Positions 1 to 31,761 of a DNA stretch of 31,761 nucleotides are shown in pieces. The notes below the pieces were generated by a model. That model worked only from the letters and a program-made list of their open reading frames with translations, was not told where the DNA came from and did no database searches. The DNA is from a virus. The stretch is taken from the IMG/VR virus record IMGVR_UViG_3300009172_001144, positions 1 to 31,761 of that record. The stretch is one strand, 5' to 3'. Within the stretch, counting starts at the first letter, position 1, and the number at the start of each line of letters is the position of its first letter. A program made the translations under genes and the position numbers.

Positions 1-7
1 TAGATGA

Positions 8-760
8 ATGAAGATAGTTTGTGTCGGATCATTTTGTGCTGGCGCTATTATAACTGACATACTAAACGGAACTAAAAGTCCTTTTGAATTATCAGTAGTG
101 CAAAACAGATTTAATCATATACTTAAAGTGCCACTAGGGCACGAATGGAATAATGATGCCCACATACCTTGGCTTCTATTACCAATACATGAAAAAGAAT
201 GGTTAAACTTAACAACTAAATTAACTCAAAGGTCGTGGACAGATGGTAAATGGTTTGCACATCATCAACCACTCTTTCTTATCCCTAATTTAGATATGTT
301 TGAAGAAGTAATTAACATAACAACTACTACAATGAAAAGTAGATGGTTAAGATTTTTAAGACATTATTGGATTGAGATCAACGGTCAAAAAATGATGCAA
401 GAACATGCGTTAGATGAAATTAAAGGAATGATTAATATAATCAAACATGATCCTTCTTGGTTACCAGCAAAAGGTCCTAGTCTTTACGGTGAAGGACCTA
501 AAGTTACTAATATTGAATTTGAAGATGTCGTAAGTGGTAAATGGTGCGAAGAAATAGGCGGTGACATGGATCATATGAATGACTGGAGAAAAAGAAATTC
601 ATTCTTACATGACTTTGCTGAACAAGATCCTGATTTGGTCGATCTTTGGACAACACAAGACAAACATTATATGGATCCTGAGGCTCAAGGAGAATCATGG
701 GAAAGACTGACAATTCAAAGAATAAATAAATTAGTCGAAAACGGGTCAACTAGTGCTTGA
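8..760 (+). CDS. Hypothetical phage protein, 250 aa
   Basis: I do not recognise this protein. It is a soluble-looking 250-residue product with no signal peptide or membrane segment. It begins MKIVCVGSFCAG, a hydrophobic strand then small residues that could be a nucleotide- or sugar-binding fold, but there is no GxxxxGK[ST] P-loop. It is rich in Trp and in acidic residues towards the C-terminus. The ATG at 8 follows stop-like triplets at 1-7, so it probably abuts an upstream gene outside the window. A strong sigma70-type promoter starts within its last codons (757). A sulfotransferase-like or glycan-related role is possible given the glycosyltransferase neighbours, but this is a guess. Confidence 0.75.
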   Translation: MKIVCVGSFCAGAIITDILNGTKSPFELSVVQNRFNHILKVPLGHEWNNDAHIPWLLLPIHEKEWLNLTTKLTQRSWTDGKWFAHHQPLFLIPNLDMFEEVINITTTTMKSRWLRFLRHYWIEINGQKMMQEHALDEIKGMINIIKHDPSWLPAKGPSLYGEGPKVTNIEFEDVVSGKWCEEIGGDMDHMNDWRKRNSFLHDFAEQDPDLVDLWTTQDKHYMDPEAQGESWERLTIQRINKLVENGSTSA

Positions 761-785
761 CTTTTGCAGTCAGGTACAGTATCAT
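757..785 (+). promoter_or_regulatory. sigma70-type promoter upstream of the T-fold-like gene
   Basis: TTGACT (757-762), 17-bp spacer, TATCAT (780-785). The predicted transcription start is near 792, giving a leader of about 14 nt before the ATG at 806. The -35 overlaps the stop of the previous gene. Confidence 0.6.
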
Positions 786-805
786 TACACTATGGATAAA
801 AGAAT

Positions 806-1201
806 ATGAGAAGCATTTGGGTAACATTCAGTAAAGAAGGTATACACATGTATCCTGGTGCTGATACAGATCCTAAGTTAGCAACAGGTGACTGGGACGA
901 TGTATCGTTCTTAGGCTATCCTCACAGACATATATTTCACTTTAAAGTATGGATTGAAGTCTTCCATGATGATAGAGACATAGAGTTTATACAGTTTAAA
1001 AGATGGTTAGAACGTTTGTACGCAGAAGTAGAAAGCAGTACAAGTGTATTACAACTTAATCATAAGAGTTGTGAAATGATCGCAGACGATTTGGCATTAG
1101 AAATACAAACAAAGTATCCGAATCGTTACATAAAGATTTCAGTAGCCGAAGATAATGAAAACGGTTGCGAAATGGAGTATCCGAATGAATCGGGTGCATA
1201 A
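806..1201 (+). CDS. Divergent tunnelling-fold (QueD/PTPS-like) phage protein
   Basis: This 131-residue protein has the pattern of the 6-pyruvoyl-tetrahydropterin synthase / QueD family in miniature. A histidine cluster HRHIFHF opens a beta strand (compare LHGHS in QueD), followed by IEFIQFKRWLERLY where QueD has a DF..LK segment. The C-terminal half (SCEMIADDL, then a strand and VAEDNENG) matches the family's T-E-x-LA helix and the final strand with a glutamate. The LDHxxLN segment is not evident. True QueD is encoded at 7929. The match is my own reading by eye; the protein could be a structural relative with no enzyme activity. Its own sigma70-type promoter lies just upstream. Confidence 0.8.
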   Translation: MRSIWVTFSKEGIHMYPGADTDPKLATGDWDDVSFLGYPHRHIFHFKVWIEVFHDDRDIEFIQFKRWLERLYAEVESSTSVLQLNHKSCEMIADDLALEIQTKYPNRYIKISVAEDNENGCEMEYPNESGA

Positions 1202-1236
1202 CACTAAGGTAATATGAGAATAGAAGGAATATTACA

Positions 1237-1455
1237 ATGTCAAACCCTAAAACTGTTAAAGTTTTTGAGGACCTTGAGGCTTACACAGCCTTCTGTAAAG
1301 AATATGGGTATAAGGTTAAACCCGAACATCTTTACAACAAGAGTAGTCGCATTTGGCGACTATATAGTCAACGTTACGTGGCTAACAAGCCCGTACGAAA
1401 TATGTGGGAATTAGATGGGCAAAAATATGAAAAAAGAAAGCACTACAGAAAGTAA
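1237..1455 (+). CDS. Small basic hypothetical protein, 72 aa
   Basis: I do not recognise it. It is a 72-residue basic, Tyr-rich protein ending in KYEKRKHYRK, without membrane segments or signal peptide. The ATG at 1237 is preceded by GAAGGAATATTACA, a good Shine-Dalgarno with normal spacing. A competing frame starting at 1214 is judged a shadow because it is less protein-like. The end overlaps the next gene by about 40 nt, consistent with translational coupling. The charge would suit RNA or DNA binding, but nothing specific is visible. Confidence 0.7.
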   Translation: MSNPKTVKVFEDLEAYTAFCKEYGYKVKPEHLYNKSSRIWRLYSQRYVANKPVRNMWELDGQKYEKRKHYRK

Positions 1456-2404
1456 AAAAGTAGTTGCTAAAAAGAAACCGGCTGTTAAAAAGAAGACGGT
1501 TACTAAGAAAAAGACTGTAAAAGAAAACAGTGTTGTGGCACAACCTGTTTTACAGAAGATAGAAATGCCCGCTTCCCCTACGAGAGAGAACGGCATTGTT
1601 GTCTTAATTACAGGTGGATTTGATCCGCTACACTCTGGGCATTTAGATTACATTGATTCAGCAAAAGACTTAGGTCGTGAAGGATCATGGCATGGTGCAA
1701 AAGTAGTAGTAGGAGTTAATAGTGATGACTGGCTTGTCAGAAAGAAAGGCAAGGCATTCATGCCAGTTGAAGAACGTGTTAGACTTTTACTAGCAATGCG
1801 TAATGTGGATCAAGTGATTACATTTGATGACACAGACGATTCTAGTATGAATGCTATACACATTACTAGACACATGTTCCCTGATGAACACATTATTTTT
1901 GCTAATGGTGGAGATAGAAACAGTGCTAACATCAAAGAAATGAACTTCCCGGATACAAACTTATCGTTTTCATTCGGAATAGGTGGAGATAAAACTCAAT
2001 CTAGTTCTGATCTTTTAGGTGAATGGGCGGCTCCACGTACTGAACGTGATTGGGGTTACTATCGTGTACTACATGAATTCAGCAGAGAAGTTAAGATTAA
2101 AGAATTAACTGTTGATCCAGGTAAGTCATTAAGTATGCAAAGACATACAGGTCGAGCAGAGTTTTGGTTTGTAGCAAATGGTATTGCTAGTGTGTATACA
2201 GTAGCATATCCTAATGATGCTAAACGTGATGTCGGAGATATACTTGTCGGCAAGTTTGGTAAACATGATTCTACATGGATCCCTGTACAAGATTGGCATA
2301 TGTTAGTAAACAATGAAAGTGAACCACTAACTATTTGTGAGATTCAATATGGTGATAACTGTATTGAAGAAGACATTGAACGAGTATTTAGAAATAAGAA
2401 GTAA
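1415..2404 (+). CDS. Cytidylyltransferase-like domain fused to a cupin, with Lys-rich N-terminal tail
   Basis: Three parts are visible in 329 residues. Residues 1-40 are a Lys/Val/Ala tail with repeated KKxVxKKK units. Residues about 62-200 are a nucleotidyltransferase of the glycerol-3-phosphate cytidylyltransferase superfamily: strand VVLITGGFDPLHSGH with the HSGH signature (73-76), then VVVGVNSDDW and the helix VEERVRLLLAMRNVDQVI. Residues about 225-325 are a cupin resembling type II mannose-6-phosphate isomerase domains (GRAEFWFVANGIA, then WHMLVNN). The family activates a phospho-sugar or polyol phosphate with CTP; the cupin may isomerise or bind the same sugar. A second small nucleotidyltransferase is at 7477 and a glycosyltransferase follows directly, so I infer glycan precursor synthesis. 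The start could also be the ATG at 1427. Confidence 0.85.
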   Translation: MGKNMKKESTTESKKVVAKKKPAVKKKTVTKKKTVKENSVVAQPVLQKIEMPASPTRENGIVVLITGGFDPLHSGHLDYIDSAKDLGREGSWHGAKVVVGVNSDDWLVRKKGKAFMPVEERVRLLLAMRNVDQVITFDDTDDSSMNAIHITRHMFPDEHIIFANGGDRNSANIKEMNFPDTNLSFSFGIGGDKTQSSSDLLGEWAAPRTERDWGYYRVLHEFSREVKIKELTVDPGKSLSMQRHTGRAEFWFVANGIASVYTVAYPNDAKRDVGDILVGKFGKHDSTWIPVQDWHMLVNNESEPLTICEIQYGDNCIEEDIERVFRNKK

Positions 2405-2414
2405 AAGGTAAATT

Positions 2415-3602
2415 ATGCGTAAATTATATTACATGGGCTTAGAACCCTACGAAGCAAGATACACTTTGCAATTGCAAGACTGGAATACAGAAGCATTTGA
2501 AAAACGTGGTCTTGATTATGTAGTTGTTCCGGGCGATCTATTAACAACTGATCAATCTATTGTAACAGGGCAAGTCTTAGACGCACATGGTCGTTCATAC
2601 TTCGGTATGTCACAGATGATGTCATTAGTTAAGTTGATGAAAGAAGGTGAAGTAACTAGCGAAGATTGTATCTTCTTTGAAGATATGTTTCAACCTGGTA
2701 TCGAATCACTTCCTTACATCATGGATCAAGTATCAGAAGAACATAGACCTAAAGTCTTTGTAAGATGTCTAGCACAATCTATCGACCCAGATGATTTCGT
2801 TCATGTTTGGGGCATGGAGAAGTGGATGGGTCTTTATGAGAAGATGGTCAATGAATTTGTTACTGGTGTCTTAGCAACTAATGAAGAAATGGTTGCACAT
2901 ATGAAGATAGCAGGCTGGACCGCCCCTATCTATAATATCTCAGGTCTTGCGTTTGGTAAAGAAGAAGTACGTAGACGTTTATTAGAACTAGAAGAATACA
3001 AACCCTTTGAAGAACGTAAAATGAGAGTAGCATTTACTGCTCGTTGGGACCAAGAAAAGCAACCTGATTTTTACATGGACCTAATTGAAGAATGGTATAA
3101 AAAATATGGTAAGAATCATGGCATAGAGTTCTGTCTCTTATCAGGTGGAGAGTTAAGAAGTAATAACGACTCTTACATGAAACGTACAAAGAAATTACAG
3201 AAACAAAAGAAACTAGTTATCCATGAGAATCTATCTAAGAATGATTACTATAGAATTCTTAATGATACTAGAGTTGTATTCAATTGTGCATTACAAGACT
3301 GGGTAAGCAACACAGTATCAGAAGGTGATGCATTAGGTTGCAATGTTCTATTCCCTGCTTACAGAAGTTTCCCTGAAACGTTTGCTAATGACAGAGATAG
3401 ACTTTATATCCCATGGTCACTAGATGATGTGATCGACAAGATGCATCCGCTATTGAGCATCGAACATCCTAATCAAGGCAAGATATCTGATTGGACTAAC
3501 GGTACTATTGATCGTTGTATTGACATCATGCAAGATGATGGTGAAGAATGGCGTAGAGATAGTACAGATTATCGACAACAAACAAGAGTGAGCAAATTCT
3601 AA
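2415..3602 (+). CDS. GT-B-type glycosyltransferase
   Basis: This 395-residue protein resembles GT-B glycosyltransferases, which move a sugar from an activated donor onto an acceptor. The second Rossmann half begins near residue 197 with MRVAFTARWDQEKQP. It continues with the EFCLLSGGEL strand, VIHENLSKNDYYRILNDT and then NTVSEGDALGCNVLFPAY, the donor-binding S/E-rich motif. The N-terminal half holds acidic, Tyr-rich segments without a signal peptide, so it should act in the cytoplasm. It has a good Shine-Dalgarno (AAAAGG) and follows the cytidylyltransferase-cupin gene by 10 nt, suggesting one pathway. Donor and acceptor cannot be told from sequence; glucosylation of modified DNA is also possible in T4-like phages. 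Confidence 0.8.
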   Translation: MRKLYYMGLEPYEARYTLQLQDWNTEAFEKRGLDYVVVPGDLLTTDQSIVTGQVLDAHGRSYFGMSQMMSLVKLMKEGEVTSEDCIFFEDMFQPGIESLPYIMDQVSEEHRPKVFVRCLAQSIDPDDFVHVWGMEKWMGLYEKMVNEFVTGVLATNEEMVAHMKIAGWTAPIYNISGLAFGKEEVRRRLLELEEYKPFEERKMRVAFTARWDQEKQPDFYMDLIEEWYKKYGKNHGIEFCLLSGGELRSNNDSYMKRTKKLQKQKKLVIHENLSKNDYYRILNDTRVVFNCALQDWVSNTVSEGDALGCNVLFPAYRSFPETFANDRDRLYIPWSLDDVIDKMHPLLSIEHPNQGKISDWTNGTIDRCIDIMQDDGEEWRRDSTDYRQQTRVSKF

Positions 3603-3781
3603 TGTTTGGATTTTTTAAGAAAGACCCAAGAAAGAAACTACAGACACAGTACGAAAAGTTATTATATGATGCAATGATACTACAACGCCAAGGCGACATC
3701 ATGGGATACTCTACAATAACCGAAGAAGCAAACAAGGTACTTGATCAAATTGTACTATTAGATGCTGGAGAGAAACTGTAA
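3602..3781 (+). CDS. DUF6435-like small protein, 59 aa
   Basis: A 59-residue product starting [14 protein letters not shown] and continuing [21 protein letters not shown]. This matches, from memory, the DUF6435 (Lacal_2735-like) family of marine bacterial mini-proteins: [13 protein letters not shown], then an AMxxQRxGDI helix. Function is unknown; the form is a short helical hairpin. The ATG overlaps the previous stop (TAATG) and its stop overlaps the guaC start, so it is translated as part of the operon. Confidence 0.75.
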
Positions 3782-4878
3782 TGAGAATTGAATCTGAGAT
3801 CAAGTTAGACTTTTCAGATGTATTAATTAAGCCAAAGAGATCAACATTAGGTTCACGCAAGGAAGTTGATTTAAATCGCAGTTACACGTTTAGAAATGCA
3901 ACAGATAATTCATCTTATACGGGTGTTCCTATTATGGCTTCTAACATGGACGGTGTTGGTACATTTGAAATGGCAGATGCCTTAATCAACCAAAAACTAT
4001 TTACATGTCTGGTCAAGACATATTCATCAGCAGAGTTAATACAATACTTTACTACTGGCAACGGACTTGCTAAACGATGTTTTGTTGCTATGAGTATAGG
4101 TATTGCTGAACAAGACTTAAAAAAACTTGATCAGGTAATGAACATGGTCACTATCAAGTTCTTATGCATTGATGTTGCAAACGGTTATTCAGAACGATTC
4201 GCAACAACAGTAGAACAAATCAGAAAAACATACCCAGAACTTATTATCATTGCAGGCAATGTAGTGACAGGTGAAATGACAGAGGAGTTAATATTAAGTG
4301 GAGCAGATATCGTTAAAGTGGGCATTGGGCCTGGTAGTGTTTGTACTACTCGCATTAAGACTGGCGTTGGATATCCGCAACTCTCAGCAATCATGGAATG
4401 TGCCGATGCCGCTCACGGTCTTGGCGGACACATCATTGCTGATGGCGGCTGTAGTAGTTCTGGAGATGTAGCAAAAGCATTTGGTGCTGGTGCAGACTTT
4501 GTTATGCTTGGTGGTATGTTAGCAGGACATGATGAAGGTGGCGGTGAAGTCATTACTAGATCATATATTACAAATGAAACCGGTCCAGATCATGGTATTG
4601 GACATACAGTTCAAAAAAGTTTTGTTGAATTCTACGGCATGAGTAGTAACACAGCAAATATAAAACACTTCGGCGGACTCAAAGAATACAGAAGTTCTGA
4701 AGGTAGAACTGTAAAGATTCCTTATAAGGGTGAAGTATCTAGTACTGTACAAGACATCTTAGGGGGCATTAGAAGCGCCTGTACTTACGCAGGAGCACGT
4801 AAACTCAAAGACTTGAGTAAATGTACTACCTTCATTAGAGTAAATAATCAATATAACAAGATATTTGAAAACAACTAA
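3781..4878 (+). CDS. guaC: GMP reductase
   Basis: GMP reductase converts GMP to IMP and ammonia with NADPH. The 365-residue sequence is close to E. coli GuaC along its whole length (347 aa in E. coli). Visible landmarks are the N-terminal [22 protein letters not shown], the catalytic loop GPGSVCTTR with Cys188, and the phosphate-binding segment [30 protein letters not shown] and FYGMSSNTA mark it as GMPR rather than IMP dehydrogenase, as does the absence of a CBS insert. SD GGAGAG lies upstream and the stop overlaps the next ATG. In a phage already encoding GTP-consuming FolE and a purine phosphoribosyltransferase, it probably rebalances guanine and adenine pools; that role is inferred. Confidence 0.96.
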
Positions 4879-5486
4879 TGGATCCAAGTTTAATTATTAT
4901 CGATAACTTTTATAATGATGATAGTATGAGAGATATTGCTCTCTCCTGTGATTATTATCCTGAGAAAATATCAAAAGGTTACCCTAATGGTAACGCTCCC
5001 TGGCCAGGCAAGATGAGCAAAGAAGCACATAGTCCAGTTTGGATCGATGCTGTTGTCTCTAAACAATTAAACAAGAATCTTAGACAGATGCGGCAAATGG
5101 ACAGTGGTCATTTTAGAATAAGTCAGGCAACTAATGAACACGGCATGTTTGATAATATGATACATGCAGACGGTACTAACAATGACTATTATGCCGGTGT
5201 AGTTTATCTTTCTAAAGACCAAGACGCAACTCCAGGAACATTATTCTATAAACAAAACTCTACTGGACTAAATCGTTTAGTGGATGAGGAGCAACTAAAT
5301 ATGTTAGTTCTAAACAAAGAAGACAAAGACATAACCAAATGGACAATGCATACAAGTTCTAATATCGTATACAATCGATTAATTATTTATCCTGCATATA
5401 AGTTTCATGGAATCGGCCCGTGCTTTGGAACATCAGATGATACGGCTAGAATAGTACAACTTTTTAATTGGATAGATATTAAATGA
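4878..5486 (+). CDS. 2OG-Fe(II) oxygenase-fold protein (DUF6445-like)
   Basis: The 202-residue protein has the facial-triad layout of 2-oxoglutarate/Fe(II) dioxygenases: His96-x-Asp98 in MIHADGT, followed by the strand YYAGVVYLS. A distal His177 sits in AYKFHG, and Arg191 in TARIVQLFNW could bind the 2OG carboxylate. Together with the start IIIDNFY and the spacing, it resembles the DUF6445 family. Such enzymes hydroxylate or demethylate proteins, bases or sugars; the substrate here is unknown. Marine T4-like phages commonly carry several members. It is coupled to guaC by TAATG and to the next gene by ATGA. Confidence 0.85.
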   Translation: MDPSLIIIDNFYNDDSMRDIALSCDYYPEKISKGYPNGNAPWPGKMSKEAHSPVWIDAVVSKQLNKNLRQMRQMDSGHFRISQATNEHGMFDNMIHADGTNNDYYAGVVYLSKDQDATPGTLFYKQNSTGLNRLVDEEQLNMLVLNKEDKDITKWTMHTSSNIVYNRLIIYPAYKFHGIGPCFGTSDDTARIVQLFNWIDIK

Positions 5487-6484
5487 ATGTTTTAATAACT
5501 GGTGGGTGTTCTTATTCACAGATCAACAATACAGATACTGTATGGTGTAAGCATCTACAAGAATCACTTGGCTTTAGATTTGTAGCACATCTCGGCCACG
5601 GAGCGGCTGGCAATGCAATTATCTCACGTAAAATTATTTCTAAAGTATTAGAAGTAATTGAAGAAGGACATAAACCTGAAGATATATTAGTAGGTATTAT
5701 GTGGTCAGGTGCTGATAGACAATCACATTACAGTCCAAATTTTGATCATAACTGGAATAGAGTTACAGTGTTGGGCCCTCCGTCCAAACCAGACTTTAAA
5801 GTATTAATGAACAGATTTTCAGAACCACAGGACCAGTTCCGATCTAAGAGGCCTGTATTAGTAGATTTAGATAAGAAAGAAAAATTTTATGAACAATGGG
5901 AACATTGCACTAATCCTCTTGGAATAAGAAATTTTAATAACCCTAGTCATTATATCTTTAATTCTCATTGGAATGATGAATTGACTAGTCATTATTTTGA
6001 ATATTTTGCTAATCCTGATAAGGCTATATTAGAAACATGCGAACATATTTTAAGAACACAATGGTTCCTTAAAGATAAAGGTATTAAATATTTCTTTACT
6101 GAATATGATTGGGATTGTTTCGCATACGGTGGACCGGCTAGTTATGGTAATGACCCGGAGGATCATCCTGGTCATAACTTTAATCCTGGTGGTAACTCAT
6201 ATGGGGGAATTTACAGTAAACATAGTGAATGTATTCAATACCCAGGAGAGTACACTAGAGAAGATTCTCAAATATGTCAACTTGATCCGGAAATCAATTA
6301 TCTTTATGATGCTATAGATAGAAATTACTTTTTACCTATTAAAAATTTAGGGCAATGGGCAAAAGAAGTATCAATACATGAGTTTGCACGTGAAAAAGAT
6401 CCGCATCCTAGTACAGAACAACATAAAGACTTCACACAACAAATCATATTACCCTTTTTACTTGAAAAATATAATATACAGTAG
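5483..6484 (+). CDS. SGNH/GDSL-like hydrolase
   Basis: The 333-residue protein shows the blocks of SGNH hydrolases. Block I is GGCSYS with candidate nucleophile Ser10, then GHGAAGN (38-44) supplying the Gly and Asn oxyanion residues, and GIMWSGADR as the following strand. Near the C-terminus, DPHPS (306-310) supplies the Asp/His pair. Known SGNH enzymes deacetylate or de-esterify glycans and lipids, and phage versions of this compact kind also occur with glycan-modifying genes. There is no signal peptide, so it acts in the cytoplasm or on the assembling virion. The start overlaps the upstream stop (ATGA). The promoter for folE begins in its last 25 bases. Confidence 0.75.
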   Translation: MNVLITGGCSYSQINNTDTVWCKHLQESLGFRFVAHLGHGAAGNAIISRKIISKVLEVIEEGHKPEDILVGIMWSGADRQSHYSPNFDHNWNRVTVLGPPSKPDFKVLMNRFSEPQDQFRSKRPVLVDLDKKEKFYEQWEHCTNPLGIRNFNNPSHYIFNSHWNDELTSHYFEYFANPDKAILETCEHILRTQWFLKDKGIKYFFTEYDWDCFAYGGPASYGNDPEDHPGHNFNPGGNSYGGIYSKHSECIQYPGEYTREDSQICQLDPEINYLYDAIDRNYFLPIKNLGQWAKEVSIHEFAREKDPHPSTEQHKDFTQQIILPFLLEKYNIQ

Positions 6485-6490
6485 TATAAT
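6462..6490 (+). promoter_or_regulatory. sigma70-type promoter for folE
   Basis: TTGAAA (6462-6467), 17-bp spacer, TATAAT (6485-6490); predicted start near 6497, leaving a leader of about 70 nt before folE. A T4-late-like box overlaps the start region immediately downstream. Confidence 0.7.
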
Positions 6491-6491
6491 G

Positions 6492-6500
6492 TATAAATAC
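6492..6500 (+). promoter_or_regulatory. T4-late-like promoter box TATAAATAC
   Basis: TATAAATA is the exact T4 late promoter consensus, here followed by C as at 11392 and on the minus strand at 18677. It lies 69 nt upstream of folE and 2 bp after a sigma70 -10, giving a possible dual early/late start. Confidence 0.55.
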
Positions 6501-6568
6501 AGATGTAGCACAAAGGCTACAACACATTTTAGTTTAATAATATCCGCGTTAGGAAGGAGAAAAGACAC

Positions 6569-7240
6569 ATGTCTTATAACAAAACAAAAACCGACCCGGT
6601 TCTAGGGCAAGCAGTACATGAACATTTAGTCAAAGTGGGAGTAGAAACTCCAGTGACTGACAATGGTTTATCTCGTACAGAAAAAATCGATAAAATCGAA
6701 AACAACTTTAATCAAATTATGGATACATTAGGACTTGATCTTACAGATGATAGTCTTATAGACACACCTAAACGTGTTGCTAAGATGTATGTCAATGAAA
6801 TCTTTTGGGGACTTGATTATGATGCGTTCCCTAAAGCAACAGTCGTTGATAACAAAATGCAATACAACGAAATGGTTTTAGAAAGAAACATATCAGTACA
6901 ATCTAATTGTGAGCATCACTTTGTTATTATTGACGGTCTCGCAACTGTTGGATATGTACCTAAACAGAAAGTATTAGGCTTATCTAAGATTAATCGTATC
7001 GTTGAGTACTTTGCTAAAAGACCTCAAATACAAGAACGTTTAACTGAACAAGTTTATCATGCTCTATCATTTATCTTAGAAACTGAAGATGTAGCAGTAA
7101 TGATTGATGCACAACATTATTGTGTTAAGTCAAGAGGTGTAGAAGACACTGGTAGTTCTACTATTACAAGTAGACTAGGTGGTGGATTTAAAAACGACCC
7201 TGAAGTTAGGGCGGAGTTCTTAGCACTAGCAAGGTCATAA
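6569..7240 (+). CDS. folE: GTP cyclohydrolase I
   Basis: FolE opens the guanine ring of GTP to give 7,8-dihydroneopterin triphosphate, the first step of both folate and 7-deazaguanine synthesis. The 223 residues match E. coli FolE (222 aa) closely from residue 45 on. Seen are the zinc ligands Cys114, His117 and Cys185, the catalytic-site stretches NCEHHFVIIDG and IDAQHYCVKSRG, and the binding helix GLSKINRIVEYFAKRPQ. The ATG has an excellent SD (GGAAGGAG) 8 nt upstream. With QueD at 7929 and QueE at 10490 it supplies the queuosine/deazaguanine route. Transcription can start at both a sigma70-type and a T4-late-like box upstream. Confidence 0.97.
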   Translation: MSYNKTKTDPVLGQAVHEHLVKVGVETPVTDNGLSRTEKIDKIENNFNQIMDTLGLDLTDDSLIDTPKRVAKMYVNEIFWGLDYDAFPKATVVDNKMQYNEMVLERNISVQSNCEHHFVIIDGLATVGYVPKQKVLGLSKINRIVEYFAKRPQIQERLTEQVYHALSFILETEDVAVMIDAQHYCVKSRGVEDTGSSTITSRLGGGFKNDPEVRAEFLALARS

Positions 7241-7243
7241 GTT

Positions 7244-7480
7244 ATGGCAGGTCCAATATTACCTGATCAGGATGATATCATGTCCAAGATCCGTAAGATG
7301 AATATAGAAATGACTTCACCTTACAACGATGGATATATGTCATGGGGCATTAAGCAAGACTTATATATTCTTAAATTCTTTTTAGATAAGATTATTGCAG
7401 ATGCACCTACGTTTGTGGGCGAAGATGAATGGCTTAAGGACAAAGAACAAGAAGTAATGATGGAGATATTGAAGAAGTGA
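7244..7480 (+). CDS. Small hypothetical protein, 78 aa
   Basis: I do not recognise this 78-residue protein. It is probably helical in its second half (GIKQDLYILKFFLDKIIADAP), acidic, and has no membrane segment. It sits 3 nt after folE and its stop overlaps the GTG start of the next gene (GTGA), so it belongs to the folE operon. Similar short acidic proteins of this form recur in T4-like marine phages, by memory. Confidence 0.7.
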   Translation: MAGPILPDQDDIMSKIRKMNIEMTSPYNDGYMSWGIKQDLYILKFFLDKIIADAPTFVGEDEWLKDKEQEVMMEILKK

Positions 7481-7932
7481 TTTTTAATAACGTAAGAAAA
7501 CTCAAAGACGAGGGTAAGACTATTGGTATTACGTTTAGTACATTTGATTTGTTACATGCAGGACATATTGCAATGTTATCAGAAGCAAAGAATCATTGCG
7601 ATTACTTGATAGCAGGTTTGCAAACTGACCCTACAATAGATCGACCTGATTCAAAGAATCCTCCGATTCAATCAATAGTAGAACGTCAAATACAATTAGC
7701 GGCTACAAGACATGTAGACGAGATTGTAATCTATCAAACAGAACAAGATTTATTAGATTTGCTTTTAGTGTTGCCGATCGATATAAGAATCATAGGCATC
7801 GAATATAAAGACCAAGAGTTTTCTGGTAAAGATATTTGTGAAAGTAGAGATATTAAAGTAATTTATAATGGTAGAGATCATTCATTTAGTTCTTCATCAT
7901 TGAGAAAAAGAGTAGCAGAAGGAGAAAAATGA
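7477..7932 (+). CDS. Cytidylyltransferase-like nucleotidyltransferase, 151 aa
   Basis: A single-domain member of the glycerol-3-phosphate cytidylyltransferase / phosphopantetheine adenylyltransferase superfamily. It begins TIGITFSTFDLLHAGH with the HAGH signature (27-30). There follow AGLQTDPTID, a VERQIQLAATRHVDEIV helix-strand typical of TagD/RfaE-C, and the terminal SSSSLRKRV corresponding to the ISST-type nucleotide motif. It activates a small phosphorylated substrate with CTP or ATP; the exact substrate is not readable. The GTG start overlaps the upstream stop by 4 nt, and the gene overlaps queD by 4 nt. The larger paralogue fused to a cupin is at 1415. Confidence 0.85.
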   Translation: MIFNNVRKLKDEGKTIGITFSTFDLLHAGHIAMLSEAKNHCDYLIAGLQTDPTIDRPDSKNPPIQSIVERQIQLAATRHVDEIVIYQTEQDLLDLLLVLPIDIRIIGIEYKDQEFSGKDICESRDIKVIYNGRDHSFSSSSLRKRVAEGEK

Positions 7933-8459
7933 GTATATTTAATTGGGGAAAGAAAAAGGTGAACAAGATACCAGAGATTGATTTCGGTAAGGGCAAGTTC
8001 TTATCGACTAAAACATATGGCAACGACAGAGGTTTCTCATGTTGCTTTAGACAATGGAAAGCAAAACATTCACATTGTTCTTTATTACATGGTTACTCAC
8101 TAGGATTCAAACTTGTGTTTGAGTGTGATAGACTTGATGAACGTAATTGGGTTATGGACTTTGGTGGTTTGAAAGAACTTAAAGACTGGTTAGAAGATCA
8201 CTTTGATCACACTATTGTTGTATCAAAAGATGATCCTGAGATAGGACAGTTAAGAGCATTAGAGAAACGTGGACTAGCAAAAGTTAAAGTGTTTGACAAT
8301 GTAGGATCAGAGAAATTTGCAGAAGAAGTATTCAAGCAAATGACTATCATCATTGAACGATCAAAGTATCAAAAGAAAGCACTTAACCCTACAGTAAGAG
8401 TTAAGAGTGTAGAAGTGTTTGAACACGATGCTAACTCAGCAATCTACGAGAGGGCATAA
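7929..8459 (+). CDS. queD: 6-carboxytetrahydropterin synthase-like (QueD)
   Basis: QueD converts dihydroneopterin triphosphate to 6-carboxytetrahydropterin, the substrate of QueE. The 176-residue protein has the T-fold family marks: FRQWKAKHSHC with catalytic-type Cys50, LHGYS (53-57), WVMDFGGLKELKDW, FDHTIVV, and the final EVFEHDANSAIY with the conserved Glu. Two zinc-ligand positions of E. coli QueD differ: the first His is Phe40 (CCFRQW where bacterial relatives have CAHRQW) and the third is Tyr56. The Tyr also occurs in bacterial relatives, by memory; the Phe appears to be a phage-type change. The start has a very strong SD (AAGGAG). It lies 0.7 kb downstream of folE. Confidence 0.92.
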   Translation: MSIFNWGKKKVNKIPEIDFGKGKFLSTKTYGNDRGFSCCFRQWKAKHSHCSLLHGYSLGFKLVFECDRLDERNWVMDFGGLKELKDWLEDHFDHTIVVSKDDPEIGQLRALEKRGLAKVKVFDNVGSEKFAEEVFKQMTIIIERSKYQKKALNPTVRVKSVEVFEHDANSAIYERA

Positions 8460-8542
8460 TGGATACTTTTACACTACTGTTTGCAGTAGGATTAATGATA
8501 GCAATTTATATCTACTATAATAACAACAGACCGAAGTTTTAA
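8459..8542 (+). CDS. 27-residue single-pass membrane peptide
   Basis: The sequence MDTFTLLFAVGLMIAIYIYY followed by a polar NNNRPKF tail is one transmembrane helix. The ATG overlaps the queD stop (TAATG) and the stop is 1 nt before the next gene, so the spacing itself supports a coding role. No function can be given; phages often carry such micro-membrane proteins. Confidence 0.55.
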   Translation: MDTFTLLFAVGLMIAIYIYYNNNRPKF

Positions 8543-8543
8543 T

Positions 8544-8798
8544 ATGGCTATAGGACAAACAATGTCATTCGCAACTTTACCAAGAGATAGAGTTGTACAT
8601 ATATGTCAGGGTTCAAATAAAGCAGATGTATTTGAGACTATCTTAAAAGAGCATCCACAGATCGCCAGAGAGCGCCTTATAGAACGATTGACAGATAAAG
8701 GGATCGATGATACAGATAGAATTTTAAAAGATATGGATGATTACATCGAACTGCACAATGCAGGTCTATCATCTGCAATAGGAATATTAGGTTTATAA
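8544..8798 (+). CDS. Small hypothetical protein, 84 aa
   Basis: I do not recognise it. It is an 84-residue, soluble, mostly helical protein with a central basic/acidic helix (ARERLIERLTDKGIDDTDRI). The form (a helix-turn-helix-like pair around residues 40-65) could bind nucleic acid, but no signature is present. It is flanked by two membrane micro-proteins with 1-nt spacing or overlap on both sides, so it is part of the same translation unit. Confidence 0.65.
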   Translation: MAIGQTMSFATLPRDRVVHICQGSNKADVFETILKEHPQIARERLIERLTDKGIDDTDRILKDMDDYIELHNAGLSSAIGILGL

Positions 8799-8941
8799 TG
8801 TTAGAAGTTATAGGCTTTTTTGCTCTCGCATATCTTGTTATCAAATTCTTTCCAGAGATACTTGAAGCAGTGTTTAAGTTTTCTGTAATAGTAATAGGGG
8901 TCACATTCTTTATGATTTTAATGTTTGTGGCATTTCAGTAA
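8798..8941 (+). CDS. 47-residue membrane peptide with two hydrophobic segments
   Basis: Starts MLEVIGFFALAYLVIKFFPE and continues with a second hydrophobic run (VIVIGVTFFMILMFVAF), so it should span the membrane twice. The ATG overlaps the previous stop (TAATG). Function unknown; location inferred from hydrophobicity only. Confidence 0.6.
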   Translation: MLEVIGFFALAYLVIKFFPEILEAVFKFSVIVIGVTFFMILMFVAFQ

Positions 8942-8967
8942 TAAATATAATAGTAGTATATTATAAT
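8940..8967 (+). promoter_or_regulatory. Late-like box AATAAATA plus two TATAAT boxes
   Basis: AATAAATA (8940-8947) fits the NATAAATA pattern. TATAAT occurs at 8946-8951 and 8962-8967. No good TTGAC -35 is found at the right distance, so I favour a late-type start for the gene at 8979. Confidence 0.4.
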
Positions 8968-8978
8968 AGGAGAATAAC

Positions 8979-9317
8979 ATGGCAGACAAAAAAACTAAAA
9001 AGCCAGTAAAGAAAACTGTTGTTAAAAAGACAGTTGCTAAGAAATCTAAAGTTACTTTAGATAATTTTCCTTTTGATGAATTGTTAAAGATTTGTAAAAA
9101 GGATACAGTAATTGCAGATAAAATACAGCAATTGATAAGTGATTATGCATTTGAAAAGGACCAAACAGAACGTGAAAGATGCATTTGTATTGCTTTCGGT
9201 AACTGGGCATTGGTGTATGATAAAAACAATGATGGCACCGTTGATGATTTTGAACTTGACAGCAACAAACGTGCTGATAAAATCTTAAAAGCGATGAACA
9301 AAATTATCAACAAATAA
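8979..9317 (+). CDS. Lys-rich-tail protein with an EF-hand calcium-binding loop
   Basis: A 112-residue protein in two parts. Residues 1-25 are a Lys/Val/Thr tail (KKTKKPVKKTVVKKTVAKK) much like the tail of the fusion protein at 1415. The rest is helical and contains DKNNDGTVDDFE at 81-92, a textbook 12-residue EF-hand loop. Its ligands are Asp81, Asn83, Asp85, Gly86, Asp89 and Glu92. A helix precedes it (IAFGNWALVY) and another follows (RADKILKAMNKIINK), as an EF-hand requires. Calcium binding is therefore likely; the role is unknown. The tail may bind nucleic acid. The start has a good SD (AGGAG). Confidence 0.8.
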   Translation: MADKKTKKPVKKTVVKKTVAKKSKVTLDNFPFDELLKICKKDTVIADKIQQLISDYAFEKDQTERERCICIAFGNWALVYDKNNDGTVDDFELDSNKRADKILKAMNKIINK

Positions 9318-9514
9318 TGGGAGTACCGAGTCCACACGGCGTTGGCCCTGATACGATAAGGATGACCATTCAAGTTGAAGTTCCGTATAGTAATGATACA
9401 ATGAATTACGGATATAATAGTAAACAACTGATTAGAGATTACATTAACAGTAATGAGTTCAGTAGTTATAAGATAGAAGCAGGAGCAATAGAATGGCAAA
9501 AAGAGAATCAGTAA
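9317..9514 (+). CDS. Small hypothetical protein, 65 aa
   Basis: I do not recognise this 65-residue protein. A beta strand (TIRMTIQVEVPYS) is followed by a helix (NSKQLIRDYINS) and a final strand, a small alpha/beta shape. The ATG overlaps the preceding stop (AATAATG) and its end overlaps the next micro-gene by 22 nt. There is no membrane segment. Confidence 0.65.
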   Translation: MGVPSPHGVGPDTIRMTIQVEVPYSNDTMNYGYNSKQLIRDYINSNEFSSYKIEAGAIEWQKENQ

Positions 9515-9666
9515 TAAAGAAAGCAGAAGTCTACGTAGTTGAACTATGGGAAGACGGTGAACTGAAGGAAGAAAGGTACCTCGAAGGTAAATCTAAAGCA
9601 TATGCAGAATCATGTGCTGAAAACTGGACTAACGGTGTAATAAAGGAAGCAAATGAACAACATTAA
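9493..9666 (+). CDS. Small acidic hypothetical protein, 57 aa
   Basis: Reads MAKRESVIKKAEVYVVELWE and then an acidic, Lys/Glu-rich stretch to EANEQH. The SD AGGAG lies 7 nt before the ATG at 9493. It overlaps both neighbours (22 nt upstream, 14 nt downstream), typical of coupled phage genes. I recognise no family; a small beta-sheet domain is plausible from the alternating EVYVVELWE. Confidence 0.6.
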   Translation: MAKRESVIKKAEVYVVELWEDGELKEERYLEGKSKAYAESCAENWTNGVIKEANEQH

Positions 9667-10216
9667 AAAAATTCATATCAATCATGTAAAAAATGGTGTG
9701 CAAGAAATTTTAAGACAGATGCACCTGGATAACTTTAGACCTGACTATGTAGTAGGAATCACTAGAGGAGGATTATTTCCTGCTATAATGATCTCACACT
9801 ATCTTAAAGTACCTATGCATGCCTTAGATGTTTCATTACGTGACAATGTTCAGGGTGGTCCAGAGTCTAATTGTTGGATGGCAGCCGATGCGTTTGGAGC
9901 ATTAAATCCAGAAGAAGTTGAACTACACAAGAGTCGTTGGGACATAAACTGTCGCAAAAAGATTCTTATAGTTGAAGACATCAATGATTCGGGTGCAACA
10001 CTCAATTGGATCAAACAAGATTGGGAAGCTGGTTGCTTTCCAGAAGAAAAGGCTACTTGGAATGTAGTATGGAATGAAAACGTAAAGTTTTCTGTACTCG
10101 TTAATAACGAATCAAGTACATTCGATGGTGTGAATTATCAATACGATTCAATCAATCGAATAGATGACCCTGACATATGGTTAGATTTCCCCTGGGAATC
10201 ATGGTGGCTAGATTAG
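9653..10216 (+). CDS. Type I phosphoribosyltransferase, purine-type
   Basis: The 187-residue protein has the PRPP loop of type I phosphoribosyltransferases, ILIVEDINDSGATL (104-117), with the acidic pair and the D-S-G-x-T core. It also has the N-terminal substrate loop VVGITRGGLFPAIMIS and the C-terminal DIWLDFPWE seen in xanthine/guanine phosphoribosyltransferases. It would join a purine base to PRPP to give the nucleotide. Guanine, xanthine or hypoxanthine are likely; a deazaguanine base is an appealing alternative since it lies between queD and queE, but nothing in the sequence proves it. SD AAGGA; it overlaps the previous micro-gene. Confidence 0.88.
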   Translation: MNNIKKIHINHVKNGVQEILRQMHLDNFRPDYVVGITRGGLFPAIMISHYLKVPMHALDVSLRDNVQGGPESNCWMAADAFGALNPEEVELHKSRWDINCRKKILIVEDINDSGATLNWIKQDWEAGCFPEEKATWNVVWNENVKFSVLVNNESSTFDGVNYQYDSINRIDDPDIWLDFPWESWWLD

Positions 10217-10224
10217 CCAATTTG

Positions 10225-10236
10225 GGCAAATTTGCC
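10225..10236 (+). repeat. 12-bp perfect palindrome abutting a -35 box
   Basis: GGCAAATTTGCC is a perfect palindrome whose last base directly precedes the TTGACT at 10237. The position suits an operator for a repressor or activator. No identical copy was noticed elsewhere in the window. Confidence 0.5.
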
Positions 10237-10265
10237 TTGACTTTACATAATAGAGGTGTTATAAT
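10237..10265 (+). promoter_or_regulatory. sigma70-type promoter with start site at the next start codon
   Basis: TTGACT (10237-10242), 17-bp spacer, TATAAT (10260-10265). The predicted start (about 10272) falls on the ATG at 10271, so the first mRNA would have essentially no leader. It could equally serve queE further down. Confidence 0.7.
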
Positions 10266-10270
10266 TAATT

Positions 10271-10489
10271 ATGATTGAAATAATACAAATACTGTTTGGT
10301 ATTGCATTTAGTGTAGTTGCACTGTATGGACTATGGTTGAGTTCTGTTGAATTAAGTTACAGATCACAACTAAGAAAAATTACAGGCGGGTATTACGACT
10401 TTGAAATAGATGAAGTCTTAATCGAGTGGGGAATGACTAGAGAAGAAGCCCTTAGAAAACATGGATTTATATACAGCGATAAAAAATAG
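10271..10489 (+). CDS. Small membrane protein, 72 aa
   Basis: One N-terminal transmembrane helix (IQILFGIAFSVVALYGLWL) is followed by a basic hinge (SYRSQLRKI) and a soluble acidic tail with a helix (DEVLIEWGMTREEALRKHG). I recognise no family. The strong promoter upstream puts the predicted transcription start on its ATG, so translation may be leaderless. The stop touches the queE start (TAGATG), linking the two genes in one transcript. Confidence 0.7.
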   Translation: MIEIIQILFGIAFSVVALYGLWLSSVELSYRSQLRKITGGYYDFEIDEVLIEWGMTREEALRKHGFIYSDKK

Positions 10490-11371
10490 ATGACACTAAA
10501 GTATAGTGAAACATTCTTTTCTGCACAAGGTGAAGGACAATACGTAGGCATTCCGTCTTTATGGATGCGGTTCTTTCTATGCAATTTACAATGCAATGGC
10601 TTCGGTCAGAAAGATCCTACAAATCCTGAGACATACGAACTTCCTTATGAAACTATTGATATCACAAACATAGACAGTGTATTTGATCTGCCTGTGTTTG
10701 ACAAAGGATGCGATAGTTCTTATACATGGAGTAAGAAGTATAAACATCTAATGACTGATAAGACAGTAGATGAAGCATGTGATGAACTTACTGCACATCT
10801 ACCGCATGGTAAGTTTATACATCCAGCAACAGGACAAGAAACACACATGGTGTTTACAGGTGGAGAGCCGATGATTAAAGGCACACAACCTGGCATGATG
10901 GATATCTTAGATGAGTTCGGTAAAAGAAATAACATGCCTAACTATGTAACAATAGAGACTAACGGTACAAGACCTATCGAAGATAACTTTGCTAACTATA
11001 TACAAGATTGGTCATCAAGTGGTAGAGAATGGTACTGGAGTCTGAGTCCTAAACTATGGGCAACTGCTGGTGAGAAATCTAAGAAAGCAATCAAACCTGA
11101 AGTAATCGGTAGATATGCAGAAGTATCTAACAAGGGTCAGTTAAAGTTTGTAGTCAATGGAACCGACGAGAGTTGGAGAGAAGTAGAAGAAAATATAAAA
11201 CTGTTTAGAGAAGCAGGATGTAATTTTCCCGTATGGATTATGGGAGTAGGTGGAACATATGAAGGTCTAGTTCAGACTGAAGCAACGATTGCAGATGAAG
11301 CAATACAACGTGGATACTACTATACTAGCAGAGTTCACGTACACATTTATGGTAACGCAATCGGAAAATAA
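10490..11371 (+). CDS. queE: 7-carboxy-7-deazaguanine synthase (QueE), radical SAM
   Basis: QueE turns 6-carboxytetrahydropterin into 7-carboxy-7-deazaguanine using S-adenosylmethionine and a 4Fe-4S cluster. Seen are the N-terminal FFSAQGEGQYVGIPS, typical of the family, cluster cysteines Cys31, Cys35 and Cys74, the VFTGGEP SAM-binding motif, and IETNGT. The cysteine spacing is unusual: CxxxC is followed by 38 residues before the third Cys (KGCDSSYTW), where bacterial QueE has CxxxCxxC. The same arrangement occurs in related phage QueE proteins, by memory, so it is probably functional. At 293 residues it is longer than E. coli QueE (223). iscU lies 280 nt downstream. Confidence 0.94.
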   Translation: MTLKYSETFFSAQGEGQYVGIPSLWMRFFLCNLQCNGFGQKDPTNPETYELPYETIDITNIDSVFDLPVFDKGCDSSYTWSKKYKHLMTDKTVDEACDELTAHLPHGKFIHPATGQETHMVFTGGEPMIKGTQPGMMDILDEFGKRNNMPNYVTIETNGTRPIEDNFANYIQDWSSSGREWYWSLSPKLWATAGEKSKKAIKPEVIGRYAEVSNKGQLKFVVNGTDESWREVEENIKLFREAGCNFPVWIMGVGGTYEGLVQTEATIADEAIQRGYYYTSRVHVHIYGNAIGK

Positions 11372-11391
11372 TAAAAATCAATGATTTACAT

Positions 11392-11400
11392 GATAAATAC
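11392..11400 (+). promoter_or_regulatory. T4-late-like promoter box GATAAATAC
   Basis: GATAAATA followed by C lies 25 nt upstream of the ATG at 11425, the distance expected for a late start plus a short leader. The flanking ACATG/CATGT form an inverted repeat around it. No -35 is evident. Confidence 0.5.
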
Positions 11401-11424
11401 ATGTGAAGATTAGGAAAAATAACA

Positions 11425-11625
11425 ATGAATTATCTATTAGAAGCATTAATCAAAAAACTTGAAGGCGAAGTCGCAATGGCAAAAGCCAACATCAAGGTAT
11501 ATGAAACTAACCCAGCAGGGATTGGTGAACACCCAGACGTGGTTCAAGCAATTGAAACACAGATCGAAGTGATAGCAGGTGCAGAGGAGAAGATAGAAAC
11601 AATTCGTAAACATTACGGAACTTAA
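11425..11625 (+). CDS. Small coiled-coil protein, 66 aa
   Basis: A 66-residue, mostly helical protein (ALIKKLEGEVAMAKANIKVY, then a Pro/Gly turn GIGEHPD, then another charged helix to RKHYGT), so a helical hairpin. Similar small proteins are common in T4-like marine phages, by memory, without known function. SD AGGAAAAATAACA precedes it, and a late-type promoter box sits 25 nt upstream. Confidence 0.75.
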   Translation: MNYLLEALIKKLEGEVAMAKANIKVYETNPAGIGEHPDVVQAIETQIEVIAGAEEKIETIRKHYGT

Positions 11626-11650
11626 TAAGTTTTTGTAGTAGTAAAGTAAT

Positions 11651-12136
11651 ATGGCATATTCACAAAAAGTAGTAGATAGATTTGAAGAAGTTCTCAAAAA
11701 TCCCGAACAACACTCAGTAGGAAAATTTGATCCAAATGATGCAGACGTAGCAACTGGCATGACAGGCGCACCAGCATGTGGTGATGTAATGAAACTTCAA
11801 CTTAAACTAGACAAAAATGAAAAGATTACTGATGTAAAATTTAAAACATACGGTTGTGGAAGTGCAATAGCAAGTTCAACGATGTTTGTTGAAATGTTAG
11901 TAGGCAAAACAGTAGAAGAAGCACAGTTAATTAAAGACAGAGATATCGCAGAGGCATTAGAGTTGCCTTCCATTAAACTGCATTGTTCAGTACTAGCGGA
12001 AGCAAGTATTAAAGATGCTCTTAAAAACTGGGACGGGAAGCGAGAAGAATTTATTGGAAGTAGTGATAGCATGATTGGACATAACAGTCAAGGACTACTT
12101 CAAATAGAGGAACCGACTACTACAGTCGAAATTTAA
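11651..12136 (+). CDS. iscU: IscU/NifU-type Fe-S cluster scaffold
   Basis: IscU assembles 2Fe-2S and 4Fe-4S clusters on three cysteines before handing them to apo-enzymes. All key residues are present: Cys43 and Asp45 in GAPACGDVMK, Cys69 in TYGCGSAIASS, and LPSIKLHC with His111 and Cys112, where LPSIK corresponds to the HscA-binding LPPVK motif. The body aligns with E. coli IscU (128 aa). An extra C-terminal tail of about 30 residues (from GSSDSMIGHNS) is not in the bacterial protein. No desulfurase (IscS) is in the window, so it would depend on the host. Its position downstream of the 4Fe-4S enzyme QueE is suggestive. Confidence 0.95.
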   Translation: MAYSQKVVDRFEEVLKNPEQHSVGKFDPNDADVATGMTGAPACGDVMKLQLKLDKNEKITDVKFKTYGCGSAIASSTMFVEMLVGKTVEEAQLIKDRDIAEALELPSIKLHCSVLAEASIKDALKNWDGKREEFIGSSDSMIGHNSQGLLQIEEPTTTVEI

Positions 12137-12157
12137 CACACACAACTACGGAGAGAA

Positions 12158-12379
12158 ATGCCAATAAAGTTTAAACCATCACAAACTGTTATCGTAAGAG
12201 GAACAAGTAAAAAAGTAACAACACATTATTACATGAAACAAGTATCTAAAGAAGAATTGTTTAAAGAAATTAATGCAGATAAGCCTAATAAAAAACGCAG
12301 AGCAAAATGCATCAGAGAGTTAGAACGCAGAGGAGTTAATATAAGTTGGACAAGCATACCGAAGGACAGTATCGCATAG
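12158..12379 (+). CDS. Conserved small phage protein, 73 aa
   Basis: A basic 73-residue protein beginning MPIKFKPSQTVIVRGTSKK and then THYYMKQVSKEELFKEIN, ending in a basic helix (KRRAKCIRELERRG). I recall very similar proteins from cyanophages and other marine T4-like phages, always of unknown function. The basic charge fits nucleic-acid binding. SD GGAGAGA. The 3' end overlaps the SET gene by 34 nt. Confidence 0.8.
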   Translation: MPIKFKPSQTVIVRGTSKKVTTHYYMKQVSKEELFKEINADKPNKKRRAKCIRELERRGVNISWTSIPKDSIA

Positions 12380-12837
12380 ACGAGTCTAAATTTGGCAGAG
12401 GAGTATTTGTTACTCAATCAATAACAAAAGGTAGTTCAATTTTAAAACTAACAGGTCCTCATATATCTTTACAAGAAGTATATCGTAGGGGAGAGCATCA
12501 ATGCAATCCACTTCAAATTTCTAATGAAACATATGTCGATCTGGAACCCCCGGGTTTATTAATTAATCATCATTGTAATCCAAACTGTGGTATACTCAAC
12601 GATGATACTATCATTGCATTAAGAGATATTGAAGCAGGAGAAGAAATCTTCTATGATTATTCTACTACGATTAGTGATGATTTTGAAGAAGACGGAAGTG
12701 AATTTTTTATGCCATGTGACTGTGAAGACATACAATGTAGAAATAAGATAGGTGATTTCAAGTATCTGTCTGAATCCAAACAACAGTATTATCTTTCAAA
12801 CAATACAGTAATGTCTTTTATTGTTGAAAAGGCTTGA
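12346..12837 (+). CDS. SET-domain protein lysine methyltransferase
   Basis: SET domains move a methyl group from S-adenosylmethionine to protein lysine. The 163 residues include FGRGVFVTQ (18-20 GRG, cofactor loop), LINHHCNPNCG (the NHxCxPN signature, 74-80), AGEEIFYDY with the catalytic Tyr, and a post-SET zinc-type tail with Cys124, Cys126 and Cys131 (PCDCEDIQCRNK). It is a complete, compact SET unit. The start is TTG at 12346, preceded by GAGGAG about 10 nt away; no in-frame ATG lies near. A sigma70 promoter begins inside its stop codon. The target could be a host ribosomal protein, RNA polymerase or a phage protein; that cannot be read. Confidence 0.9.
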   Translation: MDKHTEGQYRIDESKFGRGVFVTQSITKGSSILKLTGPHISLQEVYRRGEHQCNPLQISNETYVDLEPPGLLINHHCNPNCGILNDDTIIALRDIEAGEEIFYDYSTTISDDFEEDGSEFFMPCDCEDIQCRNKIGDFKYLSESKQQYYLSNNTVMSFIVEKA

Positions 12838-12862
12838 CATTAGTAATAAAAACCAGTATAAT
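12834..12862 (+). promoter_or_regulatory. Near-consensus sigma70 promoter for a short RNA
   Basis: TTGACA (12834-12839), 17-bp spacer, TATAAT (12857-12862), the exact textbook consensus. Predicted start about 12869. It is preceded by AAAAGGC, an extension shared with other strong promoters in this window. The next strong terminator is at 12964-12989. Confidence 0.8.
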
Positions 12863-12868
12863 AATCGA

Positions 12869-12989
12869 ACTATGATAACTATACACCTGACGGGAGTTCC
12901 CAGCCGAGTTAGGATACAAAGATAATAAAGATGGGCCGAACATACATAAACAATATAGAGATTGAAGGGTGGCGTCACCCTTCCTTTTT
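12869..12989 (+). ncRNA. Candidate small structured RNA (about 120 nt)
   Basis: A consensus promoter and an intrinsic terminator bracket about 120 nt with no convincing gene. The 5' part can fold: CCTGAC (12886-12891) pairs with GTTAGG (12908-12913) around an inner GGG-AGTT-CCC hairpin (12892-12901). Two short frames exist (17 aa at 12872, 34 aa at 12931), but the second would run through the terminator stem and has no SD. It could be an independent small RNA or a leader that terminates before the glycosyltransferase. I could not match it to a named riboswitch from memory. Confidence 0.5.
12964..12989 (+). terminator. Intrinsic terminator
   Basis: Perfect 8-bp stem GAAGGGTG / CACCCTTC with the tetraloop GCGT, followed by CTTTTT. 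Together with the promoter at 12834 it defines a short transcript. Confidence 0.8.
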
Positions 12990-13002
12990 GGGTAGATTGC
13001 AG

Positions 13003-13031
13003 TTGACTGGCATATTAAAAGGTAGTATAAT
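13003..13031 (+). promoter_or_regulatory. sigma70-type promoter of the GT4 gene
   Basis: TTGACT (13003-13008), 17-bp spacer, TATAAT (13026-13031). Predicted start near 13038, one base before the ATG at 13039, implying a leaderless message. It lies just after the intrinsic terminator of the upstream RNA. Confidence 0.75.
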
Positions 13032-13038
13032 ATAACAT

Positions 13039-14391
13039 ATGTATAATAAACGAATAGCATTTCTAATGTCTTACCAACATCTTATACCACATGGTGGTAT
13101 AGGGCAGTTTGCTTTAAGTTTCGTAAAGCAAATGAAGGATAACAATGTCAAAGTTGATATCATTACAGATAAGTTTGATAAACATACAGAGTTTACAAAA
13201 ACTTTACAGAACGATGGTGCTAGATTTATCTATACAGACAATCCCTTACCTTATTCTAAACATCAAGGTATCTTCATGTACGGAGACAGTTATTGTTTAG
13301 AACGCATGATTAACTTTAGAAACTCTGTGATCAAAGCATTAGAATCTAACCTATATGATTCTATCGTATGTAATACATATGAGACTTCACGTTTGATGTC
13401 TGAGATTGGTCTAGAAGATTGTATTCAGATTATCAACTATACACATTTAGAAAGTCAATTATTTGAGAACACAAAGAATCCTTTCTTAGACAATGTAAAT
13501 GAGTCTATGCGATTACAAATGTTAATGCCTAATACAACAATCGGTACTCAGAGTGAATTCAATTCACAAATATTAGGAACGAAGAAGGGCATTCATTTAC
13601 CTATTCCGTTACCTGAACCTAGTTTGTTAGAAGAACATCACAAAGAAAGAACAGGTGTTTTGTTCATAGGTAGATGGGAAGAAGGAAAAGGTCCTGAAGA
13701 CTTTTTAAAAGTGATCGAATCAACTAAGTTACCTGCTAAAGTAATGACCAATGCAAATGGTGCTAAGAAGTTTGAAGCACGATTAAAAGAAATGGGTGCT
13801 GAGTATGAGATCAAGTATGGTATCATAGGACAAGAGAAAGTAAACTTTATCACAAGTGCAAGAGTAGCATTTAATCCTAGCACAGTAGAAAGTTATGGTA
13901 TCGCCTTCTTAGAACAACATATACAATTACCGACAGTTGCATATGAAGGTATGCGTTGGTTAAAGAACTTTAATGATAAGTATTACTATACAGGAACTAA
14001 AGAAAGTGTAGCAATGACTATTAATGTTCTTTACAAAGAGTTTCCGACAGCGGAGTCTTACTATCAGTTAGGTTCTTTAAAACATTACAATGAACAAGAA
14101 AATCTAATTGCAAGTAAGTGGTTATCATGCTTTGATAGTTTTACTAGTAAACAATCTAATACATCTACAGCAGGTATACTAAAACATACAACAATAAGTC
14201 ATGCAGACTACATTACTAGTCTGAATAGAAACACCATATGCATTGATGATGTCCGAAGTGTATTGACTAACAAGCACAAATTTAATATAATATATACAGA
14301 CACTGATACGTGGTTAACAACTGATGAAGGATTTACTCCAGCAGAAACTGTATCAACAACGCAATCAGCACAATTATTTGAAGGATTATAA
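13039..14391 (+). CDS. GT4-type glycosyltransferase
   Basis: A 450-residue GT-B enzyme of the GT4 kind, transferring a sugar from a nucleotide donor with retention of configuration. The N-terminal half opens KRIAFLMSYQHLIPHGGIGQF, with the Gly-rich loop of the acceptor domain. The C-terminal half starts VLFIGRWEEGKGPEDFL and has the donor-binding EX7E motif in NPSTVESYGIAFLE. The last roughly 100 residues are an extra tail of unclear fold, rich in Thr and Ser. No signal peptide, so cytoplasmic. A GalE-like epimerase follows two genes down, likely in the same pathway. The strong promoter's start site coincides with its ATG, and there is no SD in front. Confidence 0.87.
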   Translation: MYNKRIAFLMSYQHLIPHGGIGQFALSFVKQMKDNNVKVDIITDKFDKHTEFTKTLQNDGARFIYTDNPLPYSKHQGIFMYGDSYCLERMINFRNSVIKALESNLYDSIVCNTYETSRLMSEIGLEDCIQIINYTHLESQLFENTKNPFLDNVNESMRLQMLMPNTTIGTQSEFNSQILGTKKGIHLPIPLPEPSLLEEHHKERTGVLFIGRWEEGKGPEDFLKVIESTKLPAKVMTNANGAKKFEARLKEMGAEYEIKYGIIGQEKVNFITSARVAFNPSTVESYGIAFLEQHIQLPTVAYEGMRWLKNFNDKYYYTGTKESVAMTINVLYKEFPTAESYYQLGSLKHYNEQENLIASKWLSCFDSFTSKQSNTSTAGILKHTTISHADYITSLNRNTICIDDVRSVLTNKHKFNIIYTDTDTWLTTDEGFTPAETVSTTQSAQLFEGL

Positions 14392-14607
14392 ATGGATTGG
14401 ATCACAAAATTCTGGAAGAAACCAGAAATAAAACAAGAAACAGTTGTAATAGATATGATGAAGGATGATATAGATCCTGCGGCATTAACTGTTGAAAATG
14501 CATACAAAACTAGATGGATATGGTATCATACAATATTAGCCATAGGCATCTTTACTACTAACGTATTGTTAATAGCAATACTAACTATATTGGCAATAAA
14601 ATTATGA
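14392..14607 (+). CDS. Small membrane protein, 71 aa
   Basis: The N-terminal two-thirds is charged (FWKKPEIKQ, then DMMKDDIDP) and the C-terminus is one long transmembrane helix (TILAIGIFTTNVLLIAILTI), making a tail-anchored protein. No family is recognised. SD AAGGA lies before the ATG, and the stop overlaps the epimerase start (ATGA), so all three genes from 13039 to 15434 form one operon. It might anchor the glycosyltransferase at the membrane, but only the order suggests this. Confidence 0.7.
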   Translation: MDWITKFWKKPEIKQETVVIDMMKDDIDPAALTVENAYKTRWIWYHTILAIGIFTTNVLLIAILTILAIKL

Positions 14608-15434
14608 AAAAAGTATTAATAACAGGGTGTTCAGGTTACATAGGTTCACATTTATGTAAAGCATTAGATGAAGAATATGATGTTTGGGGTTTAGATATCA
14701 TAGCACCTCAACACCCAATCAAAGAAGGACAATTTATTCAGCATGATATCAATCATCCATTTGGAGAGTTCCCGGAAGAGTTTGATGCAGTCATACATCT
14801 AGCGGCGAGAGTTAGAGTTAATGAAAGTCAGCAGATGCCTATTCAGTACTACATCACTAACCTCAATGGTACGATGAATGTCTTGGCAAAGATAAAGACT
14901 AAGAACTTTATATTCGCATCGACAGGTGTTGCAGAGTACTGTTATGACCCATATGGTACATCTAAGAAGGCGGCGGAAGACTGTGTGATAGAATATTGCA
15001 TGAGACATAATGTACAACCTTTTACTATCTTTAGATTCTACAACGTAGTCGGCTCATCAGGCTTTGCTCCTACTAATCCAGACGGGTTAATGCATAATCT
15101 TTTACAAGCACCTGAGAGAGGAGAGTTTACGATCTTCGGTAATGATTATCACACAACAGATGGTACATGTGTAAGAGATTACATACATGTAGATGAAGTC
15201 TGCGAAGGTATCAAACTAGCAATAGAAGAACCAGCAGAAGAAATTGAATCATTAGGAAATACTACAGGAACATCAGTAGAAGAAATGGTTAACATCTTTA
15301 AAGAAGTAAACAATGTAGACTTTGAAGTTAAGTATGGTGATCGTAGATTTGGTGATCTACCAGTAAGTGTATTAAAAGATAAGTCTCGTTATATGAAAAG
15401 TTTATATTCTATAAAAGAACTTCTCAAAATCTAA
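14604..15434 (+). CDS. NAD-dependent sugar epimerase, GalE-like
   Basis: An extended short-chain dehydrogenase of the UDP-glucose 4-epimerase type. Seen are the NAD loop GCSGYIG (8-14), HLAARVRVNES, the active-site FASTGVAEY with Ser106, the catalytic YGTSK (Tyr117, Lys121), and the GalE-type DGTCVRDYIHVDE before the C-terminal substrate domain. At 276 residues it is shorter than E. coli GalE (338), mainly at the C-terminus, so substrate choice may differ. It would interconvert sugars of a UDP donor, presumably for the glycosyltransferase at 13039. The gene ends convergently with the lipase gene, stop codons overlapping by a few bases, with no clear terminator between them. Confidence 0.9.
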   Translation: MKKVLITGCSGYIGSHLCKALDEEYDVWGLDIIAPQHPIKEGQFIQHDINHPFGEFPEEFDAVIHLAARVRVNESQQMPIQYYITNLNGTMNVLAKIKTKNFIFASTGVAEYCYDPYGTSKKAAEDCVIEYCMRHNVQPFTIFRFYNVVGSSGFAPTNPDGLMHNLLQAPERGEFTIFGNDYHTTDGTCVRDYIHVDEVCEGIKLAIEEPAEEIESLGNTTGTSVEEMVNIFKEVNNVDFEVKYGDRRFGDLPVSVLKDKSRYMKSLYSIKELLKI

Positions 15435-16744
15435 GAAGCAGGTGGATCATCTCCACTACTAGATGTTCTAGCTGGCACAACAGGGAAATGGCAACTTCCA
15501 CCTTGTGATTCATTTCCCGCATTTAAATGTTTATTAAAAGTCAATAACGGATTGTTAATTGCATAACTATAACAGCAACATGGATTATGATTAGGGTTTG
15601 CTTGCCATTTGGCATTAGGTTGAACTTTACCTGGATCTTCACCGGGTATAACAGTAACACCGTTATACGTGAAAGTTTTATTTAACTTAATACTACCACT
15701 AAAACCTATACTATCCCAATTTGTATCTCCTACTTTTACAATTTTATATACTGTATTTGTAACTAAAGCATCAAGAGGATATGTATCTGGATAATTTGCA
15801 TTAAAATGAACATTGTATCCGACCTCGGCATATGTCACAGCACCCGGGTCTTGTATTTCTCCAGGCACTTTCGGAACACCATCTGACTCATTAGTCAATC
15901 TCCAGAACCTTTGACCTAATTTATATCCTGATCGATCACGTTGTGCATCAAACCACTTTTTAAAACCTGCATCTCCCACTCTCGGACTAGCACTAACTGA
16001 TCCTCTTATTGTTTCAAATAGTTGATCATCATTACTGTCTACTAAAGTAGTAGCCCATGCTGTAACTAATGTAGCAACAGAAGAACCTAAACTATGTCCA
16101 GTAACTATAAGATGTTTAATACCTAAAGCAGGCAATTTGTGTAAGGCCTCATATAATGTTTCTGTTTGTCCAGCTACTGGCATACCATGCGGACGTGCGC
16201 CTGCCTCATTACCAGGGGTAGAATTAATACCGAGCCCAGTAAAATATTCAGAAAATCCTTTATGACATTTTCCTTCTCCGCCTGAAATAGGATTGTTTAC
16301 ATGAAAATATTTAAGATCAATGAGAAAATCAGATGCCGTTAATGTACCTCTGAATATTAGATAAGCCGTATGAGGTTTACCCTTTTCAGTTGCTATAAAG
16401 CAGGCTGGACCTCTGTTGGGTGCACCGAATCCGGAATAAGGAGAATAAACAGTCCAAATTACCGGTGAAATAGGTGTGAAGTTTGTCCACAATGCACCGT
16501 ATACTGTTTTTGCTGGCTCAGAAGGTTGACTATCTACATCGCAAGTGGATCTAAAAGTAGGTGACCATGACACATCATTTTTGTTGCCAGGTTCTTCAGT
16601 TCCGCCGGGGTAGCCATTTTGCCAGTCTTTGGCCATTTGACTAGCGACATCCACTAACATACTACATCTTTGTTGTTGGTCTATGTATTCGGGTTCTTCA
16701 ACTATTGGGTGTTGAATCATTTGCCCACGTGGATAATGGAGCAT
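15431..16744 (-). CDS. Class-3 lipase with inserted virion-type beta repeat
   Basis: The 437-residue protein has the alpha/beta-hydrolase core of fungal-type class-3 lipases. YLIFRGTLTASDF forms the oxyanion strand, CHKGFSEYF follows, and VTGHSLGSSVATL holds nucleophile Ser218. WRLTNESDGVPKVPG holds the acid Asp288, and His386 or a nearby His in NPNHNPCC is the candidate base. Residues about 329-377 are an insertion (TVYKIVKVGDTNWDSIG, later KTFTYNG) that resembles beta repeats of phage structural proteins. No signal peptide is seen. SD AAGGA precedes the ATG. With the gene at 18643 it is the only minus-strand pair and has a late-type promoter, so a virion-borne lipase is plausible. Confidence 0.85.
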   Translation of the reverse strand: MLHYPRGQMIQHPIVEEPEYIDQQQRCSMLVDVASQMAKDWQNGYPGGTEEPGNKNDVSWSPTFRSTCDVDSQPSEPAKTVYGALWTNFTPISPVIWTVYSPYSGFGAPNRGPACFIATEKGKPHTAYLIFRGTLTASDFLIDLKYFHVNNPISGGEGKCHKGFSEYFTGLGINSTPGNEAGARPHGMPVAGQTETLYEALHKLPALGIKHLIVTGHSLGSSVATLVTAWATTLVDSNDDQLFETIRGSVSASPRVGDAGFKKWFDAQRDRSGYKLGQRFWRLTNESDGVPKVPGEIQDPGAVTYAEVGYNVHFNANYPDTYPLDALVTNTVYKIVKVGDTNWDSIGFSGSIKLNKTFTYNGVTVIPGEDPGKVQPNAKWQANPNHNPCCCYSYAINNPLLTFNKHLNAGNESQGGSCHFPVVPARTSSSGDDPPAS

Positions 16745-16753
16745 AAAAAGTCC

Positions 16754-18643
16754 TTAATGCATTAATAAATAAGTGCCTAAAACGTCTGCACGGTTAGCAG
16801 AATCGTCTCCGTCACCTGGCTTGACTATGACGTTATATATTCCTCTTTTGAATGAACGATCTCCGTCTGCTACACCACTGCCGACTCCGCCGCCTCCCAA
16901 TGGTATCTTCATCATTTCATCATATGTGATTATAGATTCAGGTTTGATAGAATATTTAAGTGCCATGCGGTCTTTGAATGTTTGATAGTCTTCTTCACTG
17001 TTCCATTGCCATCCGCCATCAGGTCCTTTAACTAGTCTGGTTCCATCTTTTAATAAAAGATCACCGAATAAATCTTTTGGAACAACAACTGAATGTTTTT
17101 CTAGACCAAAGTCTACTCGTTTTTGTTCTGCTTTCCTTGCACCCATTGAGAAATTAATCATAAAGTTGGGTGGTCTGTTTTGTGTTGAGCCTGAGACATC
17201 TGCCATTTTAGTATAAGCATAGAAGTCTACTGTAGGATGAGTAGCGGCTAAACTGTATGCTAACTGTAAGTATTCGTCTGAGAAGAAATCTCCAGCATCA
17301 TGCCAACGCACAACAACTTTATGTTTCTCTAGTTTAGCATCACCTTTACGTTTTTGTTCATCAATCTCTGCATTTAATTTATCAAAGAAACCACTTGGGT
17401 CATTGTATAAGAAGTTTAAGATTCTTGTTTGACTCATTGATACTGGAGCCCACTGTACATATCCACCTTTTAAAGCATAACAGAATGTCTTACACTCTCC
17501 TGCTCCTGGACAAGTATTGATAATAACGAACTCTTTCTTTCCTTCATCGTAGCCTAAACCTGTTAAAGCAGGTAAACCAATGTTATAGAAGATACTAGTT
17601 GTACCGTCACTGTGTTGCATTTTTTCATTTTGCTTAAGTAACTTAGTAGGCCTTTGAGTAATGTCAGCAGCCAGTTTATCTAAATCAAATCTTTTTCCGT
17701 CTGGATCTACGATTGGAATAAGATTTTTAACATTTGATCTATGTACATAAGGAAGTTTATACTTGTCAGTTTTTCCTTTCTTTTTATCTAAAATTCTATC
17801 TAAGTAATCATTTAATTCTTTATCTTTAATAGGTTTAGATTGTGCATCAATTGCTTCCTCTACTTCTTCTCCAGAATCATAGTCTTTTACGATCTTACCA
17901 GTCTGTCCGCCTAATTGTTTGATATGTCTTAATTCTCTGGCCCATTCACCTTCATCTTTGTCAGCTTTTGGTTTGTCTTTGCCTATAAATCTATCAGCAG
18001 GGTCTTTAATTCTGTCTGCTAAATCTTTTTCTGTACTTTTACTGTATGGAACACCTTCAGCATAAACTTCTGTATCTTCAGGGTCGGTGACTTCTAATTC
18101 ATCTGCTACACCAGTAACAACTTCATCTTCTCTGGGACCAAAGCCTATTCTAACTGGATCTCCGTTTTGATCTACATGTCCTGTACCTACGCATATTTCA
18201 CATGCTTCAAATTCTCCGTCATCATCATATGGATCAATAACTACTCCATCGCCGTCACAGTAACTACACTGATATATTTTGCCAACTTCAGCATTAGCCG
18301 AGTCAGCCGCAGTAGGCTCCCAATCAAATTCTTCTAATGTTTCTGGTGCAGATCCAAAGTATGCATCCATTTCACTATCGATAGTATCTGGTTTATTGTC
18401 AGAGATGTTTTCTTCTACTTCTGCATTTGGAATGCTAACACCTTCGTCTTTCAAAAATTCGGGTAATGTTTCTACTTCCCAACCATCGATCATAGAATCC
18501 ATGGTTTCTTCTGCATGTCCTGCAAATCTTGCATTATTTTTAACGAAATCTGATGTTTCGCCAGGATTAGATTCGGGTAAATGCGGCTTGACATTACTCT
18601 CATTTTCCGTTAACATGTTCAGTATGTTTCTTATATCACTCAT
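16754..18643 (-). CDS. GP88-family protein with N-terminal DnaJ-like zinc motif
   Basis: A 629-residue protein in three zones. The first 120 residues are acidic and start MSDIRNILNMLTENES, a style of opening seen on several marine phage proteins. Residues 126-155 hold CSYCDGDG and CEICVGTG, two CxxCxGxG-type units as in the DnaJ zinc finger. The C-terminal half carries the GP88-like core: NTCPGAGECKTFCYA (Cys378, Cys384, Cys388), RWHDAGDFFSDEY and VDFYAYTKM. GP88 proteins occur in many phages; their function is not established, but the Cys cluster and HDxGDF motif suggest a metal- or Fe-S-bound enzyme, perhaps like DUF5131. It ends 9 nt before the lipase start. Confidence 0.85.
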   Translation of the reverse strand: MSDIRNILNMLTENESNVKPHLPESNPGETSDFVKNNARFAGHAEETMDSMIDGWEVETLPEFLKDEGVSIPNAEVEENISDNKPDTIDSEMDAYFGSAPETLEEFDWEPTAADSANAEVGKIYQCSYCDGDGVVIDPYDDDGEFEACEICVGTGHVDQNGDPVRIGFGPREDEVVTGVADELEVTDPEDTEVYAEGVPYSKSTEKDLADRIKDPADRFIGKDKPKADKDEGEWARELRHIKQLGGQTGKIVKDYDSGEEVEEAIDAQSKPIKDKELNDYLDRILDKKKGKTDKYKLPYVHRSNVKNLIPIVDPDGKRFDLDKLAADITQRPTKLLKQNEKMQHSDGTTSIFYNIGLPALTGLGYDEGKKEFVIINTCPGAGECKTFCYALKGGYVQWAPVSMSQTRILNFLYNDPSGFFDKLNAEIDEQKRKGDAKLEKHKVVVRWHDAGDFFSDEYLQLAYSLAATHPTVDFYAYTKMADVSGSTQNRPPNFMINFSMGARKAEQKRVDFGLEKHSVVVPKDLFGDLLLKDGTRLVKGPDGGWQWNSEEDYQTFKDRMALKYSIKPESIITYDEMMKIPLGGGGVGSGVADGDRSFKRGIYNVIVKPGDGDDSANRADVLGTYLLMH

Positions 18644-18668
18644 AGATTTATTCCATCACTTTATAAGA

Positions 18669-18677
18669 GTATTTATC
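18669..18677 (-). promoter_or_regulatory. T4-late-like promoter box on the minus strand
   Basis: Reading the minus strand, GATAAATAC (18677 down to 18669) matches the late-box consensus and the plus-strand copy at 11392. It lies about 26 nt upstream of the GP88 start at 18643, so a late transcript would have a short leader. It implies late expression of the minus-strand pair. Confidence 0.55.
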
Positions 18678-18704
18678 AATGTTAACAGAATATAAAAGGA
18701 AAGT

Positions 18705-19298
18705 ATGAACATATTTTATTTAGACAGCAACCCAGTCAAATCAGCAGAACTGCATTGCGATAAGCATGTGGTCAAAATGATCATAGAGTACGCCCAGCTT
18801 ATGTCTACTGCTCATAGAGTACTAGACGGTGATCTCTATGAAGATAGAACTGCTAATAATCACCGCATCAAACGTTGGAGACTCAGTGATAGCAACATGG
18901 AGAATGTTGTCTACAAAGCATCTCACATCAATCATCCGAGTGCTATATGGACACGTGCTAGTGATTCAAACTATCAATTTGTGTATGATATGTTTGTTGC
19001 TTTATGCAACGAGTATACACACAGGTACGGTAGAGTGCATCTGACTGAAGAAAAACTCAAGGACCTTCTACAGCATTTACCCAATAATATCGCAAGTGCT
19101 GACTTTGTAGAACCTCCCCAAGCAATGCCCGATGATGTTAAGACATCTAATGCAGTTGATGCCTATCAGAATTACTACAAAGTTTACAAGAAAGACTTTG
19201 CTAAGTGGACTGACAGAGAGACACCGGCGTTTATGAAAAATATAACGGGTAAAGATAATCTCTCTAAATACATATACAGTGAGGAATTAAATGTTTGA
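18705..19298 (+). CDS. Conserved phage protein of unknown function, 197 aa
   Basis: I recall this type from cyanophages and other T4-like phages: MNIFYLDSNPVKSAELHCDK, then VVKMIIEYAQLMSTAHRV, a HINHPSAIW block, and an ending YQNYYKVYKKDFAKWTD. It is conserved but has no established function; the His and Cys in HCDKHVVK and the HINHP could bind a metal. It is soluble with no signal peptide. SD AAAGGA. It lies head to head with the minus-strand GP88 gene across 61 bp. The next gene begins inside its last codons. Confidence 0.85.
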   Translation: MNIFYLDSNPVKSAELHCDKHVVKMIIEYAQLMSTAHRVLDGDLYEDRTANNHRIKRWRLSDSNMENVVYKASHINHPSAIWTRASDSNYQFVYDMFVALCNEYTHRYGRVHLTEEKLKDLLQHLPNNIASADFVEPPQAMPDDVKTSNAVDAYQNYYKVYKKDFAKWTDRETPAFMKNITGKDNLSKYIYSEELNV

Positions 19299-19704
19299 AA
19301 AAATAAAAGACATGTTCGGTAAGAAAAAGCCCGAACCTAAAAAGAAATCTGCACCGAAACTTTCTGAAAAAGAGATAGCAACAAGAGCCGGCGAACCTTG
19401 GGTATCGATACTAAGTGTTGATGTTGCCCCTGACGATATTAATAACGGTTCCTTTGAAATGGATTGGAATGATAAGTTTCTTTTAAATCTAATTAAAGCA
19501 GGATACAAAGAAAAAGATGATGACAAAGACGAAACAATCGTTGATCGTTGGTTTCAACAAGTGTGTCGTAACATTGCATTAGAAGTGTATGAGCAAGAAC
19601 AAGCAGATCCTTATAATAGAAAAGATACAGATCCAATTACAGGTGCTGAGATGCGAGTTGTCTCAAAAAAAGACTTAGGTGACGGAAGATATGAACAAAG
19701 TTGA
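19291..19704 (+). CDS. Conserved phage protein, 137 aa
   Basis: A highly charged 137-residue protein. A Lys-rich start (MFEKIKDMFGKKKPEPKKK) is followed by ATRAGEPWVSILSVDVAPDD, a strand FEMDWNDKFLLNLI and the helix VDRWFQQVCRNIALEVYEQ. I remember homologues as a widespread conserved family in marine T4-like phages, function unknown. The ATG has SD GAGGA and overlaps the previous gene by 8 nt. Confidence 0.82.
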   Translation: MFEKIKDMFGKKKPEPKKKSAPKLSEKEIATRAGEPWVSILSVDVAPDDINNGSFEMDWNDKFLLNLIKAGYKEKDDDKDETIVDRWFQQVCRNIALEVYEQEQADPYNRKDTDPITGAEMRVVSKKDLGDGRYEQS

Positions 19705-19715
19705 GGTAAACATAT

Positions 19716-19820
19716 ATGTATGATATAAGTGAAAAAGGTGAGAAACAATTTAAACGAGTAGAATACCTACTGTGGGGATTATACCCCATGATCATATTAA
19801 TGTTTTGGATGATTGATTAA
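19716..19820 (+). CDS. 34-residue membrane peptide
   Basis: Reads MYDISEKGEKQFKRVEYLLW and then a hydrophobic run GLYPMIILMFWMID. One helix could span the membrane. SD GAGG lies upstream, and the stop overlaps the ATG of the YggX-like gene (TTAATGG), supporting a real gene. Function unknown. Confidence 0.6.
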   Translation: MYDISEKGEKQFKRVEYLLWGLYPMIILMFWMID

Positions 19821-20143
19821 TGGAAAATTTAGTATTTTGTAAGAAGTACCAAGAAGAATTACCAGCAATGGATTTTCCCCCTTTACCAGGTCCAGCTGGC
19901 AAAGAGTTATTAGAAACTGTTTCTTTTAAAGCATTTGAGGCTTGGAAGTCTCATCAAACTACTCTAATCAATGAACGTAGAATGGATTTATCTAATCCTG
20001 AATCTAGGGCTTTCTTAATAGAAGAAATGCATAAGTTCTTTAATAACCAAGAAGTTGCACAAGCAGAAGGATTTGTAGAACCTGAAAAAGCACTTGATGA
20101 TGCAGTCAAATCATTTACCCCTCCCCCTCCCCCAATAATTTAA
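19820..20143 (+). CDS. yggX: YggX-family Fe(2+)/Fe-S protection protein
   Basis: The first 90 residues follow E. coli YggX (91 aa): LVFCKKYQEELPAMDFPPLPG with Cys7 at the position of the conserved YggX Cys, then GKELLETVSFKAFEAWKSHQ, TTLINERRMDLSNPESR and AFLIEEMHKFFNN. In bacteria YggX protects Fe-S proteins from oxidative damage and helps iron traffic. An added tail of about 17 residues ends in a proline run (TPPPPPII). The ATG overlaps the preceding stop. With IscU at 11651 it gives this phage a second Fe-S maintenance protein, about 8 kb away from the first. Confidence 0.9.
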   Translation: MENLVFCKKYQEELPAMDFPPLPGPAGKELLETVSFKAFEAWKSHQTTLINERRMDLSNPESRAFLIEEMHKFFNNQEVAQAEGFVEPEKALDDAVKSFTPPPPPII

Positions 20144-20167
20144 TTTACCCTTTTTACCCATAAAGGC

Positions 20168-20196
20168 TTGCAATATGCGTAGTTATTGCGTATAAT
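20168..20196 (+). promoter_or_regulatory. sigma70-type promoter with inverted repeat in the spacer
   Basis: TTGCAA (20168-20173), 17-bp spacer, TATAAT (20191-20196); start near 20203, leader of about 27 nt. GCAATA (20170-20175) and TATTGC (20184-20189) form an inverted repeat across the -35 and spacer, a plausible operator. A GATAAATA late-like box lies at 20212-20219. Confidence 0.65.
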
Positions 20197-20229
20197 AGTA
20201 TCTTATTAAATGATAAATAAGAGACTTAA

Positions 20230-21243
20230 ATGAAATACGCCCTTATAGACACAATGAACGCTTTTTTTCGTGCCAAGCATGTTGCATCACGTAATGCAGA
20301 TACTTGGGAGAAGATAGGTATGGCTTTACATTTGACTCTAGGGTCAGTTAATCAAGCAGTTCGTAACTATGGCGTTGATCATGTAGTTTTTTGTTTAGAA
20401 GGTCGTTCATGGCGTAAAGAGTTTTACACTCCGTACAAAGCAAATCGTAAAGTACAAGAACAAGATTTGACTGAAGCGGAAATCGAAGAAAGTGAAATGT
20501 TCTGGGAGACTTATCAAGCATTGATTACATACTTGACTGAGAAGACTAATGTAACAGTCTTACGTGATCCGAATGCTGAGGCTGATGACTGCATAGCACG
20601 TTTCGCCGCACTACATCCTGACGATGAGCATATCATCATCTCAACTGACACTGATTATCTACAATTGTTATCAGAGTCTGTTCATATGTACAACGGTGTA
20701 AACAAGCAATTAATTACGATTGACGGTTACTTTGATGACAGAGGACGTCCAGTCATTGATAAGAAGACTATGGAACACAAAATATTAGAAGACCCTCAGT
20801 ATCTATTGTTTGAGAAGTGTATGCGTGGTGACACTAGTGATAATGTGTTTAGTGCATATCCTGGTGTACGTAAGAAGGGCAGTAAGAATAAGACAGGTCT
20901 GCTAGAAGCATTTGCTGACAAAGACAAAGGTGGTTTCAACTGGAATAACATCATGTTACAACGTTGGACTGATCATAATGAAATCGAACACAGAGTACGT
21001 GATGACTATGAACGCAATCGTACATTAATCGATCTCACTGCACAACCAATTGAGTTTAGAAATCAAACTGATAAGTGTGTAAAGGAAGGTGTATCGTCTA
21101 AAGAATCTGTCCCGCAAGTTGGAGTACATTTTATGAGGTTCTGCGGTAAGTATGAATTGAATAGAATTAGTGATCAAGCAGATGTGTATTCTAAATGGTT
21201 GAACACGCCATATACTGGCAAACTAGTAGAAAAGGTAGAATAA
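20230..21243 (+). CDS. 5'-3' nuclease (T4 RNase H-like, FEN/PIN family)
   Basis: This family removes RNA primers and flaps during lagging-strand synthesis. The 337-residue protein shows the metal-binding acidic residues in order: Asp7 in LIDTMN, NAEADDCIARFA (Glu117, Asp119, Asp120), ISTDTDYLQLL (Asp140, Asp142) and RGDTSDNVFSAYPGV (Asp201, Asp204), the last leading into the helical DNA-binding part. T4 RNase H is 305 aa. It is probably the phage's primer-removal nuclease and would work with the DNA ligase at 26661. Early transcription from the sigma70-type promoter 27 nt upstream is likely. Confidence 0.9.
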   Translation: MKYALIDTMNAFFRAKHVASRNADTWEKIGMALHLTLGSVNQAVRNYGVDHVVFCLEGRSWRKEFYTPYKANRKVQEQDLTEAEIEESEMFWETYQALITYLTEKTNVTVLRDPNAEADDCIARFAALHPDDEHIIISTDTDYLQLLSESVHMYNGVNKQLITIDGYFDDRGRPVIDKKTMEHKILEDPQYLLFEKCMRGDTSDNVFSAYPGVRKKGSKNKTGLLEAFADKDKGGFNWNNIMLQRWTDHNEIEHRVRDDYERNRTLIDLTAQPIEFRNQTDKCVKEGVSSKESVPQVGVHFMRFCGKYELNRISDQADVYSKWLNTPYTGKLVEKVE

Positions 21244-21288
21244 AGAAAAATGAATAATATATATGTTTACGAACTTAATGGAGAAAAA

Positions 21289-21756
21289 ATGATATTAGAT
21301 ATAGAATTAACTGCGAAGCCCATCACTGATGGAGAGTTTTGGATATTGACAGATGGTGAACGAAAAGTAGGTAACGTGTGTGCAAATAATGTAGGAACGT
21401 TTAACGTTAATCTACAAAATGAAATGTTTGAATTTGAGTCTATTAGCAAAATTCAAAAGAAAACTAACATTAAATTTATTGTACCAAAAGAATCTATTGC
21501 TAAAGTAGAAACACCCTATCCTGAATACCCGACTACCACGAGAACATATAACTCAGTTTATGATGTTAAACGTGGTCTTCATGTCTTTACAAAGACTAAA
21601 AAATCTAAATGCTTTCATGCCGCAGGGTACTTTGTAGTAGAACACAATGGCATAGAACAAGTTATTTTTTGCCCAAAATACATCTTTATACAACGATATC
21701 CGTATAAAGGACCATTCAAAACCAAGATAGAAGCAAAAAATCTGATAAATATATAA
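21289..21756 (+). CDS. Conserved phage protein, about 155 aa
   Basis: Function unknown. Seen are DGEFWILTDGERKVGNV near the start, a central YNSVYDVKRGLHVFTKTKKS and KCFHAAGYFVVEHNG, and at the end FCPKYIFIQRYPYKGP. I recall this as conserved in T4-like marine phages. Beta-rich, soluble. The start is uncertain: an in-frame ATG at 21250 gives 168 aa but has only a weak SD, while 21289 has GGAG 6 nt upstream; I chose the latter. The C-terminus holds Cys residues and basic patches that might bind nucleic acid. Confidence 0.75.
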   Translation: MILDIELTAKPITDGEFWILTDGERKVGNVCANNVGTFNVNLQNEMFEFESISKIQKKTNIKFIVPKESIAKVETPYPEYPTTTRTYNSVYDVKRGLHVFTKTKKSKCFHAAGYFVVEHNGIEQVIFCPKYIFIQRYPYKGPFKTKIEAKNLINI

Positions 21757-21763
21757 GCATATT

Positions 21764-21964
21764 ATGTTACACATAAAAGATTTTGTGAACAAGGTATCGA
21801 TGGGAGAAAGCAAGGCTAGTACCAATGTTGTTCTCCCTATAGATCATGCCAGAGGTTTACGAGATGATATAGTTATGTTGTTAGCAGAATTACACGAATT
21901 GAAAAAGGAAAAAGAAAAAGATGAAACAATTGATGTACAGGTTAAAGGCGGAAACTTCAAGTGA
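21764..21964 (+). CDS. Conserved small helical protein, 66 aa
   Basis: A 66-residue protein: MLHIKDFVNKVSMGESKAST, then VVLPIDHARGLRDDIVMLLAEL and a highly charged coiled-coil-like tail of Glu and Lys. Recalled as a frequent small protein in T4-like marine phages, no function. Its stop overlaps the GTG start of the next gene (GTGA). Confidence 0.7.
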   Translation: MLHIKDFVNKVSMGESKASTNVVLPIDHARGLRDDIVMLLAELHELKKEKEKDETIDVQVKGGNFK

Positions 21965-22260
21965 GTAGAAGTCAACCACATGTGATCCTGGAGTACGTAG
22001 ATAAAGAAACATACAAGTGCGATCAAATTATTGAAGCATCCGGTATATGGGCAGTCTACTATGATGACCAGCCTATTAACTTAAAATCTTCACATTACTT
22101 AACAAGTGATGCCGCACCTAAATATAAAAAAACTAGTTTCTCTAATCCAGGTCATGCAAGAAATCTTTGCAGAAAATTAAATGCACAATTTAAAACTGAC
22201 AAATTCACAGTATGTTTTTTGACTACCGGACGTACAGTGTATCCGGATGAAATTTCCTAA
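21961..22260 (+). CDS. Small hypothetical protein, 99 aa
   Basis: The 99-residue product starts GTG at 21961, overlapping the previous stop by 4 nt. It has an alternating beta pattern (PHVILEYVDKETYKCDQIIE, then GIWAVYYDDQPIN) and a basic helix ARNLCRKLNAQ. No family is recognised. It resembles small beta-sheet proteins of marine T4-like phages in shape only. The next gene begins inside its end. Confidence 0.65.
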   Translation: MSRSQPHVILEYVDKETYKCDQIIEASGIWAVYYDDQPINLKSSHYLTSDAAPKYKKTSFSNPGHARNLCRKLNAQFKTDKFTVCFLTTGRTVYPDEIS

Positions 22261-22669
22261 AACCAAAAAAGAAATTACAGAAGCAATCTTAAATGTAATT
22301 CCTGCAGGAGTAATACCCAATAGTGTGCCAATTGGTGATACTATATTTAAGATGTGGTTAACTGGTAGAGGCGGGCAGGGTTTAAGATTAAGTGATGATG
22401 GCTTACAACTCTTTGAGTTAGCAAAAATTGAATATTATGATTTTGAATTAGGACTAAATCCTAAGACAATGCACAGACGTAGAATCATTGCTCCAGAAGC
22501 CTTTGTGCAAGAAATAATCAAAAAGATTCAATGCCCTTATTACCTCGGTGTCCATAAGATAAGGGGTAAAAAGGGAGAGCCTTTTATTAGAGTCTATGAT
22601 CACAAGACAGCAATGATGATTACCCTGCAGGGGAATCTAAGAGAATACTTAGATTCTAAAAATATATGA
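22247..22669 (+). CDS. Conserved phage protein, 140 aa
   Basis: A basic 140-residue protein with a helix (KKEITEAILNVIP), a Gly-rich TGRGGQGLRLSDDGLQLFEL and a C-terminal PFIRVYDHKTAMMITLQGNL. I recall this last block from homologues in T4-like marine phages, unknown function; a DNA-binding or polymerase-associated role has been guessed for such proteins but is not shown here. It overlaps the neighbours on both sides (14 and 4 nt). Confidence 0.8.
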   Translation: MKFPKTKKEITEAILNVIPAGVIPNSVPIGDTIFKMWLTGRGGQGLRLSDDGLQLFELAKIEYYDFELGLNPKTMHRRRIIAPEAFVQEIIKKIQCPYYLGVHKIRGKKGEPFIRVYDHKTAMMITLQGNLREYLDSKNI

Positions 22670-22830
22670 CAAACGATAAAAGATGGCAAGATAACTCAGA
22701 CGGTTGGGTTACTACCATGAACAAGTCAAAAGAAATGAAAGAGAAGTATGAAGTTTACATGAAAGAAGAATTAAAAAAATCTACAGGTGCAATTATATCC
22801 TATAGAAAATGGTTGAGAGAAAACAAATGA
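22666..22830 (+). CDS. Small charged protein, 54 aa
   Basis: Starts at the ATG overlapping the upstream stop (ATGA). It reads MTNDKRWQDNSDGWVTTMNK and then a Lys/Glu-rich helix to RKWLRENK. No known family. A possible sigma70-like promoter begins within its last codons. Confidence 0.6.
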   Translation: MTNDKRWQDNSDGWVTTMNKSKEMKEKYEVYMKEELKKSTGAIISYRKWLRENK

Positions 22831-22840
22831 TTGATATAAG
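22813..22840 (+). promoter_or_regulatory. Weak sigma70-like promoter
   Basis: TTGAGA (22813-22818), 16-bp spacer, TATAAG (22835-22840). Poorer than the other promoters here, but placed to drive the structured non-coding stretch that follows. Confidence 0.35.
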
Positions 22841-22846
22841 AATAGC

Positions 22847-22963
22847 ATGACCGTCACGCATAACCAGTATGCATATAGGTTATGGGCAATGCACAAAATA
22901 TAAGTTTTAGTAATACAGGCATAAATAGACATTGTAGGAGGGTCCTACATAGCAGTATTTTTT
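22847..22963 (+). ncRNA. Candidate structured RNA region
   Basis: The 203 bp from 22831 to 23033 hold no convincing gene. They contain CATAACC / GGTTATG (22859-22865 and 22878-22884), a perfect 7-bp stem with a 12-nt loop. TGTAGGA-GGG-TCCTACA (22933-22949) is a second perfect stem, with T6 8 nt further on. A CATAAATA late-like box lies at 22920. Transcription from the weak promoter at 22813 could make an RNA of about 115 nt ending near 22963. This is by eye only. Confidence 0.35.
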
Positions 22964-23033
22964 ACGCAATCCTAAAATCCATTATTAGGTGCATATCAAA
23001 TACTAACCTTGCATCACACACACGGAGACAACA

Positions 23034-23153
23034 TTGAAAATAATCTTTAATATGAAGCAATACTGTCCTAATTGTGAGACTTTTGGTGAAGTAATGTTAT
23101 TCGTAACAACTACTTGGATCATGTTTCACTCATTAGGTCAATTAACTTACTAG
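23034..23153 (+). CDS. Possible 39-residue zinc-ribbon-like micro-protein
   Basis: A frame starting TTG at 23034 has SD GGAG 6 nt upstream and encodes a product with QYCPNCETFGEVMLF, a half zinc-ribbon, and a hydrophobic middle. The start codon is weak, so this is tentative. If real, it is the only gene between 22831 and the terminator at 23196. Confidence 0.4.
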   Translation: MKIIFNMKQYCPNCETFGEVMLFVTTTWIMFHSLGQLTY

Positions 23154-23195
23154 CATTTAGCAGTAACAGCAGTTCCTCAGAGAAGACTCAAACTA

Positions 23196-23229
23196 AAATG
23201 CCCATTTCGCAAGATTTGGGCATTTTTTT
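23196..23229 (+). terminator. Intrinsic terminator
   Basis: AAATGCCCA (23196-23204) pairs with TGGGCATTT (23217-23225), a 9-bp stem with a 12-nt loop, followed by further T residues. It ends the preceding transcript 2 bp before the next -35. Confidence 0.75.
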
Positions 23230-23230
23230 G

Positions 23231-23259
23231 TTGACTTTGGGTACCATTTTGTGTATACT
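23231..23259 (+). promoter_or_regulatory. sigma70-type promoter with operator-like TTTGGGTACC
   Basis: TTGACT (23231-23236), 17-bp spacer, TATACT (23254-23259); start near 23266, leader of about 26 nt. The bases TTGACTTTGGGTACC are identical to those of the promoter at 25301, with the second half of the palindrome degenerate (ATTT). Confidence 0.7.
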
Positions 23260-23291
23260 ATATAAACACTTGACACATATAGGTACACAGA

Positions 23292-24995
23292 ATGACATTT
23301 TATCGACATATAATAATTGTTCCTTTAGTAGGAATTCTTACAGCATGTGGTGGTGGAGGTGGAGGTGGTACTGATGTTGCTGGCGCCCTTATTACAGCAG
23401 GCGGAACTACTGGGGGAGGAAATAGTGGCAACACTACTACACCAACCGTATCATTATCAGCAAGTACCTATGAGATTGTATCAGGAGATAAGACTACTTT
23501 AACTTGGTCTAGTTCTGATGCATCGTCATGTACAGCATCTGGAACATGGTCAGGGAGTAAAGCACTAAGCGGTAATGAGAACATCACATTAGATAGTTAT
23601 GGTGATTACACGTTCTCTATCGACTGCTCAGGCGCTACAGCAAGTATACAAGTAACTGTATCTGACAATGACAGTGAAGGGTCATGCACTAACCCTCATA
23701 GTGCAAAAATCAAACAATCATATATCGGTAATTACGAAATACCTATACCACAAAATTCATTTAGTGATGATCATCTTAAGTCAATAGGATTTAAAGATTA
23801 CGGCGTAGAGTGGATATATAAAAACTTTGAAAACAGAGGTGATAGTTGGATATCAGATTGTACCCAAGAAGAATATGTCAAGTTAATGTATCGTACAACA
23901 TTACGTCAATTAAAAGATCACGGAGTAACAACTGCATGGGTATATAACTTTGGATATTGGCAAGATCATACAGAGTCTTGGCAACTTAATCATAGTCGTA
24001 AACATTTAAGTGATTGGGTAATAGAATTTATTGCCGAGACCGCACAAGACTTAGGAATGAACATGCATTATGCATGGCAGTTCTTAGCATTAGATGATCA
24101 AAACAATCTTCTGTTTCCCTTTGACGGTCAAGTATATGTTGATATGTCTTTACTAAAAAAAATTATGAATACACATGAAGAACATATATTATGGGAAGCA
24201 GATAGGTTACAGCAATTAGGTGTAACATCTATGTCAGCGGATTGGAGTGCTATGTGGGTATGTTTTTGTGGTCTAGAAAATGAAGCAAGTTCTTCTGAAC
24301 GTGACCGACTTAAAAGTTATTATATGGAAAGAATGGCATCAATAATCTCTCAGATTAAAGGCAGATTTGACGGTGAAGTATATGTAGGTGAAGGTATAAT
24401 ATGGAATGATTCACGTGTATTCGATCAAGTAGACGGTGTCATTGGCAGTCTGCCTAACTTATTATATGATGATGAAGTAGCAGGTGCTAATGTAGAACTA
24501 ATAGAAGAACGTGTATCAGAATATGTTACACAACTCTATGATTCATGGACATGTAACGATAATCAACCATGTTGGGAGTACACTACATATCAGTTACCTA
24601 AAGTTATTTGGAATATGTTTGCTCAAAGCCATGCATCATTCTTAAGTAAAGGTTGGGTCGAAGACGGCTTTTGTACTCAAGGAACTTATGACGATGTTTA
24701 CTATGATGATTGTATGCAATGGAATGTTCCAACTGATTTTTCAGCACAAGCAATATTTATAGAAGGTATGTTACGAGCAATAGATAAACAGCCTTGGTTT
24801 GAAACAAAAGGAACAACAGCAAGTACGGCTTATTGGTTATCAGATACACTTATTCCTGATCAAACTGAAAGGCTTGGATTTGGGCTAGAAGGTTTTCCTA
24901 ATATCTCACAATCATTGAGAGGTAAGCCAGCAGAAAAGATCATTAAGGCTTGGTATACAGGCGAATACGAACAATATAATCCGGAGGTGGAATAA
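23292..24995 (+). CDS. Lipoprotein with Ig-like domain and probable TIM-barrel glycosidase
   Basis: The N-terminus is a class-II signal peptide: MTFYRHIIIVPLVGILTAC with lipobox LTAC and Cys19, followed by a Gly run. Residues about 50-127 look like a bacterial Ig-like domain (TTLTWSSSDASSCTASG). From about 140 to 567 the sequence suits a glycoside-hydrolase TIM barrel: alternating strands and helices with aromatic-rich ends such as VTTAWVYNFGYWQ, MHYAWQFLAL, SMSADWSAMWV and VYVGEGIIW, several with candidate acidic catalysts. It should be anchored in the outer or inner membrane of the host. Such an exported protein is unusual for a phage and looks like a bacterial-type moron gene; the polysaccharide is unknown. 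A private promoter and terminator flank its 5' end. Confidence 0.8.
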   Translation: MTFYRHIIIVPLVGILTACGGGGGGGTDVAGALITAGGTTGGGNSGNTTTPTVSLSASTYEIVSGDKTTLTWSSSDASSCTASGTWSGSKALSGNENITLDSYGDYTFSIDCSGATASIQVTVSDNDSEGSCTNPHSAKIKQSYIGNYEIPIPQNSFSDDHLKSIGFKDYGVEWIYKNFENRGDSWISDCTQEEYVKLMYRTTLRQLKDHGVTTAWVYNFGYWQDHTESWQLNHSRKHLSDWVIEFIAETAQDLGMNMHYAWQFLALDDQNNLLFPFDGQVYVDMSLLKKIMNTHEEHILWEADRLQQLGVTSMSADWSAMWVCFCGLENEASSSERDRLKSYYMERMASIISQIKGRFDGEVYVGEGIIWNDSRVFDQVDGVIGSLPNLLYDDEVAGANVELIEERVSEYVTQLYDSWTCNDNQPCWEYTTYQLPKVIWNMFAQSHASFLSKGWVEDGFCTQGTYDDVYYDDCMQWNVPTDFSAQAIFIEGMLRAIDKQPWFETKGTTASTAYWLSDTLIPDQTERLGFGLEGFPNISQSLRGKPAEKIIKAWYTGEYEQYNPEVE

Positions 24996-25267
24996 TGAGT
25001 ATTTTAGATAACGGTCGTAATGCGGCTAATATTAAATGGGTTGCACAATTATTATATAATGGTGGCATTGATGAATTAACTAGTTGGTTAGCAGAACAAG
25101 ATCAACATACAAAAGATGATATTGCCAGCTTATTTCATAATCTTTCTTATTATATTAGAGAAGAATGTGAGCCAAAACTAACTGAAGCAGAATATGATGC
25201 CCTTGAAGTATCTGAACCTGATTATCCGCAAGTTTGGGAGCCTTTACGACTAGTAAAGCCAAAATAA
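24995..25267 (+). CDS. Small acidic protein, 90 aa
   Basis: A 90-residue, soluble, acidic and helical protein (IKWVAQLLYNGGIDELTSWL, then DDIASLFHNLSYYIREECEP). No known family. The ATG overlaps the lipoprotein stop and has a very strong SD (GGAGGTGGAAT), so it should be made together with the lipoprotein. Its last codons run into the first 10-bp repeat unit at 25262. A partner or immunity-like role is only a guess from the gene pair. Confidence 0.7.
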   Translation: MSILDNGRNAANIKWVAQLLYNGGIDELTSWLAEQDQHTKDDIASLFHNLSYYIREECEPKLTEAEYDALEVSEPDYPQVWEPLRLVKPK

Positions 25268-25291
25268 ATGCAAATAAATGCAAATAAATGC
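25262..25291 (+). repeat. Three tandem 10-bp repeats (AAATAAATGC)
   Basis: AAATAAATGC occurs three times without gaps at 25262-25271, 25272-25281 and 25282-25291, followed by AAAAAAGGC and the -35 at 25301. The 10-bp period puts an A-tract on the same face of the helix each turn, so the DNA may be curved. The position is that of an UP element or activator site. Confidence 0.8.
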
Positions 25292-25300
25292 AAAAAAGGC

Positions 25301-25330
25301 TTGACTTTGGGTACCCAAATACGTTATAAT
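25301..25330 (+). promoter_or_regulatory. sigma70-type promoter overlapped by a 14-bp palindrome
   Basis: TTGACT (25301-25306), 18-bp spacer, TATAAT (25325-25330). The perfect palindrome TTTGGGTACCCAAA (25306-25319) fills the spacer, where a bound repressor would block RNA polymerase. Predicted start near 25337. Confidence 0.75.
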
Positions 25331-25362
25331 ATACTCATATTATGAAAAACAAAGGAAACAAT

Positions 25363-25773
25363 ATGTACTATATAATCGATAACACTAATCAAGCAGTTCA
25401 CAGAGAGCCTAATAAGAAGTCTTATGCTTCTACTCAGTACAAGACTACTGGTGCCGCTAAAGCTGGTATCACTAGAACTGTAAAATACTATCAGAAGGCT
25501 TTTGATCAAGTTGCTGAATGCGTTGCTAATGGTGAATCAGAATACATGGCTAACATGTACAATGCATACCGTGATGCTACTGAAGCACACTTTGGTAGAG
25601 TTCACAAACAGTTTGCATCGTCTTATACGGTTGTTGCTGTTGCAGATTATGTAGAACCAATGATTACTAAGACTGGCATCTGCCCAGGTACTGGTAAGCA
25701 AATCACTGTAACTGAAGGAATTAATACTCCTCATTACATGTCAACACTTTCAGAATCATACTGGAGTGCATAA
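25363..25773 (+). CDS. Hypothetical phage protein, about 136 aa
   Basis: The in-frame ATG at 25342 lies only 5 nt after the predicted transcription start. The ATG at 25363 has SD AAAGGA 7 nt upstream and begins MYYIIDNTNQAVHREPNKKS; I chose that. The protein is soluble, with Lys/Tyr-rich and helical parts (YMANMYNAYRDATEAHFGRV). A segment with GICPGTGKQITV ends in a possible single-Cys loop. It is not a family I can name. It is the first gene after the palindromic promoter. Confidence 0.75.
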   Translation: MYYIIDNTNQAVHREPNKKSYASTQYKTTGAAKAGITRTVKYYQKAFDQVAECVANGESEYMANMYNAYRDATEAHFGRVHKQFASSYTVVAVADYVEPMITKTGICPGTGKQITVTEGINTPHYMSTLSESYWSA

Positions 25774-25785
25774 GGAATGAGAACT

Positions 25786-26451
25786 ATGCGTAGAAATCAA
25801 ATTGAATATTCAGCCAACGATGTTTGGGCGGCTTCTGCAAAAGCATACTTGATGAATGGTAAGACCTACATCAAGGCACATGAGAAGACTGATAAAGTCA
25901 CTCCGAACCGAGACGTTATGAAGCAGTTGCTAGAAGACAACCTCAAGGGTATCGATGCGACTACTAAGAACCTCGGTGTGCAAGTTCGTCAACACTATAA
26001 AGCACTTACATTCAAATCCTTACAAGGTGGTTGGATGTCTGACTTTGACAAGGCGGCAATGGCTCTCGCAGACAAAGACATAATTACCGATATGAAAGAT
26101 TTCGGTATGATTGCAAGTCTTCCAAAGTCATATGATCGTGCTATAGTAAAGAAAGGTCAAGAGGACCGAATTGCTTTGGAGTCTAAGACCTCTACTGCAA
26201 TCGGCAAAATTAAAGATAGAATAGAATTGGACGTTACTGTCCTCAGAACTTTTCTGTCTCACAAGTATAATTGCTACTTTATCACTGCTAAGACTAGCAC
26301 CGATTCAGTAGTATTTTTTGCTTCATCTACTATACACCCAAAAGTAGATACCGAACTAAGAATTAAAGGCACAGTTAAAGGTCATCGCACAGACGATCAT
26401 GGACTAGTGACTACCCAGTTGAATCGTGTAAAAGTAATGGAGGAAGTATGA
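25786..26451 (+). CDS. Conserved phage protein, about 221 aa
   Basis: The frame opens at 25777 but SD AAGGA lies only 1 nt before that ATG; the ATG at 25786 (MRRNQIEYSANDVWAASAKA) has the proper distance, so I use it. The product is basic, has a middle KSLQGGWMSDFDKAAMALAD, and a C-terminal beta-rich part (NCYFITAKTSTDSVVFFASS, later LRIKGTVKGH) that could be an OB-like fold. I recall similar proteins in marine T4-like phages. Function unknown; binding of single-stranded nucleic acid is a possibility. It follows the previous gene by 3 to 12 nt. Confidence 0.78.
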   Translation: MRRNQIEYSANDVWAASAKAYLMNGKTYIKAHEKTDKVTPNRDVMKQLLEDNLKGIDATTKNLGVQVRQHYKALTFKSLQGGWMSDFDKAAMALADKDIITDMKDFGMIASLPKSYDRAIVKKGQEDRIALESKTSTAIGKIKDRIELDVTVLRTFLSHKYNCYFITAKTSTDSVVFFASSTIHPKVDTELRIKGTVKGHRTDDHGLVTTQLNRVKVMEEV

Positions 26452-26612
26452 AAAACTTAGCAATAGGCTTTGTCATAGGATATTTGGTTTGTACCTTTAT
26501 CTTTGGTGGAGCAGGCGCTGTCGGAAATTTGGTCGAGCAATCGTTCAGTCAAGTTTCTATATGGTGGAGCCAAGGTCTTGATATGTTTAATAGTTATGAA
26601 CCGAAAGGTTGA
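26448..26612 (+). CDS. Small single-pass membrane protein, 54 aa
   Basis: Starts at the ATGA overlapping the upstream stop, with SD GGAGGAA. It has one hydrophobic helix (IGFVIGYLVCTFIFGGAGAV) and a short polar tail ending in NSYEPKG. Function unknown. The -35 of the ligase promoter lies inside its stop codon. Confidence 0.65.
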   Translation: MKNLAIGFVIGYLVCTFIFGGAGAVGNLVEQSFSQVSIWWSQGLDMFNSYEPKG

Positions 26613-26637
26613 CATTGAATTTGATTGGCTGTATAAT
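26609..26637 (+). promoter_or_regulatory. Near-consensus sigma70 promoter for DNA ligase
   Basis: TTGACA (26609-26614), 17-bp spacer, TATAAT (26632-26637); start about 26644 and a 17-nt leader with a strong SD (AAGGAG) before the ATG at 26661. The -35 is preceded by AAAGG, as in other promoters here. Confidence 0.8.
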
Positions 26638-26660
26638 AATAGTATATTAAGGAGACACAT

Positions 26661-28019
26661 ATGAGTGCAAGTTGGATACATAAACTAAATGAAAGCAATT
26701 CAAAATTGCACAAGCAAGATGTTTTGACTCAAGCATTAGAAGCCGCAACATTAGGCAGTGATAATGCAGATACGTTTTTAAAACTTGCTGGCATGTGTTA
26801 CAATCCATATGTTACATTTGGAGTCAGAAAGATTTCTGATAATCAGGAATCAGATAGAGAATATGCTAACCCTTATCCAGAGTTTATTGAATTACTAGAA
26901 CAACTTAAAGAACGTAAGTTAACTGGTAATGACGCCATTGATGCAGTAGCAAAGATGTCTCTACAATTTTCTAGTGATGAATGGAACAACTTTTGTGCTC
27001 CAGTCATTCGCAGAGATTTACGTGCAGGATTTTCAGTTGCTACAATCAACAAAGTTTGTAAGAAGACTGACTATGAAGTACCAGTCTTTAAATGTCAACT
27101 TGCTACTAACGGAGACGGCAGACCTGAAATGTCAGGCACTAAAAGACTTGAGCCTAAATTAGATGGCGTCAGAGTTCTGATGGTAGTATCGATGGAGCCA
27201 GGCATGTATGATCATCCTGAGCCAGTCGCAACATGTTACAGTCGTAACGGAAAAATCTTTGAGAACTTCACTCACATTGAAGATCAAGTAACCAACAATG
27301 TCCAAAGCATTATTGCTTTACTAGGCAGTAAGATTGGTAATTGCTCTAAAGGATTTGTATTCGATGGTGAAGTTGTTGGAGCATCATTCAATGAGTTAAT
27401 GAAACAAGCACGTAGAAAAACTGATGCTAAGGCTGATGATACAGTGTTTCACGTATTCGATGTTATGCCGTTAGCAGACTTTCAACGTGGGCATTGCAAC
27501 GCACAATTCAGAAAACGTATTACTGCAATGAACAACTTAAGACCTCTATTAGAAAACCTCAGTTCTGTAGAAACTATGTCACACATCATTGTTGACTTAG
27601 ACACTGATGAAGGCAAACAACAAATTAAAACATACTCTAACGATATGGTCAATGCAGGATTTGAGGGCATTATGATCAAAGATTTAGAGGCACCATATGA
27701 GTGCAAACGTAATCTCTTCTGGATGAAATGGAAGCCTACTATTACTGTAGACTTACAAGTCATCGATATCGAAGAGGGTACGGGAAGAAATAAAAGTAGA
27801 TTGGGTGCATTAGTTTGTCAAGGGACAGACGATGGCAAACTGATCAATGTTAATGTTGGCTCTGGATTTTCAGATGATCAACGAGCCGAATTTTATAGTA
27901 ACCAATTTGATGTTATTGGAGAAACTGTTGAAGTATTATGTGATGCAGTATCTCAAAATCAGGATGGCTCATACAGTTTAAGGTTCCCTAGATTCGTCAG
28001 ATTTAGGGACGACAAATAG
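26661..28019 (+). CDS. ATP-dependent DNA ligase
   Basis: Seals nicks between Okazaki fragments and in repair, using ATP. The 452-residue sequence has the nucleotidyltransferase motifs in order: I, RLEPKLDGVRVLM with lysine 166 as the adenylated residue; III, FVFDGEVVGASF; a following VFHVFDVMPLADF strand; IV, GFEGIMIKDLEAPYE; and V, LFWMKWKPTITVDLQV, followed by an OB-fold end. It is a little shorter than T4 ligase (487 aa) and similar in layout, with an all-helical N-terminal domain of about 145 residues. It pairs with the 5' nuclease at 20230 in lagging-strand processing. Confidence 0.95.
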   Translation: MSASWIHKLNESNSKLHKQDVLTQALEAATLGSDNADTFLKLAGMCYNPYVTFGVRKISDNQESDREYANPYPEFIELLEQLKERKLTGNDAIDAVAKMSLQFSSDEWNNFCAPVIRRDLRAGFSVATINKVCKKTDYEVPVFKCQLATNGDGRPEMSGTKRLEPKLDGVRVLMVVSMEPGMYDHPEPVATCYSRNGKIFENFTHIEDQVTNNVQSIIALLGSKIGNCSKGFVFDGEVVGASFNELMKQARRKTDAKADDTVFHVFDVMPLADFQRGHCNAQFRKRITAMNNLRPLLENLSSVETMSHIIVDLDTDEGKQQIKTYSNDMVNAGFEGIMIKDLEAPYECKRNLFWMKWKPTITVDLQVIDIEEGTGRNKSRLGALVCQGTDDGKLINVNVGSGFSDDQRAEFYSNQFDVIGETVEVLCDAVSQNQDGSYSLRFPRFVRFRDDK

Positions 28020-28028
28020 GAGAATATT

Positions 28029-28199
28029 ATGACAATAAAAGATACGTTTAAAGACGAAGAAGGAACTCTGCACACACTTGCAGATATGCTTCCAGCACAA
28101 CCAGGTGATGAAGATTACATTGATGTTGACGGAGGTCAATGTTGCTGTGGTGAATATCAATGCAATGAAGAATACTCACATTGGAGTTCAGGTCACTAA
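28029..28199 (+). CDS. Small Cys-cluster protein, 56 aa
   Basis: An acidic 56-residue protein with GGQCCCGEYQCNEE, four cysteines within eight residues, likely to bind a metal such as zinc. SD AGGAG lies before the ATG. The stop overlaps the next ATG (TAATG). No family is recognised. Confidence 0.7.
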   Translation: MTIKDTFKDEEGTLHTLADMLPAQPGDEDYIDVDGGQCCCGEYQCNEEYSHWSSGH

Positions 28200-28492
28200 T
28201 GGCTAAGGTAATTCATGCAACGATGTCTGAATGGCATCAAGTACAAAGAAAATATTCATTAATAATTGATGTACAATATATTTTTGATCTACATGAGGGA
28301 GATAAAACCCTTGAAGAATGTCAAGTTATATTTGACAAGATTGCAGAAGGTGAAATGCCAGTCGAAGACTTAGAAGAAGTCGGAAACTTTGGCATGGACT
28401 GGGATTACCAAGACGATGATGATTGGTGGACTATGAGAAAGGGTGGCTTTGATGTTACCTATGACCAAGAGGTAATAGATATAGATGAGTGA
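28199..28492 (+). CDS. Small acidic protein, 97 aa
   Basis: The frame can be opened upstream with TTG (28181), but the ATG at 28199 that overlaps the previous stop is the natural start and gives MAKVIHATMSEWHQVQRKYS. An acidic tail with a run DDDDWWTM ends in VIDIDE. No family; the Trp/Asp-rich segment resembles DNA mimics only in charge. The next gene begins 8 nt before its end. Confidence 0.7.
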   Translation: MAKVIHATMSEWHQVQRKYSLIIDVQYIFDLHEGDKTLEECQVIFDKIAEGEMPVEDLEEVGNFGMDWDYQDDDDWWTMRKGGFDVTYDQEVIDIDE

Positions 28493-28763
28493 TAACAATC
28501 TAAACGATTTTGAAAATAACAAATTAAGGCTAGATGAACTAGTTGGTTCCAAATATGTTTTCCCAGATGGGGACTTTATTCAAGTTAAAGAAATTAAAAT
28601 AAGAGACAAACCTATAGATGGCCAAGGAATAGATGGGAGTGCTCCTTTTATTACTTACTTGATTCAACAAGGTCCAGGCATACCAAGACAACTCAGTATG
28701 TTCTACCAAGAATTTATCGACACGTATGGACATTTGTTTACAAAAGAATTAGATAGAGAATAG
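28485..28763 (+). CDS. Conserved small phage protein, 92 aa
   Basis: Starts MSDNNLNDFENNKLRLDELV and continues with a beta-strand VFPDGDFIQVKEI, then an aromatic GIPRQLSMFYQEFIDTYGHL. I recall the last block from other T4-like marine phages, unknown function. SD GAGG before the ATG. It overlaps the previous gene by 8 nt; two CTAAATA boxes follow it. Confidence 0.72.
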   Translation: MSDNNLNDFENNKLRLDELVGSKYVFPDGDFIQVKEIKIRDKPIDGQGIDGSAPFITYLIQQGPGIPRQLSMFYQEFIDTYGHLFTKELDRE

Positions 28764-28768
28764 TATTA

Positions 28769-28798
28769 CTAAATAACCATGCTAAATCGCACTAAATA
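28769..28798 (+). promoter_or_regulatory. Two CTAAATA late-type boxes
   Basis: CTAAATA occurs at 28769-28775 and 28792-28798; CTAAATA is the late-promoter variant I recall from cyanophages. The second lies about 30 nt before the ATG at 28831, so it is placed to drive the membrane protein late. Confidence 0.5.
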
Positions 28799-28830
28799 CT
28801 ATGTACGATAACGCAAAGGAAACCAATTAT

Positions 28831-30810
28831 ATGAAGACAAATTCATTTATAGCCTGGCTGACTTTAATTACAGCACTCACTATTAGTGGTGTTGCCATTT
28901 TTTATTCAGTATCAGGTTTAGCCGCAATATTCTCAGCGGCAGTTATCCCAATCATTATTATGGGAGGTGTATTAGAAGTAAGCAAACTTGTTACCGCAGT
29001 TTGGTTACATAGATATTGGGGAATAGCCACATGGTGGTTAAAGACATATCTAAGCATTGCCGTATTAGTCCTTATGCTTATCACATCTATCGGTATTTTT
29101 GGATTCTTATCTAAAGCACATGACACAGCATCAGGTAATGCAACAGAGGCCATAGCAACTGTAACGAGAATTGATGGACAGATTGCTAGAGAAGAAAACA
29201 GAATTGAAATACTCGGAGATCGTATTACAGGGATATCGTCTGGTACAGGGTTTGATATAACCAGTTCTATTACACAACAAGAAACAATCAGAGACGGTGC
29301 TTGGGATAGAGTACAAGATGAAATTGATTATGCAAAAGGGCAAATTCAAAGCATAAGAGATCAACTAGTTATTGACCTCAAAGCACAAGATGATAAACTA
29401 ATACCGTTAGACAGCATTATAAACAGTTATGCTGATCAAGGCACTACTACAACAGAAACAGACGCAGGCGGATTATTTAGAAGTGCTGAAATAGAAGTAG
29501 TAGACAATGTTGCTAAAGCAAACCAAGTAAGACAAGAACAAAAACCAGAACGTGATGCTATTGAAGATGAAAAAGATAAACTGAGAAGAACCGCCCAAAG
29601 AGATATCAATAGCCAACAGTCAAATATAGATTCTTATAGAGGATCAGCAGAGACTACAATTGCAGATGCTAATAGAGAAATTAATCTTATAAGAGATAGA
29701 TCCACATCATCACAAGACGATGACCTTAATCAGATTGACGAATGGAACCTTCAGATAGATGGTATCTATACTACAATCGATGGTCTTAAAGACGAGAAGT
29801 TTGAGTCTGAACAAACAGTTAGATTAGTTGAGAGTGAAGTAGGGCCAATCAGGTATATTGCTGAGTTCTTTACTGGTACCGAAGATGCAGATGCAAATCT
29901 ATTAGAGTCAGCAGTATCATGGTTGATCATGGTTATCATCTTTGTATTCGATCCACTAGCAGTCTTATTGCTAATTGCAAGTCAGTACACATTTGAACAA
30001 CGCAAAAAGGAAAACCCTAGCCTGGAAAAGCCTGAACCCCCTGAAGATCCAAATCCTCAACCCTTAGGCGGTTTTGAAGGGTTTGATACGGTTCCTTTCG
30101 GAATGGACGATAACATAGAAAAAGATTACGAGTTGATGAAGGAAGACATTGATAGTACTGAATTAGAATCAGGGTTTGATTTTACAAAAATACAACCTTC
30201 TATAGACGAAGTTCGCAACGCATTTAATGAATGGGAAGAAAGTCAAAAATTATTGGATGCAGCCTCGGTTGAAAAAAATCAGGTGGTTGAGCCTGTACCC
30301 GAGCCTATCTCAAAAGACCCAACGTTCTTGCGACAAATAGAAGAAACTAAACAAGCATTTAAAGAATACTACGGAGATAATCCACAAGACACTCCAGATG
30401 AAAACCTTAGTCAGGGTGTTACATATCAAAAAGTACAAGATAGTGAATACTTAGTCGGTCCAGATGGGTCAATTCATCAAAACGCACTTAAAATGGCACA
30501 TCCTGAATTGTTCTTAGCAAAAGATAGTGAAGGAAGACAAGCATCAACTAATTTCGGAACCATATTCCCTTCAATTGCAATGAAGGGAGATATCTTTGTT
30601 AGAGTCGATCAAATGCCAAATCGTGTCTATAAGTTTGAAGGTAAGAGTTGGATCGAAATTGATAAGGCAACCACAGATTCATATACATTCGATGAAGAAT
30701 ATATTGAGTATATTATTTCTCAGATCAAGTCTGGGGAGTATGATATCGATTTACTTTCTGATTCTGAACGCATCCAAGTAGAGACTTATCTTACTAAGAA
30801 TTCTGGGTAA
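28831..30810 (+). CDS. Large membrane/coiled-coil protein, about 659 aa
   Basis: Four membrane segments are visible: three near the N-terminus (TLITALTISGVAIFYSVSG; IIIMGGVLEVSKLVTAVWL; LSIAVLVLMLITSIGIFGFL) and one near residue 370 (VSWLIMVIIFVFDPLAVLLL). The roughly 260 residues between the third and fourth are charged and helical, a coiled coil. The C-terminal 270 residues are acidic and end in a compact domain with FVRVDQMPNRVYKFEGKSW. I recall proteins of this shape from pelagic T4-like phages; the role is unknown. The first ATG (28801) lies almost on a late box and lacks an SD; 28831 has AAAGGA 10 nt upstream, so I prefer it. Confidence 0.8.
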   Translation: MKTNSFIAWLTLITALTISGVAIFYSVSGLAAIFSAAVIPIIIMGGVLEVSKLVTAVWLHRYWGIATWWLKTYLSIAVLVLMLITSIGIFGFLSKAHDTASGNATEAIATVTRIDGQIAREENRIEILGDRITGISSGTGFDITSSITQQETIRDGAWDRVQDEIDYAKGQIQSIRDQLVIDLKAQDDKLIPLDSIINSYADQGTTTTETDAGGLFRSAEIEVVDNVAKANQVRQEQKPERDAIEDEKDKLRRTAQRDINSQQSNIDSYRGSAETTIADANREINLIRDRSTSSQDDDLNQIDEWNLQIDGIYTTIDGLKDEKFESEQTVRLVESEVGPIRYIAEFFTGTEDADANLLESAVSWLIMVIIFVFDPLAVLLLIASQYTFEQRKKENPSLEKPEPPEDPNPQPLGGFEGFDTVPFGMDDNIEKDYELMKEDIDSTELESGFDFTKIQPSIDEVRNAFNEWEESQKLLDAASVEKNQVVEPVPEPISKDPTFLRQIEETKQAFKEYYGDNPQDTPDENLSQGVTYQKVQDSEYLVGPDGSIHQNALKMAHPELFLAKDSEGRQASTNFGTIFPSIAMKGDIFVRVDQMPNRVYKFEGKSWIEIDKATTDSYTFDEEYIEYIISQIKSGEYDIDLLSDSERIQVETYLTKNSG

Positions 30811-30822
30811 ATGACTTACCCA
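30804..30822 (+). other. 7-bp hairpin at the stop codon
   Basis: TGGGTAA (30804-30810) and TTACCCA (30816-30822) form a perfect stem with loop ATGAC, overlapping the stop codon. There is no T tract, so it is not a typical terminator; it may stabilise the mRNA end or be an operator for the promoter 7 nt downstream. Confidence 0.4.
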
Positions 30823-30828
30823 AAAGTA

Positions 30829-30857
30829 TTGCATAAGTCTCTATAATTTCATATAAT
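30829..30857 (+). promoter_or_regulatory. sigma70-type promoter of the lipoprotein gene
   Basis: TTGCAT (30829-30834), 17-bp spacer, TATAAT (30852-30857); start near 30864, leader of about 38 nt. AGTTA and TAACT flank the SD GGAGGG just before the ATG and could form a small stem with the SD in its loop. Confidence 0.6.
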
Positions 30858-30901
30858 ACATCTAAGTTAAATTAATAATACCCAAGTTAGGAGGGTTAAC
30901 T

Positions 30902-31627
30902 ATGAAAAATGCAACAAGCATAACACTACTATCGATACTGATTATGACCACAACGGGTTGTTCGATGTTCGGTGGAAAAACAGATGAAGTAGAAGCACAA
31001 AAAAGAACAGCAATCAACAAACAAGTGTTTTCGGAAGTCTTTGAAGAAGATGGTATCAAAGTCAACTGGGAATGTACTGATAGAGATTGGTTCCCTTCAT
31101 TAGGAATTAGATGTGACGAAAGGTCTATTAAGAGTATATCAATTACAGTCACAAGTCCTACAAATGGAGGAACTAACATGAATGTCGTCACTGCCCGCGA
31201 AGCAGGTGAAGAATTAGCAAAGTCAAAACTTGCTTACTTCATTGATGGTACAACTGAGACTTCAACTCAAACAAGCATCAGTGGGTTCAGTAATGAAACG
31301 CAAGATGACACTTATCGTAATCGAATTTCGGGTACAGGACAAAACAATGACAATGCTCCGAGACTACCAGCAGTCGTTGGTATAACAAGCAGTGAGCCTC
31401 AAGCACCGAGAGACCCTAGTAAACCAAACATGAACTTTGCGGTTACATCAAACTCAAATATTTCTAAAAGAGATATATTAGTTACAATTCGATCTCAAGC
31501 AAAGATTAAGATAAAAGGTATGCAATATACCCATGTCAAAGCAGACGACCAATTACTTCAAACAACTGGTACATGGTACAAAGATGTATCCGATGCAGTA
31601 GTAACTCTTAAAAACTCTAACTTTTAA
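30902..31627 (+). CDS. Phage lipoprotein, 241 aa
   Basis: A class-II signal peptide: basic MKN, a hydrophobic core (SITLLSILIMTTTG) and then CSMFGG, so Cys20 would be lipidated. The -3 residue is Thr, weaker than a consensus lipobox. The mature part is acidic near its start, with the two Cys of WECTDRDWF and IRCDERS that could form a disulfide, and a Ser/Thr/Asn-rich tail (TSISGFSNETQDDTYRNRIS). No enzyme motif is seen. It has a very strong SD (TAGGAGGG). An exported protein follows directly, so the pair may act together in the host envelope. Confidence 0.8.
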   Translation: MKNATSITLLSILIMTTTGCSMFGGKTDEVEAQKRTAINKQVFSEVFEEDGIKVNWECTDRDWFPSLGIRCDERSIKSISITVTSPTNGGTNMNVVTAREAGEELAKSKLAYFIDGTTETSTQTSISGFSNETQDDTYRNRISGTGQNNDNAPRLPAVVGITSSEPQAPRDPSKPNMNFAVTSNSNISKRDILVTIRSQAKIKIKGMQYTHVKADDQLLQTTGTWYKDVSDAVVTLKNSNF

Positions 31628-31639
31628 TAGGAGTCTTGC

Positions 31640-31761
31640 ATGAGACTAGTTCTCGCAGTCTTGCTTATCCTTACTTCTCCTCTCGCACTTGCAATAAAAG
31701 TCGAGGGAGAAGGTTCTTCTTTTGAAGAAGCAAAACAACAAGCATTTAAAAAAGCAATCGA
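31640..31761 (+). CDS. Exported protein, 3' end beyond the window
   Basis: Only the first 40 residues are present. They start MRLVLAVLLILTSPLALA, a clean signal peptide with an ALA cleavage site, and continue with IKVEGEGSSFEEAKQQAFKK. The G-x-G-S-S-F-E-E-A-K-x-x-A-F-x-K-A-I pattern resembles the N-terminal part of LPP20/FlgT-like periplasmic proteins. SD AGGAG lies 8 nt before the ATG, and it follows the lipoprotein by 12 nt. I recall that some pelagic T4-like phages carry exported curli-transport genes; that this is related is unproven. Confidence 0.75.
   Translation, partial: MRLVLAVLLILTSPLALAIKVEGEGSSFEEAKQQAFKKAI

Follow-up and report, generated by a model that had tools for sequence, protein, structure and literature searches.

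Genes and promoters at the locus

The locus lies in a window of 31,761 nt (31.8 kb), by which we mean the whole stretch of DNA that was analysed, covering positions 1 to 31,761 of the IMG/VR virus record IMGVR_UViG_3300009172_001144. Two promoters, P1 and P2, enclose a predicted lipoprotein gene and its small partner ORF, and P2 is followed by a gene for a 143-aa protein (Table 1). The lipoprotein gave no sequence match in Pfam, PHROGs or the PDB. Its AlphaFold model, built from 14 homologues (mean pLDDT 72.7, with the signal and linker poorly modelled), recovered GH113 beta-mannanases as the best PDB matches in Foldseek searches (E 9e-11, TM 0.67 by target, 10–14% identity), and on account of these matches the original prediction of a glycosidase between the two promoters is well founded at the level of the modelled fold, from which a glycosidase activity may be presumed. 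The 143-aa protein had no match in Pfam or PHROGs, and its AlphaFold model (pLDDT 88) found no fold match in the PDB; given the lack of either match, it was rejected as a candidate regulator. As originally noted, no regulator gene was recognised among the ORFs of the window that were scanned. Elsewhere in the window we noted a phage-borne member of the YggX family of Fe(2+)-trafficking proteins (19820–20143, plus strand; PF04362, E 1.7e-29) and, at 15431–18643 on the minus strand, class 3 lipase-like and GP88-family proteins, which are encoded by the only large minus-strand genes seen. Rfam gave no match in the window.

Table 1. Genes, promoters and associated elements at the locus, with coordinates in the window
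Feature	Coordinates	Strand	Remarks
Intrinsic terminator	23195..23229	+	AAAATGCCCA ... TGGGCATTTT, then T run; abuts P1; RNA fold -19.4 kcal/mol, z -5.3
Promoter P1	23231..23259	+	TTGACT-17-TATACT; -10 TATACT at 23254-23259, spacer 17; half-site TGGGTA at 23238-23243
Lipoprotein gene (567 aa)	23292..24995	+	Predicted; GH113 beta-mannanase-like fold; driven by P1
Partner ORF (90 aa)	24995..25267	+	Start overlaps the stop of the lipoprotein gene
Three A-rich 10-bp repeats AAATAAATGC	25262..25294	+	Just upstream of P2; spaced one helical turn
Promoter P2	25294..25330	+	AAAAAGGC-TTGACT-18-TATAAT; -10 TATAAT at 25325-25330, spacer 18
Palindrome TTTGGGTACCCAAA	25306..25319	.	Perfect, 14 bp; reaches from the final -35 base into the spacer
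143-aa protein gene	25342..25773	+	No assigned family; P2-driven; start probably at 25363, giving 136 aa
Strong promoter without half-site	26609..26637	+	Upstream of DNA ligase gene; internal comparison for P1 and P2

The 15-mer TTGACTTTGGGTACC occurs exactly at 23231–23245 and 25301–25315, both on the plus strand, and at each site it runs across the -35 into the spacer of a promoter with a good -10, confirming the shared element of the original prediction. The coordinates likewise bear out the perfect palindrome at the second site, where P2 holds both half-sites, TGGGTA (25308–25313) and TACCCA (25312–25317), while at 23231 only the left part of the palindrome is exact. A search of the window for the 15-mer with up to three mismatches found three matches against 0.6 expected, a count reached in 1 of 100 shuffles; there is no copy within two mismatches besides the pair itself. 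TTTGGGTACCCAAA is the window's sole perfect palindrome of 14 bp, where about three would be expected at its composition, and another four independent, exact 15-mer repeats are present; the repeat and the palindrome are therefore not significant when each is taken alone. The significance of the shared element derives instead from its position in promoters and its conservation across relatives.

Conservation in syntenic relatives

Orthologues of P2 were fetched through the 143-aa protein, independently of the motif, from 50 relatives, and the promoter is present in nearly all of them. The set comprises 20 distinct promoter sequences, 19 of which have the start TTGAC[AT]T. In about 40 syntenic relatives the block AAAAGGC-TTGAC[AT]-TTGGGTA hardly varies, whereas variation is common in the columns needed for a full palindrome (GGGTAAGAATT, GGGTACAATTT, GGGTATATTTT, GGGTACCCATT and others), with a mean information of 1.50 bits in the conserved block versus 0.78 in the right-half columns. 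The full palindrome is found in 3 of the 19 distinct orthologues, so that the palindrome, which had been put forward as the operator unit, is rejected as the conserved unit. Dyad symmetry is not conserved among orthologous sites in the way that a symmetric operator would lead one to expect. Since the left block is nearly invariant and the right half of the palindrome is not, the conserved unit is the half-site TGGGTA. For P1, whose orthologues were identified from the adjoining terminator, the sequence is conserved less strictly (GGGTACC, GGGCACC, GGTCACC, GGGTCTT, GGTACCC and others), with 0–6 of the 7 palindrome pairs. The terminator directly upstream of P1 is kept in its orthologues; P2 has no adjacent terminator, and A-rich regions upstream of the promoter are also seen in its orthologues. 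The orthologues of the comparison promoter ahead of the ligase gene have a different spacer, which is conserved.

Most of about 40 loci retain the gene order terminator-P1-lipoprotein-90aa-P2-143aa-224aa-ligase promoter, and the lipoprotein gene is missing from several loci. The original prediction that the two sites bracket the lipoprotein and its partner holds in the window, but in two relatives (L018 and L051) the 90-aa gene has a block promoter of its own. In a further locus, the promoter of a 90-aa homologue (L171:2631, plus strand) has a spacer with a perfect palindrome of a different sequence, CTACCATATGGTAG. P1 and P2 are slightly more similar within a genome than between genomes (p 0.015), which faintly suggests the single regulator that had been proposed for both promoters; ancestry could explain the same tendency.

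The half-site occurs in both orientations

Promoters were also collected without regard to their spacers, using the pattern AAAAGGCTTGAC-N16-19-TATAAT, and removal of one coding family and near-duplicates left at least 65 spacers. Among the matches listed, the commonest 6-mers of 65 spacers were TTTGGG (7, with 0.38 expected) and TACCCA (6, with 0.09 expected), which have a common GGG/CCC core in opposite orientation; none of 300 shuffles reached the top count. Scanning for the right half alone recovered 89 viral stretches; of the 44 distinct promoters that these represent, 31 lack GGG on the left. In the 267-kb genome G046 the right-half promoter gave 9 matches as against 0 for the reversed control, and 16 of its 31 strong promoters have the right-hand word (ACCCA or GCCCA; for example TTGACTTCTTACCCAAATCTGCTATAAT), and in a few the word is turned round at almost the same position (for example TTGACATTTGGGTAATTTCTGCTATAAT). 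This genome (L561–L574) belongs to a large marine phage related to the window and encodes IF-1-like, Fe/Mn superoxide dismutase and S-adenosylmethionine decarboxylase proteins.

TGGGTA is used forwards, reversed as TACCCA, or in both forms merged into TGGGTACCCA, and the palindrome of the window is two overlapping half-sites. The element is enriched in promoters and usable in either orientation, as expected for the recognition unit of a symmetric operator, and in this respect behaves as a protein-bound half-site would. Its distance from the -35 varies by 1–2 bp between classes, the dyad spacing is unequal among promoters (compare the G004, G021 and G035 forms), and in contrast to a classical dimer operator many promoters have a single half-site only. 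Outside the GGGTACCC class, palindromes occur at close to chance frequency. Spacer symmetry as a general trait was rejected: outside the TTGGG and TTTGTT classes it measured 3.17 versus 2.96 in shuffles (pooled p 0.005), and gapless spacer palindromes there are near chance.

Distribution and downstream genes

In viral contigs the exact 15-mer is found in promoters before several unrelated genes, along with chance matches elsewhere, and the exact palindrome in public viruses lies mostly outside promoters. A scatter away from promoters, of the kind that the original prediction had named as evidence against it (motif copies inside genes at chance frequency), is thus seen for the palindrome and not for the half-site. 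The pattern GGCTTGAC[AT]TTGGGT...TATAAT was recovered in 90 stretches of viral contigs versus 3 in a species collection of 84,980 bacterial and archaeal genomes, figures that give a contrast rather than an exact ratio because the collections differ in size; a stricter block pattern had 0 matches in the same 84,980 genomes. A host origin of the motif was rejected on these counts, and a sequence-specific conserved element in both spacers, as first proposed, is supported and almost confined to viruses. The sequence counts overstate the evidence, because the relatives are not independent. Of 15 records examined, 5 carry a T4-type DNA polymerase, among them G021, G035 and, at the end of the record, G033. 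The T4-type DNA polymerase gene of another genome (G037:C1:31709–34195) has one in-frame TGA inside the match.

Block promoters make up only part of each genome's strong promoters (5/17 in G021, 6/12 in G033 and 4/8 in G004, among the matches listed). They precede small accessory ORFs, usually one promoter to each ORF and with a leader of ~30 nt, and most of those ORFs that were tested had no family match. The earlier picture of a private bracket around one moron is accordingly abandoned, as the same promoter class drives many small accessory genes.

In the cultivated-phage collection no DNA similar to the window region was found, and the promoter words gave weak partial matches only, one of them in the siphophage vB_VpS_BA3 of Vibrio, which has CGGCTTGACTTTGGGTAAC without a clear -10 (L355:272–310); T5-like Vibrio phages as carriers of the class were not confirmed. 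Two loci considered as operator pairs (L019 and L054) were rejected, as the two copies are the arms of a terminator-like hairpin; in the former (L019:6768–6800) TTTGGGTACCCAAA and TTGACTTTGGGTACC form these arms (GGTACCCAAAG...CTTTGGGTACC, then TTTTG). We found no report of this spacer word in the literature; papers containing the string were judged coincidental from their titles.

Comparison with known systems

T4 early promoters are strong sigma-70 promoters with extra conserved bases (PMC2988021). Like them, the block promoters have a near-consensus -35 and -10 surrounded by extra conserved sequence and are presumably read by a host-type polymerase, and genomes related to the window encode a T4-type DNA polymerase; unlike them, the block class has TGGGTA inside the spacer, in either orientation. 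In T4 middle promoters a MotA box centred at -30 takes the place of the -35 (PMC2988021). P1 and P2 both have the near-consensus -35 TTGACT, and neither has a TGCTTtA (MotA) box at the -30 place.

The cultivated OM43 phage Melnitz (MZ577097; L381–L387) has about a dozen promoters of the form TTGAC[AT]TTTGTT-N5-AACATG-TAT[AC]AT (for example at 32277, 66590 and 73149 of the record), in which the inverted repeat TGTT-N5-AACA fills the spacer; G037 has a few promoters of this kind. The accessible text of the Melnitz paper predicts promoters, finds no recognisable middle promoters and does not describe this repeat (PMC9004378). Melnitz, too, is a marine T4-type phage with a repeated, sequence-defined spacer, but the sequence, geometry and centre are different and it has no TGGGTA class. 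In view of the inverted-repeat spacers of Melnitz and G037, it seems that phages of this group repeatedly mark promoters with a spacer word.

The PeSL cassettes (Arbiol 2010, Comeau 2014) reportedly consist of a strong sigma-70-like promoter joined to a stem-loop terminator, and recombination between copies is said to shuffle genes. As far as this outline of the cassettes goes, P1 is like them in that a terminator directly precedes a strong promoter before accessory genes; P2, which has no such pairing, is unlike them. Among the loci, neighbouring genes vary in presence or absence. PMC4503421 cites these promoter/stem-loop cassettes of T4-type phages. Classical phage and bacterial operators between the -35 and -10 resemble the block in their spacer position and, at P2, in being palindromic; they differ in that the second half-site is usually missing in the block orthologues and the regulators proposed for the block are candidates.

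Alternative explanations

The block might be an extended strong early promoter without any regulator, its extra bases aiding binding or opening by the host polymerase, a role also proposed for those of T4 early promoters, a reading that we consider possible though doubtful. The near-consensus -35 and -10, the A-rich upstream region and the centring of the conservation on the -35 (AAAAGGC-TTGAC-WTTGGGTA) are all in keeping with it, as is the precedent of T4 early promoters with consensus regions beyond the usual elements (PMC2988021). An asymmetric contact with polymerase should not, however, function in both orientations, and this explanation also sits poorly with a block that bacterial and archaeal genomes almost entirely lack and that, in the genomes bearing it, only some of the equally strong promoters contain. 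An effect of a GC triplet on DNA shape, likewise independent of orientation, is another possibility.

Shared ancestry could by itself account for the likeness of P1 and P2, which would then say nothing of common regulation, if promoter cassettes had been copied by recombination before accessory genes in the manner of PeSL. The small downstream ORFs with their individual promoters and short leaders, the terminators abutting P1 and several other block promoters, and the three block copies within about 1 kb in G004 would all agree with such copying. We nevertheless think ancestry unlikely to be the whole explanation: the identity of P1 and P2 ends at the 15-mer, no terminator adjoins P2, terminators are only modestly commoner at block promoters (19/104 versus 17/144), and copying alone does not predict that promoters alike in other respects have the word in opposite orientations. 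This reading is in any case not exclusive of regulation. That the P2 palindrome is merely a chance completion of the conserved left element, CCCAAA happening to follow TTTGGGTA, appears highly improbable. The variable right half in orthologues, the number of palindromes expected per window and their near-chance frequency outside this class would fit such an accident, but 13 of 45 distinct block promoters have GGGT followed by ACCC, against about 0.2 expected, perfect palindromes with other outer bases occur (ATTGGGTACCCAAT, AATGGGTACCCATT), and the right half is found alone elsewhere.

Proposed function

P1 and P2 belong to a class of strong sigma-70-type promoters that occurs in a large, mostly uncultivated group of T4-related marine phages. 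We rate as about evenly balanced the prospect that a DNA-binding protein of the phage reads the half-site in their spacers, probably as a repressor. TGGGTA would be read by a separate DNA-binding protein rather than through an asymmetric contact with RNA polymerase, which is the likeliest arrangement because the word works either way at nearly the same place between the -35 and -10. A repressor is probable, since a protein bound in the spacer would most simply block or compete with polymerase; a phage-encoded repressor of this sort may turn the block promoters down after a first burst of expression. With one half-site at P1 and both at P2, a dimer would bind more tightly at P2. Of the repressor operator originally placed in the spacer, the position and the conservation of a specific element are supported, with a half-site and not the palindrome as its unit. 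Operators of MerR-type activators have over-long spacers of 19–20 bp. An activator of that kind is disfavoured at P1 and P2, with spacers of 17 and 18 bp, because longer spacers would be needed.

Candidate regulators were sought among small proteins common to block-bearing genomes. A 63-aa MazE/AbrB-fold protein (PF04014, E 1.6e-8) is present in G021, G022, G023, G033, G046 and G048, and was not found in Melnitz, G037, G001 or G035. An 89-aa winged-HTH protein (PF14090, E 9.5e-7) is present in the same six genomes, with distant copies in Melnitz and G001. The window locus itself is contained in G021, G022 and G023; G035 has block promoters, and neither candidate was found in it. Both proteins are candidates through co-occurrence in related phages, which is not evidence of binding. 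More tentatively, a large group of marine T4-type phages may share an early-promoter regulon in which a putative phage-encoded AbrB/MazE-fold or winged-HTH protein reads TGGGTA half-sites in either orientation and switches batteries of small accessory genes, with the number of half-sites, one or two, setting the strength.

Little is known of how marine T4-type phages without cultivated members control their early genes. A promoter class that is recognisable from sequence, nearly restricted to viruses and marks small accessory genes would allow first-response genes to be predicted, with candidates for host takeover among them, and would indicate a shared regulator open to testing.
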